From: an uncultured Saprospiraceae bacterium
GTDB lineage: Bacteria; Bacteroidota; Bacteroidia; Chitinophagales; Saprospiraceae
DNA: 56,533 nucleotides
NCBI GenBank assembly: GCA_937951615.1
Contig: CALFBH010000015.1
Location: 1-56,533 of the forward strand
Direction of reading: 5' to 3'
Part shown: piece by piece, positions 1 through 56,533 of the stretch
How positions within the stretch are numbered: position 1 is the stretch's first letter
How the letters are laid out: every line of letters starts with the position of its first letter
The notes under the pieces: generated by a model
The model's database searches: none
The model's input: the letters and a program-made list of their open reading frames with translations, nothing else
What the model was told of the DNA's origin: nothing
Made by a program: the position numbers and the translations under genes

Positions 1-135
1 AGCACGATACTTTTGCCGTAAGACTTCCTTCAGATTCCACCTCACGATGGACACCCTTGTCTTTAGCTAACGATTCCTTCCTTATAGGCTCGCTCGGGAC
101 TTGCACCCTATAGATTAGTGCCATGTATGGCACAC
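1..135 (-). mobile_element. Group II intron, 5' portion (truncated by window edge)
   Basis: Read on the minus strand, the segment begins at 135 with GTGTGCC, matching the GUGYG 5' end of bacterial group II introns. It continues with the conserved domain I phrases GGGTGCAAGTCCC, GTTAGCTAAAGACAAGG and TGTCCATCGTGAGGTGG that I recognise from bacterial group II intron RNAs. The rest of the intron, including any reverse transcriptase/maturase, would lie left of the window. The 5' splice site abuts the T-tract of a terminator hairpin (136-176), which is the insertion habit of class C introns. Identity as a group II intron is fairly sure; the class assignment is inference. Confidence 0.8.
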
Positions 136-176
136 AAAAAGACCTGACAGATTTCAAAAATCTATCAAGTCTTTTT
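136..176 (-). terminator. Intrinsic terminator used as intron insertion site
   Basis: Two 19-nt arms (136-154 and 158-176) separated by 3 nt. The arms differ at two places. In minus-strand RNA both become G-U wobbles, so the stem is fully paired; in plus-strand RNA they are A-C mismatches. The functional strand is therefore minus, the direction of the upstream ovoA-cupin operon. The stem ends in GTCTTTTT and the intron starts on the next base. Confidence 0.75.
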
Positions 177-363
177 GTATCCAAGCTTATTTGGACAATG
201 ATTTAAAGAGAAGTAGCACAGACATTCCTGTCTGTCAGTTTGCTCGCACGCGCCTCTATCTCCTGCCCCCGATAGACATGCGGGAGAATCCACCCGCATT
301 TTTATTAATTATTAGGCGTTTTCAAGTGGTGAGGCTTGAATATAAAAACTGCACGTTCCTAAA
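177..363. other. Intergenic spacer with two hairpins
   Basis: No gene is seen. It holds a short perfect hairpin at 219-234 (CAGACA, loop TTCC, TGTCTG) and a second at 278-299 (ATGCGGG, 8-nt loop, CCCGCAT) followed on the plus strand by TTTTTATT. The second looks like a plus-strand terminator, although no plus-strand gene is visible to its left. It may also serve as a 3' stabiliser of the minus-strand operon transcript. Confidence 0.45.
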
Positions 364-1170
364 CTAGATAATATTATCTATTTTTAGCCCTGTGTTCTTA
401 TTCAAAAAGAGTACGGTATCAGCTGTGGTATTTGCCCCCGCCACACTGATGGCATACCTTCCTTTCAATGTTCCATCTCCATGTATCGTACCTGGAGGAG
501 TGTATAAGGCATACCCATACGGTATTTTAAATGCGGTAAAGCTATAATGAATTGCCGAAAGCCTTTTCCCAATGATAATATGCCCTTGGGAATACTTATT
601 GAGAGGAATATGAATGTGAGGGAAGTCATGTCTTTCCACATAGTATCCGCCACCGCCATTTTCCTGTGTTAGAAAGTCATTTTCATAATTAAATTTGTAG
701 TCATATTCCATTAGAAGCGTGTCTGCCATAAAAGCTGACATCGGAAAATTTGAGCCGCTCTTGATGAGCATAAGCCCATAAAATTTTATTCTTTCATGGT
801 CTGCCGCCACAATAGGGACTTTCAGATCATCGGAGACCAGTAGTGCTCCCATTCCGTCAAAAAGGTTAGCGTCTTTTCCAGAATTTCTGACGATTCCTTT
901 TTTATCTGCTGCTTCAGAAGAATACCATTCAGCTTCAACAATTACTCTTTCAGAATTGTCCGTTTCTGTTTTCTCTAATTTGAGCAGTGAAGGTTCTGAC
1001 AGAGAAAACTTCCACTGAGATACTCCTTTTTCTAAAAATGATCTGCCCGAAAGGGTCTCTAAGACCAAATCGTCTGGGTTCTTAACTGAATATCGAGCCA
1101 GGTTTGCCTGTTCTAGCAGTTTCCTGTTGCTTTCCTTTGTCTCAAAATGTGTGTTGATAGAATGTTTCAT
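364..1170 (-). CDS. Cupin-fold protein translationally coupled to ovoA
   Basis: 268 aa, no signal peptide. The C-terminal half carries cupin-like signatures: HDFPHIH (H181, H185, H187), a glycine spacer, then PPGTIHGDG (H230), which could form a metal site on a double-stranded beta-helix. The N-terminal third shows no motif I recognise. The start was set at the ATG at 1170 because it forms an ATGA overlap with the ovoA stop; an upstream in-frame TTG at 1194 is less likely. The tight coupling points to a role in ovothiol or sulfur metabolism, for example an oxygenase or isomerase acting on a thiol-histidine. That role is inference from position only; the protein belongs to no family I can name. 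Confidence 0.7.
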   Translation of the reverse strand: MKHSINTHFETKESNRKLLEQANLARYSVKNPDDLVLETLSGRSFLEKGVSQWKFSLSEPSLLKLEKTETDNSERVIVEAEWYSSEAADKKGIVRNSGKDANLFDGMGALLVSDDLKVPIVAADHERIKFYGLMLIKSGSNFPMSAFMADTLLMEYDYKFNYENDFLTQENGGGGYYVERHDFPHIHIPLNKYSQGHIIIGKRLSAIHYSFTAFKIPYGYALYTPPGTIHGDGTLKGRYAISVAGANTTADTVLFLNKNTGLKIDNII

Positions 1171-3299
1171 TTTGTTAGTTCTTTCTTTTTCCAAACACCT
1201 ACGTAAGGCAAAATATATTGATATTTTCTGTTCGTTTCTTTCAAAATGAATGGAATATCCTGTGTTTCATCTAATAATTCAAAATTATCAGCTAAGGTTT
1301 CTCGGATTACCCGACTGGAATAGACAGGTTTGTCTCCTTCCATATTCCCCCCCAACCATTTCTCTTTTTCTGTAAACTCTTCTTTCCATGTAAATGGGGA
1401 GGTGATCAACAGGAGTCCGCCCTCATTCATACGCATATTTAGCTCTGACAAGAATAAACGTGGATTATATAATCTATCCATTAAATTGGCCGCCAATACA
1501 AAGTCGAGTTCTTTTAATTTACTCGACATATTGCACGCATCTCCCTGATAGAATTGCACGTTTTTCTCTCTCCCATTCAATTGGAGATCGTCCACATGAA
1601 TGGATTTACGTTCATAGATACTGCCTTCAACGAGTGTTTGGTATTTTACCGTCTGAAGCTCCTTTAATTGATGTGCGTATCGGATAAAATGTGTAGAGAA
1701 GTCAATTCCTGTTACCTCGTCGAAATAGCGACCAAGTTCAAAACTACTCCTGCCTACCGAACATCCTACGTCCAATGCTTTTCGTTTTTGGCTTCCATTC
1801 CAAAATTTTGAAGCGTAATTTATGATAGCTACAGCGAAAGGTTCTCTGCCTAAATAAGACTTACTACCATAATGTGCATCTAAATATATACTACACGCTT
1901 CATCTGTTTCGTAAGAATTTACATTTCGGTTGATCTTATGCTCCGTATGAACCATTCTGAAACCAGCATGCTGGAAAAAATGTTTTCTGAATGCGTATCT
2001 GCTTTCTTTTCTTGCGCAATTACCGCCTGAAATCCAGCTTCCTCCTTTTATAATGTTGTGTTTGTCATCGAAAGTAGGAATAGAAAAATCATCGTAGTAT
2101 GGATGAGGTTTAAATCCTTGAAATGGGCGTATTGGGCTTTCCGTCCATTGCCAGACATTACCACATACATCGTAGAGCTCACCATGTTTAAACTTGTCAA
2201 CTGGACAGGAAGAGGCAAAATGGGCTAAATGAAAATTAGTGTTTCCATGCTCTTCCCTATCATTTCCTATATAATTTTGATGGTACATAGAATGCCACTC
2301 ATGCTCTGAAGGCAGTCTCACGCTCATCCCTTTTGATTCAGAATACCAATTGCAATATGCTTTTGCTTCAAAAAAATTAACCTCTACAGGCCAGTTCAGC
2401 GGGAGCATAATTTCTTCGATCATATTGCGTAGCCTGTACCCCCAGGGTTGTGCGTCATCTTTTACCCAAAACACAGGATGACTCGGTTTTTTGAATTCAA
2501 GCCATGAAAGCCCTTCTTCTGTCCACCACTTACTATTCCTATACCCTCTGTCCTGCACAAATTCCAAATAATCTGCGTTGGAAACTAGATACTGACTGAC
2601 CAAAAAATCTTTGACTTCCTGAATGTCCTCACCATATTCATTATCCCATCCATAATAATCTGAAGGGCTAGAGATTCCTAACTGTATTTTTTCACCTTTG
2701 ATCTTGATAAACGAATTTTTTAATGTTTTTTCACCATACTCCTTACAAGTTGCCCATCCTTCGACTTGTTGATCAATATATGAAATATCTATTTGCCGGA
2801 TCAGAACAGAAGACGTTTCCAAATGAATAAGCTCATGTTCCACCCCCATCAGTATAATCCAGGCAGGGTGATTCCAATCAATGCCCTCACCGAGAGGCAA
2901 ATCATCAATAGCTTGATTAACAATCTTCTGAACAGTATTTCTGTATTGTCTTACTTCTTCTACTCTAGGCCATGTAATATTATCATAGTTCAAATCATCC
3001 CAAGACATTTCATCAACACCTACTGCAAACAAAGATTCGAAGGATTCATTAACCCTTTGATCAATGATTTTAGCAAGGATTAATTTATTCACGAAAAACG
3101 TTGCTGTATGACCGAAATAGAAAATAAGGGGATGCCTTAATGTTTCAGGTCGCTGATAGAATGCCTCATTACTATTTAGGCATTCATACAAATTTTCATA
3201 GAGTTGAAAAGTGTGGTTAAAGAAATCTTTAATTTCTCTCCTTTTACTCTCGGTTAAAGGCTTTCCTAAAAAAGGGGATATGTAAATTACATTATTCAT
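1167..3299 (-). CDS. ovoA: Ovothiol synthase OvoA (5-histidylcysteine sulfoxide synthase / 4-mercaptohistidine N1-methyltransferase)
   Basis: 710 aa, the normal OvoA length. Three parts in order: an N-terminal DinB-like domain with the iron ligands H64 and H155/H159 (EHELIHLE); a formylglycine-generating-enzyme/sulfatase-modifying-like domain in the middle (DVCGNVWQW, IKGGSW, HAGFRMV); and a C-terminal SAM methyltransferase (LDVGCSVGRSS, then the typical OvoA stretch LAANLMDRLYNPRLFLSE). The enzyme couples cysteine to histidine C5 with O2, and the methyltransferase later methylates the imidazole N1. A separate OvoB lyase, which would cleave the sulfoxide, is not in the window. The start is the ATG at 3299; an in-frame TTG at 3317 is less likely. 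The stop overlaps the start of the downstream cupin gene (ATGA). Confidence 0.95.
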   Translation of the reverse strand: MNNVIYISPFLGKPLTESKRREIKDFFNHTFQLYENLYECLNSNEAFYQRPETLRHPLIFYFGHTATFFVNKLILAKIIDQRVNESFESLFAVGVDEMSWDDLNYDNITWPRVEEVRQYRNTVQKIVNQAIDDLPLGEGIDWNHPAWIILMGVEHELIHLETSSVLIRQIDISYIDQQVEGWATCKEYGEKTLKNSFIKIKGEKIQLGISSPSDYYGWDNEYGEDIQEVKDFLVSQYLVSNADYLEFVQDRGYRNSKWWTEEGLSWLEFKKPSHPVFWVKDDAQPWGYRLRNMIEEIMLPLNWPVEVNFFEAKAYCNWYSESKGMSVRLPSEHEWHSMYHQNYIGNDREEHGNTNFHLAHFASSCPVDKFKHGELYDVCGNVWQWTESPIRPFQGFKPHPYYDDFSIPTFDDKHNIIKGGSWISGGNCARKESRYAFRKHFFQHAGFRMVHTEHKINRNVNSYETDEACSIYLDAHYGSKSYLGREPFAVAIINYASKFWNGSQKRKALDVGCSVGRSSFELGRYFDEVTGIDFSTHFIRYAHQLKELQTVKYQTLVEGSIYERKSIHVDDLQLNGREKNVQFYQGDACNMSSKLKELDFVLAANLMDRLYNPRLFLSELNMRMNEGGLLLITSPFTWKEEFTEKEKWLGGNMEGDKPVYSSRVIRETLADNFELLDETQDIPFILKETNRKYQYILPYVGVWKKKELTK

Positions 3300-3393
3300 T
3301 ATTTTTTTTTGTGACAAAAAACGCTTAATTCATTTTAATGCTTGCATCTTTTCCGCACACTAAGGTATAAAACATTGATAACCCCAAAAATTA

Positions 3394-3425
3394 AAATGGG
3401 TGAAAACTATAATTTCCACCCATTT
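3394..3425. other. Hairpin in the divergent ovoA/fadN spacer
   Basis: Nine-base perfect arms (3394-3402 AAATGGGTG and 3417-3425 CACCCATTT), extended by AAA/TTT. In minus-strand RNA the stem is followed by TTAATTTTTGG, so it could act as a leader attenuator for ovoA if the promoter lies further right. The rest of the 310-bp spacer (3300-3609) holds AT-rich sequence, a promoter-like box and TCATT-rich micro-repeats at 3532-3603. Confidence 0.35.
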
Positions 3426-3516
3426 GATAAACAAATTAAACAATAAACCCCCAATTCCAGTTGTAAAGAAGACTGAATAAGCTCCAAAAAAATTTCAATG
3501 CACGCATTGTATTTTG

Positions 3517-3524
3517 TACTTTTG
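3517..3524 (+). promoter_or_regulatory. Bacteroidota -7 element (TACTTTTG) for the beta-oxidation operon
   Basis: Matches TAnnTTTG, 86 nt before the fadN-like start. No good -33 TTTG is found at the usual 19-20 nt distance, so the call rests on the -7 box and position. Confidence 0.4.
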
Positions 3525-3609
3525 CGAAAAAATTTCATTGAACATTAATCATTGAACATATATCATTGATTATTTATCGTTCATCATTCATCATTCATCG
3601 TTATAATTA

Positions 3610-5997
3610 ATGAGTAGAAAAATTAAAAAAGTAGCTGTTCTGGGCTCTGGTGTTATGGGATCGGGTATTGCTGCCCACTTTGCCAATATAGGGCTGGAAG
3701 TACAGTTACTGGATATTGTACCGTTTGACATCACAGATGAAGAACGGAAAAGCCCTGCACAGCGCAATCGCATTGTAAATGGCGCACTGAAAGCCGCTTC
3801 CAAAGCCAAACTGAATCCTTTTTATAAGAAAGATTTTATCCATCGTATCGCAACGGGTAATTTTGACGACGACTTTGAGAAAATCAAAGATGCCGACTGG
3901 ATTATCGAAGTCGTGGTAGAACGACTGGACATCAAAAAGCAGATTTTTGCAAAAGTGGATCAGTTTCGCAAACCAGGCTCACTGGTGACGTCCAACACAT
4001 CTGGTATTCCTATCAACTTGATGATGGAAGGGCGTAGCGACGATTTTGTGAAGCATTTTTGCGGCACGCATTTTTTCAATCCACCACGTTATTTGCGCCT
4101 CCTAGAAATTATTCCAACAGAAAAGACTGATCCGGCTGTCACACAGTTTTTTATGGATTATGGCGACAAATTCCTCGGCAAGCGAACGGTATTGTGCAAA
4201 GACACGCCGGCATTTATCGCCAATCGTGTAGGTGTGTATGCTATGGCAAAAGTATTTCAACTGACCGATCAGTTGGGACTGACTATAGAAGAAGTGGATA
4301 AACTGACTGGTCCATTGATTGGTCGTCCGAAGACGGGTACTTTCCGCCTCGGCGATTTGGTTGGGCATGATACTTCCGTCAAGGTGATTAAAGGCATTAA
4401 AGACAATTGTCCGAATGACGAGCAGGCTGGCACATTTGTCTTGCCGAAGTATATGGAGTTTTTGATTGAAAATAAATTCCTCGGCAATAAGTCTAAAAAA
4501 GGTTTCTACGAAAGAAGACGTGGTGCAGATGGTTCAAAGACCACTTATGCACTGGACTTGAATACACTGGAATACGTGGAAAGTCGCAAGGTGCGCATGG
4601 ACAGTATCGGTGCAGCCAGGGGACTGGAAAAACTGGAAGATCGAGTACGCAGTATGTTTGATGCGGAGGATAAAGGCGGCCAGTTGGTGCGTGGTTCTTT
4701 GCTGGGCTTATTTGCTTATGTGTCCAATCGCATTCCCGAAATTTCGGATGATCTGTACAGCATTGACGATGCCCTGAAAGCAGGTTTTGCCTGGGAAGTA
4801 GGTGCTTTTGAATACTGGGACATGATTGGCTTGGAGAAAGGCATCAAATTATGTGAAGAAGCTGGATATAGCATTGGACAATGGGTGAAAGATATGGTGG
4901 CTGCCGGACATACTTCTTTTTATAAAACAGAAAAAGGACTGCCCAATTATTACGACCTTTTGACAAGAGGCTACAAAGCTGTGCCAGGTGCGCAGGACTT
5001 TATCATTCTTGATAATACTCGTGAGACCTCTGTGGTGTGGAGCAATGCAGGCTGTGCGATCCATGATATGGGCGATGGCGTTTTGTGTTGTGAATTTCGC
5101 AGTAAGATGAACTCCATTGGCGCAGATGTACTGGAAGGCATCGCTAAAGCCATTGACATGGCAGAAACGGAAGGCTGGAAAGGTGTGGTCATTGGAAATA
5201 ATGCGACCAATTTCTCTGTTGGTGCAAATCTGGCAATGATTGGCATGATGGCTTATGGCGGACAAACAGACGAACTGAATGTTGCGGTAAAAACTTTCCA
5301 AGACACGATGATGCGTTGTCGTTATTCCGGTATTCCAGTGGTGGCTGCTACGCAAGGTTTTGTCTTTGGCGGCGGTTGCGAGACGATGATGCACTGTGAT
5401 CGTGCAGTGGTTTCTGCGGAGTCTTATATTGGTTTGGTAGAAGTTGGCGTTGGTTTGATTCCTGGCGGTGGTGGTACCAAAGAGTTTGCCTTGCGGACTT
5501 CTGATGCTTTCTTTGAAGGCGATGTTCAGATTCCGACTTTGGTCGAGCGATTTAAAACCATTGCGCTGGCGAGTGTCGCGACTTCTGGTTATGATGCTTT
5601 TGATAAAGGTTATCTGATTCCTGGTTACGACCGAGTTTCTGTGAACGCTTCTCGTACATTGGCAGAAGCCAAAAAAGAAGTACTGGAACTTGCTGATAAT
5701 TATACACAGCCTATTATACGCAACGATATTCAGGTATTGGGACGGACTGGTATGGCGGCTTTGTATGCCGCAGCAGCTAGTTTGCAATATGGAAATTATG
5801 CCAGCGAGCATGATGTAAAGATTGCCAAAAAAGTAGCTTATGTACTTTGTGGTGGCGATTTGTCCAGTTCACAAAAAGTAACTGAGCAGTATTTATTGGA
5901 CATCGAGCGAGAAGCCTTCCTGAGTCTGGTGACAGAGCCTAAGACACTGGAGCGTATTTCGCACATGATGAGTACGAATAAGCCTTTGAGGAACTAG
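3610..5997 (+). CDS. fadN: FadN-type 3-hydroxyacyl-CoA dehydrogenase/enoyl-CoA hydratase
   Basis: 795 aa. The N-terminal Rossmann domain has VLGSGVMGSGIAAHFA (about residues 10-25), followed by the HAD C-terminal region with FFNPPRYLRLLEIIP and KDTPAFIANRVG. The C-terminal crotonase domain has the oxyanion-hole segments and GLVEVGVGLIPGGGG. The domain order (dehydrogenase first, hydratase last) and length match Bacillus FadN rather than E. coli FadB. It catalyses the hydration and NAD-dependent dehydrogenation steps of fatty-acid beta-oxidation in the cytosol, passing 3-ketoacyl-CoA to the thiolase encoded 118 bp downstream. The two genes form an operon with a micro-repeat hairpin between them. 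No acyl-CoA dehydrogenase gene is present here. Confidence 0.93.
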   Translation: MSRKIKKVAVLGSGVMGSGIAAHFANIGLEVQLLDIVPFDITDEERKSPAQRNRIVNGALKAASKAKLNPFYKKDFIHRIATGNFDDDFEKIKDADWIIEVVVERLDIKKQIFAKVDQFRKPGSLVTSNTSGIPINLMMEGRSDDFVKHFCGTHFFNPPRYLRLLEIIPTEKTDPAVTQFFMDYGDKFLGKRTVLCKDTPAFIANRVGVYAMAKVFQLTDQLGLTIEEVDKLTGPLIGRPKTGTFRLGDLVGHDTSVKVIKGIKDNCPNDEQAGTFVLPKYMEFLIENKFLGNKSKKGFYERRRGADGSKTTYALDLNTLEYVESRKVRMDSIGAARGLEKLEDRVRSMFDAEDKGGQLVRGSLLGLFAYVSNRIPEISDDLYSIDDALKAGFAWEVGAFEYWDMIGLEKGIKLCEEAGYSIGQWVKDMVAAGHTSFYKTEKGLPNYYDLLTRGYKAVPGAQDFIILDNTRETSVVWSNAGCAIHDMGDGVLCCEFRSKMNSIGADVLEGIAKAIDMAETEGWKGVVIGNNATNFSVGANLAMIGMMAYGGQTDELNVAVKTFQDTMMRCRYSGIPVVAATQGFVFGGGCETMMHCDRAVVSAESYIGLVEVGVGLIPGGGGTKEFALRTSDAFFEGDVQIPTLVERFKTIALASVATSGYDAFDKGYLIPGYDRVSVNASRTLAEAKKEVLELADNYTQPIIRNDIQVLGRTGMAALYAAAASLQYGNYASEHDVKIAKKVAYVLCGGDLSSSQKVTEQYLLDIEREAFLSLVTEPKTLERISHMMSTNKPLRN

Positions 5998-6000
5998 AGC

Positions 6001-6068
6001 GTGTTGTCGTGCGCATGTGTTGATGTGTTGATGTACATCAACACGTCAATACATCAACACACCAACAC
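6001..6068. repeat. Intergenic micro-repeat hairpin element (coreless)
   Basis: Two 34-nt arms meeting at the palindrome GATGTACATC (6030-6039). The left arm is built of GTGTTGAT-like units and the right of their complements; about 27 of 34 positions pair. It begins 4 nt after the fadN stop. It may act as an mRNA stabiliser or processing hairpin between the two genes. One of the family described in the findings. Confidence 0.75.
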
Positions 6069-6114
6069 GGAATAGATTTACTCAATCAACTAAATAACTT
6101 AAATAGACAACAAA

Positions 6115-7287
6115 ATGGAAGCATATATCGTAAAAGCATATCGTACAGCAGTTGGCAGAGCCAAAAAAGGCGGGTTTCGTTTTACCCGTTCAGATGATTT
6201 AGCGACTGAAGTACTCAAATATATGATGGAACAGACACCGCAGTTAGACCCTGCTTTGGTGGATGATGTCCTAGTAGGCTGCGCCAATCCCGAAGGGGAA
6301 CAAGGTTTGCAGATTGGTCGTCAAATCGCGTTACGTGCATTGGGAATTCCTGTGCCGGGCGTTACGGTGAATCGTTATTGCGCATCGGGTTTGGAGACAA
6401 TTTCTATGGCTGTCGCCAAAGTGAAGGCAGGCATGGGAGAAGTGTATGTAGCAGGCGGTGCAGAAAGCATGAGTGCCATCCCGATGACGGGCTATAAGCT
6501 GGCACCAAATTTTGAAACTGCTGAACAGCATCCCGACTACATCGTAGGTATGGGAACAACTGCTGAGAAAGTAGCTGAAAAATATGGCATTTCGAGAGCC
6601 GATCAGGATGAGTTTTCTTATAATTCTCATGTAAAAGCTGCGAATGCAATAGACAAAGGTTTGTTCAAGGACGAGATTGTACCGGTAAAAGTAAAAGAAG
6701 TTTATTTTGCCGACAATAAGCGTCAGGAACGCGAATATACTGTAGATACAGACGAAGGCATAAGAAGAGGCACAACAGTAGAAGGCTTGTCAAAACTTCG
6801 TGCAGTATTTGCGCAGGGCGGCAGTGTCACTGCGGGTAATTCTTCACAAATGTCAGATGGAGCAGCTTTTGTGCTGGTGATGAGTGAGCGCATGGTGAAG
6901 GAATTGAAGCTGGAGCCGATTGCACGTTTGGTGGCTTGTTCGGTGGCAGGTGTAGAACCGCTTTATATGGGCATTGGTCCATGTTCAGCGATTCCTAAAG
7001 CATTGAAGCAAGCTGGGCTAAGCCTGAATGATATTCAGCAGATTGAATTGAATGAAGCATTTGCTGCGCAGTCATTGGCTGTTATTCGTACTGCCGGGCT
7101 GAATCCGGATATTGTAAATGTGAATGGAGGAGCGATTGCACTGGGGCATCCACTAGGTTGTACCGGAGCAAAATTATCTACTCAGCTATTCAATGAAATG
7201 CGTAGAAGAGACCAAAAATATGGTATGGTGACTGCATGTGTCGGCGGTGGACAAGGAATTGCTGGTATATATGAGTTACTGAACTAA
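6115..7287 (+). CDS. fadA: Acetyl-CoA C-acyltransferase (3-ketoacyl-CoA thiolase)
   Basis: 390 aa, standard thiolase length. The catalytic residues are all present: nucleophile C89 in [10 protein letters not shown]345 in [11 protein letters not shown] and C375 in [16 protein letters not shown] is also conserved. It cleaves 3-ketoacyl-CoA with CoA to release acetyl-CoA, completing the cycle begun by the upstream bifunctional protein. It is the last gene of the operon and is followed by a strong terminator. Confidence 0.95.
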
Positions 7288-7323
7288 GGAATGTGAAAAT
7301 ATTCTAAGCGTTTTTTATTAGAA

Positions 7324-7362
7324 ATGGCTATTCCTTGTATATGTAAGGGATAGTCATTTTTA
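7324..7362 (+). terminator. Intrinsic terminator after fadA
   Basis: A 13-bp stem, including G-U pairs, from ATGGCTATTCCTT and AAGGGATAGTCAT with an 8-nt loop, followed by TTTTATTTTA. It closes the fadN-fadA operon. Confidence 0.8.
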
Positions 7363-7445
7363 TTTTATAGTTTTGCATAGCGTTCTATATAATATTCCCT
7401 ACACAAAAAAATGTAGATAGGTCATAAAAATACAATACACCTAGC

Positions 7446-9224
7446 ATGATATACGACAAGGACTTCCTTGCGAAACTCGAATTATTCACTACGAATATTC
7501 CCAAAGCTTTAGCCACTTACGAGGGGCATGAAGCTCTTAGACAAGTGGAAATACTAAGAAAAAAGAAACATATAAATCCAAAAGAATATTTTAAAATAGC
7601 CTACCTTGGTCTGACTCGCGCCATAAAGGAGGGAAATAAAATAACAGAATTAAAATACATTCATGATATAGGGTTTTATCACTACAAGATTGGCGAATAT
7701 GATGAAGCCTTTATGTATTATGCTCAGGGCATCTATATTAGTGAGTCCGTTAAAAGTAGAGAATTTGAAGCTCGTTTTCAAAACAGAATAGGAGAAATAT
7801 ACGTACATCGGGTGAATTATGAACAGGCTTTAGATTGTTATTTTAAAGTATTGAGATGGGATGATGATCGATATTGCAATGAAACGTACTCTAATATAGC
7901 TAAACTTTACAAAGAGAAAAAAGACTTTAATGTAGCCCTTGAATATTTAGATAAGGCTATCAATTATAATCAAAAAACAGACAACTACGGGCAACTAATT
8001 ACCGATTTAACGACCACGGGAGACATAAACTTTACCAAAAATAAATATGGACATGCCTTGAGTTTTTATGCAAGAGCCATAAAAATATGTGATGTACATG
8101 AAAACCCATATTCTAAGACAATTGCGATCATTGGTTCGGGCAATGTTCTTTTTGAACTAGGGCATTATAAAGAAGCTTGCGGGCTTTACGAATATGCAAG
8201 CGAAATCAGTAATGATTATAGCTACAAGTATCTAAGTACGCTAAGTAACAGCAAAACTTCTCTGGCTTATGCCGAAATGGGAGATTATAAAAAAGCCTCA
8301 GAGCTTAATGAAAAAGCATTAAAGACAGCTCAGGATAATAATTATGACTTATTGGAACTGACTATCCTTAGAAATGAGCGACTGTATGCCGAAGCCTTAA
8401 ATCAAGAAGGAAAAGCATTACGACTGCTCCGAAAAACTGAAAATTTACAAATTGCTATTACACTCAAAGAACAGCGAGATAAACTGGAGGCTTTAATTGC
8501 TGAAAAAGAAAAAGAACTTGAATTTTTCAAAAGTCAGACAAGAGCACAAGCTGCCGCCAACGATGACCTAAAGCAATACGCTAAAATAACTGCACATGAC
8601 TTAAAAGAGCCGCTGCGAACCATCAGTAGTTTTACCACTTTACTGGAAAAAAAATATGGAGAAGTCGAGAAGGAAGATTTAAATGAATGTTTCCGGTATA
8701 TTCAAGAAGGAACAAGTCGGATGAGTCATTTATTGGATGATTTACTAGGGTATCTTGTTCTGGGAATAAATGACACAAGACCTGTTAAGGTCAATTTACA
8801 GAAACTTGTTGATTCCGTAATCAAAGAACTCAAAGAAGATATTAAGTCCAAAAAAGTGAATATAAGTGTTGCTAAATTACCTACTATTTTAGGACAAAAA
8901 ACACAGTTAAGGGATTTGTTTTTTCATTTGATTGACAATGCCATAAAATTCAATACCCACGAAAAACCAAGCATTGATATTACTGTTCAGCGACAAGGGC
9001 CAGACTATCTGTTTGTCGTGTCAGATAATGGTATGGGCGTCAACAGTGATTACTATGATAAAATATTTTTAATTTTCCACAAACTCGAACAAGATCATAA
9101 AGACAGCACAGGCATAGGACTCGCCATATCCAAAAAAATCGTCGAACTACATGGAGGAAATATCTGGATTGTCTCTAAAATAGGCGGGGGAACAAAAATT
9201 GAGTTTACTTTACCCGACATTTAA
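7446..9224 (+). CDS. Cytosolic TPR-histidine kinase
   Basis: 592 aa without signal peptide or membrane segment. Residues about 60-340 form tetratricopeptide repeats, then a coiled coil (about 340-375, KEQRDKLEALIAEKEKELEF). A HisKA domain carries phospho-acceptor H384 in TAHDLKEPLRTISSF. A HATPase_c domain follows with N box HLIDNAIKFN, G1 box DNGMGVN and G2 box GIGLAISKKIVELHGG. It is likely an orphan sensor kinase whose input is a protein bound by the TPRs, since no response regulator lies nearby. The coiled coil probably passes the signal to the kinase core, as in other TPR-kinases of Bacteroidota. Partner and output are unknown. Confidence 0.9.
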   Translation: MIYDKDFLAKLELFTTNIPKALATYEGHEALRQVEILRKKKHINPKEYFKIAYLGLTRAIKEGNKITELKYIHDIGFYHYKIGEYDEAFMYYAQGIYISESVKSREFEARFQNRIGEIYVHRVNYEQALDCYFKVLRWDDDRYCNETYSNIAKLYKEKKDFNVALEYLDKAINYNQKTDNYGQLITDLTTTGDINFTKNKYGHALSFYARAIKICDVHENPYSKTIAIIGSGNVLFELGHYKEACGLYEYASEISNDYSYKYLSTLSNSKTSLAYAEMGDYKKASELNEKALKTAQDNNYDLLELTILRNERLYAEALNQEGKALRLLRKTENLQIAITLKEQRDKLEALIAEKEKELEFFKSQTRAQAAANDDLKQYAKITAHDLKEPLRTISSFTTLLEKKYGEVEKEDLNECFRYIQEGTSRMSHLLDDLLGYLVLGINDTRPVKVNLQKLVDSVIKELKEDIKSKKVNISVAKLPTILGQKTQLRDLFFHLIDNAIKFNTHEKPSIDITVQRQGPDYLFVVSDNGMGVNSDYYDKIFLIFHKLEQDHKDSTGIGLAISKKIVELHGGNIWIVSKIGGGTKIEFTLPDI

Positions 9225-9280
9225 GTAAAAATTCTTGGTCTCCTAGTAGAATGTATTATCTTTATACAAACTACATTATT

Positions 9281-11683
9281 ATGAGACATTTCACACTACT
9301 GTTCACCTTCCTCTTATCTTTATTGTTTCACCATACTATTTCTGGTCAAAGCTGCGCTTCGAATGAATCTGAAGTTATTATCGGTATTTTAACAGATAAT
9401 TATGCATACGAAACAGGCTGGAACCTTAGCGATGTCAGTGGCAATACCTATGCCGATGTTGAACCTGGAACTTATCAGGACAATGCAACTTTATTTTTAG
9501 ATACGATTTGTGTCCCACAAAACACCTGTATGGTATTTACCATTATTGATGAATTTGGTGATGGGATATGCTGTGGATATGGGACAGGAACCTATGAAGT
9601 CATCGTAGATGGTGTCGTCGTCGCTACTGGTGGCGAATTTAGCGATGCCGAAAGTGTGCCTTTCAATTGCCCGCCTGGATCTACCTGCTCCGATGGCATT
9701 ACTGTGATAGAAGGAGCTTATACCACACTGTTTGATGATACCTGGTATCAGTTTACACCTTCAAATCTTGGGATGTATAAAATTACCACCTGCGCCTTGG
9801 GCAATACTTGTGATACCAAAATCTGGATATATGATGCTTGTCCAAATGATATAGAGGAAAGCAATGCGGGAACTATATATTATGAAGACGACCCCGTCGG
9901 ATGTGGAATACAAGCTGTTCTTAATGTGCCACTGGATACCGCAATGACTTATTATATCCGTATTGGAGACGATAATGATGACTGTGCCGGTGCAAGCATC
10001 AACTGGGAATTGATCTATAATGGAGAAATAGTGGGCTGTACCGACCCCGACGCCTGTAATTATAATCCACTGGCAACGATATCGGATACAATCTGTATTT
10101 ATACTGGTGATCCGGGATGTACTGGTCCCGACTTATGGTTGTTGCAGGACGTTATTGAAAACAGTATTTATCTGGACAGCTATAATAGCACAGATAATTG
10201 TGCGATCAGTGAAGGCTGTATTCAGGGATATGGTGATCGGGATATTGTGCGTTTCACCACACATATCAAGAATATTGGAGATTTAGATTACCTCATTGGC
10301 ACACCTTCCGACAATCCCGATCAGTTTACTTATGATAATTGCCATAATCACAATCATTATGATGGCTATGCCGAGTATATATTATACGATGACTTGGGTG
10401 TCGCATTGCCCATAGGTTTTAAAAACGGTTTCTGTGTAATGGACTTGGAGTGTAGCGATGGAGGTACTGCTCAATATGGTTGTTCGTATATGGGCATCAG
10501 TGCGGGTTGTGGCGACATTTATGGCTCAGGTTTGTCTTGTCAGTGGATTGATGTGACGGATGTAGCTGATGGCACTTATACTTTTGTAGCACGAACCAAC
10601 TGGGATAATGCCCCCGATGCACTAGGACGTTATGAAACTGATTCTGCTAATAACTGGGCTCAGGTTTGCATTATGCTGGATCGTTCTTCTGGGACACTAG
10701 AAATGGAATTGGCAACTGATTGTGATCCCTTTGTAGATTGTGCAGGAGAAGTTTATGGTCCTGCTCAGCCGGATTGTAATGGAGATTGTAATGGTTCTGC
10801 ACTTATGGGTGATTTGGATGCCAATAATGTCCAGGATTTTGTAGATGCACAGAGCTATGTAACGGCTATTCTTGGCAATGATATTACGCCAGCTCCCTGC
10901 AACGACCTGAATGCCGACGAAGCTATTACAGTTTATGACGCCGCATTGATGGCGAGTTGCCTGAATTATGGTACAGGACATTTTCACCCTGATGGCGGTT
11001 CGCATGACCACTGTTCTTTTCCAACAGGTATTTCCAATCCTTTCGATACCGTAACCTTTAGTATTAACGATATAAATTATGTGGATCAATACATCGACAT
11101 TGACATCACGAATCCAACTGCTTTTGTTAATGCTTATCAATTTACAATGAGTGGTGTGGAAATTTCTTCTGTAGAAAATCTAGTCGATCCCGCTGTCTAT
11201 CCGATTAGTCCTCAAACTGCTCCTTTAGGCAATATGGTGATTGGTATTTCGTATGAAGATTCGCTTATTTTAAAATCTCTTACGCCACAGGCACTTTGCC
11301 GAGTTTATTATATGAGCCTGACTGGTGCAGAAGTTTGTATCGAATCTGTCATTGATGTAGTCAATCAGGATTACGAGCAAACGGAACACAAAATAGAAAA
11401 TGGCTGTCTTCAGTTAGTCGGTATTCAAGATACACAGTTTGAGATAAAAGCCAGCCTTACACCTAATCCACTGAGAGATGAAGCCACGCTTTCTTTTCCA
11501 AATCCGAAAAATGAAATTTTCAGTTTGAAAATTACAGATGCTACAGGGCGTGTCATTCAAAAGCATGAAGAAATACGAGGAAACTCATTTCTTATAAAAA
11601 GAGAAAATATGGAAAGTGGAATTTATTTTTACTACCTGGAAAATGAAAAAAACAAAGCCATCGGAAAAGTTATAGTTTATTAA
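9281..11683 (+). CDS. Secreted lysyl oxidase-like protein with dockerin-like and T9SS sorting domains
   Basis: 800 aa from the ATG at 9281, chosen because it opens the signal peptide (MRHFTLLFTFLLSLLFHH); an in-frame ATG 30 nt upstream adds a polar extension. Order: a cysteine-rich N-terminal module with DGICCGYGTGTYEV; a pre-peptidase-like beta module; a GCTDPDACNYNP repeat; then a lysyl oxidase domain (about 315-450). The copper ligands H355, H357 and H359 are in CHNHNHYDGY. The cofactor pair K381 (GFKNGFC) and Y414 (IYGSGLSCQW) is present. Two calcium loops of dockerin type follow (GDLDANNVQDFVD and NDLNADEAITVYD, about 510-562), and then a type A T9SS C-terminal domain ending IGKVIVY. It is probably a surface or extracellular copper amine oxidase that crosslinks proteins; the substrate is unknown. 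Confidence 0.85.
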   Translation: MRHFTLLFTFLLSLLFHHTISGQSCASNESEVIIGILTDNYAYETGWNLSDVSGNTYADVEPGTYQDNATLFLDTICVPQNTCMVFTIIDEFGDGICCGYGTGTYEVIVDGVVVATGGEFSDAESVPFNCPPGSTCSDGITVIEGAYTTLFDDTWYQFTPSNLGMYKITTCALGNTCDTKIWIYDACPNDIEESNAGTIYYEDDPVGCGIQAVLNVPLDTAMTYYIRIGDDNDDCAGASINWELIYNGEIVGCTDPDACNYNPLATISDTICIYTGDPGCTGPDLWLLQDVIENSIYLDSYNSTDNCAISEGCIQGYGDRDIVRFTTHIKNIGDLDYLIGTPSDNPDQFTYDNCHNHNHYDGYAEYILYDDLGVALPIGFKNGFCVMDLECSDGGTAQYGCSYMGISAGCGDIYGSGLSCQWIDVTDVADGTYTFVARTNWDNAPDALGRYETDSANNWAQVCIMLDRSSGTLEMELATDCDPFVDCAGEVYGPAQPDCNGDCNGSALMGDLDANNVQDFVDAQSYVTAILGNDITPAPCNDLNADEAITVYDAALMASCLNYGTGHFHPDGGSHDHCSFPTGISNPFDTVTFSINDINYVDQYIDIDITNPTAFVNAYQFTMSGVEISSVENLVDPAVYPISPQTAPLGNMVIGISYEDSLILKSLTPQALCRVYYMSLTGAEVCIESVIDVVNQDYEQTEHKIENGCLQLVGIQDTQFEIKASLTPNPLRDEATLSFPNPKNEIFSLKITDATGRVIQKHEEIRGNSFLIKRENMESGIYFYYLENEKNKAIGKVIVY

Positions 11684-11711
11684 TGATTTGATTGTTAATC
11701 ATTAACAAATG

Positions 11712-11748
11712 AAAAGACATTGCCTTTAATTAGATAGTGTCTTTTTTT
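11712..11748 (+). terminator. Intrinsic terminator
   Basis: AAAGACA pairs with TGTCTTT across a roughly 18-nt loop and runs into TTTTTTT; it sits 29 nt after the lysyl oxidase-like gene. Confidence 0.6.
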
Positions 11749-11866
11749 ATTGATTAATTTTAAATGGAATTATTTAAATCATATAATTTATTTAAAAGCG
11801 GGAATAGTTTTTGCTACAGGTATAAAGATAAATCCTTAACAAATTTTTAACTATTTTATGTAGACT

Positions 11867-12529
11867 ATGTACTTAGTAAAAACCCCTCGTTTCATACAGA
11901 ATCTTTTTCCAAACTTTGTTTGGAATATCCCTGATGGTGAGAAAGTTATTTACCTGACTTTCGATGATGGTCCGATTCCACAAGTGACCCCCTGGGTATT
12001 GAAAGAGCTGGAGAAATACGAGGCAAAAGCGACCTTTTTCTGTGTAGGTCAAAACATAGAGAAATACCCCGACATTTTTGAGCAGACTGTAGAGGAAGGG
12101 CATACTGTGGGCAGCCACACATACAACCACCTCAATGGCTGGACGATGAATGATAATATTGATTACTATCATAATGTACGTAAATGTGCTGCCCTGATGG
12201 ATTCTTCATTATTTCGCCCCCCTTATGGCAGATTAAAGCCTACTCAGGCACAGTTTCTTCAGCGACATTATAACATCATTATGTGGGATGTGCTGAGTGG
12301 CGATTTCGACCATAAAGTCACAGAAGAACAATGCCTAAAAAATGTACTCAATAATACAAGGCAAGGTTCTATCGTTGTTTTTCACGATAGTATCAAAGCG
12401 AAAGAAAACCTGACTTATGTGCTTCCTCGCGTACTGGAGCATTTTTCGGAGTTGGGTTATGTGTTTAGAAACATCACACCTGAAGTACTAGCGGCTTTAC
12501 AACCTCATGCCTATAGTGTGACCGCCTAA
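11867..12529 (+). CDS. NodB-type polysaccharide deacetylase
   Basis: 220 aa, a single NodB homology domain. Motif 1 TFDDGP (D33 base, D34 metal ligand), motif 2 HTYNH (H84, H88), motif 3 RPPYGR, then WDVLSGDFD and VVFHDS. All zinc ligands are present, so it should be an active de-N-acetylase on a GlcNAc polymer such as peptidoglycan or an exopolysaccharide. No signal peptide is visible, so a cytosolic or non-classically exported location is possible. It is transcribed alone, with terminators on both sides. Confidence 0.9.
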   Translation: MYLVKTPRFIQNLFPNFVWNIPDGEKVIYLTFDDGPIPQVTPWVLKELEKYEAKATFFCVGQNIEKYPDIFEQTVEEGHTVGSHTYNHLNGWTMNDNIDYYHNVRKCAALMDSSLFRPPYGRLKPTQAQFLQRHYNIIMWDVLSGDFDHKVTEEQCLKNVLNNTRQGSIVVFHDSIKAKENLTYVLPRVLEHFSELGYVFRNITPEVLAALQPHAYSVTA

Positions 12530-12598
12530 GAATTAAGAATAACGCGTCCCTTAACCTAAGATTTTGTGCATTATTGCATAAAGTCAAGGTAAACCAAT

Positions 12599-12631
12599 GA
12601 GAGGTAAAATGAAAATTTTATCTCTCTTTTT
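12599..12631 (+). terminator. Intrinsic terminator after the deacetylase
   Basis: GAGAGGTAAAAT pairs with ATTTTATCTCTC (one G-U) around a GAAA tetraloop, followed by TTTTTG. Confidence 0.85.
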
Positions 12632-12655
12632 GTATTTGAGCAATAATTGATAAAA

Positions 12656-14056
12656 ATGTATAAAAAGTATCTACTACTTGCGAGCATTCTGCTCATTGGT
12701 CTTCTGGTTACTGCACAGGAGAGCATGGTGAAGGTCAAAGATATTCAGCTCAAAGGCTTGAAAAAGTGTAAGGAAGGCATTGTGTTGCGTGAATTGGATT
12801 TTTCAATTGGTGACAGTATTTCTATGCAAGATATTAATGAGCGTTTTGCACGAAACGAACAATACCTACTCAACTCCAGGCTTTTCCTTAGTGCCAAATT
12901 AAATATTGGAGAATGGGCAAATGGACAGGCAGTTATCACTATTGATCTGAAAGAGAACTGGTATATCTATGCTTTCCCTTATGTAGAATATGCCGACAGG
13001 AATTTTAATATCTGGTGGGTAGAATATGGTGCTGCTCTCAATAGGCTGAATATTGGTGGAAGACTTTACCATGAAAATTTGACGGGCAATGCTGATAAAT
13101 TAAACTTTGTTGCTCAATTTGGCTACGCACAATTATATGCCATAAAATATCAGTTTCCATATATCAATAAACAAAAAACCTGGGGCATGGAGGTGAGCGG
13201 CTTACACAAACGTCAGCGCGAGACTGGCTACGATAGTGTGCGAGATACCCTCAGATTTTTCAGAGATGATGACGATTATACCCACAATTATACACAAATA
13301 AGCGCAGCGGCTATTTATCGTCCTGGCTTGTTTTCAAAACAAATATTTCAACTGGAATATACCCGAAATGAAATAGCAGATACAATTGCAGCGCTCAATC
13401 CCGATTTTTTATTATCAGGCAAAACACAGCAAAATTACTTATCGCTCAGTTATGAATATCAATTGGACCGACGCGACATCAGAGCCTATCCGCTGAATGG
13501 CTGGTTACTGGAAGGCTGGGTACAAAAAGACGGGCTGGGCATTTTTAATGAAGTCAATAATCTCTTTGCAGATGTTAGTTATTCCTATTATACGCCATTG
13601 AATAAGAAATTCAGTCTGGAAAATATTATCAGAGGAAGAAAGGTTTTTTTTACTGACAAATTGCCTTACTATGAATTGAGGCGGGCAATTGGTTATCAAG
13701 AAAATTATCTGCGAGGTTATGAATATTATGTAATAGACGGGCAGGATTTCATGTATTCGAAAAACAGTTTGCGCTACTCGATTATAGATAGGGCGTTCAA
13801 TTGGGGGAAAGCCATGCCACTCAAAGCTATGCGCATCATGCCCTTGAAAATCTATGGCAAGCTACATACGGATGTAGCTTATGTGCAGGATCGTTTTGAG
13901 AACAGTAGCTCTGAGCTGGCCAATGACTGGCTGGTTGGCTGGGGAGTGGGTCTAGATTTTGTGGTGTATCACAACTTTGTTGTGCAATTCGAATACAGCT
14001 TCAATCACTTGTTGGAAAAAGGCTTATATTTACATTTCAATTTTGGATTTGAGTAA
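12656..14056 (+). CDS. Omp85-family (BamA/TamA-like) outer-membrane protein with one POTRA domain
   Basis: 466 aa from the ATG at 12656, which opens a signal peptide ending near TAQES. Residues about 22-100 look like one POTRA domain (KVKDIQLKGLKKCKEGIVLREL, then ITIDLKENWYI). The rest is rich in alternating aromatic beta-strands ending in the typical terminal strand LYLHFNFGFE. Full BamA has five POTRA domains, so this is a short relative, probably moving a protein or lipid across the outer membrane. The partner is not evident from neighbours. It overlaps the start of a micro-repeat hairpin at its stop codon. Confidence 0.75.
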   Translation: MYKKYLLLASILLIGLLVTAQESMVKVKDIQLKGLKKCKEGIVLRELDFSIGDSISMQDINERFARNEQYLLNSRLFLSAKLNIGEWANGQAVITIDLKENWYIYAFPYVEYADRNFNIWWVEYGAALNRLNIGGRLYHENLTGNADKLNFVAQFGYAQLYAIKYQFPYINKQKTWGMEVSGLHKRQRETGYDSVRDTLRFFRDDDDYTHNYTQISAAAIYRPGLFSKQIFQLEYTRNEIADTIAALNPDFLLSGKTQQNYLSLSYEYQLDRRDIRAYPLNGWLLEGWVQKDGLGIFNEVNNLFADVSYSYYTPLNKKFSLENIIRGRKVFFTDKLPYYELRRAIGYQENYLRGYEYYVIDGQDFMYSKNSLRYSIIDRAFNWGKAMPLKAMRIMPLKIYGKLHTDVAYVQDRFENSSSELANDWLVGWGVGLDFVVYHNFVVQFEYSFNHLLEKGLYLHFNFGFE

Positions 14057-14131
14057 TTTGAGTTAATTAAGTTATTAAGTAGCTACTCAATAACTCAGTT
14101 ACTCAACAACTCAGTTACTCAATCAACTCAA
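14051..14131. repeat. Intergenic micro-repeat hairpin element (coreless), abutting nadK
   Basis: The left arm has GAGTTAATTAAGTTATT-type units, the centre is the palindrome AGTAGCTACT (14078-14087), and the right arm has AACTCAGTTACTCAA-type units. The right arm is longer and ends 3 nt before the nadK ATG. The element also covers the stop codon of the upstream barrel gene. A ribosome binding site is hard to see; translation of nadK would start directly out of the repeat. Confidence 0.75.
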
Positions 14132-14134
14132 TAC

Positions 14135-15016
14135 ATGCACGTTGCCATATACAGTCGGGTCTTAAAAGAAAAGGATATTCCCTATGTACAGGAAGTATTC
14201 GACAATATGCACAAGATGGGTATGCAGCCTTATGTGCATGGAGCTTATTTCGCGCAGATAAAAGACCACATTCATTTTCCTTCTCCGACGGATGTTTTTG
14301 AAGATTATGAGGATTTGTTGCGGCAGGAAATCGACAGTATGATTACGCTGGGTGGAGATGGGACGATACTGGATGCTGTAACGCTTGTTCGGGATTCAAA
14401 TATTCCGATGATGGGCATCAATCTGGGGCGACTGGGTTTTTTGGCAAATATTGGGAAAAATCAGATTGCGCAGGCGATTGAGTCATTGGTTACAAATGCC
14501 TATATTATTGATCGTAGGACATTGCTTCATCTTGAATCTAATTTCCCGCTATTTGGTGCAGCTCCTTATGCCTTGAATGACTTTACAATATTGAAACGCG
14601 ACACTTCATCCATGATTGTCGTGAGTGCTTATATCAATGGTGAATTTTTGAATTCTTACTGGGCAGATGGTTTGATTGTGGCTACGCCGACGGGTTCCAC
14701 TGGTTACTCATTGAGCTGCGGCGGGCCTATTGTATTTCCCAATTCAGGCAATTTTGTCATCACCCCAGTTGCCCCGCACAACCTGAATGTCCGTCCTATT
14801 GTAATTCCTGACGATTCTGTGGTTTCTTTTGAAATAGAGGGACGTACAGATAGTTTCTTATGTACACTGGATTCTCGCTTCGAAGCGATCACACCGAAAC
14901 ATCAAATCGCTATTCGTAAAGAAGATTTCACGATAAACCTTATCCGCTTACACGACCGGAATTTCATGTCCACTATACGGGATAAATTGTCTTGGGGACT
15001 GGATCGGAGAAACTGA
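14135..15016 (+). CDS. nadK: NAD kinase
   Basis: 293 aa. It carries the GGDGT motif (73-77), GINLGRLGFLANI, the diacylglycerol-kinase-fold NDFTILKRD motif and TPTGSTGYSLSCGGPIV. It phosphorylates NAD to NADP with ATP in the cytosol. It converges with the exopolysaccharide block, whose last gene ends only 19 nt away, leaving no room for a separate terminator. Confidence 0.97.
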   Translation: MHVAIYSRVLKEKDIPYVQEVFDNMHKMGMQPYVHGAYFAQIKDHIHFPSPTDVFEDYEDLLRQEIDSMITLGGDGTILDAVTLVRDSNIPMMGINLGRLGFLANIGKNQIAQAIESLVTNAYIIDRRTLLHLESNFPLFGAAPYALNDFTILKRDTSSMIVVSAYINGEFLNSYWADGLIVATPTGSTGYSLSCGGPIVFPNSGNFVITPVAPHNLNVRPIVIPDDSVVSFEIEGRTDSFLCTLDSRFEAITPKHQIAIRKEDFTINLIRLHDRNFMSTIRDKLSWGLDRRN

Positions 15017-15035
15017 GACCGATACAAGCTTGAGA

Positions 15036-16151
15036 TTAGGCTGATGCACGACTCCCTTTCCTTATTCCTTCCAGTCGTTCCCGCTCTTGTTCATTCCTGA
15101 TAATGTCTCTGATGAATTTGTAACCTGCAAGCAGTAGAGCAGTTAGGAATATTCCCCCAATAAGCCAAAAAATAGCCGCTATGACCGGCGAGTCGTTTAT
15201 AGCGTTCAACGGATACACAGGCCGGTCTACAGGTACAAGATAAGGTCTATTGGTTTTTAATGAAAATCGCATCATTTCAATACCTTTCACTATTTCCATA
15301 TACATATTACCTAAGATTTCCATATCTCTTCGAAGACGTACTTCTTCTATTAAAGCACTTGCAGAAACAAGGTTTTTATGCGTATCCTGAAACTTTCCAT
15401 AACGTGTCTCTGCTGCTCGAAGTTCGGCAGCAACAGAATCTGCTCTTACTTCAAGGAGTTGATAATCCTTTAGTCCTTTTTCTCTTAGTTTATAAGTATA
15501 AAAGTGGCTCAATTCATCATAAAGAACATTAAGAAATTCAACAGCAAAAGTTTCAGAAGTTCCACTAAAACTGGTTTCTATAATACCTGAACTCCGAAGA
15601 TCCATTGCCATGTGGTAATTGGCTACTCTCTTGGACAGTACATTGAGAGCAACATTTTCAAGGCGATTAAAACTATCTATATTATCATGGGTGAACCAAA
15701 AATCTATCAGTCTTTCAGATTCTTTTTCTTCCCAGGCCTCATGCATTTTATACTCTCGTAGATAATGATTGGCGTAATAATCTTCTTTTCCTCTTATGAT
15801 GCCTCTTTTGAATAATGCTGTACCGATAATCTTTCGAGTTTGCATAAACTCCATAATTCGGTCATAATCAACATTATCCATATTCCCAAGACCAAATTGC
15901 CCCATCAGGCTTGAGATACCTGACACAGAGCCTCCACCTGCTTCTTCGTAAAGGGTAAAAGTGAGTTTAGCCCCATATAACGTAGAGGTTGTATAGACTT
16001 TATAGTACCGATAGCTTCCCAATAGTAAGCCTACCAATAGCAGCAACCACCACTTTTTCAGAACAAAAACAAGATAGTCTCTAATCAGACGGTAAATTTG
16101 ACCAAGTGTGATAACCTCCTGATCGTCAAAATATTTATTCTCTTTCTCCAT
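15036..16151 (-). CDS. Wzz-type polysaccharide chain-length/co-polymerase protein
   Basis: 371 aa with the classical Wzz layout: an N-terminal transmembrane helix (about 33-50, WWLLLLVGLLLGSYRYY), a long periplasmic part with coiled coil (about 230-300), the proline-containing RPVYPLNAINDSP, and a second transmembrane helix (about 322-345). There is no C-terminal tyrosine kinase domain. It works in the inner membrane with the SLBB exporter encoded 11 nt upstream to set polymer length or gate export. Confidence 0.85.
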   Translation of the reverse strand: MEKENKYFDDQEVITLGQIYRLIRDYLVFVLKKWWLLLLVGLLLGSYRYYKVYTTSTLYGAKLTFTLYEEAGGGSVSGISSLMGQFGLGNMDNVDYDRIMEFMQTRKIIGTALFKRGIIRGKEDYYANHYLREYKMHEAWEEKESERLIDFWFTHDNIDSFNRLENVALNVLSKRVANYHMAMDLRSSGIIETSFSGTSETFAVEFLNVLYDELSHFYTYKLREKGLKDYQLLEVRADSVAAELRAAETRYGKFQDTHKNLVSASALIEEVRLRRDMEILGNMYMEIVKGIEMMRFSLKTNRPYLVPVDRPVYPLNAINDSPVIAAIFWLIGGIFLTALLLAGYKFIRDIIRNEQERERLEGIRKGSRASA

Positions 16152-16162
16152 AGTAAATTTCC

Positions 16163-18862
16163 TTACTGAGTCGTACCAAAAGTTCTATCCACTAAAATAA
16201 TCAGGGTCAGGATAGCCGAAACCTGCGACATGGTGGTTGCAAAAATTTCTCCCCAGTCGTTTTCTTTTTTCTCTCGTTCTTCTTTTTCTTTGACTGCTTT
16301 TTCACCTACTCTCACAATTGCTCCTTTATCCACTTTTGGATATATTTTAATCAGTCCTATATTTTTTGTTTTCTGGACATATCCATTAGAATTTTCAACA
16401 GAGATAAATCTTCTGCGTCCTTTCTTTTCTTTTCTGTCCACTCCTGCACCATATTTATTGACGTAAAACTTAGCCCGGCGTCCCTTGTGGTAGGGAGCAT
16501 TGACTTTCTTTATTTCATCTATTCCCGGATAACGCACTGCACCAGCTATAGATACCAAGTCTTTTATCTTTGGAATGGTGACAATATCTCCGGCTTTTAA
16601 GACATAATTAAATTTGGAATCTGGATTTTTCAATACTTTTTCCAAGTCTAAAATAACTTGCCCAAGATCACTATCGCTTCGATACAATGTAGATCCTTTC
16701 GGAAAAGCTGCATCCGTTACACCACCTGCTCGTTGAATAACGCTCATGAGGGTTTCTTGCTTGTCAGTCAATGTATAAATACCAGGATAAGAAACTTCAC
16801 CCTTGAGTTCTACATTTTGTTGAAGTTCAAATTCGGGAGCTTCTCTGACGAAAACCTGGTCGTAGGGAGCAATTTTAAATCCCCCCTCTCCTTCTAATAT
16901 TAATTCTCGGTCTACTGCTACTGTTGCGATAACGATTTTGGTTTGCTTTTCGTCACCCATTTTTATTCTGGATATTTCTACCCGGCCTTCAGCGGCTTGT
17001 TTTTTGAGTCCTCCTGCCAGATATATAATATCCGAAAGGTTCATGTTAGGACTATAACTAAACGTTCCAGGATCTTGAACTGCACCAAATACATTAATCT
17101 GTAAATCTTTATCCTCAAAGCGCTCTTTAGGATACACCACCAGTGTATCATCTGGCAATAGAAGCTTATTATTTTCCGATTCAGGATTGCCTACGACTTC
17201 ATTCAAATCAACCCGAATGAGTTTTCTTCTATCATTTCCGTCTGATCGTTTGATATAAGCATAACGAGCAGCATCCGTTTTGACGCCACCAGAGAAAAAT
17301 ATCGCATCATCTACTTTCAAATCATTATCATGCTCAAACTGCCCAGGGCTTCTTACATGTCCTAAGACAGTATAATTGAATCGGTCTTCAAATTTTGATT
17401 TCTCGAAAATTCTGATGTTATCCATAGACTTTAGCTCAATATTCCCCGGTGCCTGTGGGTTATCTAAAATTTCTTCCAAATTTATCCTGATATATTTTCG
17501 CGTCAAATCATCTTCTCTTCTGATAATATACACCTGATCCAATCGGGAATTTTCAATAAGTCCCGCTTTTTTCACCGCTTCCAATACCCGCATTTTACCA
17601 TCCAACTGATAGTTTCCAGGAATTTCAACTTCACCAGATACCTCTACGAAGTTTTTATACGTCGATTTGACTTTATATACATTCACGGTATCTCCAAGCA
17701 TCAGCGGGTAATCTCTGCCCGAAGCAAGTACCTCACGAAAATCAATATCAAGTAATTTGCGCTCATCCTCATCATAACGTTCAATCTGAATATTTCCCTT
17801 GTACGCTTCTGCATTGAGTCCGCCTGCATGGTCGATAAGACTGACTAATCCTTCATTATTCGACAATTCGTAATTGAATGGGCGTCTGACAGCCCCTTTG
17901 ATGGCTACAATTTTTTCAGCCGTAGGCACATGGATGATATCATTATCCTCCAGATAAAAATCTGTTGCAATAGAAGGGTTTTCAAGATATTTATACACAT
18001 CAATAGTTTTATCCGGCTGCCCTGAACGTCTCACGGTAATGTTCCGTACAGTCCCATTTTCATTGGGTCCGCCTGCTGCTGCAAGTGCATTAAATGCTGA
18101 ATTGAGTGCAGACATATTATAACTGCCTGGCTGGAATACTTCACCATAAATACCCACTGTAATCAACCGAAAATGCGATAGCGTAACCGCCATTTGAGCA
18201 TCTTTGAGGTTGATATGCTTGGAGTAGGTACTCTTAATCAACTCTTTTGCCTGCTTATAGGTAAAGCCCCGTAGATAGATGCGTTCCATTCTTGGAGGCT
18301 TAATAAAACCTTCTTCATTGATGCTAAATTCACCCGTATAGTCACTAGCTCCCCATATTGCAATATTAAAACGATCGCCTGTACCTAAGATATAAGAATC
18401 GGGAGCTTGAAAGTCTTCTAGTTGGTTGAGCAGATTCAGGCTTTTGTTCCGAAATACTTTTTTACCATACACGTCTTCATCTTCTGCCTGCACTAGAATC
18501 AACTCCTCTTCGTCTTTGATTTTACCTGGTTCTTCAACAGCAGCAGCTTCGGCTTCTTCTCTGATTTCTTCGAGTTGTTTTTCTGCGGCTTCCATACCCT
18601 GACTGGCCTGTTCTTCTTTAACAGCTTCAGCAGCCGGATCAATAAACTCTGTACCGCCCATCTGTTGCTGACGTTCGTCCAGTATTTCCATCACTTCACC
18701 ACTTGATACATCGCCATTGTTTACACTTTCCAGCACTTCATTTTCATCAAGCCCCATTTCTCGAACTCTTTCTCTAAATTCATCTTCCGAAACGGGTACT
18801 TGTGCCAAAATAGCCGTACTACCAATAGTGAAGATGAAGAATAAAAGGAATATCCTTTTCAT
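16163..18862 (-). CDS. SLBB-rich polysaccharide export protein (Wza-like)
   Basis: 899 aa, far longer than Wza (about 380). Signal peptide MKRIFLLFFIFTIGSTAILAQ. An acidic low-complexity helix follows (about 60-125), then the polysaccharide export domain (YILGTGDRFNIAIWG). Then come seven SLBB-like units, each with a G-x-V-x-x-P pattern (GEVFQPGSY, GAVRRPFNY, GEVEIPGNY, GHVRSPGQF, GAVQDPGTF, GEVSYPGIY, GAVRYPG). A C-terminal hydrophobic helix ends in VDRTFGTTQ. It should form the periplasm-spanning and outer-membrane conduit for the polymer; the string of SLBB units suggests a long periplasmic tube. It pairs with the Wzz gene downstream. Confidence 0.88.
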   Translation of the reverse strand: MKRIFLLFFIFTIGSTAILAQVPVSEDEFRERVREMGLDENEVLESVNNGDVSSGEVMEILDERQQQMGGTEFIDPAAEAVKEEQASQGMEAAEKQLEEIREEAEAAAVEEPGKIKDEEELILVQAEDEDVYGKKVFRNKSLNLLNQLEDFQAPDSYILGTGDRFNIAIWGASDYTGEFSINEEGFIKPPRMERIYLRGFTYKQAKELIKSTYSKHINLKDAQMAVTLSHFRLITVGIYGEVFQPGSYNMSALNSAFNALAAAGGPNENGTVRNITVRRSGQPDKTIDVYKYLENPSIATDFYLEDNDIIHVPTAEKIVAIKGAVRRPFNYELSNNEGLVSLIDHAGGLNAEAYKGNIQIERYDEDERKLLDIDFREVLASGRDYPLMLGDTVNVYKVKSTYKNFVEVSGEVEIPGNYQLDGKMRVLEAVKKAGLIENSRLDQVYIIRREDDLTRKYIRINLEEILDNPQAPGNIELKSMDNIRIFEKSKFEDRFNYTVLGHVRSPGQFEHDNDLKVDDAIFFSGGVKTDAARYAYIKRSDGNDRRKLIRVDLNEVVGNPESENNKLLLPDDTLVVYPKERFEDKDLQINVFGAVQDPGTFSYSPNMNLSDIIYLAGGLKKQAAEGRVEISRIKMGDEKQTKIVIATVAVDRELILEGEGGFKIAPYDQVFVREAPEFELQQNVELKGEVSYPGIYTLTDKQETLMSVIQRAGGVTDAAFPKGSTLYRSDSDLGQVILDLEKVLKNPDSKFNYVLKAGDIVTIPKIKDLVSIAGAVRYPGIDEIKKVNAPYHKGRRAKFYVNKYGAGVDRKEKKGRRRFISVENSNGYVQKTKNIGLIKIYPKVDKGAIVRVGEKAVKEKEEREKKENDWGEIFATTMSQVSAILTLIILVDRTFGTTQ

Positions 18863-18880
18863 AATAGTTTTTGTTTCTGT

Positions 18881-19930
18881 TTAAGTATATTGCTTTGTGT
18901 AATAGTCTTGATATGCACCTGAAGTAACATTGTCCAGCCAGGCTTCATTATTCAAATACCATTTAACGGTTTCTAATAAACCTTCTTCAAAACGAATGGA
19001 GGGCGTCCAGCCCAAATCTTTTTCTATTTTGGATGCATCAATGGCATAGCGTCGGTCGTGTCCTGGTCTGTCTTTGACAAAAGTAATCGAAGCTCTCGCT
19101 GTACCTGCTGCTCTTCCCAATTCCTGATCTGCGGTATCGCATAATAAATGAACCAAATCCATATTTGTCCATTCATTATGTCCACCTATATTATAGGTCT
19201 CTCCTTGTTTGCCTTTATGAAACACAACATCAATCGCTCTTGCGTGGTCTTCTACCCACAACCAGTCTCTTGTATATAAGCCATCACCATATACGGGTAG
19301 TGCTTTATTATTTTTAATATTGTTTATAAAAAGGGGAATCAGTTTTTCAGGAAACTGATAAGACCCATAATTATTAGAACAATTGGACAAGACGACTGGC
19401 AAATCGTAGGTGTGCCAGTATGCCCGCACAAAATGATCTGAACTTGCTTTGGCTGCCGAATATGGCGACCGGGGATCATAAGGTGTGTGTTCTGTAAACA
19501 AGGTATCTTCACCCAGCTTTAGCGCACCATATACCTCATCGGTTGAAACATGATAAAACAACTTCCCTGTACTATCTTTCCAGTGCATTCGAGCTGCATT
19601 GAGCAAATTAAACGTCCCCAACACATTGGTCTTCACAAAACTCAAAGGGTCTGAAATCGAACGATCTACATGCGTTTCTGCTGCTAGATGTATAACACTA
19701 TCAAAGGCATATTTTTCAAACAACTTATTGACCAGTTCCGAATCTACAATATCTCCTTTTTCAAAAACATAATTCGCTGACTGCTCAATATCCTTTAGGT
19801 TCATCAAATTACCAGCATAAGTCAGTTTATCTAAATTGACTATCTGATAATCGGGATACTTTTTTACAAATAACCGAACCAGATGCGAGCCGATAAAACC
19901 CGCACCGCCTGTGATTAATATACTTTTCAT
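18881..19930 (-). CDS. rfbB: dTDP-glucose 4,6-dehydratase
   Basis: 349 aa, extended short-chain dehydrogenase. NAD motif GGAGFIGSH, the TDE motif in HVSTDEVYG, the YxxxK catalytic pair in YSAAKASSDH, and NNYGSYQFPEKLIP are conserved. It makes dTDP-4-keto-6-deoxyglucose, the branch point to rhamnose and other deoxysugars. The rfbA, rfbC and rfbD genes are not in the window. It sits 18 nt upstream of the SLBB exporter gene, so it is co-transcribed with it. Confidence 0.95.
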   Translation of the reverse strand: MKSILITGGAGFIGSHLVRLFVKKYPDYQIVNLDKLTYAGNLMNLKDIEQSANYVFEKGDIVDSELVNKLFEKYAFDSVIHLAAETHVDRSISDPLSFVKTNVLGTFNLLNAARMHWKDSTGKLFYHVSTDEVYGALKLGEDTLFTEHTPYDPRSPYSAAKASSDHFVRAYWHTYDLPVVLSNCSNNYGSYQFPEKLIPLFINNIKNNKALPVYGDGLYTRDWLWVEDHARAIDVVFHKGKQGETYNIGGHNEWTNMDLVHLLCDTADQELGRAAGTARASITFVKDRPGHDRRYAIDASKIEKDLGWTPSIRFEEGLLETVKWYLNNEAWLDNVTSGAYQDYYTKQYT

Positions 19931-20098
19931 GTTGAGTTAATTGTGTTACTGAGTTGATTGAGTTATTGTGTTGATTGTGTTATTGTGTTATTGTGTGTAT
20001 TTTGCGTAGCAAAATAACTACTACTGAATTAACTTAATAACCCAATATACTTAATAACCCAATACACTTAATCAACCTAATTACTCCATCAACTCAAT
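19931..20098. repeat. Intergenic micro-repeat hairpin element with conserved tip
   Basis: Left arm (19931-19998) of TGAGTTATTGTGTTGAT-like units, tip ATTTTGC-GTA-GCAAAAT (19999-20015, 7-bp stem with triloop), right arm (20016-20098) of AACTTAATAACCCAAT-like units. It fills the whole space between rfbB and uxs and runs into the uxs stop codon (20089-20091). Any promoter or ribosome binding site for rfbB must lie inside it. Confidence 0.85.
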
Positions 20099-21027
20099 AC
20101 GCTTTTAAAATATTCGTAAGTCCTTTTCAGTCCTTCTTTTCTGCTGACCTGTGCCTCCCAGCCTAAAATCTCTTTGGCTTTGGTGGTATCGGGACGACGT
20201 TTTTTAGGATCGTCTTTTGGCAAATCTTTATAAATAATTTCTAACTCCTTATCTTCTACCAGACCAATAATTTCCTCTGCAAATTCTTTGATCGTAATTT
20301 CGTCAGGATTGCCCACGTTTACCGGAAGGTGATAATCACTCATTAATAAGCGATAAATACCCTCTACCAAATCATCTACATAACAAAAAGAACGTGTTTG
20401 CGAACCATCGCCAAAAACAGTTATAGGTTCTTTTCTAATCGCCTGCGAGAAAAAAGCGGGCAGCGCACGTCCATCATCGACCCTCATTCTGGGTCCATAG
20501 GTATTGAATATTCTTACAATTCGTGTTTCCAGTCCGTGAAAATTGTGATAAGCCATTGTAATGGCTTCCTGAAAACGCTTGGCTTCATCATATACACCAC
20601 GCGGGCCGATTGGGTTTACATTGCCCCAATATTCCTCTGTTTGCGGGTGAACTTCCGGGTCGCCGTAAACTTCGGAAGTAGAGGCAACAAGAATTCTAGC
20701 ATTTTTGGCTTTCGCCAAACCGAGTAAATTATGTGTTCCCAGTGAGCCGACCTTCATGGTCTGAATCGGCATTTTCAGGTAGTCAATCGGACTGGCAGGC
20801 GAAGCAAAATGCAAAATGTAGTGCAAGTCACCTGGCACATGAACAAATTTTGAAACATCATGGTGATAAAACTCAAAATGCTCTAAAGCAAATAAATGCT
20901 CGATGTTCTTCATATTTCCCGTAATCAGATTGTCCATGCCGATGACATGAAAACCCTCTTTGATAAATCTGTCGCTAAGATGAGAACCGAGGAAGCCAGC
21001 TGCACCAGTGATTAATACTTTCTTCAT
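20089..21027 (-). CDS. uxs: UDP-glucuronate decarboxylase (UDP-xylose synthase)
   Basis: 312 aa. N-terminal GAAGFLGSH, and the UXS-specific stretch [20 protein letters not shown] and [14 protein letters not shown] containing the YxxxK pair. It converts UDP-glucuronate to UDP-xylose. Its ATG overlaps the TGA of ugd (ATGA), so the two consecutive enzymes are translationally coupled. No membrane helix is present, so it is the short cytosolic form. Confidence 0.93.
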
Positions 21028-22358
21028 AATGTCGATTCTTTTTTTGTTTCTACAATGCTGCGCCCTATACTTTCATAATAAAACCCATACTCGCGCATTT
21101 GCTCGGTGTCATATAAATTCCGTCCGTCAAAAATGACCTTATTCGTCAGCAATTCCTGCATTCTTTTGAAATCCGGTGTTCTGAATACACTCCATTCTGT
21201 GATAATTGCCAAAGCATCCACATTTTCAATCGCTTCATATTGCTTCTCTACCAGTTCAATTTTATCCCCGTATTCCTTCGCCACATTCTCCATCGCTTCC
21301 GGGTCAAATGCTTTTATTTTTGCACCAGCTTCTAGTAATTCTTCAATAATATATAAGGCTGGAGCTTCTCGAATGTCATCTGTATTTGGCTTGAAAGCCA
21401 GTCCCCACATACCAATCGTTTTCCCCGTCAGGTCATCTCCAAAATAACCTTGTATCTTTTCGACCAAAATACTTTTCTGTATGCGATTGACCGTCATAAC
21501 AGATTTGAGTATTTTGAAATCATAGGTATTTTCTTCTGCTGTTTTGGCTAATGCTTGCACATCTTTTGGAAAACAACTGCCTCCATAACCCACTCCAGGA
21601 AAGAGAAAACGTTTCCCAATCCGGCTGTCACTTCCCATTCCTTTACGCACCATGCTCACATCTGCACCTACTTTCTCACATAGATTCGCAATTTCATTCA
21701 TAAAAGAAATACGGGTAGCAAGGTAGGAATTTGCAGCATATTTGGTCAGCTCGGCAGAGCGTTCATCCATGAAGATAACCGGATTTCCCTGTCGCACAAA
21801 TGGCTCGTACAAACGACTCATGACTTCACGCGCACGCTCCGAACTTGTCCCAATCACCACACGATCGGGTTTCATAAAATCAGCTACAGCCACCCCTTCA
21901 CGTAGAAATTCAGGATTTGATACCACATCAAATAACGATTCATCAATTCCTTTCACCAATGCAGCATGTACCCTTTCGGCAGTCCCTACAGGCACCGTAC
22001 TTTTATCTACGATGACTTTATAATCTTCAATAAGGACACTCAGTTGATTGGCAACACTCAGCACATAAGAAAGATCGGCAGAACCATCTTCACCTGGCGG
22101 AGTAGGCAATGCTAGAAAAATGATTTCAGCATCCTTGATGCCCACGGCAAGGTCTGTGGTAAATGTCAAGCGCCCCTCACGGGTATTTCGGTCAAAAAGC
22201 AAGTTTAAGCCCGGCTCAAAAATAGGCACATGCCCTTCTTGCATTTTCCTGACTTTATCTGCATCAATATCTACGCAAATGACTTTATTGCCAGTTTCTG
22301 CAAAACATGTTCCAGTGACCAGTCCTACATAACCGGTGCCAACTACAGCAATGTTCAT
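21024..22358 (-). CDS. ugd: UDP-glucose 6-dehydrogenase
   Basis: 444 aa. NAD motif [10 protein letters not shown], the [14 protein letters not shown] loop, the catalytic cysteine in [12 protein letters not shown], and [15 protein letters not shown]. It oxidises UDP-glucose to UDP-glucuronate and feeds the coupled downstream decarboxylase. It is the first gene of the exopolysaccharide block. Confidence 0.96.
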
Positions 22359-22460
22359 ATTAGATTATTTAAGTTTATTCATAGCTCCAGAGGTTTGTTC
22401 TCGCCATTTGACGTAAAAAAAACGATTAAGGAACAAAGCAGAGGCTACTATTTAAAGCCG

Positions 22461-22468
22461 CAAAGATA
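22461..22468 (-). promoter_or_regulatory. Bacteroidota -7 element (TATCTTTG) for the exopolysaccharide operon
   Basis: Minus strand TATCTTTG fits TAnnTTTG, about 100 nt upstream of ugd. The -33 region is weak. The 317-bp spacer 22359-22675 otherwise holds AT-rich sequence and an in-frame upstream extension of the next plus-strand gene that looks non-coding. Confidence 0.5.
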
Positions 22469-22675
22469 CTGAACTGAATGAAACTTTTTTAGTGTATTAT
22501 GAAAACTGCTGTTTTGATGTTAAACAGCACTACTAAGGAGCCGAAAAAGCACCAAATTATATACCTTTACTTAACTATTAATAACACACCCAATAAGACA
22601 AAGAACTTTGAAATGCAAAGTTTGTATAAAAAATGGACTCTTGCAAATAATTTAACAAAAGAATCAAAAAAGCTT

Positions 22676-23416
22676 ATGCGCTTTATCGTATTTACTTTAT
22701 TAATAATGGGCTTCACGGCATCAGTATGGGCACAGGAAGAAACAGAAAAAGACTTGCCCAACATGCTTCAGGTCAATTTCAGTTATGGTTTTCAGGCACC
22801 AGGCGGCGATCTGGCAGATCGATTCGGACTCAGTTCGGCTATTGGTATGAATGTGAACTATATGGCTGGGAAAATCATTTTTGGTGCAGAAGGCGATTAT
22901 ATTTTTGGTGCAAATGTAAAAACAGATGTGCTGGCTGCCATGCGCACAGAAGACCTGGCGATTATTGGCGACCAAAGAGAATATACTGATGTGACGATTA
23001 GTGAAAGGGGTTTTTATGTTGGCGGAATGGCTGGTGCGATTATCCCAATATTGCCTGATGCCCAACGCTCCGGGCTACGCCTCACTCTGGGGTCAGGGAT
23101 ATTTCAGCACAAAATCCGCATTTATGATCGCTCTGCAACAGTTACACAATTGCTGGGTGATTATAAAAAAGGCTATGACCGACTGAGCAATGGACTGGCA
23201 TTTAAAGAGTTTGTGGGCTATCATTACTTTAGTCAAAATCAAAAGGTCAATTTCTATTTTGGCTTTGAGTTTATGCAAGCCTTTACCAAAAATCGCCGCG
23301 ATTATAATTTTGATACCATGTCGAAAGAAGAGGCTAGTCGGGTAGATATGTTGTACGGCATCCGCCTAGGCTGGACCTTACCGTTTTTCTATGATGCGGA
23401 TGAGCAGTTTTATTGA
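22676..23416 (+). CDS. Outer-membrane beta-barrel protein of unknown function
   Basis: 246 aa from the ATG at 22676, chosen because it opens a clean signal peptide (MRFIVFTLLIMGFTASVWAQ). The open frame extends upstream to 22499 but that part is hydrophilic and AT-rich. The mature part alternates polar and hydrophobic residues with glycine- and aromatic-rich strands (LQVNFSYGFQAPGG, GAEGDYIFGANV, FYFGFEFMQAF, YGIRLGWTLPFFYD), as in small 8-12-stranded barrels. It lies divergent from the exopolysaccharide block and upstream of the Kdo transferase, which suggests an envelope role. Family not recognised. Confidence 0.7.
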   Translation: MRFIVFTLLIMGFTASVWAQEETEKDLPNMLQVNFSYGFQAPGGDLADRFGLSSAIGMNVNYMAGKIIFGAEGDYIFGANVKTDVLAAMRTEDLAIIGDQREYTDVTISERGFYVGGMAGAIIPILPDAQRSGLRLTLGSGIFQHKIRIYDRSATVTQLLGDYKKGYDRLSNGLAFKEFVGYHYFSQNQKVNFYFGFEFMQAFTKNRRDYNFDTMSKEEASRVDMLYGIRLGWTLPFFYDADEQFY

Positions 23417-23429
23417 GTTTTGGGTTGTG

Positions 23430-23650
23430 GGTTGAATCATTCCTTCGTTATTCGATATTCCTTGTTCGATATTCGATATTCCGTTTGGGTTGTGGGTTGA
23501 ACGGGTTGCCTTAGAATTTCATTCGTCCATAATTCGTGCATTCGTGGCTAAATGAACACGCTACGCGGGGTCAGGCTGGAAGCCTGAAGTACTTGAAATT
23601 TAATTCGTGGCTAAAACGACTTGACAGAACGTGTTTAAAATATCCGATAT
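23430..23650. repeat. Intergenic micro-repeats
   Basis: Two direct copies of GGGTTGTGGGTTGAA flank tandem TTCGATATTC units (about 23450-23482). Further right are ATTCGTGGCTAAA copies (23541 and 23603) and a small hairpin CAGGCT-GGA-AGCCTG. The GATATTCGATATTCC units are the reverse complement of repeats at 50068-50100, so the same vocabulary recurs 27 kb away. Confidence 0.6.
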
Positions 23651-23665
23651 TTAGATCATCACTAA

Positions 23666-24922
23666 ATGCTAAAGTCACTCTACAACCTATCCATCCACCT
23701 CTACATCCTCGCTATCCGCCTGGCTGCTCGCTGGAACCCCAAAGCAAAAAAATGGATAAACGGGCGAAAAAACATTTTCCAAAACATCAAAAAAGAATTT
23801 CAGCCTGATGCACCCGTCGTTTGGGTACATGCAGCTTCGCTCGGTGAGTTTGAGCAGGGGCGACCACTCATTGAAGCCATAAAAAAACAATATCCCACAC
23901 ATAAAATAGTACTGACCTTCTTTTCGCCTTCTGGTTATGAGATTCGGAAAAACTATGATGCCGCAGATTATATATGCTATCTCCCTGCTGACACGCCTCG
24001 CAATGTTGCTCGTTTTTTAGATTTGATTCAGCCTGACTTAGCGATTTTTATTAAGTATGAATTTTGGTTTAATTATTTAAATACTTTAAAAAAAAGAAAC
24101 ACCCCTACCCTACTGGTCTCGGCTGTTTTTCGTCCTCAACAAGTCTTTTTTCGCCCCTACGGGCAATTCTTTAAACGAATGTTGTTTTGTTTTGAACATA
24201 TCTTCGTGCAAGATGAAGCTTCTTTTAATTTGCTTTCGCAAAATGGTATTCAAAACGCTACAGTAGTCGGGGACACCCGCATGGATAGAGTCTGGCAATT
24301 GAGCCGACAGGCTAGCAAAATTCCTATTGTCGATAGTTTTAAAGCAAATAATGAGCTGCTGATTTGTGGAAGCACCTGGCCTGCGGATGAAGCTTTGCTT
24401 TTTCCCACCTTTCAAGAAATCAAAACCACACAGCCCAATCTAAAATTCATCCTTGCTCCACATCAGATTGATGAAGCGCATATTCAGCAAATTGAAGCTA
24501 ATTTATCATGTTCCAACATCCGATACTCACAAGCTAATGAGGCTAATGTACAAGGTATAGATGTGCTGATCATCGACAATATCGGCATGTTGTCTTCCTT
24601 GTATTGCTATGGAAAATACGCTTACATCGGTGGCGGATTTGGATCGGGAATCCACAATACACAAGAGGCTTTTGTCTATGGACTACCTGTTATTTTCGGA
24701 CCTAAATACAACAAATTCAAAGAAGCTGTGGACTTGGTCACACAAGGCGGAGCTTTTGTCATTCAAGATAGTAAAGCATTTGAAAAAACACTGGACAGTT
24801 TGAGCGATGAGACCACTTATGCCACTGCCTCGCAAGTCTGCTTAGATTATGTGCAGAAACACAAAGGAGCTACCGAGAGAATTATGACTTATATTGAAAT
24901 GGTGAATGATAAAATGGTTTAG
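23666..24922 (+). CDS. waaA: 3-deoxy-D-manno-octulosonic acid (Kdo) transferase
   Basis: 418 aa GT30 glycosyltransferase. N-terminal membrane helix (LYNLSIHLYILAIRLAARW), then VWVHAASLGEFEQGRPLIEAI with the catalytic glutamate, FIKYEFWFNYL, STWPADEALL, LAPHQIDEAHI and GGGFGSGIHNTQEAFVYGLPVIFGP. It adds Kdo to lipid A precursor at the inner face of the inner membrane. It implies a lipopolysaccharide-type outer membrane. Confidence 0.95.
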   Translation: MLKSLYNLSIHLYILAIRLAARWNPKAKKWINGRKNIFQNIKKEFQPDAPVVWVHAASLGEFEQGRPLIEAIKKQYPTHKIVLTFFSPSGYEIRKNYDAADYICYLPADTPRNVARFLDLIQPDLAIFIKYEFWFNYLNTLKKRNTPTLLVSAVFRPQQVFFRPYGQFFKRMLFCFEHIFVQDEASFNLLSQNGIQNATVVGDTRMDRVWQLSRQASKIPIVDSFKANNELLICGSTWPADEALLFPTFQEIKTTQPNLKFILAPHQIDEAHIQQIEANLSCSNIRYSQANEANVQGIDVLIIDNIGMLSSLYCYGKYAYIGGGFGSGIHNTQEAFVYGLPVIFGPKYNKFKEAVDLVTQGGAFVIQDSKAFEKTLDSLSDETTYATASQVCLDYVQKHKGATERIMTYIEMVNDKMV

Positions 24923-24987
24923 GAATGATAAAATGAAAAATCTCTTAGTGGGCGGACTTCCTTTAGGATTGAGGCGAGCGAGGGAAA

Positions 24988-25065
24988 ATGTTCAATGACA
25001 AATTGACAAATGTTCAATGATAAATGATAAATGTTCAATGATAAATGATAAATTTGTCCAAACTA
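24988..25065. repeat. Tandem 21-bp repeat upstream of the sodium symporter gene
   Basis: Two exact 21-bp copies (25010-25030 and 25031-25051, beginning ATGTTCAATGATAAATG) follow a degenerate copy at 24988-25009. It ends about 10 nt before the downstream start codon. It uses the same TTCAATGAT words as the spacer before fadN. Confidence 0.7.
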
Positions 25066-25075
25066 AAAACAAACC

Positions 25076-27049
25076 ATGATACTTACGACACTTGACCTCT
25101 CTATCATTATCGGCTTCGTTGTCCTCATTGTCGGGGTCGGGCTTTCTTATACACGCAAAGCAGGCAAGGATTTGGACAGCTTTTTTCTTGGTGGCAGGAA
25201 TTTGCCCTGGTACATTGCCGGGATTTCGATGGTCGCTACGACCTTTGCAGCGGATACGCCTTTGGCAGTTACGGAGCTAGTGGGACAAAGCGGTATCGCG
25301 GGCAACTGGCTTTGGTGGAGTTTTCTGGCTGGCGGGATGTTGACGACTTTTTTCTTTGCTCGCTTGTGGCGAAAATCGGGTGTATTGACAGAAGTCGAGC
25401 TGATAGAACTGCGGTATAGCGGCGAACCTGCTAAATTTTTGCGGGGATTTAAGTCTGTCTATCTGGGCTTATTTATCAATGTTGTTATTATCGCCTGGGT
25501 GAATGTAGCCCTGATGAAATTATTGGAAGTCTTCTTCGGGATGGACAGTACGACCGCACTGATGTGGACAGGACTTGCCATGCTGCTGGTCGCTATTTAT
25601 TCGTCTTTGTCTGGTTTATTGGGCGTAGCTATGACAGATGTTATTCAGTTTGTCGTTGCGATAATTGGTTGTGTGATTCTGGCTGTGCTGGTCCTCAACT
25701 CTCAGGAGGTAGGCGGAATTGCGGGATTGAAATCAACTTTACCAGAAGGCACACTCAATTTCCTCCCTTCCATAGGCGATAGTGGAGGTGGTGCAGGCGT
25801 CGGAAAAACACTGGGACTAAGTATCGGTGCATTTTTCGCCTACATTGGTGTGCAATGGTGGGCAAGCTGGTATCCAGGTGCAGAGCCAGGTGGTGGTGGT
25901 TATATAGCACAGCGTATGATGAGTGCGAAATCTGAAAAGGATGCTATTTATGCCACCTTGTTTTTCCAAATTGCGCATTATTGTATTCGTCCATGGCCTT
26001 GGATTTTGGTGGGCTTATGTGCGATCTCTTTATATAATCTAAATGGCTCTATTGTCAATCCACAACTCAAGCAGCAGGTCATCGCTCTACAAAGTGATGC
26101 CCAACAAGCCAATGTTGATCTGGCAGACAATATTTTTACAAAGAATAAAGAAGAACTTACGGAAATAGCTAAAGACGATGCTTTTGTGAGTCAAAATTTT
26201 TCTCGTATCACAACAGTCAATAACCTACTGGCTGCTGCTGCGAAGCAAGATGAGCAACTGGATAAAGCGATGATTTATACCGCAGATACAGGAAAGGGTT
26301 TTGTATTTGCCATGCGTGATTTTTTACCTTCTGGCTTACGTGGCTTACTCTTGGTTGCATTTTTTGCCGCTTATATGAGTACAATTTCTACACAACTCAA
26401 CTGGGGTGCTAGTTATCTGATTAATGATTTGTACAAACGCTTTGTCAAACCGGATGCTTCCGACAAACACTTGGTGATGGCTTCGCGGGTATGTACACTG
26501 ATATTGATGTTGGTTGGTTTAGTGGTGACGACTCAGGTTAAGACCATCTCCGGTGCCTGGGGTTTTCTGATGCAATGCGGTGCGGGGCTTGGACTGGTCT
26601 TGATTTTACGCTGGTACTGGTGGCGCATCAATGCCTGGAGTGAAATTGCAGCCACATTGGCGCCTTTTGTAGCAATGGCCATCTTATATCCAATGGGACT
26701 TGAATTTCCTGACTTGTTTCTTTATACCGTCTTGTTTACTACGGTTGTCTGGATTGCAGTTACTTTTCTGACACCACCTACCAATAAGGATACCTTGCTG
26801 CGTTTTTATAATCAGGTACAACCAGATGGAGCATGGGGAGTCTTTAGTGCCGACAAATCTAATTCACGCATTATCAATCTTCTGGTTTGTTGGTTGAGTG
26901 CTATCGTGATGACCTATGGTATTCTGTTTCTGATTGGTAAATTGATTTTTCAAGAATGGCAAACGGCAGGGATTTTGTGCTTGGTGGTCTTGATTAGTTT
27001 CGTAGTTTTGCGATTCTTTGTAGGGAAAACCCAAATTTTTGCGGATTAA
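25076..27049 (+). CDS. Sodium:solute symporter family (SSS) transporter
   Basis: 657 aa with about 13 hydrophobic helices. The first helix region (LDLSIIIGFVVLIVGVGLSY) and FFLGGRNLPWYIAGISMVATTFAADTPLAV are typical of the SSS/SLC5 family. The later MSTISTQLNWGASYLINDLYKRF resembles the sodium-site helix 8 region. A hydrophilic insert lies at about 325-395. It imports a solute with Na+ across the inner membrane; the substrate cannot be read from the sequence. Confidence 0.88.
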   Translation: MILTTLDLSIIIGFVVLIVGVGLSYTRKAGKDLDSFFLGGRNLPWYIAGISMVATTFAADTPLAVTELVGQSGIAGNWLWWSFLAGGMLTTFFFARLWRKSGVLTEVELIELRYSGEPAKFLRGFKSVYLGLFINVVIIAWVNVALMKLLEVFFGMDSTTALMWTGLAMLLVAIYSSLSGLLGVAMTDVIQFVVAIIGCVILAVLVLNSQEVGGIAGLKSTLPEGTLNFLPSIGDSGGGAGVGKTLGLSIGAFFAYIGVQWWASWYPGAEPGGGGYIAQRMMSAKSEKDAIYATLFFQIAHYCIRPWPWILVGLCAISLYNLNGSIVNPQLKQQVIALQSDAQQANVDLADNIFTKNKEELTEIAKDDAFVSQNFSRITTVNNLLAAAAKQDEQLDKAMIYTADTGKGFVFAMRDFLPSGLRGLLLVAFFAAYMSTISTQLNWGASYLINDLYKRFVKPDASDKHLVMASRVCTLILMLVGLVVTTQVKTISGAWGFLMQCGAGLGLVLILRWYWWRINAWSEIAATLAPFVAMAILYPMGLEFPDLFLYTVLFTTVVWIAVTFLTPPTNKDTLLRFYNQVQPDGAWGVFSADKSNSRIINLLVCWLSAIVMTYGILFLIGKLIFQEWQTAGILCLVVLISFVVLRFFVGKTQIFAD

Positions 27050-27106
27050 TGTAGTGTCTTATTTACTCATTCAATAATTCACTCATTTCATCATTGTACC
27101 TAGAAC

Positions 27107-28924
27107 ATGAAAAATACAGTATACTTTTTGCTTTTTCTAATCATTCCAGGATGGAGTCTGGCTCAAACGACCGATGTCCCCGAAGGCAATGACGCCTACC
27201 ATATCATGGACAGGATAGAGATTAAGGCGGGTGCATTAGCTCCTTTTCATACTGCCATGAAGCCTTATGACCGACAGGATATTACGCATTACACCATCAG
27301 ACAGGACACGACGGGAGATTTTACTTCCAAACTGGATGACTGGGACTTTCGTTATGTGTATAGAGATAATAATGATTGTCTTGAAATAAATTCAGGCGAT
27401 ATTTCTCGGTATCGCTGGTCGATGGAAAAAAATTACACGGATAGTGATTCTGTGTTTTATAAGCCAGAGCTGAATGTTGCGAAGTCCACGACTTCTAAAA
27501 ACGCCTATTACCAGTTGAGCAAAAAGCCTATTTTTAAACATTTCTATAAAACACCTGCCAATTTATTTGAACTGGACAAAGACAATTTCAAATTGAGGAT
27601 CAACCCCATTATTCATCTCAAATTTGGTCGGGAATCTGGTGATTCCAGTATCATTTTTCTCAATACCCGTGGCGTGAATGTGCGAGGTAATGTAGATAAT
27701 GTCCTTTGGTTTAATACAACGATCTATGAAAGTCAGGCGCGTTTTCGCCAGCATGTAACGGATGGGATTGAGAACGGGACTTATCCGGCTGTGCCTGGTG
27801 CCGGTTTTTATAAAGATTATGAAAGCTCTATTTTCAATATCACAAATGGCTACGATTATCTAAGGGGGAATGGTTATTTGGCTGCCCGTATCTCTAAACA
27901 TGTGAATATTCATTTGGGACATGGCAGACATTTTATTGGAAATGGTATGCGTTCTTTGTTGTTATCTGATTATGCCACGGATTATTTTTATTTGAAACTA
28001 AACACAAGGGTTTGGAAAATCCATTATCAAAATATATTTGCGGAATTGGCAGCTGATCATCTTTCCGGTGGAGCTGATCGTACTTTACCAAAGAAGTACA
28101 TGGCAGCGCATCATTTGAGTTTCAATAACTTGCTGCCCAATTTTAGCATTGGTTTCTTCGAATCAGTTGTGTTTGACAGAGGAAATACTTTTGAATTGCA
28201 ATACCTCAACCCGATTATTGTGTATCGGATTGTAGAGCAGGCAGTCGGAAGTCCCGATAACGTCATTGCAGGCATTCATTATAAATATAATTTTCTAAAA
28301 CATTTTTCTTTCTATGGACAATTGGTCATGGACGAGTTTGTTTTTGGCGAAGTATTCGGTGGCAATGGTTGGTGGGCCAATAAAAATGGTTATCAACTGG
28401 GCTTGAAATATATTGATGCTTTTGGATTGGATCATTTGGATCTTCAGGTAGAGCATAATACGGTTCGCCCATTCACTTATACCTACCAGAATAAAACAGC
28501 AAATTACACCCATTATAATCAGCCATTGGCGCATCCGCTGGGCGCAAATTTCAGAGAAACAATCGTAAAATTGCGTTATCAACCCATCCCAAAACTTGTT
28601 GTTTCTGGACGAGTGACTTATGCCACTTTCGGGACAGATACAGACAGTACAAATATCGGACAAAATCTTTTTCTGGATTATAAAACAAGGACATCACCTA
28701 CAAATACAGACCCAGATTATGGACATAAAACAGGCCAGGGGGTCGGCAATCAACTGCTGATTGGTCGGGCAACTGCCAGCTATCAGCTTCGCCACAATTT
28801 ATATGTTGATCTTGATTATGAATATAGAAGTCGAAGCAGCGATGACCTCAATTTGGAATATACCAGAAATTATATTGGTGCAAGCATTCGCCTCAATATT
28901 GCGGATCGAGTAGTCGATTACTAA
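27107..28924 (+). CDS. Wzi/RemB-like outer-membrane beta-barrel protein
   Basis: 605 aa with signal peptide MKNTVYFLLFLIIPGWSLAQ. The mature chain is rich in beta-strands, with HLGHGRHFIGNGMRSLLLSD, FFESVVFDRGNTFELQYLNP and a closing strand YIGASIRLNIADR. These resemble the capsule-assembly Wzi family as found in Bacteroidota gliding protein RemB. Wzi anchors capsule to the outer surface, so this could attach the polymer made by the 15-22 kb block; that link is inference. Its stop overlaps the stop of the convergent MerR gene by 3 nt. Confidence 0.75.
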   Translation: MKNTVYFLLFLIIPGWSLAQTTDVPEGNDAYHIMDRIEIKAGALAPFHTAMKPYDRQDITHYTIRQDTTGDFTSKLDDWDFRYVYRDNNDCLEINSGDISRYRWSMEKNYTDSDSVFYKPELNVAKSTTSKNAYYQLSKKPIFKHFYKTPANLFELDKDNFKLRINPIIHLKFGRESGDSSIIFLNTRGVNVRGNVDNVLWFNTTIYESQARFRQHVTDGIENGTYPAVPGAGFYKDYESSIFNITNGYDYLRGNGYLAARISKHVNIHLGHGRHFIGNGMRSLLLSDYATDYFYLKLNTRVWKIHYQNIFAELAADHLSGGADRTLPKKYMAAHHLSFNNLLPNFSIGFFESVVFDRGNTFELQYLNPIIVYRIVEQAVGSPDNVIAGIHYKYNFLKHFSFYGQLVMDEFVFGEVFGGNGWWANKNGYQLGLKYIDAFGLDHLDLQVEHNTVRPFTYTYQNKTANYTHYNQPLAHPLGANFRETIVKLRYQPIPKLVVSGRVTYATFGTDTDSTNIGQNLFLDYKTRTSPTNTDPDYGHKTGQGVGNQLLIGRATASYQLRHNLYVDLDYEYRSRSSDDLNLEYTRNYIGASIRLNIADRVVDY

Positions 28925-29262
28925 AATCGCTCTAACTCTTTTTTCAAGTCCTGTAAAAAGCGCCGCAAGTCCTTTAAACGCCGGATATTATCCTGCTTCT
29001 GAATAAGTTGATCCTTATTGAGTTGAATCTCTCGTTTTGCCCCTTCCAGTGTAAAACCTTTTTCTTTAACCAAGTGGTAAATCAATTCAAGGTTTTTGAT
29101 GTCTTTTTGGGTAAAACGACGGTCACCCCGGCTATTTTTACGAGGTTTCAGAATACTAAACTCCGTTTCCCAAAAGCGAATCAGAGAGTTGGACACCCCA
29201 AACATTTCTGCTACTTCGCTAATGGAATAATAGAGTTTCTGTATATCATTTGTTTTGGACAT
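28921..29262 (-). CDS. MerR-family transcriptional regulator
   Basis: 113 aa from the ATG at 29262 (an upstream in-frame codon gives an unlikely cysteine-rich extension). A MerR winged helix is seen at about 9-75 (YYSISEVAEMFGVSNSLIRFWE, then RRFTQKDI), followed by a dimerisation coiled coil. No C-terminal ligand domain or metal-binding cysteines are present. A MerR gene of this short type next to an M23 peptidase is, to my knowledge, a common Bacteroidota arrangement. Target genes are unknown. Confidence 0.9.
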   Translation of the reverse strand: MSKTNDIQKLYYSISEVAEMFGVSNSLIRFWETEFSILKPRKNSRGDRRFTQKDIKNLELIYHLVKEKGFTLEGAKREIQLNKDQLIQKQDNIRRLKDLRRFLQDLKKELERF

Positions 29263-29351
29263 GAGGCAAATATACAAATTCCTACAAAAAAAGGGCGGCA
29301 TTCTTGCGAATACAACCCTTTATATCTTGAAAACAGAGCTTCTCTGTTTTT

Positions 29352-30356
29352 TTAATCTAAATTTTCTTCTCCACCAAAGTCAAACGACTGATTAACAGTA
29401 GCTGCCATTTCTGACATTTCTTTGTACTCTTCCGGCGTCAGACCATCTACACAGAAGTGAATTGGATTGACTTTTTTGCCTTTGTGGATGACTTCATAAT
29501 GAAGGTGTGGCGCAGTGGATGTTCCAGTACTTCCGACTGTCGCAATGACTTCTCCTTTCTTTATTTTTTGTCCTTTCTTCACATCAATAGTATGAAGATG
29601 TGCATATAGAGATTTGTAGCCATAACCGTGGTCCAAGATGATACGGTTGCCATAACCTGATTTACTTTTATAAATTCTATACACTTTCGCATCACCTGTC
29701 GCATATACGGGTGTGCCTCTTGGTGCGGTAAAATCAATACCGTAGTGCATTTTTCTGATTTTGTGGATGGGGTGAATACGCATTCCGTAGCCAGAGTATA
29801 ATTTAATTCTGCGGGAAAGTTTGCTGAGGGGACGAATAGAAGGAATAGCTTCCAGCATTTCTTCTTTTTCCGATTGCATTTGCTGAATGGTATCCAGCGA
29901 TTTTGACATCATCGCTAATTGTCTGCCTAGTTTATCTACTTTCGTAGAGGCATTAATCATGATGTCTTTATTTCTAAAATTCTTGAGTTCTTCGTATTTG
30001 TCGCTACCACCGACACCAGCTGCCCATACATAATCATCAATTGGCTCCATCTCAAATACCATACGGTAGGTATTGTTTTCGCGCAGACGGTAATTGTCCA
30101 TGATCTTGGCATAATCTCCAACAACCTCGGTTAGGTTGTCATAAAGAAGTTCCATCTGCTTATTTTCCTGCTGCAAAGCACTTTCGTTAGCGGTAGGAAA
30201 AAACTTAGTGTGCATTAATACCAGCAGGAGAGCTGTAAAAAAAACAGACGCACCATAAACGGAAATCTGGAGGAGACGTTGTCGCCATGTAACGACAATC
30301 TTCTCATAACTCAGCGTCTGGGTATTATAAATAAATTTGTCTTTCCTCATTTCCAT
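29352..30356 (-). CDS. M23 (LytM) peptidase, membrane-anchored
   Basis: 334 aa. One N-terminal membrane helix (about 30-47), a coiled-coil stalk (about 55-160), then a LytM domain with zinc ligands in HYGIDFTAPRGTPVYA and HLHYE. It should cut peptidoglycan crosslinks in the periplasm, and the stalk may set its reach. It is 89 nt upstream of the MerR gene on the same strand and is probably transcribed from the strong promoter at 30550-30581, which would give a leader of about 190 nt. Confidence 0.92.
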   Translation of the reverse strand: MEMRKDKFIYNTQTLSYEKIVVTWRQRLLQISVYGASVFFTALLLVLMHTKFFPTANESALQQENKQMELLYDNLTEVVGDYAKIMDNYRLRENNTYRMVFEMEPIDDYVWAAGVGGSDKYEELKNFRNKDIMINASTKVDKLGRQLAMMSKSLDTIQQMQSEKEEMLEAIPSIRPLSKLSRRIKLYSGYGMRIHPIHKIRKMHYGIDFTAPRGTPVYATGDAKVYRIYKSKSGYGNRIILDHGYGYKSLYAHLHTIDVKKGQKIKKGEVIATVGSTGTSTAPHLHYEVIHKGKKVNPIHFCVDGLTPEEYKEMSEMAATVNQSFDFGGEENLD

Positions 30357-30906
30357 AATAAATAGGATATTGGTTTCCAGTGGATATTTGATGCAAACAC
30401 ACCTAGAAAATCAAAGTTCGGGTACGATTAAAAACAGTGAACTTATCAAAGATTTCCTGCTGTGAATGACAATTTATGAAACAACGAGAATAACACGATT
30501 TGGCGCGACAAATAAAAAAGTTATTCTAATATAGCTTTCAAACCGAGGTCAAAGGTAATTCGTGAAAGTCGGAAATTCAAAAAAAACCGTCCGAAGTTTT
30601 CAACATTTGAACTTTTGACACCTTCATTTCCTGAAAATGGGACTACTTTTCAGTCTTTATGCAATAGTACAAAACATGACTCATTCCTCCCCTATCTTGC
30701 TTTTTCTTTTTTGTACATAAAACATAAAATCTTACAAAACAGTAAGCCTGTGTCTAGATTTTAAACAAGTTCTAAAAGTCTTCACTTTTGGATTGACCAC
30801 CTTTTAGACTTTGTAGCGGGGGAAGGTCACTTTATCGTTTTGATTGGGCAGTTCATTAAAATGCTGTATGAAAATTGATTTTTTTCACCGAATAGGCTGA
30901 AAGCTT
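30357..30906. other. Gene-free spacer between two minus-strand genes
   Basis: 550 bp, AT-rich. No gene seen on either strand. The only clear signal is the minus-strand promoter at 30550-30581. A 7-bp inverted repeat, AAAGTCT (30774) and AGACTTT (30808), lies nearer the right end and is weak. Confidence 0.5.
30550..30581 (-). promoter_or_regulatory. Bacteroidota promoter TTTG-N20-TACCTTTG
   Basis: Minus strand TACCTTTG (30550-30557) with TTTG (30578-30581) 20 nt upstream. This is the same layout as the promoter at 35129-35160. It would drive the M23 peptidase and MerR genes. Confidence 0.6.
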
Positions 30907-31641
30907 TCATCTTTTCGACTCCCCAATAATCACCCCAAATGTTCCGTCTAGTTGTTCCCAATCCTTTACAGGCAAATAGGTCTTAGAAACAAAGCCGTCC
31001 AGATACAAGGCATTTTTGCAGCCCTGCTCCTTGAAAAAGGAGGCTAAATCATAAAAATTGATTTTCTCCTTCGACATTGCAAAAAGCAAATTTCCATTGG
31101 ACAAGACTCCTACCCCATTTCTGATGTGCAAATTTTTCGACCCCTTGGTAAATTTTGAATGAACTTGTCCATCTATCAGCAACATGGGACCAGATTGAGT
31201 AGCGTATTGGATGCTTTCGTCCTGTTCAAAATCATCCGTCACACAAACACCCGGCTTTCCTGCTCTTGTCAAATAAAAAATGCCATTGGGTTGAAGATAA
31301 AAATTTCCATAACCTTCTTTGGTCGTATTGAGGGTTGCCAGCGTTTTGCCATTTTCGATATACAAACCCTGAGGCGACAAGTCTTTATTATACATCCCGC
31401 CATTCATCGCAAATACTAATTCTTGATTATTTTGTTCCAAATCTGTCTTCAGGTTCTGAAAGTTAATATAATTTTCACCTTTCTTATTTTTCCAATAAAA
31501 TCGAAGTTGCTGTTTTGTTGGATCAACGATATAGGTCAATAGCTGCGCACCATCGGTTGTATCTTTTGAGGTTTTAGTTACAGTAAAACTAATGAACCCA
31601 ATTAACAATAAGACAACAAAAAAGAATATTATTTTTTTCAT
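30907..31641 (-). CDS. Phosphodiester glycosidase (NAGPA-like) family protein
   Basis: 244 aa. An N-terminal hydrophobic segment (KKIIFFFVVLLLIGFISF) acts as signal anchor or signal peptide. The domain shows VFAMNGGMYNKDLSPQGLYIENG, NGIFYL, ATQSGPMLLIDG, IRNGVGVLSNGNLLFAMS and ALYLDGFVSKTYLP, typical of the DUF2233/phosphodiester glycosidase family. Members cleave or act on phosphodiester-linked sugars in the periplasm; the natural substrate here is unknown. It is monocistronic. Confidence 0.88.
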   Translation of the reverse strand: MKKIIFFFVVLLLIGFISFTVTKTSKDTTDGAQLLTYIVDPTKQQLRFYWKNKKGENYINFQNLKTDLEQNNQELVFAMNGGMYNKDLSPQGLYIENGKTLATLNTTKEGYGNFYLQPNGIFYLTRAGKPGVCVTDDFEQDESIQYATQSGPMLLIDGQVHSKFTKGSKNLHIRNGVGVLSNGNLLFAMSKEKINFYDLASFFKEQGCKNALYLDGFVSKTYLPVKDWEQLDGTFGVIIGESKR

Positions 31642-31760
31642 TTGAAAGTTTAACTTTGCGCTTTGGAACAGTATTTGAATTTACCCCATCAAAGAAAAGT
31701 TTTTTTCTTTTAAAATAGAAATGACTGTGTAAATTTACAACTTAAAATCAGCAACTTACG

Positions 31761-31814
31761 TTCAGGTTCTACGTTTACTAAACCTACATAGGTTTAGTAA
31801 ACGTAGAACCTGAA
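31761..31814. repeat. Perfect 26-bp inverted repeat with 2-nt spacer
   Basis: Arms 31761-31786 and 31789-31814 are exact complements (starting TTCAGGTTCTACGTTTACT), with CA in the middle. There is no T-tract on either side. It lies between two divergent genes, so it is not a terminator. It could extrude as a cruciform or bind a large dimer. Confidence 0.9.
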
Positions 31815-31859
31815 CCGAACCAAACATAAAATATTCGCTCACCCAAAAAATACTTTATT

Positions 31860-32495
31860 ATGAGAAAGACAAGCATTTTATTGATATTCGCCTTATTGCT
31901 CACTTTGCCCATGATGGCGCAAAAAGATAAAAAGAACAAAAAAGCGGAGGAAGACGAGGAAATAGAGCAAATGGAAATTGATGGTCAGATTGTCAGTATT
32001 CTGATACAGAATGGCGACACCATCATCATTGCTGACCTTGATGACGTGTCGGTAAAAAGTCCACGAAAATTCAAAGATAATGACGAATACCGTTATTATT
32101 TACGGATGAAATACCATGCTGCAAAAGTTTATCCTTATGCTGTCGAAGCCGTCAAGGTATTCCGAGAAGTGGAGTATTGGTCGCAAGACAAAAAGAAGCG
32201 TCAACGCAAAAAGCATATTAAAAGACTACAAAAAGACCTGAAAGAAAAATTTGAAGATCCGCTTAAAAACCTAACCAAAACACAAGGACATATTTTGGTG
32301 GAAATGGTTGAGCGTGAAACTGGTGCAAATACATTCCGCATCATCAAATCCCTCAAAGGCGGCGTAAAGGCAGCCTGGTGGCACAACCTCGGCAAACTCT
32401 GGGGCTACGACCTGAAAGAAGGCTATATACCGGAAAATGACCCGATTTTAGAAAGTATTTTAAGTACCTTTGATGTATCACATGACGTGAATTGA
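31860..32495 (+). CDS. DUF4294 family protein
   Basis: 211 aa with signal peptide (MRKTSILLIFALLLTLPMMAQ), then a lysine/glutamate-rich linker. The DUF4294 core has EYRYYLRMKYHAAKVYPYAVEAV, followed by a basic helix, GHILVEMVERETG and WWHNLGKLWGYDLKEGY. The family is restricted to Bacteroidota as far as I know and has no assigned function. Probably periplasmic. Confidence 0.88.
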   Translation: MRKTSILLIFALLLTLPMMAQKDKKNKKAEEDEEIEQMEIDGQIVSILIQNGDTIIIADLDDVSVKSPRKFKDNDEYRYYLRMKYHAAKVYPYAVEAVKVFREVEYWSQDKKKRQRKKHIKRLQKDLKEKFEDPLKNLTKTQGHILVEMVERETGANTFRIIKSLKGGVKAAWWHNLGKLWGYDLKEGYIPENDPILESILSTFDVSHDVN

Positions 32496-32587
32496 GGATG
32501 TTGAGTTGATTGGGTAATTTACTCAATAACCAACAACTCAATATTTCAGTACACTCAATAACCAATAATCTAATCAAGTCAATAATC
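32496..32587. repeat. Intergenic micro-repeat hairpin element (coreless)
   Basis: The short left arm (GTTGAGTTGATTGGGTAA) pairs with right-arm units such as TACTCAATAACCAACAACTC. The right arm carries extra units and ends at the start codon of the DUF2147 gene. It uses the same words as the elements at 14051 and 19931. Confidence 0.65.
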
Positions 32588-33019
32588 ATGAAAAGAAAAT
32601 TTTTATTCCTATTCAGCGCAATCTTATTTGCTAACTCTTATCTAGTGGCACAGTCGGCCATAGGTACCTGGAAAACCGTTGATGATGAAACGGGACAGGA
32701 AAAGTCTTATGTAGAGGTTTATGAAAAAGACGGCAAACTCTATGGCAAAATTTTAGAATTGCTGATAGAAGAAGACAAAGGCAAAAACTGCGACGTATGT
32801 CCTGGAAAAAAGAAAGACCAGCCAATTGAAGGTATGGAAATTCTTATGGATATGAAAAAAGAAAAAGACTACTGGGGCGGCGGTAAAATACTCGATCCAA
32901 AAACCGGAAAAGTATATAAATGTTATATCGAATTGGAAGGTGCAGATAAGTTAAAGGTACGCGGTTATATTGGATTCTCTCTCTTGGGTAGAACGCAATA
33001 CTGGTACAGAGTGAAGTAA
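32588..33019 (+). CDS. DUF2147 family secreted protein
   Basis: 143 aa from the ATG at 32588, which opens a signal peptide (MKRKFLFLFSAILFANSYLVAQ). The domain has AIGTWKTVDDETGQEKSYVEVYE, the cysteine pair in CDVCPGKKKDQP, ILDPKTGKVYKC and RGYIGFSLLGRTQYWYR, as in DUF2147 lipocalin-like proteins. The function is unknown; members are periplasmic or secreted. It follows the DUF4294 gene in the same direction. Confidence 0.9.
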   Translation: MKRKFLFLFSAILFANSYLVAQSAIGTWKTVDDETGQEKSYVEVYEKDGKLYGKILELLIEEDKGKNCDVCPGKKKDQPIEGMEILMDMKKEKDYWGGGKILDPKTGKVYKCYIELEGADKLKVRGYIGFSLLGRTQYWYRVK

Positions 33020-33023
33020 GTCA

Positions 33024-33106
33024 TAAGTGTTTCGGTCAGAAAAGACCGACTTCACTTATAAATAATAAAAAAATTGAAAGCCTGAACAATAAACGTTCAG
33101 GCTTTC
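33024..33106. terminator. Two hairpins after the DUF2147 gene
   Basis: First hairpin 33024-33058: TAAGTG/CACTTA and TCGGTC/GACCGA around an AGAAAA loop. Second 33076-33106: perfect 12-bp arms GAAAGCCTGAAC/GTTCAGGCTTTC. The plus-strand tail of the second is CTGTTTCT; on the minus strand it is followed by AATTTTTTT. It probably terminates in both directions. Confidence 0.6.
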
Positions 33107-33164
33107 CTGTTTCTAAGGTGATTATAAACACAACGATTTTCCATCACTCAACCAATCTTTACTT

Positions 33165-33392
33165 ATGGTTAAAAAATCTACACAGCACCTACTTATCCAA
33201 CACATTTACGGCGAAACTACTAGCACAGAAACATTAAACATTAAATCGGCATTACAGACGGACTTCTTCCTCAACGAAGAACACGAACTCTTGCTCGAAA
33301 GCTATCAGGCTTTGCCGATCATCAAACTTTTTCCGCCGAAAAGAATTGTCAAAAACATACTGGACTATAGTCGAAAGGCTGTTTGCGCTTAG
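33165..33392 (+). CDS. Small conserved Bacteroidota protein
   Basis: 75 aa, acidic and helical, with the pattern LIQHIYGETTSTETLNIKSA, LQTDFFLNEEHELLLESYQA, and a C-terminal RIVKNILDYSRK. Small proteins with this layout (Y-GE-T-x-E, a middle helix, then a NILDYS-like end) are common in Bacteroidota. They are reminiscent of anti-sigma factor N-terminal helices but lack a membrane helix. The function is not known. It lies alone between two hairpin elements. Confidence 0.7.
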   Translation: MVKKSTQHLLIQHIYGETTSTETLNIKSALQTDFFLNEEHELLLESYQALPIIKLFPPKRIVKNILDYSRKAVCA

Positions 33393-33404
33393 GCTACTGA
33401 AGAA

Positions 33405-33484
33405 ATGAGAGAATGAGTAGATGAATAAATGAGTAAATGTGAAAATCATTTATTAATTTTATCATTTACTCATTTACTCATTAG
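33405..33484. repeat. Intergenic micro-repeat hairpin element (coreless)
   Basis: Left arm of AATGAGTAGATGAATAAATG-type units (33410-33439); right arm CATTTACTCATTTACTCATT (33463-33482). About 23 nt of AT-rich sequence separates them. It ends 9 nt before the aldehyde dehydrogenase start. Confidence 0.75.
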
Positions 33485-33492
33485 GAAACAGT

Positions 33493-34944
33493 ATGAAATT
33501 TGACCAGAACATTCGCAATTATATTTATGGGGAATTAGAAGTACCTATTTCTGGAACATATATCGACAATTATAGCCCCGCTATAGGTGAAGTATATGCC
33601 CAAATTCCAGACTCGGATGAGCGTGATGTCTTGCGAGCAGTCAAAGCTGCCGAACGTGCTTTTCCTGCCTGGTCGAATTGTGGCGTCAAAAAACGTTTTA
33701 GAGTACTCATGCGAATCGCTGATATTGTAGAACAATATCTGGAGGATTTTGCTCAAGCAGAGACGACGGATACCGGCAAACCAATTACACTTTCCCGTAC
33801 CATTGACATTCCTCGCTCTCATAGCAATTTACGCTTTTTTGCGACTGCTATTCTCCATTTTGCTTCCGAAGCACATCAGATGGAAAGAGAAGCGATTAAT
33901 TATACCATGCGCCGTCCCCTGGGTGTGGTGGGCTGCATTTCTCCCTGGAATTTACCTTTGTATTTATTTACCTGGAAAATAGCTCCTGCCCTCGCTGCTG
34001 GAAATTGTGTTGTCGCCAAGCCCTCCGAAATCACACCGATGACGGCTTACCTATTGTCCAAAGCCTGTATAGAAGCCGGACTGCCACCAGGCGTACTCAA
34101 TATCGTGCATGGCTACGGACAAAAAGCAGGGCAGGCAATCGTAGAACATCCACTCGTCAAAGCAGTTTCCTTCACAGGCGGAACAGATACTGGCAGAAAA
34201 ATTGCCAGCCTCGCTGCACCACATTTCAAAAAGCTCTCGCTGGAACTCGGCGGCAAAAACCCCAACATCATTTTTGCAGATTGCGATTTTGAAAAAATGA
34301 TGACCACTACCCTGCGCTCTTCTTTCTCCAATCAGGGACAAGTCTGCCTTTGCGGTTCCCGTATTTTTGTGGAAAAACATTTATACGAATTATTCCGCGA
34401 CGAATTTGTAAAAAGAGTCAAAAAACTAACGATTGGCAATCCTTATTCTGACAAAACTGATCTCGGTGCAGTCGTTTCTCAAGCACATAAAGAAAAAGTG
34501 CTCGGCTACATTAAGCTCGCACAAGAAGAAGGCGGACAAATTTTATGTGGCGGCGAAGCTGAACCCGTCACCGGCAAATACGAAAACGGTTACTACCTAA
34601 AACCAACCGTCATAGAAGGACTCAATCATCAATGTCGCACCAATCAGGAAGAAATTTTTGGACCTGTCGTGACGATTATGCCATTTGATACAGAAGAAGA
34701 AGTACTGGCTTATGCCAATAGTACAGTCTATGGTTTATCTGCAACCCTTTGGACACAAAACATTTCCCGCGCACAGCGCATGGCAGAAAAACTAGATGTC
34801 GGCATTGTCTGGATCAATACCTGGCTGACCCGCGACCTGCGGACGCCTTTTGGTGGGGCAAAAAGTTCTGGTTTAGGTCGAGAAGGCGGCTGGGAAGCAC
34901 TGCGCTTTTTTACAGAGCCTAAGAATGTTTGTATTCATTTGTGA
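33493..34944 (+). CDS. Aldehyde dehydrogenase (2-hydroxymuconic/2-aminomuconic semialdehyde dehydrogenase-like)
   Basis: 483 aa, complete ALDH fold. SPWNLPLYLFTWKIAPALAAGN with the catalytic asparagine, FTGGTDTG, LELGGKNP with the general base, nucleophile C285 in NQGQVCLCGSR, and EEIFGPVV. The C-terminal WINTWLTRDLRTPFGGAKSS resembles ALDH8-type enzymes that oxidise 2-aminomuconate or 2-hydroxymuconate semialdehyde. A kynurenine-degradation role is possible but no other gene of that route is nearby. Confidence 0.88.
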   Translation: MKFDQNIRNYIYGELEVPISGTYIDNYSPAIGEVYAQIPDSDERDVLRAVKAAERAFPAWSNCGVKKRFRVLMRIADIVEQYLEDFAQAETTDTGKPITLSRTIDIPRSHSNLRFFATAILHFASEAHQMEREAINYTMRRPLGVVGCISPWNLPLYLFTWKIAPALAAGNCVVAKPSEITPMTAYLLSKACIEAGLPPGVLNIVHGYGQKAGQAIVEHPLVKAVSFTGGTDTGRKIASLAAPHFKKLSLELGGKNPNIIFADCDFEKMMTTTLRSSFSNQGQVCLCGSRIFVEKHLYELFRDEFVKRVKKLTIGNPYSDKTDLGAVVSQAHKEKVLGYIKLAQEEGGQILCGGEAEPVTGKYENGYYLKPTVIEGLNHQCRTNQEEIFGPVVTIMPFDTEEEVLAYANSTVYGLSATLWTQNISRAQRMAEKLDVGIVWINTWLTRDLRTPFGGAKSSGLGREGGWEALRFFTEPKNVCIHL

Positions 34945-35080
34945 GGTGTCGATGGTCGATAGTCCATAGCTGGAAAGGCAACCGACTCAATTGATTCAAG
35001 TTCTTAAATATTTTGCTTTGCAAAATGAATTTTATTCAACGTTTTTTCTATTGACTATCGACCATTGACTGCAACTCACC
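34941..35080. repeat. Intergenic micro-repeat hairpin element with conserved tip
   Basis: The left arm (34941-34970, with GTCGATGGTCGATAGTCCATAG) pairs with the right arm (35048-35080, with CTATTGACTATCGACCATTGAC). The tip is ATTTTGC-TTT-GCAAAAT (35010-35026). The arm words differ completely from the element at 19931, while the tip stem is identical. Confidence 0.85.
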
Positions 35081-35127
35081 TACTTTTATTCTGAAATATT
35101 GATATTTTTTATTTTTTCGTTCGCTCT

Positions 35128-35191
35128 ATTTGGATTTAATCTAAATAGCAATTACATTTGTGTCGACGTACTATTTAGAACAAGTCTAATT
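35128..35191 (+). promoter_or_regulatory. Promoter with two matching operator dyads
   Basis: Promoter TTTG (35129-35132), 20 nt, TACATTTG (35153-35160). Site 1 (35128-35146) reads ATTTGGA-N5-TCTAAAT and overlaps the -33 box. Site 2 (35173-35191) reads ATTTAGA-N5-TCTAATT just after the expected transcription start. The two dyads share half-sites and their centres lie 45 bp apart, so a dimeric repressor could bind both. The AT-rich 19-bp shape resembles sites of Fur- or DtxR/MntR-type metal regulators; which one is inference. Confidence 0.65.
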
Positions 35192-35201
35192 GTAAATAAG
35201 G

Positions 35202-36392
35202 ATGAAATTTATTAATTTTGTAGCGTTAATTTCAATTGCATTAATCAGCTATACTGCGAAAGCGCAGCAAGACAATACTGCTCAGGGAAACACCCTAAAT
35301 CAATGGTCGCAAGATTCAGGGGGGAAATTATTACTTGGTGGTTATGCGGGCATTCATTATAACCAGCCTTTGAGCAGTGACATTAGACAGAATGGAAAAT
35401 TGGACGTACATCGGCTTGTTTTATTATTTGGATATAAATTCAATAAAAAGACAGCATTTTACACTGAAATAGAATACGAACATGTCAGTGAAGTATATGT
35501 AGAGCAGGCCTTTTTCAGCCATAAGCTCAATAATTATATGAATCTGCGCGGTGGCTTATTATTGATTCCCATGGGCATTATTAATGAGTACCACGAACCG
35601 ACAACCTTTTACGGCGTAGAGCGTCCGCTTCTGGATAAACATGTTGTTCCGACAACTTGGCGTGAAATTGGTGCAGGTCTATCAGGCAATATTCAGGAAG
35701 CCTCTTTGCAATATCAATTATACCTCGTCAATGGCTTTTTGGGGTATGATGGTACTGCAAGATTACGTGGTTCAGACGGTTTCAGAAAAGGCAGACAAAA
35801 AGGAGCAGAATCAGTCATCTCTTCCCCCAATCTGGCTGGTAAAGTTTCCTATTATGGCCTGAAAGGCTTGAATCTTGGCGCGTCAATCTATGCAGGCAAA
35901 ACACAATCTAGTTTGTATAATGGACTGGATAAGTCAGACGATTTTGCAAAAACACAAGCAGATAGTTCTACCGTAAATCTGACCATGTTAGGTCTGGATG
36001 CAAGATACGACAAGAAAGCTTTTCATATTCGAGGACAACTGAATTATGCCAATGTAGGAAATTCCAGTGCTTATAATGCCTTTACAGGCTCAGACATTGG
36101 AAGCAAGTTATTTGGCTTTTATGTTGAAACAGGCTATAATGTCTTTCAACATACCGAGGAAAAGACCAAATTGATTCCTTTTGTTCGACTTGAAAAATAT
36201 GACACCCATTTTGCCGTTGCAGAAGATGTAGCACGAAATGATGCCTACAACAGAACTGTCATTACAACTGGTGTGGACTGGCGGCTAACAGATGGATTAG
36301 CTTTAAAAGCTGATTATCAATTTTTTAAAAATGCTGCATCTGATGAATGGGATAACATCGTGAATCTGGGTATTGGGGTTTGGTTTAGGTGA
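35202..36392 (+). CDS. OprO/OprP-like outer-membrane porin
   Basis: 396 aa with signal peptide (MKFINFVALISIALISYTAKAQ). Barrel-type strands include KLLLGGYAGIHYNQPL, VHRLVLLFGYKFNKKTAFYTEIEYEH, MNLRGGLLLIPMGIINEYHEPTTFYG and the terminal strand IVNLGIGVWFR. The EYEH and GLLLIPMG region fits the phosphate-selective porin O/P family in the broad sense, which also contains porins for other small anions or metals. Its promoter carries paired dyads and the next gene encodes an FMN-binding protein, which suggests a metal-responsive unit; the true substrate is unknown. Confidence 0.8.
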   Translation: MKFINFVALISIALISYTAKAQQDNTAQGNTLNQWSQDSGGKLLLGGYAGIHYNQPLSSDIRQNGKLDVHRLVLLFGYKFNKKTAFYTEIEYEHVSEVYVEQAFFSHKLNNYMNLRGGLLLIPMGIINEYHEPTTFYGVERPLLDKHVVPTTWREIGAGLSGNIQEASLQYQLYLVNGFLGYDGTARLRGSDGFRKGRQKGAESVISSPNLAGKVSYYGLKGLNLGASIYAGKTQSSLYNGLDKSDDFAKTQADSSTVNLTMLGLDARYDKKAFHIRGQLNYANVGNSSAYNAFTGSDIGSKLFGFYVETGYNVFQHTEEKTKLIPFVRLEKYDTHFAVAEDVARNDAYNRTVITTGVDWRLTDGLALKADYQFFKNAASDEWDNIVNLGIGVWFR

Positions 36393-36740
36393 TTGGTTGA
36401 TTGGGGTATTAGGATATTGGTGATTAGTAACTGTTTATCACAAAACAAAAACCTCAGGTTGTCCGCGTAGCAGGACAGCCGCAGGCGAAGTCCCTCTCCA
36501 CCGAAGGAAGGAGAGGTTAGGTGAGGCAAACGGGGTGATTGGGTATTGGTAATTAGGGGATTGGGATATTGGTAATTAGTAACTGGTTGTCAGAAAACAA
36601 AAACCCCAGGTTGTCCGCGTAGCAGGACAGCCGCAGGCGAAGTCCCTCTCCACCGAAGGAAGGAGAGGTTAGGTGAGGCAAACTTGGTGATTGAAATCTA
36701 TAAATTAGCAATTGGAAAACTTTAAAACATAGAATTAAAA
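36393..36740. repeat. Duplicated intergenic element (two exact 77-bp copies)
   Basis: Copies at 36455-36531 and 36607-36683 are identical, offset by 152 bp. Each contains two hairpins: TGTCC-GCGTAGCA-GGACA, and CTCTCC with GGAGAG around ACCGAAGGAA. Between and before them are GGTAATTAG/GGGATATTGG micro-repeats. The GCGTAGC loop recurs at the tips of other elements. No gene is seen in this 348-bp stretch. Confidence 0.85.
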
Positions 36741-37307
36741 ATGGACATCAAAATCAAAACATTCGTATTGACATTGAGTACAGCCACGCTCTGTTGGTTG
36801 CTTTTCAATAGCTTCACTGGTGATGATTTTCATTTATACCCCAACTATTTACAGAAAAAAATAGATCGGCAGATTCGTAAAACTTTTGAAGTAGAAAAAT
36901 TCCATACCCGCTTTTTTCGCCCTAAGGCAGACGACTTCAACAGAGATTTCTTTGAAGTTAAAAACCCCGATAGTGCTGCACTTGGCTACGGCATTATCAC
37001 CCTATCGAATGGCTGTAAAAAAGGAGGCTGCACCATAGAAAATGAAGCAGAAGGCGCAGAATACGATGAATTTTATTTCTCCACTTTATACAATGCAAAT
37101 GGTGAAATCCTCAGTGTTCGCGTGATAGAATACAATTCCGAGCGCGGCTATGAAATCACCGCGAGAAACTGGCTGCGACAATTCATCGGTAAAAGAGGTG
37201 GAAAACTAAAAGTCAGTAAAGATATTGATGCTATTTCCGGGGCTACAGTTTCCGTCAATTCTATTGTAAAAGAGATTAATGCTCAACAGGATTTTGTGAA
37301 GCAATAA
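36741..37307 (+). CDS. FMN-binding domain protein (extracytoplasmic)
   Basis: 188 aa. An N-terminal hydrophobic segment (FVLTLSTATLCWLLFNSF) gives export or membrane anchoring. The FMN-bind domain has LSVRVIEYNSERGYEI-type strands and the flavinylation motif DAISGATVS, with T169 as the probable site of covalent FMN attachment by an ApbE-type transferase, which is not in the window. A CKKGGC pair (residues about 93-98) is unusual for this domain and could bind metal or form a disulfide. It probably carries electrons outside the cytoplasm, possibly for metal reduction, together with the upstream porin. Confidence 0.82.
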   Translation: MDIKIKTFVLTLSTATLCWLLFNSFTGDDFHLYPNYLQKKIDRQIRKTFEVEKFHTRFFRPKADDFNRDFFEVKNPDSAALGYGIITLSNGCKKGGCTIENEAEGAEYDEFYFSTLYNANGEILSVRVIEYNSERGYEITARNWLRQFIGKRGGKLKVSKDIDAISGATVSVNSIVKEINAQQDFVKQ

Positions 37308-37310
37308 AAT

Positions 37311-37378
37311 AAGAATTGTGTGATTGTAAAATTGTCCTTCACAACAATTTCACCATCACACAATTTTTTACAATTCCT
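37311..37378. terminator. Inverted repeat between convergent genes
   Basis: GAATTGTGTGAT and AAAATTGT on the left pair with ACAATTT and ATCACACAATT on the right, ending in TTTTTTA. It is built from micro-repeat words like the other elements but works as a terminator position for both the FMN-binding gene and the convergent SPFH gene. Confidence 0.65.
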
Positions 37379-38300
37379 AGCCTCCCAGTTCCTTATTTTT
37401 CTTCTTCATGGCTTCGCCAATCTGATTACTTGCCGAAAAGGAAGCCACCATATTATTCAGCATATCACTACCTGCCTGTGGCGAATTGGGCAATAAAATC
37501 AAATTGGAATTCGTATGTTCGCCAATAGATTGCAAGGTATCATAATGCTGCGTAACTACAATCAGCGCAGAAGCTTCCTGTGAGTTGATACCCACTCCAT
37601 TCAGCACTTCTACCGACTCTTCCAATCCACGTGCAATTTCCCGCCGCTGATCTGCAATCCCCTGTCCCTGAAGGCGTTTGCTCTCTGCTTCTGCCTTTGC
37701 TTTTTCTACAATCAGGATACGCTGTGCATCTCCTTCGTACTGTGCCGCTACTTTTTCGCGCTCGGCAGCGTTGATTCGATTCATGGCTTCTTTTACCTGT
37801 GCATCTGGATCAATATCGGTCACGAGTGCCTTGATGATGTCGTAACCATAATCCAGCATCGCTTCATTCAATTCTCTTTTTACTGCATTCGCAATATCGT
37901 CTTTGCGCTCAAAAACATCGTCCAGCTTCATCTTAGGAACTTCGGCACGGACTACATCAAATACATAAGACGTAATCTGCTCGTGCGGGAAATCCAATTT
38001 ATAAAAAGCATCATATACTTTGTCAGGCAAAACCTTGTATTGAACAGATATTTTCAGGCGTACAAATACATCGTCTTTTGTTTTGGTTTCCACAATGACA
38101 TCCAATTGCTGAATTTTCAGACTGACCCTTGCTGCAATTTTATCAATAAATGGAATTTTCATTTGCAGTCCTGAACTTCTGATGCTCACAAATTTGCCAA
38201 AGCGTTCGATAATGGCTGATGTTTGTTGTTTGACCGTAAAAAAGGACAGGAGTATCAGTACTAGCCCAACTACAATCAATGGTGCGAATGATGGTATCAT
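37377..38300 (-). CDS. SPFH/Band 7 domain membrane protein
   Basis: 307 aa. An N-terminal hairpin membrane segment (FAPLIVVGLVLILLSFF), then a Band 7 domain (AIIERFGKFVSIRSSGLQMKIPFID, VFVRLKISVQYKV), then a long coiled coil with NRINAAEREKVAAQYEGDAQRI and EAESKRLQGQGIADQR. This is the stomatin/HIR-like type and not the NfeD-paired type. It oligomerises into membrane rings or microdomains and often controls membrane proteases; no protease partner is adjacent on its strand. Confidence 0.9.
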   Translation of the reverse strand: MIPSFAPLIVVGLVLILLSFFTVKQQTSAIIERFGKFVSIRSSGLQMKIPFIDKIAARVSLKIQQLDVIVETKTKDDVFVRLKISVQYKVLPDKVYDAFYKLDFPHEQITSYVFDVVRAEVPKMKLDDVFERKDDIANAVKRELNEAMLDYGYDIIKALVTDIDPDAQVKEAMNRINAAEREKVAAQYEGDAQRILIVEKAKAEAESKRLQGQGIADQRREIARGLEESVEVLNGVGINSQEASALIVVTQHYDTLQSIGEHTNSNLILLPNSPQAGSDMLNNMVASFSASNQIGEAMKKKNKELGG

Positions 38301-38467
38301 ATTTTATTCATTTAATGGTTAATGATGATGATCTTAAATTAGTAATACAAGGTTCTTTTGTCTACTTTTTTAGACCAATGTATAAATTTTCAAGGTTAAT
38401 TGATGCTTGAGCCAAAATACTTTAGGCTACAGGGTGACTTTCCATTACGATAAAGGATATAGAGATA

Positions 38468-38585
38468 GTTCGTAAAAAAGAAGATTCCAAATAAACCTTT
38501 TTCCCACACTATGGGAACACCTTTCTCTACACTAACAAAATACGCCACCCTGCCCTAATTCAAGCAAAGATTCTTTTTTACGAAC
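38468..38585. repeat. Inverted repeat, 15-bp perfect arms, 88-bp spacer
   Basis: GTTCGTAAAAAAGAA (38468-38482) and its exact complement (38571-38585). Inside is a small hairpin TTCCC/GGGAA. It lies in the 432-bp divergent spacer (38301-38732) between the SPFH gene and the subtilase. No coding frame or other clear signal is seen there. It may be a small MITE or a long stem-loop; no target duplication is evident. Confidence 0.6.
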
Positions 38586-38732
38586 GGGATGTTCATTGCC
38601 TTCGAGCAATAGCATCCCTATTTTGTATATAAATAAATTTTAATTTATTCATGGCAAACATTTTATTTTTAACAAATTAACCTTAATTTTAAGATGAAAA
38701 ACAAGATTATAAACACGCACAAACACCAGATA

Positions 38733-40709
38733 ATGAACACACAAAAACTATTTCGACTCCTTGCTGTCCTCTTATTATCTAGCAGTGTCACACTACAAGC
38801 TCAAACGACCGATTCACTCGAACTGGTCAATTTATACAACTCGACCAATGGTGAAAACTGGACAAATAATGACAATTGGCTGGTTCCCGGCGAACCTATG
38901 TCTGCCTGGCATGGCATTACAGTCGATCCGGGAGCTTCAGGCTTTGGTGGAGTCGTCACTGCAATTGACTTATCCTCTAATAATCTTAGCGGGACTTTAC
39001 CTCCTTTGTCTTTCTCTGCATTAGGTGTTTATGATGTTTCGCATAATAATTTATCAGGAATAGTGCCCAATATGGAGCTCAATGCCGTAGGAGCGGCTAC
39101 GCTGAATATATTTGATATTACTTATAATCAGTTTTCTCCTACTGACATTTTACAAAACTTATTACCTAATCGGCTTATTGGCAATAATGAAGGTTTTAGT
39201 TATGAACAGCAATATGGACTTCATGGTCCTGCACGGGCTATACTGGCAAACATCGGGGACACCATTACACTAAACGTTAATTATAACGGACCGATTGACA
39301 ATAATACTCGTTTTGAATGGAGAAGACGCAACCAAATAGCACAGGAAGCTTCTTCAAGTCCCAATTACCAGATTGATGCCATTGCACCTCAACAAATAGG
39401 CAGGTATTATTCTGTGGCTAGTAATCTTTCGGATACCCTAGGCATGGAGTTCATTTCTTACGATGTACTTTTATACAATTATAACACTGGTGCAAATGGG
39501 GCAAACATTCGCCCAAATGAATTGATTATCAATTTCAGCCAGCTTACACAAGCACAGAAAGATAAATTACAGGAATTGATAGACAATGGCGATGTTGCCG
39601 TACTTGATTATTGCTGCGACAAGAAAAAAGGCATTTTATTATTGGACATTATCAATGGTGATGTTGATGTGCTGAGAGAAATCATTGATGCCACCAGCAA
39701 AGAAGAATCCTCTCAAAGTGATTCCAGATCAGGCGATGTTCAGGATAATAATTATGACATCCGCTTTGGAGAAAAAAGACCTACAGACATCTGGGATTTA
39801 AGTTTTGATGATGCTCCAATCATCGAAGGTCCAGCCACGTCCCAACTGGTCAGAGTAGCCATTATTGACACTGGTTACGAACCTAATCCTTTATTAGAAG
39901 GTTATAAAATCAAGACCAATATCCCCTTACAAGGCTGTGAATTTGGAGCTAATTTTGTGGACAATGACGCCGATGTTACTGCCAAACATCCACATGGCAA
40001 TCACGTTGCTAGCCTTGCACTGATGGATGTGGATAAAACCGCACCCGTCGGAGTACTACCTATAAAGGCTTTTGGCGAAGAGGGCAGCGGTACTTTATTT
40101 GATATGATTTGCGGCATTCATTACGCATTGGATAAAAAAGCAGCCGTCATCAATATTTCAGCAGGGTATACCGGAGAAAAATCCAGCTTATTGGAAGCCG
40201 CACTCGACCGCACACGCAGGCAAAAGACAATTGTCGTAGCAGCAGCAGGAAACGATGGCGTCAGTCTCGACTCTATGGCTTTTTATCCTGCGGTGCTTAA
40301 TCATCCGAATATGGTTGTGGTCGGTTCCATTGCACCCAATGACCAAGTGAGTGATTTTTCCAATTACTCGCAAACACATGTTGACATCATGGCTTATGGC
40401 GAATGTATCAAAGGCGCAGGACTACATGGCGAAACAGAAGTCTTGTCTGGCACTTCTCAAAGTACAGCACTCGTCACACGGGAAATCGCCCTTCAGCTTG
40501 CCCGCACACCAGATGCATCTTTTAAGGAAATCATGTCAAATATTCCTACAAAAGATTTACCCGCACTCAGTCATTATAGCAAATATGCCAAGAAGATTGA
40601 CATTACACAGGAGCTGACCAGCTGGGCAAAAAACCTGCTCATTGGATTGTTGATTTTACTGCTCATACTGTTTATCATCTGGCGGATTTGGAAGAAAAGT
40701 CACCCATGA
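38733..40709 (+). CDS. Membrane-anchored subtilisin-like (S8) protease with LRR-type N-terminus
   Basis: 658 aa from the ATG at 38733, which opens the signal peptide (TQKLFRLLAVLLLSSSVTLQAQ); an ATG 39 nt upstream is the alternative. Order: leucine-rich-repeat-like region (about 25-150, AIDLSSNNLSGTLPP), an Ig-like part, a prodomain-like segment (about 260-320), the S8 domain with D379 (IIDTGY), H421 (HGNHVA), N507 (AAAGNDG) and S575 (LSGTSQST), then one C-terminal membrane helix (LLIGLLILLLILFIIW) with a basic tail. The catalytic set is complete. The protease would sit in the periplasm anchored to the inner membrane. The downstream CHAT protein has a matching anchor, so the two may work together. 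Confidence 0.88.
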   Translation: MNTQKLFRLLAVLLLSSSVTLQAQTTDSLELVNLYNSTNGENWTNNDNWLVPGEPMSAWHGITVDPGASGFGGVVTAIDLSSNNLSGTLPPLSFSALGVYDVSHNNLSGIVPNMELNAVGAATLNIFDITYNQFSPTDILQNLLPNRLIGNNEGFSYEQQYGLHGPARAILANIGDTITLNVNYNGPIDNNTRFEWRRRNQIAQEASSSPNYQIDAIAPQQIGRYYSVASNLSDTLGMEFISYDVLLYNYNTGANGANIRPNELIINFSQLTQAQKDKLQELIDNGDVAVLDYCCDKKKGILLLDIINGDVDVLREIIDATSKEESSQSDSRSGDVQDNNYDIRFGEKRPTDIWDLSFDDAPIIEGPATSQLVRVAIIDTGYEPNPLLEGYKIKTNIPLQGCEFGANFVDNDADVTAKHPHGNHVASLALMDVDKTAPVGVLPIKAFGEEGSGTLFDMICGIHYALDKKAAVINISAGYTGEKSSLLEAALDRTRRQKTIVVAAAGNDGVSLDSMAFYPAVLNHPNMVVVGSIAPNDQVSDFSNYSQTHVDIMAYGECIKGAGLHGETEVLSGTSQSTALVTREIALQLARTPDASFKEIMSNIPTKDLPALSHYSKYAKKIDITQELTSWAKNLLIGLLILLLILFIIWRIWKKSHP

Positions 40710-40731
40710 TTGGGTTTCGACTTCGCTACAA

Positions 40732-40784
40732 CGGTTTCGTAAACTTGTGCCGGAGCCTTGCGGAAAAGCGAGTTTGCTAAACCT
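40732..40784. repeat. Hairpin with GGTTT-GTAAAC arms
   Basis: GGTTTCGTAAACT (about 40743-40755) pairs with AGTTTGCTAAACC (about 40771-40783) except for one mismatch and one G-U. It lies just after the subtilase stop (40709) and may end its transcript. Its arms resemble the GGTTTAGTAAACG words of the inverted repeat at 31761. Confidence 0.5.
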
Positions 40785-40843
40785 TTTTCAAGATCCTGTT
40801 CCTGGTGAAAGATTTAGGTAAGTAGCAGTGGAGTCGAGGGCAA

Positions 40844-41024
40844 GTGTGTGTAACAAATTGCCCAACTTTGTTGTCTCATTCGCCTACTACCAGACTAGGT
40901 CGTGTCTATGACACTTGCAAAGCTGCCTAGTTGAAGGGCTACTCAAGTCGCATGGCGACGAATGATTTGGTAGCCAATGGTTTTAACCATGGGCGAGAGA
41001 GAAAGTGCAATTTGTTACACACAC
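40844..41024. repeat. 181-bp multi-stem element with 18-bp terminal inverted repeats
   Basis: Outer arms GTGTGTGTAACAAATTGC (40844-40861) and the exact complement (41007-41024). Inside are GCCCA/TGGGC, CATTCG/CGAATG, ACTAGG/CCTAGT with an inner GTGTC-TAT-GACAC, plus hairpins GTCGC-ATG-GCGAC and ATGGTT-TT-AACCAT. CAA lies on both flanks and could be a 3-bp target duplication. It could be a MITE or a structured RNA. It sits between the subtilase and CHAT genes, in the CHAT leader. Confidence 0.7.
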
Positions 41025-41071
41025 CAAGGACAACACCATACTTTTTAAACTTCATCTTAAACTTAAGAATT

Positions 41072-43870
41072 ATGGCTAAAATCATCATATTTTCCATTAT
41101 ATATCTGCTATCCCACAGCTTAATGGCACAAGATTGTAATGCCCCTAAATTCAGAAAAGAAGTCCACCAGGCACAAAAACAACTCAAATCTGTTGAGGCT
41201 GTTCATCAATATTATAAAAAGCTGATTGGGAACATGCAAGGGAATGAAAGCTGTTCATTGGATTCATTGGCTTACGCCCAATTGAAATATGGTATATCGC
41301 TGTCGCGAAAAAGACTATATGAACAAGCTATTGAACAACTCGATAAAGTAGAGCAGACGAAGCAAAAAAGTCTTTCCAAGGATATTGACCTGGTTCGGGC
41401 TTATCATTTCAGAGGAGAGTTTTATGAAAAATTAGGACAACTGAATCAAGCCATTCTACATTTTAAAACTGCTTTAGCAATACAATTAGACATTGACGAT
41501 AATAATCAACTGGAATATCGTTATATGCGACTCGGAACTGCCTGTCAAAAACTAGGCGACTATAAGCAAGCCATTGAAAATCTCGAAATCTCCAAGCAAA
41601 TTCACTTAGACATTTTTGGTGCAAAACACGTCTATACAGGCGAAGTTTATAATGATCTCGGAACTGCCTATACAGATAATCGTGATTTTAAAAAAGCAGA
41701 GACCGCACTTCAAGCTGCTATTCAAATTTTCAAAGAAAAAGGCAAGACTCGCAATCTTATCAAGGCCTATAATAATCTCGGTTACAGTTATGGCAAACAG
41801 CAATTGTATGGCAAAGCTGCCAATATTTACAAAGAAGCTGGTCTACTATGCATCAATAATGATTCGGAAGATTGTATAAAAGCCACTAATAATCTTGGTG
41901 TTGCATTAATGAAAATAAAAGCCTACAAAGAAGCAGAAATATATTTTAATGAAGCATTAGACAAGAAACACAACCAGCAGAACAATTTAACTTTTCATTA
42001 TTCCTACGCTGCTACCTTAGAAAACCTTGCAGACTTAAAATTGCAGCAAGGCAATCACAAAGACGCCCTCCAATATTACCAAAAAGCACTCCTCAATTTA
42101 ACCGATAATTTCAGAAGCAAAAACATTCGCGAAAACCCAACCATCAGTCATAATACATTCATCTATTCCAAAATCGACCTCATTCGCGCCTTAGATTTAA
42201 AGGCAAAAGCTGCCCTAAAAGCCCACAAAAAAACAAAAGATAAAAAGTACTTAGACATTGCCTTCCAAACTTATCAAACACTCGACGAATGGATAAGCAT
42301 CTTTTACCGAGACTTGACCACCGATGCTGCTATGCTAACTTGGATTGCTCATTCTCATGAAATATATGCCCATGCCATACAGGTTGCCTTGCAAGCCGAA
42401 CAAGCAGAAGTTGCCTTCCATTTTGCAGAACGCGCACGTGCTGTATTGCTTTGGCAAAGCCTTTCACAATTGGACGCCCGAAATCTGCTCAGTGAAACCG
42501 ACCGAAAGGCAGAAGACCAACTCAACAGCGACATTCGTCAAAATGAGCAAGCTTATTTTGACACACAAGACACAGAAAAAGACAGCTTGCGAATTGTCAT
42601 TCAGCAACTAAATTTGAAAAAAGAAAAACTCATTCAGTCTTTTGAAAAAGCATATCCCGAATATTATAATCGTAAATATGATGCAGACTTTATTACTTTA
42701 AAACAGGTTCAAGAAAAATTGCTTGATGAAAAATCTGCCTTGATAGAATATTTTTTGACAGATGACATATTATATATTTTCACGATTACTCAAACTGATA
42801 TTTTTACAAAATCTATTGAGATGAATACCGATTTTTATGAAAATATGAGTCTTTTCAAAAATCTCATTAGCAACCCTAACAGCGAACTAACAGCTTATGC
42901 TAAACCAGCTCATGCTCTACATCAAACCCTTCTTGCTCCCGTACAAAATGAACTGCCCAAGCAGATTGACAAACTGATTATTGTGCCAGATGGCAGACTC
43001 AATTATATCGTCTTTGAAGCCTTACTGACCCAAGCAATTGATCTAGCCGAAAACAGTCAGTTCAACCATAAATTGCCTTATTTATTTAAAAAATATACCC
43101 TCAATTATCTATATTCCTGCAATTCTGCTTTTGGGCTTCAGCAAGTCAAAAAACACCCTGACCGCCAGCAGTTTCTTGGCATTGCTCCAGTATTTAGCAA
43201 GCAAGCTGATTGTCCATTATCCGCTTTGCCCAATAGCAAAAAAGAAGTTACGGCTATAGCCGAAATGTATGAGGCGAGTCAGGTACTCATGAATGGACAA
43301 AGCACTCGGGACAATCTACTCCAACATATTCCCGACGCTGATATTATCCACATCGCGTCCCATGCCACACAAGAAGGCAAAATTTTTCTGCACAATTGTG
43401 AAGTCCTGACACAAAAAGATATACAAGCACAAACCTGGAATACTAGCCACGTCATCCTCAGTGCCTGCGAAACGGGAACTGGCCTACTCAGCAAAGGAGA
43501 AGGTGTATTAAGTCTTGGCTGGAGTTTTGCCTATAAAGGCGTTCCGAGTATCGTCATGAGTCAGTGGCAGGCCTCCGATGCCGGCACCAAAGACCTTATG
43601 CTGGCTTATCATCGGTTTCTCCGAGAAGGGCGTCCTGCGGATCAGGCTTTATGCGATGCAAAGCATTATTATTTTTCCGATATTGCGACATCCACTAAAG
43701 AAATGCATCCTTATTATTGGGCAGCATTTATACATAGTGGACAGCCTGTAAAAGCAACTGGTCATTTACAAAACTTATGGACAGCCTCAACAGGTTTTTT
43801 GCCTTCTCCCTTACGTTACGGGCTGTTTATCCTAGGAATTGTTTTATTTTTATGGCGGTTTTTTAAATAG
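41072..43870 (+). CDS. TPR-CHAT caspase-like protease, secreted and membrane-anchored
   Basis: 932 aa from the ATG at 41072, which opens a signal peptide (KIIIFSIIYLLSHSLMAQ). The frame extends upstream to 40931 but that part crosses the structured element. TPRs run from about 40 to 400 (AIEQLDKVEQ, AILHFKTALAIQ, ALQYYQKALLNL), then a coiled coil. A CHAT domain follows with catalytic H764 (HIASHATQEG) and C799 (LSACETGTG), and WAAFIHSG at its end. A C-terminal helix (YGLFILGIVLFLWRFFK) anchors it. CHAT domains are caspase-fold proteases, and TPRs usually hold a partner or substrate. The export signal is notable because several known CHAT effectors, such as Craspase, act in the cytoplasm. Confidence 0.9.
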   Translation: MAKIIIFSIIYLLSHSLMAQDCNAPKFRKEVHQAQKQLKSVEAVHQYYKKLIGNMQGNESCSLDSLAYAQLKYGISLSRKRLYEQAIEQLDKVEQTKQKSLSKDIDLVRAYHFRGEFYEKLGQLNQAILHFKTALAIQLDIDDNNQLEYRYMRLGTACQKLGDYKQAIENLEISKQIHLDIFGAKHVYTGEVYNDLGTAYTDNRDFKKAETALQAAIQIFKEKGKTRNLIKAYNNLGYSYGKQQLYGKAANIYKEAGLLCINNDSEDCIKATNNLGVALMKIKAYKEAEIYFNEALDKKHNQQNNLTFHYSYAATLENLADLKLQQGNHKDALQYYQKALLNLTDNFRSKNIRENPTISHNTFIYSKIDLIRALDLKAKAALKAHKKTKDKKYLDIAFQTYQTLDEWISIFYRDLTTDAAMLTWIAHSHEIYAHAIQVALQAEQAEVAFHFAERARAVLLWQSLSQLDARNLLSETDRKAEDQLNSDIRQNEQAYFDTQDTEKDSLRIVIQQLNLKKEKLIQSFEKAYPEYYNRKYDADFITLKQVQEKLLDEKSALIEYFLTDDILYIFTITQTDIFTKSIEMNTDFYENMSLFKNLISNPNSELTAYAKPAHALHQTLLAPVQNELPKQIDKLIIVPDGRLNYIVFEALLTQAIDLAENSQFNHKLPYLFKKYTLNYLYSCNSAFGLQQVKKHPDRQQFLGIAPVFSKQADCPLSALPNSKKEVTAIAEMYEASQVLMNGQSTRDNLLQHIPDADIIHIASHATQEGKIFLHNCEVLTQKDIQAQTWNTSHVILSACETGTGLLSKGEGVLSLGWSFAYKGVPSIVMSQWQASDAGTKDLMLAYHRFLREGRPADQALCDAKHYYFSDIATSTKEMHPYYWAAFIHSGQPVKATGHLQNLWTASTGFLPSPLRYGLFILGIVLFLWRFFK

Positions 43871-44088
<218 letters not shown>

Positions 44089-44091
44089 TCA

Positions 44092-44883
44092 ATGAAAAAA
44101 TTACCATTCACCATACTCCCCGGACAAGAAGATCGCCTACTTCGTTTTCTCAATGGCATCAGCGACCCGGCAGATATTACAGATAATAAACTGCTGAAAG
44201 ATGATCCGCTTTACGATGGAACTGAAGGTTATACTATTGGTGATAAAGTCGCTAGCCAACTCATCAATGCCAAAGGAAACCTTCCTGGTGGTCGTTTTCG
44301 TCAGATTGAACAAGTACTAGATGTAGAAGGAATTGGACATGACAAAATAAAGGATTTAATTCATAGCTTTTGGCAACCTGCTGCTGAATATTTCAAAACA
44401 CAAGTCCAGCCCGGCATCCTGCTAGATAATTGGAAAATAGAGTATTTCAGACAGCCTTTAAAAGAAGATGAATTTAATCAGATCGTCAGCACACCAGGCG
44501 GCATCAGGAATTCTATTGCCGAATATGTTGCAGAAACACTTCATGAGACACAAGGCAGTGCTGCGGCTATTTTAAGTAAGCATTTTATCCACCAAGCTTA
44601 TATAGACCGCTACGAGTCCGGCGAATTGGGCAGTCATGCCTTCGCGCTTTGGTGGTATCATTTTGACATGGACAATTGGTTTTCTTTTGACACCATGCGA
44701 ACAGCTTGTTCACACTATCTCGATTATTATACGACACTGAATAACCGACTTGAATTGCATCTTATAAAAGGTTTTCCAAATGGCGATGTTCTTGCCGAAG
44801 CCATCACGACAAAGGACTTACCAGTGGTGGTCAATTATGGAGAACGCTGCATTACTTTCTGGCTGGCTTCCTTGTTCGACTGA
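44092..44883 (+). CDS. Unknown protein with a possible helix-hairpin-helix segment, downstream of the CHAT gene
   Basis: 263 aa from the ATG at 44092; the frame runs upstream into the repeat and gives a basic low-complexity stretch that is unlikely to be coding. The segment QLINAKGNLPGGRFRQIEQV and LDVEGIGHDKIKDLIHSF (about 50-95) resembles a helix-hairpin-helix. The rest is mostly helical with WRxxP-free aromatic stretches (HAFALWWYHFDMDNWFSFD). No signal peptide or membrane helix. I do not recognise the family. Its position right after two anchored proteases makes it a candidate accessory or substrate of the set. Confidence 0.7.
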   Translation: MKKLPFTILPGQEDRLLRFLNGISDPADITDNKLLKDDPLYDGTEGYTIGDKVASQLINAKGNLPGGRFRQIEQVLDVEGIGHDKIKDLIHSFWQPAAEYFKTQVQPGILLDNWKIEYFRQPLKEDEFNQIVSTPGGIRNSIAEYVAETLHETQGSAAAILSKHFIHQAYIDRYESGELGSHAFALWWYHFDMDNWFSFDTMRTACSHYLDYYTTLNNRLELHLIKGFPNGDVLAEAITTKDLPVVVNYGERCITFWLASLFD

Positions 44884-45120
44884 TGATTGGGTGGCAAAAT
44901 AATAGTTGCAGTGTCAGTATCAATAACCAAGCAATTTTTAATTAAATACAAGCCACACACACCAAAAACAGATTCTTGTACATCTATCCTTGTACATTAC
45001 GAAAGTGCGCACATTCGTAATACCAAATTTATAACCTAAGTCAGAGTAAATTATCAATTAGCGTTGAGTTTGACGTTTGTATTTGAATTTGCATTTATTC
45101 CGACTTTCAAAAATGGTATT

Positions 45121-46044
45121 ATGTTAGAAATCACCGGAATCAATTTTTTAATGACCTTAGTGGCTACAGGACTCGTTTTGGCAGTTGTCATCCTGCTTAT
45201 TCGCTGGCAATTGGCTCGACGTGGGCGGCAGCAACTCCTGACTGGACACAACAAGCCCCTACCCTCTTTTGTCAAACAATATCCAGCCGTCAATGTATTT
45301 AAACAGGCCCCTACGATACTCCGCTTTAGTCTGGCAGTATCGCTGATGTTGGTCTTTTTTGCCTTCAACTGGACAACTTATGAACGGGAGGTTTATATAC
45401 CCGATCACGTTACCTTCTTAGATGGTGGCCCCGAAGTTATTCGCACGCCACCTCCGCCGCTTCCACCGCCTCCTCCACCTCCGCCTCCGCCAGTCATAGA
45501 GGAAGTACCAGAAGCAGAAGTGGAAGAAGATGTCGAATTTGAAGACACGACTGTAGAGGAAGAAACTGAAGTCATAGCTCCACCACAACCTCCTGCTCCA
45601 CCACCGCCACCGACTATTGAAGATATTCCAACTCCATCGCCACCTCCTCCTATAGAAATTGTAGAGGAAGACCCGGAGGCTAATAAAATCTTTATCAACG
45701 TACAACAAATGCCCCGATTCATAGGCTGTGAAGATATAGGTGGCACAAACACGGACAAGAAAGTTTGTGCAGAGAAAAAGATGTTGGAGTTCATTTATAA
45801 AAACATTAATTATCCAACCATTGCCCGTGAAAATGGCATTCAAGGAATGGCTGTTATTAGTTTTGTTATTGAAAAAGACGGCTCTGTAACTACTCCACAA
45901 ATTATCAGAAATGTGGCAGGTGGATGTGGCAAAGAAGCGCTACGTGTAGTCAAAACCATGCCCAAGTGGATACCAGGAAAACAAAGAAATAAAGCGGTGC
46001 GGGTACAATTCAATCTGCCTGTTCGCTTTAAATTACAGAATTGA
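45121..46044 (+). CDS. TonB-family energy transducer (copy 1)
   Basis: 307 aa from the ATG at 45121; an in-frame TTG at 45064 is less likely. One membrane helix at about 8-28 and another at about 72-88 (FSLAVSLMLVFFAF). A proline-rich acidic linker follows (PPPPLPPPPPPPPPPV, EVEEDVEFEDTTVEEE), then a TonB C-terminal domain (YPTIARENGIQGMAVISFVI, PVRFKL). It transmits proton-motive energy to outer-membrane receptors. The second copy lies 1.1 kb downstream, and the C-terminal domains are nearly identical. ExbB/ExbD are not in the window. Confidence 0.9.
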   Translation: MLEITGINFLMTLVATGLVLAVVILLIRWQLARRGRQQLLTGHNKPLPSFVKQYPAVNVFKQAPTILRFSLAVSLMLVFFAFNWTTYEREVYIPDHVTFLDGGPEVIRTPPPPLPPPPPPPPPPVIEEVPEAEVEEDVEFEDTTVEEETEVIAPPQPPAPPPPPTIEDIPTPSPPPPIEIVEEDPEANKIFINVQQMPRFIGCEDIGGTNTDKKVCAEKKMLEFIYKNINYPTIARENGIQGMAVISFVIEKDGSVTTPQIIRNVAGGCGKEALRVVKTMPKWIPGKQRNKAVRVQFNLPVRFKLQN

Positions 46045-46065
46045 GTAGAGTATGAAAGCACCTCT

Positions 46066-46123
46066 CTCGAAGGCGCAAAGCCGCCAAGAAAAAACAAACT
46101 TTGCGGCTTTGCGGCTCTGCGAG
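46066..46123. terminator. Hairpin after TonB copy 1
   Basis: CTCGAAGGCGCAAAGCCGCC pairs with GCGGCTTTGCGGCTCTGCGAG around AAGAAAAAACAAACTTT. An outer pair CCTCTC and GAGAGG (46061 and 46167) brackets it. No T-tract follows, so it may stabilise the transcript end as well as terminate it. Confidence 0.5.
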
Positions 46124-46247
46124 AAAATAGCTGACTTACAAATATATTCCCTATTCGCTATTGGAAGAGAGGTTTAAATAAATTACATGGAATAAAATTG
46201 AGCTAACAATATTTCCGATTTTATATTTCATTTTTGAAAAATAAAAT

Positions 46248-46255
46248 TAACTTTG
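46248..46255 (+). promoter_or_regulatory. Bacteroidota -7 element (TAACTTTG) for gcvH
   Basis: TAACTTTG fits TAnnTTTG and lies 23 nt before the gcvH ATG. The nearest -33 candidate, TTTC at 46226, is 18 nt upstream and weak. Confidence 0.5.
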
Positions 46256-46277
46256 GGCAAATTAAAAATACATTATA

Positions 46278-46658
46278 ATGAAAGTGCCTGAAGGACTGAA
46301 ATATACTAAAGAACACGAGTGGGTAAAAATAGACGGTGATCACGCTTATGTCGGCATCACTGATTTTGCTCAAGGTGAACTCGGAGATATTGTTTACGTG
46401 GAAATAGAGACCGAAGGACAAACCATCGCAAAAGACGAAATTTTTGGTACAGTGGAAGCTGTAAAGACAGTATCCGATTTGTACATGCCCCTTAGTGGTG
46501 CTATCGCAGAAGTCAATGCCGCACTTCAGGACAATCCGGAGTTGGTCAATAGCGATCCATTCGGCGAAGGCTGGATGATTAAGATTAAAATGGACGATAC
46601 TTCTGAAGTCGAAGACCTGATGGACGCCAAGTCTTATGCGGAGGCAACTACGAGTTGA
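46278..46658 (+). CDS. gcvH: Glycine cleavage system H protein
   Basis: 126 aa, full length. The lipoylated lysine is K63 in GTVEAVKTVSDLYMP; HEWVKIDGDHAYVGITDFA and VNSDPFGEGWMIKIK are conserved. It shuttles the aminomethyl group between the P, T and L proteins in the cytosol. The other glycine-cleavage genes are not adjacent. It lies between the two TonB genes and just before the VanZ-like gene. Confidence 0.98.
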   Translation: MKVPEGLKYTKEHEWVKIDGDHAYVGITDFAQGELGDIVYVEIETEGQTIAKDEIFGTVEAVKTVSDLYMPLSGAIAEVNAALQDNPELVNSDPFGEGWMIKIKMDDTSEVEDLMDAKSYAEATTS

Positions 46659-46780
46659 GTGAGATATTGAGTTATCAGTTGATTATGTTATTATTATTTT
46701 GCGCAGCAAAATACACATTCTAATAACTCAACCAACTTAGTACACTTGATTAACTCAATACACTCAATAACTCAAAAAAC
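46657..46780. repeat. Intergenic micro-repeat hairpin element with conserved tip
   Basis: Left arm of TTGAGTTATCAGTTGATTA-type units (46657-46695), tip ATTTTGC-GCA-GCAAAAT (46696-46712), right arm (46713-46780) of TAATAACTCAACC-type units. It starts at the gcvH stop and ends 7 nt before the VanZ-like start. Confidence 0.85.
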
Positions 46781-46787
46781 CAGATTC

Positions 46788-47162
46788 ATGGGTAAAATCA
46801 AGTACTTCATTCCGGCAGTCTTGTGGGCTATGCTGATTCTCGGTGTTTCTACTATGCCGGGGAGTAGTTTACCAGATTTCGAGTGGGGAGATTTGTTACA
46901 ACCTGACAAATTGGGTCATTTAGTCGTGTATGGTATTTTTACGGGGACTTTATTATGGGGAAATGCAAAATGGTTTCATCCAGAGAAGATGCCCCGATAT
47001 ACAATAATTATTGTCCTATTGGTCGCCGTTTTATACGGTATTTTGATGGAATGGCTACAATGGCAATTTTTTCCGGGCAGAAATTTTGATGTCTTGGATA
47101 TTATTGCTAATATTATCGGATGTTTTATTGGACTGACTAGTTTAAGATTTATTTTAAAATAA
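46788..47162 (+). CDS. VanZ-like membrane protein
   Basis: 124 aa from the ATG at 46788. Four membrane helices; the VanZ pattern DKLGHLVVYGIFTGTLLW, then GILMEWLQWQFFPGRNFDVLDIIANIIGC, is clear. The family's function is mostly unknown; VanZ itself affects teicoplanin resistance. It is 11 nt upstream of TonB copy 2 and almost surely co-transcribed with it. Confidence 0.9.
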   Translation: MGKIKYFIPAVLWAMLILGVSTMPGSSLPDFEWGDLLQPDKLGHLVVYGIFTGTLLWGNAKWFHPEKMPRYTIIIVLLVAVLYGILMEWLQWQFFPGRNFDVLDIIANIIGCFIGLTSLRFILK

Positions 47163-47173
47163 AATTCTACATT

Positions 47174-48085
47174 ATGTTTCAAGTAAGTGGAATAATGTTT
47201 CTTGTTGTTCTGGTTCTGTTACTAGCTGCTGCGATTTTTATCGTACCTATGATATTTAAAAATATGATGGGAAAAGCAGGTAGTCAGGATTTGACTGGCA
47301 AATATGCGAACGATAGAAGTATGAAGTTTGCGCGGAAATATCCGGAAGTGAATGCCTTTAGAATGGCACCTACTTTCCTTCGCGCAGGTTTGGCAGGCTC
47401 TCTGTTACTGACTTTGCTCGCATTTAGCTGGACAACTTATGACAGAGAAGTATATATTCCGGATGATGCGATGGAACTGCCTGACGACTTGGAGATTGAA
47501 CCTCCACGTACTGCAGAGCCACCACCGCCACCACCGCCACCACCGCCTCCAGTAATTGAAGAAGTACCGGAAGAAGAAGTGGAAGAAGAAATCGAATTTG
47601 AGGATCAAACCGTTGAGGAAGAAACGGTAGTGGACGAACCACCACCACCTCCTCCTAAAAAAGAAGCACCACCTCCGCCACCACCTCCGCCACCGCCTCC
47701 ACCAGAGCCGGAACCAGAGGAAGAATCGGATGAAATTTTCACCATCGTACAAGAGATGCCGCGCTTCCCCGGATGCGAGACCGTACCAGATGAGGAAAAG
47801 AAAAAGTGTGCTGAGAAAAAGATGTTGGAATTTATTTACAAAAACATTAAATATCCAACCATCGCACGCGAAAACGGTATAGAAGGAATGGCTGTTGTTA
47901 GTTTCGTCGTCGAAAAAGACGGTTCTGTAACCGACCCAAAACTCTTGAGAGATTTGGGTGGAGGATGCGGAAAAGAAGCACTTCGTATTGTACAACAAAT
48001 GCCAACCTGGACACCAGGCAAGCAAAGAAATCAGCCCGTTAGGGTTCAGTTCAACTTGCCGGTTCGTTTCAAACTGGAAGGTTAA
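47174..48085 (+). CDS. TonB-family energy transducer (copy 2)
   Basis: 303 aa. Same layout as copy 1: a first helix (GIMFLVVLVLLLAAAIFIVP), a second helix (GLAGSLLLTLLAFSW), a linker with two long proline runs and acidic EEVEEEIEFEDQTVEEET, then a TonB C-terminal domain ending PVRFKLEG. Shared stretches such as KKMLEFIYKNI-YPTIAREN and WTTY-REVYIPD show a recent duplication. The unusual N-terminal helix before the anchor is present in both copies. Confidence 0.9.
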   Translation: MFQVSGIMFLVVLVLLLAAAIFIVPMIFKNMMGKAGSQDLTGKYANDRSMKFARKYPEVNAFRMAPTFLRAGLAGSLLLTLLAFSWTTYDREVYIPDDAMELPDDLEIEPPRTAEPPPPPPPPPPPVIEEVPEEEVEEEIEFEDQTVEEETVVDEPPPPPPKKEAPPPPPPPPPPPPEPEPEEESDEIFTIVQEMPRFPGCETVPDEEKKKCAEKKMLEFIYKNIKYPTIARENGIEGMAVVSFVVEKDGSVTDPKLLRDLGGGCGKEALRIVQQMPTWTPGKQRNQPVRVQFNLPVRFKLEG

Positions 48086-48111
48086 AGACTGCTTTGCAGT
48101 AAAATTATAGC

Positions 48112-48143
48112 GGCTGTTTCCCTTTGGGAAGCAGCCTTTTTTG
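48112..48143 (+). terminator. Intrinsic terminator after TonB copy 2
   Basis: GGCTGTTTCCC pairs with GGGAAGCAGCC (one G-U) around TTT and is followed by TTTTTTG. Clear terminator of the gcvH-vanZ-tonB run. Confidence 0.9.
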
Positions 48144-48195
48144 TGTGGTATAACTTTTGATTGAGTAATGACAGCTATTCATCGAAACTAATTCC

Positions 48196-48203
48196 TACTT
48201 TTG
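48196..48203 (+). promoter_or_regulatory. Bacteroidota -7 element (TACTTTTG)
   Basis: TACTTTTG fits TAnnTTTG, 46 nt upstream of the TPR protein gene. No matching -33 box at the usual distance. Confidence 0.45.
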
Positions 48204-48248
48204 TTCGTTTTAGTTGAGTAGCATTCAAATTGCATATAGACTTTTCCT

Positions 48249-50057
48249 ATGAAACAAATTACATATCTCGCTTTCCTACTGATGTTTAGCACATCAATCA
48301 GCTTTGCTCAAACCAATGCAAAACTGGCGCAGGAATATTATAATAATGGTGAGTTTGAAAAAGCAGCCACCATGTACGAAAAGCTCGTGACTGAGCAGGG
48401 AGGCAATGCTTATTATTTTACAAAATACCTAAACTGCCTGACAGAGCTAGAGGACTATAGTACAGCAGAACAGGCGCTCAATAAGCGTATCAAAGCAGAG
48501 CCAAAGAACAGCGAATGGTATCTGGAATATGGTAACCTAATGGAAGCCCAATTCAAAAGCGAAGAAGCTGGTGTACAGTATCGAAAAGCGATCAGTCTAT
48601 TGCAACCCAGTCAGGGAAAAATTGACCAATTGGCTCGGAAATTTGCAGCCATTCCCAATTATGACCTTGCTGTTGAAACCTACGAAAAAGGCAATAAAAT
48701 CTTAAAAAACCCTTATCAGTTTTCCTACCAGATTGCTGATGTCTATCGACGCCAGGGAGAAGTTGGAAAAATGATTACGCATTACCTCAACAGCCTGGAA
48801 GCTACGCCTTCGCGTATGAACATCATCCAGACTTACCTTCAACGCTATCTTGCTGAAGAAGATTTTACAACATTGAAAGCTGAACTCTACGAACGCATAC
48901 AAGAAAAGCCCGATGTCAATGTGTATCCTCAATTGCTGACCTGGTTATTTGTACAGAAAAAAGATTTTAAAAATGCGCTCCGTCAGGTAAAAGCCATGGA
49001 CAAACGCCTGGATGAAAACGGTGGACGGGTATTCAAATTGGCAGCAAATGCCAAACAAGAAAAAGACTATGAAGCCGCTATTCTGGCTTATGACTATATT
49101 CTTGAAGAAAAAGGAAAAACAGGTGCATACTATCTGGAAGCCAAGCGGCAAGCCCTGACCTGCAAGCGACTGAAAATCACAGATGGATTTGCTTATTCAC
49201 AGGAAGACCTAGCAGGTTTGGAACAAGAATATTTGTCTTTCCTGGAAGAATTTGGCCGCAATAAAACCACTGCTGCTATTGTTCGAGAGTTGTCGCAATT
49301 ATATGCCTTGTATATGAATGACCTCGACAAAGCCATTCCCTTATTGGAAGAACTGATTAATTATCCAGGTATTGATCGTGTTACCCAAGCTAGAGGCAAA
49401 CTTGACCTCGGTGATTCCTATCTGATGAAAGACGAAATTTGGGAATCAACGCTACTCTATTCTCAGGTCGACAAAGCATTTAAGGATGACATCATGGGCG
49501 AGGAAGCACGGTATCGGAACGCAAAACTGTCTTACTTTGCAGGTGACTTTGACTGGGCACAGGCACAATTGAGTGTGCTCAAAGCGGCTACTTCAGAATT
49601 AATTTCTAATGACGCCATTGATTTATCGGTGTTTATCATGGATCATTATTCTCTGGATACTACAGCGACACCCATGAAAATGTATGCTAAAGCAGAGCTG
49701 TTGGCCTTTCAAAATAAATTTGACCAGTCTTTTATTATGCTGGATTCCATTAAAATGATTTATCCTGAACATGGTTTATTAGATGATATCTATTACGCCA
49801 AATCCAAAGTTTTCCAGAAAAAACGTGAATACACCAAAGCAGCCGATATGCTTCAGCGCATCATCGACAATCATGCTGAAGAAATTCGCGCCGATAATGC
49901 TTTGTTTGAATTGGGTGAATTGTATGAAACGCATTTGGATGATAAAGAAAAAGCCAAAGCCCTTTACCAAAAAATATTAATGGAACATTCAGGAAGTACT
50001 TTTGCCGTAGAAGCCAGGAAACGATTCAGAGCCTTGAGAGGAGATGGAATGCAGTAG
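48249..50057 (+). CDS. Secreted or periplasmic TPR protein
   Basis: 602 aa. Signal peptide MKQITYLAFLLMFSTSISFAQ, then tetratricopeptide-type helices throughout (AQEYYNNGEFEKAATMYEKL, AEQALNKRIKAEPKNSEWY, ADMLQRIIDNHAEEIRADNALFELGELYET). No enzymatic domain is visible. The C-terminal repeats (ALYQKILMEHSGSTFAVEARKRFR) resemble those of YbgF/BamD-like assembly factors, so a scaffold role in the periplasm is likely. Partner unknown. Confidence 0.85.
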   Translation: MKQITYLAFLLMFSTSISFAQTNAKLAQEYYNNGEFEKAATMYEKLVTEQGGNAYYFTKYLNCLTELEDYSTAEQALNKRIKAEPKNSEWYLEYGNLMEAQFKSEEAGVQYRKAISLLQPSQGKIDQLARKFAAIPNYDLAVETYEKGNKILKNPYQFSYQIADVYRRQGEVGKMITHYLNSLEATPSRMNIIQTYLQRYLAEEDFTTLKAELYERIQEKPDVNVYPQLLTWLFVQKKDFKNALRQVKAMDKRLDENGGRVFKLAANAKQEKDYEAAILAYDYILEEKGKTGAYYLEAKRQALTCKRLKITDGFAYSQEDLAGLEQEYLSFLEEFGRNKTTAAIVRELSQLYALYMNDLDKAIPLLEELINYPGIDRVTQARGKLDLGDSYLMKDEIWESTLLYSQVDKAFKDDIMGEEARYRNAKLSYFAGDFDWAQAQLSVLKAATSELISNDAIDLSVFIMDHYSLDTTATPMKMYAKAELLAFQNKFDQSFIMLDSIKMIYPEHGLLDDIYYAKSKVFQKKREYTKAADMLQRIIDNHAEEIRADNALFELGELYETHLDDKEKAKALYQKILMEHSGSTFAVEARKRFRALRGDGMQ

Positions 50058-50059
50058 AG

Positions 50060-50172
50060 GGAAAAAGGAATATCGAACAGAGGAATATCGAATATCGAAA
50101 TAAAACGCACAAAGCCCTGAAAGGGCAAAACCCAAACAGCTTGGGGTAAAGCCACAAGCCATAAACGATACA
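50060..50172. repeat. Intergenic micro-repeats between convergent genes
   Basis: GGAATATCGAA units at 50068-50100 are the reverse complement of the words at 23450-23482. A hairpin GCCCTG-AAA-GGGC lies at about 50115-50128. The stretch separates the TPR gene and the convergent acyltransferase. Confidence 0.55.
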
Positions 50173-50775
50173 TTAAGCATTCACAACACCCGGTTCATAC
50201 CGCATGTCAATGCTAAAATCTTCAGGATTTTTGCCCTTAATGTCTTTGTAAAAGTCCATGATTTCGCGCATATCAGCTTCCATGTCATCTGATGGATAAA
50301 CCAATTTTCCTGCGCCTGCCTTTCTTGTTGTGTAATCCAAAAACCCCAATACAATAGGCACACCTGCGCCTTTAGCGGCATAATAAAATCCAGTTTTCCA
50401 TTCTGTTCGTTTGGCTCGTGTCCCTTCTGGAGTTATGATGATACAAAGTTGCCCTTTATACTCGTTAATCATATCAATCATGGCTTCGGTATAGCTTAGT
50501 TTTCTGCCTGTATTTTCTTTTGGACGCCGATCAATCGCAATCGCACCCATCGCTCGGAATAAGCCGCCCCACGGAAATCGTACCCATTGTTTTTTAATCG
50601 TAAATTTGAGTGGAATGCCCATTTCGTAGAACACCGCACGCGCATAAGGAAAGTCCCAGTTGGAAGTATGTGGAACAGCAATCATAATGCATTTTTCAGG
50701 AATCATATCCTTCAAACCATTCTGCACATCCCAGCGTCCAATCCATATTACAAATCGGGCAAGTAGTTTTATCAT
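50173..50775 (-). CDS. PlsC-type 1-acyl-glycerol-3-phosphate acyltransferase-like protein
   Basis: 200 aa. The HX4D motif is HTSNWD (about residue 36), with AIAIDRRPK and the substrate motif ITPEGTRAKRTEWKTGFYYAA. No strong membrane helix, so it is probably a peripheral inner-membrane enzyme. It may acylate lysophosphatidate or another lipid intermediate. It is short for PlsC but complete in motifs. Confidence 0.85.
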   Translation of the reverse strand: MIKLLARFVIWIGRWDVQNGLKDMIPEKCIMIAVPHTSNWDFPYARAVFYEMGIPLKFTIKKQWVRFPWGGLFRAMGAIAIDRRPKENTGRKLSYTEAMIDMINEYKGQLCIIITPEGTRAKRTEWKTGFYYAAKGAGVPIVLGFLDYTTRKAGAGKLVYPSDDMEADMREIMDFYKDIKGKNPEDFSIDMRYEPGVVNA

Positions 50776-50825
50776 AGTAAATTTAAGTACAAGATTAAGT
50801 TTAAAACGACTGTGACCTAAATAAT

Positions 50826-51764
50826 TTATTTATCACTCGCCCGAAACAAAGCCTCTCGCTCTTCCTGCGTCAGACTTTTATACCCAGAACGTTTAATTTT
50901 TTCCAAAATAGAATCTATGTATTCCTGATTGGGTCTGCTTGAAGCATTTGCGTCTGTCTTGGTATTGCCTCTTGTACGAGTGCCTTTGGGATTTTTATAC
51001 ACCACTTTAGGACGGCGTTTGCCCTGAAAAAAGTCTTTTATTCTAGCTCCAAAACCTTTTATTCGATCTATGATACGATTGAAAGGAATCGCCATGTCGT
51101 TGCCCTTGTTCAATTGTTCGATAAAGAACCAACCCATAAAAGCTCCCCCTAGGTGCGCAACATGTCCTCCAGTATTATTATCTATAAACAGCAAATCCAA
51201 AGCAATTAAAATCAGGGCGATATATCTTAATTCTAAAGAAAAGAAAAACAAGTGTATTTGATACCTTGGCGCCAGTGCAGCTGTAGCAAATACTATCGCC
51301 ATAACACCCGCAGAAGCTCCTAAAGCATATTTGCCTATAGCTTCAGGAAATAATAAGCCTGAAATCACGTAGGCAACAAAACCTACCAAACCGCCCAAAA
51401 CGTAAACAGGCAGAATCATATCATGCCCCCTATTCATCGTAAAATCCCGAAAAATACGACCAAACCAATATAAGAAAATCATATTCCAGGCTACATGCCG
51501 CACCCCGACATGTAGAAACATAGACGTAAAAATGGTCCAGGGCTTGAATAAAATATGTTTCCATTCATAAGACGCACAAAGCCACGGATGTAGTATTGTC
51601 GACTCAAATATCGCCCGTCCAGTATCCGTCCCATATATTCCAATATATATGAGCGCGACAATACTGACAAGAATAAATACGGCAAAGTTGAAAAAAATCA
51701 ACCTTATCAATACATTACCAAATTTAAACTCTCTTTTTATATCTTCCCAAACGGAGTTGAACAT
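50826..51764 (-). CDS. Rhomboid intramembrane serine protease with C-terminal cytosolic tail
   Basis: 312 aa. Six or seven helices; catalytic S151 in GASAGVMA and H204 in HVAHLGGA. The tail (about 220-312) is basic and ends in LTQEEREALFRASDK. It cleaves single-span membrane proteins. The promoter at 51850-51882 lies just upstream. Confidence 0.92.
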   Translation of the reverse strand: MFNSVWEDIKREFKFGNVLIRLIFFNFAVFILVSIVALIYIGIYGTDTGRAIFESTILHPWLCASYEWKHILFKPWTIFTSMFLHVGVRHVAWNMIFLYWFGRIFRDFTMNRGHDMILPVYVLGGLVGFVAYVISGLLFPEAIGKYALGASAGVMAIVFATAALAPRYQIHLFFFSLELRYIALILIALDLLFIDNNTGGHVAHLGGAFMGWFFIEQLNKGNDMAIPFNRIIDRIKGFGARIKDFFQGKRRPKVVYKNPKGTRTRGNTKTDANASSRPNQEYIDSILEKIKRSGYKSLTQEEREALFRASDK

Positions 51765-51769
51765 GAATT

Positions 51770-51835
51770 TAATGATAAGTTTTTAATGATAAATGATGAA
51801 TGATAAATGATAAATGTGATTCATAGTTCATCATT
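51770..51835. repeat. Micro-repeat spacer
   Basis: AATGATAAATGATGAATGATAAATG units on the left and TTCATCATTATTTAT on the right form a weak hairpin. It uses the same ATGATAAATG words as the 21-bp repeat at 25010. Confidence 0.5.
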
Positions 51836-51849
51836 ATTTATAGCATGGT

Positions 51850-51882
51850 CAAAATTACGAATAATTTGACTTTTTTGTTCAA
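51850..51882 (-). promoter_or_regulatory. Bacteroidota promoter candidate TTG-N22-TAATTTTG
   Basis: Minus strand TAATTTTG (51850-51857) with TTG (51880-51882) 22 nt upstream; 86 nt from the rhomboid start at 51764. Confidence 0.45.
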
Positions 51883-51906
51883 TTTGGAATTTGGTTTTTG
51901 ATTTTG

Positions 51907-52587
51907 CTATGAATATCCTCGTCCTATTTTTATCCAATAGGCTACCATAATGACACCAAAAAATGCCCCGCCAAGATGCGCAAAGTTCGCTATTCCTGTA
52001 CCATGTCCTGATATACCTGAGAAATAATCATAAGTTACCAAAATCAACACCAATATACCTGCCTTTACGGGAATTGGTGGAATCAGTAACATAACTTTTT
52101 CATTGGTGAATAACATCGCATAAGCCGCAAGCACTCCATATACAGCTCCTGACGCTCCAACTGCAGGCAAAATTTGTGCTTTGGCTAATTGACTTGCTTT
52201 TTCCAAGCTCATTCCGTCAGTCTGCAAAATTTCCCGATATAATTGCAAATACTCATAGTAACTTGATCCCGAGTGTATCAAAGCTGCAAATAAACCTGCT
52301 GCCAGATAAAAAAACAAAAACCGCTTAGGCCCCCATCGAGCTTCCAATGCCGGTCCGAAAAAGAACAAACCCAGCATATTGAAAAATATATGCCCGACTC
52401 CTGCATGCATAAACATGTGTGTTACGATTTGGAAAGGCTGAAATCCGCTCGACCAAGGAAAGTATAAAGCCAGAGCAGTCCGATTATACGGAATCATCGC
52501 ACTTGGCATTAACAAGTTTGTTACGAGAAAAAATACAATGTTAATAAATATAAGATGCTTGACAACATCCGTCAGGTTATAACCCAT
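51907..52587 (-). CDS. Rhomboid intramembrane serine protease
   Basis: 226 aa. Catalytic S146 in GASGAVYG and H204 in FAHLGGAFF; helix 2 HMFMHAGVGHIFFNMLGLFFFG is typical. A loop of about 25 residues (110-135) with YYEYLQLYREILQTDG separates two helices. It is 54 nt downstream of mutL and probably shares its transcript. The second rhomboid follows, so two paralogues of distinct type lie in tandem. Confidence 0.93.
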   Translation of the reverse strand: MGYNLTDVVKHLIFINIVFFLVTNLLMPSAMIPYNRTALALYFPWSSGFQPFQIVTHMFMHAGVGHIFFNMLGLFFFGPALEARWGPKRFLFFYLAAGLFAALIHSGSSYYEYLQLYREILQTDGMSLEKASQLAKAQILPAVGASGAVYGVLAAYAMLFTNEKVMLLIPPIPVKAGILVLILVTYDYFSGISGHGTGIANFAHLGGAFFGVIMVAYWIKIGRGYS

Positions 52588-52641
52588 TTTTATTCAATTT
52601 CATTAAGGGTAATAAGTAAATTGGACTATGAATCCTTGAAA

Positions 52642-54498
52642 TTATCCTACACCGCCGTTAAACTGCTTTGCCAAATCTTCCAGATCGTAAGTTACAAAAC
52701 ATAATTTTCCGCCTGGTGACTGATATGGAATTTCGCAGCCAAACAACTCGTTCATAATACTTTGCATTTCCAGTGCGGTCAATTCCTGCCCACTTTTGAT
52801 GCTGGCACTTCTCGCCATCGCTCTTGCAATATTGTCTTTGACTTCCAATTTCAAATCAGTATTTTGACGATACTGTTCCAATAAAGTTTCGATGACCTTT
52901 TCTTCTTCTCCACTTTTTATTTCGGGCGGTGCGCCGTGTATAATAAAGGCATCTTGCCCAAATTCCTGCACATCAAAACCCAGTTCATTGACCTGCGGTA
53001 ATATTTCCCGCATCATTTCTGCATCGGCGACCGACAGATTGAGCGTTTTGGGAAATAATTGTTTTTGCGAAGTCGCATCACCCTGTTCTAGTGCAGTCAG
53101 GTATTTTTCATACAAAATACGTTCATGTGCTGCCTGCTGGTCAATCAACAAAAAGCCCGATTTAATCTGGCTGATGATATAACAATTATGAATCTGATAA
53201 GGTTGTTTAATTTGCTTTGAAAAAGTACCTTCTGCATCATCTAATGCCGCTTCATCTGTCCAGCCACTTTCTATTGTAAGGGCTTGTTCCCCGCCTTCTT
53301 CCGGTGGGTCGAAGCCCTCAATACCATCGTATAATTTTTGCCAATTTTTCAGATTAGAAGCTTCATTGGGGCGTTTGATTTGCATATCTGAGGGCGAGAA
53401 ACTGCCCCGTGAGCCTGCTGTATTTTGCGACATTTTTTTTCGCGAGGCTTCCATTTGCGCCTGCCTCGTCATAAAAGTTTCCTGATTGAAATCGAGTACG
53501 GGAGCCACATTATATTGTCCCAGTCCATGACGCACTGCCACTTTCAGATAATTATACACCAGTCGCTCGTCTTCAAACTTAATTTCCTGCTTGGTCGGAT
53601 GTACATTGATGTCAATTTTGGACGGATTAATGTCAATAAAGAGGACATACATCGGGTGGGTTTCTTTGGGCAGCAATTCATCAAACGCGCCCATCAGCGC
53701 GTGGTGTAAATAGCTACTTTTGATAAAACGAGTATTGACAAAAAAGTATTGTTCGCCCCGTTTTTTTCGGGCAAATTCGGGCTTACCTACAAAGCCGTGT
53801 ATCCGTAAAATATCGGTTTCTTCTTCTACCGGAACGAGTTTTTGATTATAATTTTTACCAAAAATACCAACGATACGCTGTCGCAAATTGCCAGAAGGCA
53901 AATGCATAACTTCTTTATCATTATGATGCAAAGAGAAAAACACATCGGAATGTGCGAGTGCAATGCGCTGAAATTCATCTAGGATATGTCGCATTTCGAC
54001 GGAGTTGCTTTTCAGGAAATTTCGTCGGGCAGGGACATTATAAAATAGGTTTTTGATAGAGATGGTCGTACCAACAATGCATTGGCAGGGTTCCTGAGTT
54101 TTCACTTCGGAATTTTCAATGGTAATCCGTGTACCCAGTTCGCTTTTTGCCTGGCGTGTCCGCATTTCTACCTGCGCGACAGCCGCGATAGAGGCCATCG
54201 CTTCTCCACGAAAGCCCATTGTCCGTATTTCAAACAGGTCAGTCGCTTCCCGTATCTTAGACGTTGCATGACGCTCAAATGCCATCCGCGCATCCGTTTC
54301 CGACATGCCAGAGCCATTATCAATCACCTGTATCAAGGTACGTCCTGCATCTTTCACGACCAGTTTGACGCTCGTACTCCCTGCGTCGATTGAATTTTCA
54401 ATCAGCTCCTTCACTGCCGACGCCGGACGCTGTATCACCTCCCCCGCTGCAATCTGATTGGCAATCGCATCGGGTAAAAGCTGAATAATGTCAGCCAT
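52642..54498 (-). CDS. mutL: DNA mismatch repair protein MutL
   Basis: 618 aa. The N-terminal GHKL ATPase has IAAGEVIQRPASAVKELIENS and DNGSGM, with TMGFRGEAMASIA; GTTISIKNLFYNVPARR and DINPSKIDINVHPTKQEI follow. A long linker leads to the C-terminal dimerisation domain. The endonuclease-type motif reads DQQAAHERILYE (D453 onward) with Q in place of the usual H, and no CPHGRP motif is seen near the end (PYQSPGGKLCF instead). This suggests a non-nicking MutL. It works with MutS in mismatch repair. Confidence 0.95.
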   Translation of the reverse strand: MADIIQLLPDAIANQIAAGEVIQRPASAVKELIENSIDAGSTSVKLVVKDAGRTLIQVIDNGSGMSETDARMAFERHATSKIREATDLFEIRTMGFRGEAMASIAAVAQVEMRTRQAKSELGTRITIENSEVKTQEPCQCIVGTTISIKNLFYNVPARRNFLKSNSVEMRHILDEFQRIALAHSDVFFSLHHNDKEVMHLPSGNLRQRIVGIFGKNYNQKLVPVEEETDILRIHGFVGKPEFARKKRGEQYFFVNTRFIKSSYLHHALMGAFDELLPKETHPMYVLFIDINPSKIDINVHPTKQEIKFEDERLVYNYLKVAVRHGLGQYNVAPVLDFNQETFMTRQAQMEASRKKMSQNTAGSRGSFSPSDMQIKRPNEASNLKNWQKLYDGIEGFDPPEEGGEQALTIESGWTDEAALDDAEGTFSKQIKQPYQIHNCYIISQIKSGFLLIDQQAAHERILYEKYLTALEQGDATSQKQLFPKTLNLSVADAEMMREILPQVNELGFDVQEFGQDAFIIHGAPPEIKSGEEEKVIETLLEQYRQNTDLKLEVKDNIARAMARSASIKSGQELTALEMQSIMNELFGCEIPYQSPGGKLCFVTYDLEDLAKQFNGGVG

Positions 54499-54512
54499 AA
54501 TTTTGCTTTTTG

Positions 54513-54613
54513 CTGTATTGGAGTGTTGATGTGTTGTCGTGCTGATGTGTTGTTGTGGATTTGCTACGCAAAATGTAGTACTTCAACACTGCAACACATT
54601 AACACCTCAACAC
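54513..54613. repeat. Intergenic micro-repeat hairpin element with near-conserved tip
   Basis: Left arm of GTGTTGATGTGTTGTCGTGC-type units, tip ATTTGC-TAC-GCAAAAT (54559-54574; one T shorter on the left), right arm of CTTCAACACTGCAACACATT-type units. It ends 4 nt from the stop codon of the small membrane protein. Confidence 0.8.
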
Positions 54614-54616
54614 AAT

Positions 54617-54934
54617 TCATTGCTCAAACCAGCTTTCGATAAATTGTGGTAAATAATTTTGTATAAAGATATAGCAAAAAGCGCATAATGCCACCACAAT
54701 CGCTATTAAGATAATGTTAGAACGTAAAGCCGCGTTTTTTCTGAGTTTATTATTGCGTCCTCTCCCTTCGCGTAAGCCGCGTGAAATCCTCTTTTTAGTG
54801 CCTTCCGAGCCTGCTTCCTTCGCCTCCAGTCTTTCTTTGCGGCGTTCTTCGCGCTCTTCCTGCTCGGCATCGTAATACCGTGGCGTATAAGTAAATTTTT
54901 TGGCTTTGATATTTTTTGGTCGTAATGAAAGCAT
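54617..54934 (-). CDS. Small single-span membrane protein
   Basis: 105 aa from the ATG at 54934. The N-terminal two thirds are strongly charged (EQEEREERRKERLEAKEAG, then KKRISRGLREGRGRNNKLRK). A C-terminal helix (NIILIAIVVALCAFCYIFIQ) spans the membrane, with a short outer tail. No family recognised. It lies upstream of mutL in the same direction and may share its transcript. Confidence 0.7.
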   Translation of the reverse strand: MLSLRPKNIKAKKFTYTPRYYDAEQEEREERRKERLEAKEAGSEGTKKRISRGLREGRGRNNKLRKNAALRSNIILIAIVVALCAFCYIFIQNYLPQFIESWFEQ

Positions 54935-54943
54935 AGTTCTTTT

Positions 54944-55350
54944 TTTAAAATTCAAATTCAAAAAACAAATTCAAGTGGAAAAATGGCGTTTGAATTTGTG
55001 TTTGGCGTTTGTATTTGAGTTTCCTCTCACTTATATAGATGCAAGATAAGGGTTTTGTGGTGGATTTGTAATTTGAAATAAAAATCTTTCAAACAAAACC
55101 CTACTCTTATTTCCATTTTTTTCAAAAATATTCAGGAACTCAAAACAGGGTTTGAGGTATTGAAAACATAGCTTCAGGTATAAAAATCACATATTTTAAA
55201 AACCACCTTCTTCCGCACTTTATTTGCGATACAACGTTTACATCATTTCAATCGTCATGTAATAGAAAACATATTGCACCGAAAACCTAAAACCACTTCC
55301 CTGACATACTGTAAGTCTATTCTCAATTATTTCATAAAAAACATTAAACT
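54944..55350. other. Gene-free spacer with inverted repeats
   Basis: At 54949-55020, AAATTCAAATTCAAAAAACAA-type units face TTTGAATTTGTGTTTGGC-type units, another micro-repeat hairpin without the tip. At 55049-55102, a perfect 10-bp pair AGGGTTTTGT/ACAAAACCCT is spaced by 34 bp. The remaining AT-rich part probably holds the promoter of the next gene, but no clear box is seen. Confidence 0.5.
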
Positions 55351-56406
55351 ATGCAGAATTTCAACCAACTCATTATGCTGCTTGTACTAACAAGCATTCC
55401 CACTCACCTATTCAGCCTAAATACTCTTTGCCATCAAACTGCTGAATACAGCACAATAATCATCAACCTTGAAAATCTAATCAATCCTTTATGCTACGGA
55501 GACCTAAACGGAAGTATAGATATAAGGGTAATCGGCGGAATAGCTCCTTACACCTACGACTGGGATAATGACGGAATCGGTGATAATGACGATTCCGAAG
55601 ACTTACAGAATCTGGGCGCAGGAACTTATAACATAACAGCCACAGATGCTGCCAACAATACAGTCAGTTTAGCAGTAACACTTACCGAACCTCCTTACTT
55701 TAGTATATCTGCTCCATTAGCAGTAGCTGTAACCTGCTATGGCACAAGTCAGGCTTATATTTCTGTATTCCCCTCAGGAGGGACGCCTCCATATACCTAC
55801 GACTGGGACAATGATGGAGTTGGCGATAATGATGATGCGCAGGAAATTGGAGGACTTAGCGCAGGAACTTATTCTCTAACGGTTATGGACGCAAATGGCT
55901 GTACAAGAAGTCATAGCAGGACAGTATATAACCTGTCACCACTCGCGCTTGTATGGAATACGATTACACCTGCATGTGCATCGGACAATGGCAAGGCAAC
56001 TAGTACACTTATTAATGATCCGACAATCGACCCAGCTCTTTATGACTTTGAACATGATGAGGACTTTCTACTTTATAATCAATACCTCTGGTCAAATGGC
56101 GACACTTACAGCCCAGACCTGGCTGCTGGCACGTATGGTGTTACAGTAACGGCAGATGGATCAGGCTGCACTGCCGTCAGCACTGTTACCATTCCTGAAG
56201 ATTGTACAATATGCCGCGACACGCTTCTACTAGAAAACACCATGACTTCTCCGCTTTATCGTGTCTATGAGTCTATCACTTCCTATGGCACTGTTGCTAC
56301 TGGCAATGCCATTGATTTCAAAGCTGGCGAAACTATTATTTTGCAAAATGGATTTAAAGTAGAACCACAGGCAGCATTTTCAGCAGAGATTGAAGATTGT
56401 AATTGA
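55351..56406 (+). CDS. Small SprB-repeat surface protein
   Basis: 351 aa with signal peptide (NQLIMLLVLTSIPTHLFS). Two SprB-type repeats with a C-x-G-x-x-N/Q-G start, GGxxPYTYDWDNDG-GDNDD calcium-binding middle and AGTYxxTxTDA end (about 48-110 and 126-188), then a third, divergent repeat. The C-terminal part (YRVYESITSYGTVATGNAID, ILQNGFKVEPQAAFSAEIEDC) is the kind found at the end of many Bacteroidota surface proteins. SprB is the gliding adhesin but is more than 6000 aa, so this is a small relative. It is probably secreted to the cell surface. Confidence 0.85.
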   Translation: MQNFNQLIMLLVLTSIPTHLFSLNTLCHQTAEYSTIIINLENLINPLCYGDLNGSIDIRVIGGIAPYTYDWDNDGIGDNDDSEDLQNLGAGTYNITATDAANNTVSLAVTLTEPPYFSISAPLAVAVTCYGTSQAYISVFPSGGTPPYTYDWDNDGVGDNDDAQEIGGLSAGTYSLTVMDANGCTRSHSRTVYNLSPLALVWNTITPACASDNGKATSTLINDPTIDPALYDFEHDEDFLLYNQYLWSNGDTYSPDLAAGTYGVTVTADGSGCTAVSTVTIPEDCTICRDTLLLENTMTSPLYRVYESITSYGTVATGNAIDFKAGETIILQNGFKVEPQAAFSAEIEDCN

Positions 56407-56412
56407 TTTATT

Positions 56413-56533
56413 GTGTTGAGGTGTTGAGGTGTTGAGGTGTTGAGGTGTTGAGGTGTTGAGGTGTTGAGGTGTTGAGGTGTTGAGGTGTTGAGGTGTTGAG
56501 GTGTTGAGGTGTTGAGGTGTTGAGGTGTTGAGG
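56413..56533. repeat. 8-bp tandem repeat running to the window end
   Basis: GTGTTGAG is repeated 15 times without interruption from 56413 to the edge (121 bp). It uses the same words as the left arms of the hairpin elements, so it is probably the left arm of one truncated by the window. It is a good candidate for slippage and for an assembly break. Confidence 0.95.

Follow-up and report, generated by a model that had tools for sequence, protein, structure and literature searches.

How can a DNA element keep the same hairpin tip at hundreds of sites while its arms change from site to site and still match each other? The question is raised by a spacer in a 56,533-nucleotide contig of an uncultured Saprospiraceae bacterium (GCA_937951615.1, contig CALFBH010000015.1). 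The whole of this contig is here called the window, and the genome to which it belongs is designated G000. An initial annotation, made from the letters of the window, described five intergenic hairpins with a shared TTTTGC-N3-GCAAAA tip, a triplet loop that differs each time and self-complementary arms of unrelated sequence, and it offered slippage under selection for pairing or repeated conversion from a template as ways in which they might have arisen. We examined these elements in the window, in the rest of the genome and in related genomes.

Results

Elements in the window

All five tips are present, four with exact cores and the fifth (54559–54573) with one stem mismatch (Table 1). This count, taken at no more than one mismatch, compares with a mean of 0.55 in shuffled sequence, and none of 100 shuffles reached five. 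An Rfam 15 scan of the window at gathering score found no match at the elements; its sole match, at positions 1–51 on the − strand and so at the edge of the contig, was to part of a group II intron (group-II-D1D4-3). A scan with one gene that flanks an element gave relatives at 68–73% identity in Saprospiraceae, Chitinophagales and other Bacteroidota.

Table 1. Tip-bearing elements and tip-less inverted arrays in the window, with the loop of each tip as read on the strand named
Feature	Position	Strand	Description
Element 1	19931–20088	.	arms of GTGTTATT/GAGTTGATT units; occupies the entire spacer between two GDP-mannose dehydratase/epimerase-like genes
Element 1 tip	20000–20014	+	TTTTGC-GTA-GCAAAA; R-N-A loop on + strand
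Element 2	34948–35069	.	arms 34948–34969 and 35048–35069, RGTCSAT type; downstream of an aldehyde dehydrogenase gene
Element 2 tip	35011–35025		loop AAA on − strand
Element 3	43870–44073	.	GATGCGGG/GATGCGAG arms; limits by eye
Element 3 tip	43958–43972		loop GGA on − strand
Element 4	46659–46787	.	GAGTTATT/GAGTTGATT arms; occupies all of the DNA separating gcvH from a VanZ-family gene
Element 4 tip	46697–46711		loop GCA on + strand
Element 5	54519–54616	.	GTGTTGAT/GTGTTGTC arms, limits by eye; spacer upstream of mutL
Element 5 tip	54559–54573		loop GTA on − strand; one stem mismatch
Inverted array without tip	6000–6069	.	GTTGTCGT/GTGTTGAT units; same general class
Inverted array without tip	33394–33484	.	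GAATGAGTA/AATGAGTAA units
Inverted array without tip	37311–37368	.	GTGATTGTAAAATTGT units

Number and conservation of the tip

A search of the whole G000 genome, which the initial annotation had proposed, found 384 exact TTTTGC-N3-GCAAAA tips, far more than the five first seen, against 1 match to the reversed control. When the 30 orderings of four T, one G and one C were compared in an 840-kb sample, part of which was chosen around listed tips, TTTTGC stems occurred 50 times and every other ordering 0 or 1 times. A sample of 2.03 Mb, which is 29% of the genome and was also partly chosen around listed tips, contains 115 exact tips (111 of them with a loop of the form R-N-A), where 112 would be expected by share. 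Within these 2.03 Mb, R-N-A tips number 111 exact and 32 with one mismatch, and eight dinucleotide shuffles average 0.0 and 8.6; the possibility that the tip is no commoner than in shuffled sequence is thus contradicted. At two mismatches there are 236 matches (shuffles, 110.9), among which the 111 tips appear again as read from the other strand. By these counts the tip is a sharply conserved sequence and not a decayed repeat. Compensated changes in the tip stem show no clear excess (8/14 against 3.0/9.25 in shuffles). At one locus (L312:14983-15225) an apparent tip is enlarged to a longer perfect palindrome, made of TTTTGCGGA, TGTAGCGATAATTC with its complement around AT, and then TCCGCAAAA.

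Loop sequence

The loop proved to be constrained and not free: genome-wide in G000 it reads R-N-A on one strand, and hence T-N-Y on the other, in 365 of the 384 tips (192+173). The 2.03-Mb sample contains AAA (40), GAA (30), GTA (11), GGA (10), GCA (9), ATA (5), AGA (5) and ACA (1), with GCT, CAT, ATT and TTG as the four loops of other form. A-N-A loops, which may also be stable in DNA, account for 51 of the 111 R-N-A tips. In the portion of PMC4686876 used here, DNA mini-hairpins that have a GNA or GNNA loop and two or more G-C pairs are described as extraordinarily stable and nuclease-resistant. The tip hairpin, which presents GC-RNA-GC on one strand, is probably very stable as DNA.

The rule does not hold everywhere. 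R-N-A loops are 34/36 in G003, 22/24 in G115, 80/91 in G146, 12/16 in G122 and 16/25 in G046, and the rule is weak in G114 (21/44), G056 (32/79), G015 (10/25), G125 (7/16) and G018 (4/18). Two further relatives, G150 and G152, provide no test of the rule because their tips were collected by the R-N-A pattern. In G114, the elements with RGTCSAT arms bear other loops, and G056 has a family with a fixed AAC/GTT loop; at one such G056 locus (L404:1501-1515), where the stem is the same, the flanks resemble those of the ATA-loop loci L201 and L214 of that genome.

As a general law of hairpins the loop rule is not supported, the lean being weak outside TTTTGC stems. Specifically, C-closed triloops in spacers divide into 21 of the R-N-A/T-N-Y form and 9 others (4.7 and 4.3 in shuffles), C-closed GNNA/TNNC tetraloops number 7 against 0.7 in shuffles, and other 8-bp stems divide 17 to 15 in the 840-kb sample and 10 to 11 in 1.12 Mb of the named relatives. 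DNA folding energies were dropped as a test of the loop, since the available parameters assign all 64 loops one value. RGTCSAT or AAGTTT arrays centred on other GNA/GNNA caps (AGTGCC-GAAA-GGCACT, GTTGCC-TTC-GGCAAC) occur at L397:16079-16333, L073:2185-2432 and L034:2011-2347.

Pairing and unit types of the arms

The arms are inverted arrays, mostly of 7–8 bp units. Heptamer tandem arrays in intergenic DNA are familiar from cyanobacteria, where they are called STRR. Periodicity was detected in 111 of 224 G000 arms (period 7 in 57, 8 in 36, 14 in 11, others in few) and in 64 of 146 G150 arms (period 7 in 29, 8 in 26, 9 in 6), and where both arms of an element are periodic the period is equal in 24 of 34 and 17 of 19 cases, respectively.

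For 112 G000 elements, the mean local score is 13.5 between an element's own arms, 9.3 when the right arm is taken from another locus and 7.7 for shuffles. The best of 20 shuffles is exceeded by 70 of these elements but not by the other 42; in G150 it is exceeded by 55 of 73. The picture of a constant tip with variable, self-complementary arms therefore holds on average, as it does at the gcvH–vanZ spacer described below, but not for the 42 elements that score no higher than their shuffles. In G000 arms other than RGTCSAT, in-register identity over the first 8 nt from the tip is 0.41 (0.33 with swapped arms) and is near background farther out. In RGTCSAT arms it is 0.34 (0.37 swapped), and in many of these elements unpaired sequence separates the arms from the tip. 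These data do not show selection for pairing, given the 42 of 112 elements that fail against the best of 20 shuffles and the near-background in-register pairing past 8 nt.

Unit types were assigned from a dictionary picked by eye, so that counts of arm types are descriptive. On this basis both arms belong to one type in 45 of 55 typable G000 elements (random expectation 0.32), 25 of 31 in G150 (0.14) and 13 of 13 in G152 (0.73), and arm types are unlike in 10 of the 55 and 6 of the 31. The units belong to a limited number of recurring types, of which RGTCSAT alone fills 71 of 216 G000 arm slots, and the claim that arms at different loci are unrelated has to be given up. The leading units differ by species: RGTCSAT in G000, GATTTTT in G152, and GATTTTT, CGGTCTGTAGACCG, ATTGTTTC, GTTACGGG and GAGTTGACG in G150. 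RGTCSAT elements have a body of about 150 bp that is common across species (eight matches in G114, at 75–81%) and, judged by this similarity, look like homologous copies that have been dispersed; the other arm types that were inspected have only the cap in common. Dispersed hairpins with GACGACTTTAGCCGTCG-type arms were also seen in G000 spacers (L281:14996-15192, L017:3532-4062, L083:9980-10235).

Polarity of the arms

Read toward the tip, the arms tend to be rich in G on either side of it, and T is likewise enriched over A in that direction. At a skew above 0.2, 48 of 112 G000 elements are G-rich on both sides, 2 are opposite and none is C-rich on both, the other 62 being below threshold on at least one side; in G150 the corresponding counts are 31, 4 and 0 of 73. 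Mean GC/TA skews are 0.42/0.22 for non-RGTCSAT G000 arms, 0.27/0.16 for non-RGTCSAT G150 arms and 0.14/0.11 for RGTCSAT elements. The polarity is retained in poorly pairing elements, where 20 of 45 are positive on both sides and 1 is opposite. When whole spacers are classified in this way, those with an exact tip are G-rich on both sides in 23 of 58, with 0 opposite and 0 C-rich on both, whereas hairpin spacers without a tip have no such polarity (7, 5 and 6 of 88); the counts for non-hairpin spacers are 9, 34 and 21 of 253.

Genomic placement

With open reading frames (ORFs) called crudely and covering 87.5% of the DNA, 88 of the 111 R-N-A tips fall outside ORFs and 23 inside, and some of the called ORFs that hold tips are perhaps spurious. 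A tip is present in 82 of 987 spacers of at least 60 bp (8.3%), divided as 54/589 tandem, 22/188 convergent and 6/210 divergent, and divergent spacers are thus poor in tips (6/210 against 76/777, Fisher p 0.0006). The same is true of hairpins generally: at a score of 16, hairpin-like spacers are 102/491 of the tandem, 45/159 of the convergent and 13/194 of the divergent ones (13/194 against 147/650, p 1e-7). Spacers scoring at least 14 number 219 of 844, against 0 when shuffled; 41 of them contain an exact tip and 52 a tip at no more than two mismatches. The tip elements are one family in a genome where extragenic hairpins abound. Of 55 tips in tandem spacers, 37 are closer to the upstream stop, and the strand that carries the R-N-A loop is sense to the gene in 30 cases and antisense in 25.

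The same spacers in other species

Three of the window's spacers were compared with their counterparts in G114, G150 and G152. The gcvH–vanZ spacer of element 4 has a tip in G000, G152 and G150, with three different arm pairs whose own-arm scores are 11.0, 23.0 and 19.0, respectively; in G114 the gcvH stop codon immediately precedes the next start codon and there is no element. The counterpart of element 1 consists of inverted AAGTTT arrays without a tip in G150 and G152 and of an unrelated spacer in G114. Downstream of the aldehyde dehydrogenase gene, inspection by eye found no element in G114, G150 or G152, leaving G000 as the sole carrier. G114 therefore lacks an element in 3/3 of these spacers.

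In the G000 DNA examined, adjacent orthologous flank was found for 25 of 74 G150 tips (one, L362, looks coding), and G000 has a tip in the same spacer in 3 of the 25. This does not rise above the 8.3% of spacers of at least 60 bp that bear tips (p 0.34), and a conserved position between G000 and G150 was accordingly rejected; in all three shared pairs the arms differ, by eye. Similarly, 2 of 12 G152 tips correspond to a G000 tip, again at chance level. Because sharing with G000 is at chance in both comparisons, the case for inherited position comes entirely from the close pair G150/G152. From G152 to G150, with 38 of 55 tips examined, orthologous flank was found for 11, and 9 of these 11 have a tip at the same place. 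The 11 exclude L452 and L456, which have only short repeat-like G150 matches, and L450, L454 and L455, which have no match. In the reverse direction, 11 of 77 G150 tips have flank in the G152 DNA examined, with 6 shared, 4 absent and 1 at a contig end, a count that overlaps the 9 of 11 and leaves out eight of the G152 loci. The null of 0.3 for G150/G152 sharing is an estimate, because the G150 DNA examined centres on tips. One of the nine shared pairs looks coding: at L448:1501-1515 in G152 and L344:2001-2015 in G150 an exact tip is kept in both species in apparently coding sequence.

The eight non-coding pairs were read by eye and changed in several ways. In L422/L324 (own scores 23.0 and 19.0) and L457/L338 (10.5 and 13.0), both arms have been replaced and are matched within each species. 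In L451/L328, AGTTSAT occurs in both arms of one copy and AGTCSAT in both arms of the other, and L430/L327, which share one arm family, have TTTTCG and TTAACG, each in both arms. Arms are conserved in L435/L380 and L449/L350 (L449 stops at a contig edge), an array is missing from the G152 right arm in L423/L376, and the G152 copy has decayed in L453/L346, where own scores are low in both species. The loop is inverted in four of the eight pairs (L423, L430, L435, L449) and uninverted in the other four. Mean scores are 15.4 and 18.4 between own arms and 19.2 and 23.0 for the same arm across species, the latter containing flanking gene bases and not being used as a test. Since the own-arm means are no higher than the cross-species means, concerted change is seen at particular loci and not across the whole set. 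No change was observed at the level of strains.

Distribution among genomes and search for a transposase

Among 150 genomes of the family, 139 hold 0–10 tips and bursts are confined to a few genera, the highest counts being 384 in G000, 91 in G146, 79 in G056, 44 in G114 and 36 in G003. Across the phylum, 69 of 247 genomes have an R-N-A tip, with a maximum, besides the window's own genome, of 17 (G342). In G146, at least 19 pairs among the tips listed lie 116–123 bp apart, and 17 of them are inverted. At L203:1501-1635 of that genome, two inverted tips 120 bp apart lie within a larger inverted repeat that has an inner hairpin.

An exact tip was found at 1 of 30 Y1_Tnp loci examined with up to 1.5 kb of flank, and at 0 of the 3 examined among the 4 in G000. 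Across 16 genomes the number of Y1_Tnp genes does not track that of tips (for example, 4 in G000, 0 in G114, 0 in G046 and 9 in G018). A Y1 transposase as driver was rejected, being unassociated with tip number or tip neighbourhood where searched. Within 12 nt of the tip, a GTAG tag was found at 8 of 108 G000 tips and CGTC at 1 of 108; in G150 the counts are 2 and 0 of 73.

Discussion

The elements described here are a new variety of extragenic palindromic repeat that partly behaves like a template-switching quasipalindrome, and a literature search with repeat words and repeat-family topics gave no description of this build among the matches listed. They resemble REP, REPIN and BIME sequences, as these appear in the parts of PMC3733652 and PMC3116915 considered, in having a short palindrome with a small loop, hundreds of intergenic copies, lineage-specific expansion and an organization into singlets and inverted dimers, the latter here in G146. 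Those families are GTAG-/CGTC-tagged, whereas the tip elements are untagged and no palindrome-flanked Y1 gene was found in the loci checked, which places them outside the tagged REP/RAYT group. Also unlike REP, their arms are 7–8 bp arrays that vary by locus and species under a constant cap. Likewise, the quasipalindromes treated in PMC8794818 and PMC7202029 are imperfect inverted repeats whose arms change together, with a G/T-rich 5′ arm, loop inversions and a proposed role for DNA-stable loops. In the sections drawn on, however, four-base loops are the ones enriched; the tip elements have one constant triloop genome-wide and array-built arms, and these arms do not pair in register outward from the cap. 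The TAACTGA heptamer arrays, as far as PMC4679880 was used, are similar 7-bp-class direct repeats in spacers, including those of five Bacteroidetes, but are mostly direct arrays of one unit, in contrast to the many inverted units oriented by the tip. In Fusarium mitochondria, palindromic microsatellite elements (PMC7218506, in part) share inverted microsatellite arms, a short spacer, optional presence between species and a proposed mobility; they differ in having (A)n/(T)n arms, 14–16 copies, a mitochondrial location and, in that portion of the account, no constant cap with a loop rule. Finally, the GC-GNA-GC core of the tip is of the same sequence class as the d(GCGAAGC)-type DNA mini-hairpins of PMC4686876, which the passages used treat as an engineered stabilising motif and in which they describe no genomic repeat family.

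Our leading explanation, to which we assign a probability of about 0.4 and which is therefore tentative, is that these extragenic palindromic repeats have a cap that promotes hairpin template switching, and that this switching re-matches the arms. Specifically, while replication or repair keeps the DNA single-stranded, the GC-RNA-GC cap would snap shut and the nascent strand would copy the opposite arm in a template switch of the quasipalindrome type. Such switching would re-match arms following a change, could invert the loop when it crosses it, and would raise the share of G and T in the 5′ arm. Slippage within arrays, together with exchange with loci of like cap and units, could supply new arm sequences. 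This model does not cover how the cap came to be present at hundreds of sites. Of the two origins first put forward, the paired arm changes in G150/G152, which were read by eye, and the species-specific arm vocabularies favour template conversion and speak less for simple slippage.

Candidate template-switch events, in the parts of PMC8794818 that concern us, are enriched in the DNA-stable GNRA and CUUG loops; intrastrand switching is suggested there to favour G-C and U-A pairs, which would put more G and T in the 5′ arm. Loop inversion is assigned to an interstrand route. The cap chemistry, loop inversions, matched arm changes and polarity seen here fit these parts of the published account. 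Other parts of it argue against template switching: three-base loops are depleted at candidate events (3.52% versus 6.11%) while four-base loops are enriched, and very stable loops are thought unlikely to be inverted, to which the poor in-register pairing of our elements must be added. Furthermore, the loop inversions and the G/T asymmetry would belong to different routes of that scheme. The elements that fail to beat shuffles (42/112) or have unlike arms (10/55), the weakness of the loop rule in relatives, where G114 RGTCSAT elements have other loops, the A-N-A form of 51 of the 111 loops, the lack of a clear excess of compensated changes in the tip stem, the dispersed-copy look of RGTCSAT elements and the chance-level tip sharing with distant relatives all weigh in the same direction. 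Because in-register pairing beside the cap is missing, switching would have to happen inside the arrays, and simple snap-back copying is disfavoured since it should pair first the bases near the tip, where pairing drops to near background past 8 nt and where many RGTCSAT elements have unpaired sequence.

A mobile family of REP or MITE type is a possible alternative, which we rate as only slightly less probable than template switching. A transposase acting in trans would recognise the single-stranded GC-RNA-GC hairpin and move arm–tip–arm cassettes, each arm type would be a subfamily, and where species share a spacer but differ in its arms, replacement or independent insertion would be responsible. 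The bursts of copy number in few lineages (139 of 150 genomes with 0–10 tips, 384 in G000), the RGTCSAT body of about 150 bp common across species, the inverted tip pairs of G146 (17 of 19 among the tips listed), which recall REP dimers, the absence of an element from G114 at the three compared spacers and the chance-level tip sharing between more distant species all point this way, and for the RGTCSAT subset and for G146 the transposase reading remains strong. For the family as a whole, however, the GTAG/CGTC tag is absent (8 and 1 of 108), Y1_Tnp, the sole transposase family tried, has a tip nearby at 1 of the 30 loci examined and does not track tip number in 16 genomes, and 9 of 11 assessed tip positions are common to G150 and G152 though some arms differ.

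Hairpins that act in RNA at transcript ends, as terminators, processing sites or exonuclease blocks, with pairing selected and arms drifting yet complementary, seem to us improbable. The depletion of tips (p 0.0006) and hairpins (p 1e-7) from divergent spacers, which together with the position of 37 of 55 tandem-spacer tips nearer the upstream stop would suit such a role, also follows from promoter avoidance. Of 112 elements, 42 pair no better than shuffles, the loop rule suits a DNA hairpin and ignores the strand of the gene (sense 30, antisense 25), G114 has no element at three of these spacers, and Rfam gave no match at the elements. Least probable by far is a duplex protein-binding palindrome, TTTTGC-N3-GCAAAA, that lies by chance in repeat-rich spacers: although about half of G114 tips have other loops (21/44 R-N-A) and exact palindromes with mixed loops are scattered through many members of the family, the G000 preference for R at loop position 1 and A at position 3 is asymmetric for a palindromic site, and the tips lie between inverted arrays and avoid the divergent spacers where operators are expected.

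Returning to template switching, the mixed-arm elements and the polarity kept by poor pairers fit an exchange of arms anchored at the tip. One can imagine, although we regard it as unlikely in this full form, that the tip, as a DNA mini-hairpin, is a genome-wide exchange anchor at which forks of replication or repair trade arms among hundreds of loci, always in one orientation, and afterwards copy one arm anew onto the other; the result would be dispersed, self-matching repeats with species-specific arm vocabularies, kept by the mechanics of copying, with neither selection on arms nor a transposase maintaining them. It is an old question how long stems remain paired without stepwise compensation, and hundreds of natural replicates with one cap make it possible to compare, in a single genome, how loop chemistry, arm type and replication strand affect re-matching. 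Should template switching be true, "compensatory" changes in bacterial hairpins need not signal selection on RNA structure. Arms swapped as matched pairs, with the hairpin kept, offer a natural case for how bacterial DNA rewrites itself, and such elements may add to the fragmented assemblies and very variable intergenic DNA of this family.

Other palindromes

The window also contains, at 31760–31815, a 27-bp perfect inverted repeat with a 2-bp centre (GTTCAGGTTCTACGTTTACTAAACCTA). A similar word, GTTTACTAAAC, occurs in a spacer hairpin at L074:16714-17121, and the two perhaps belong to another dispersed palindrome family.
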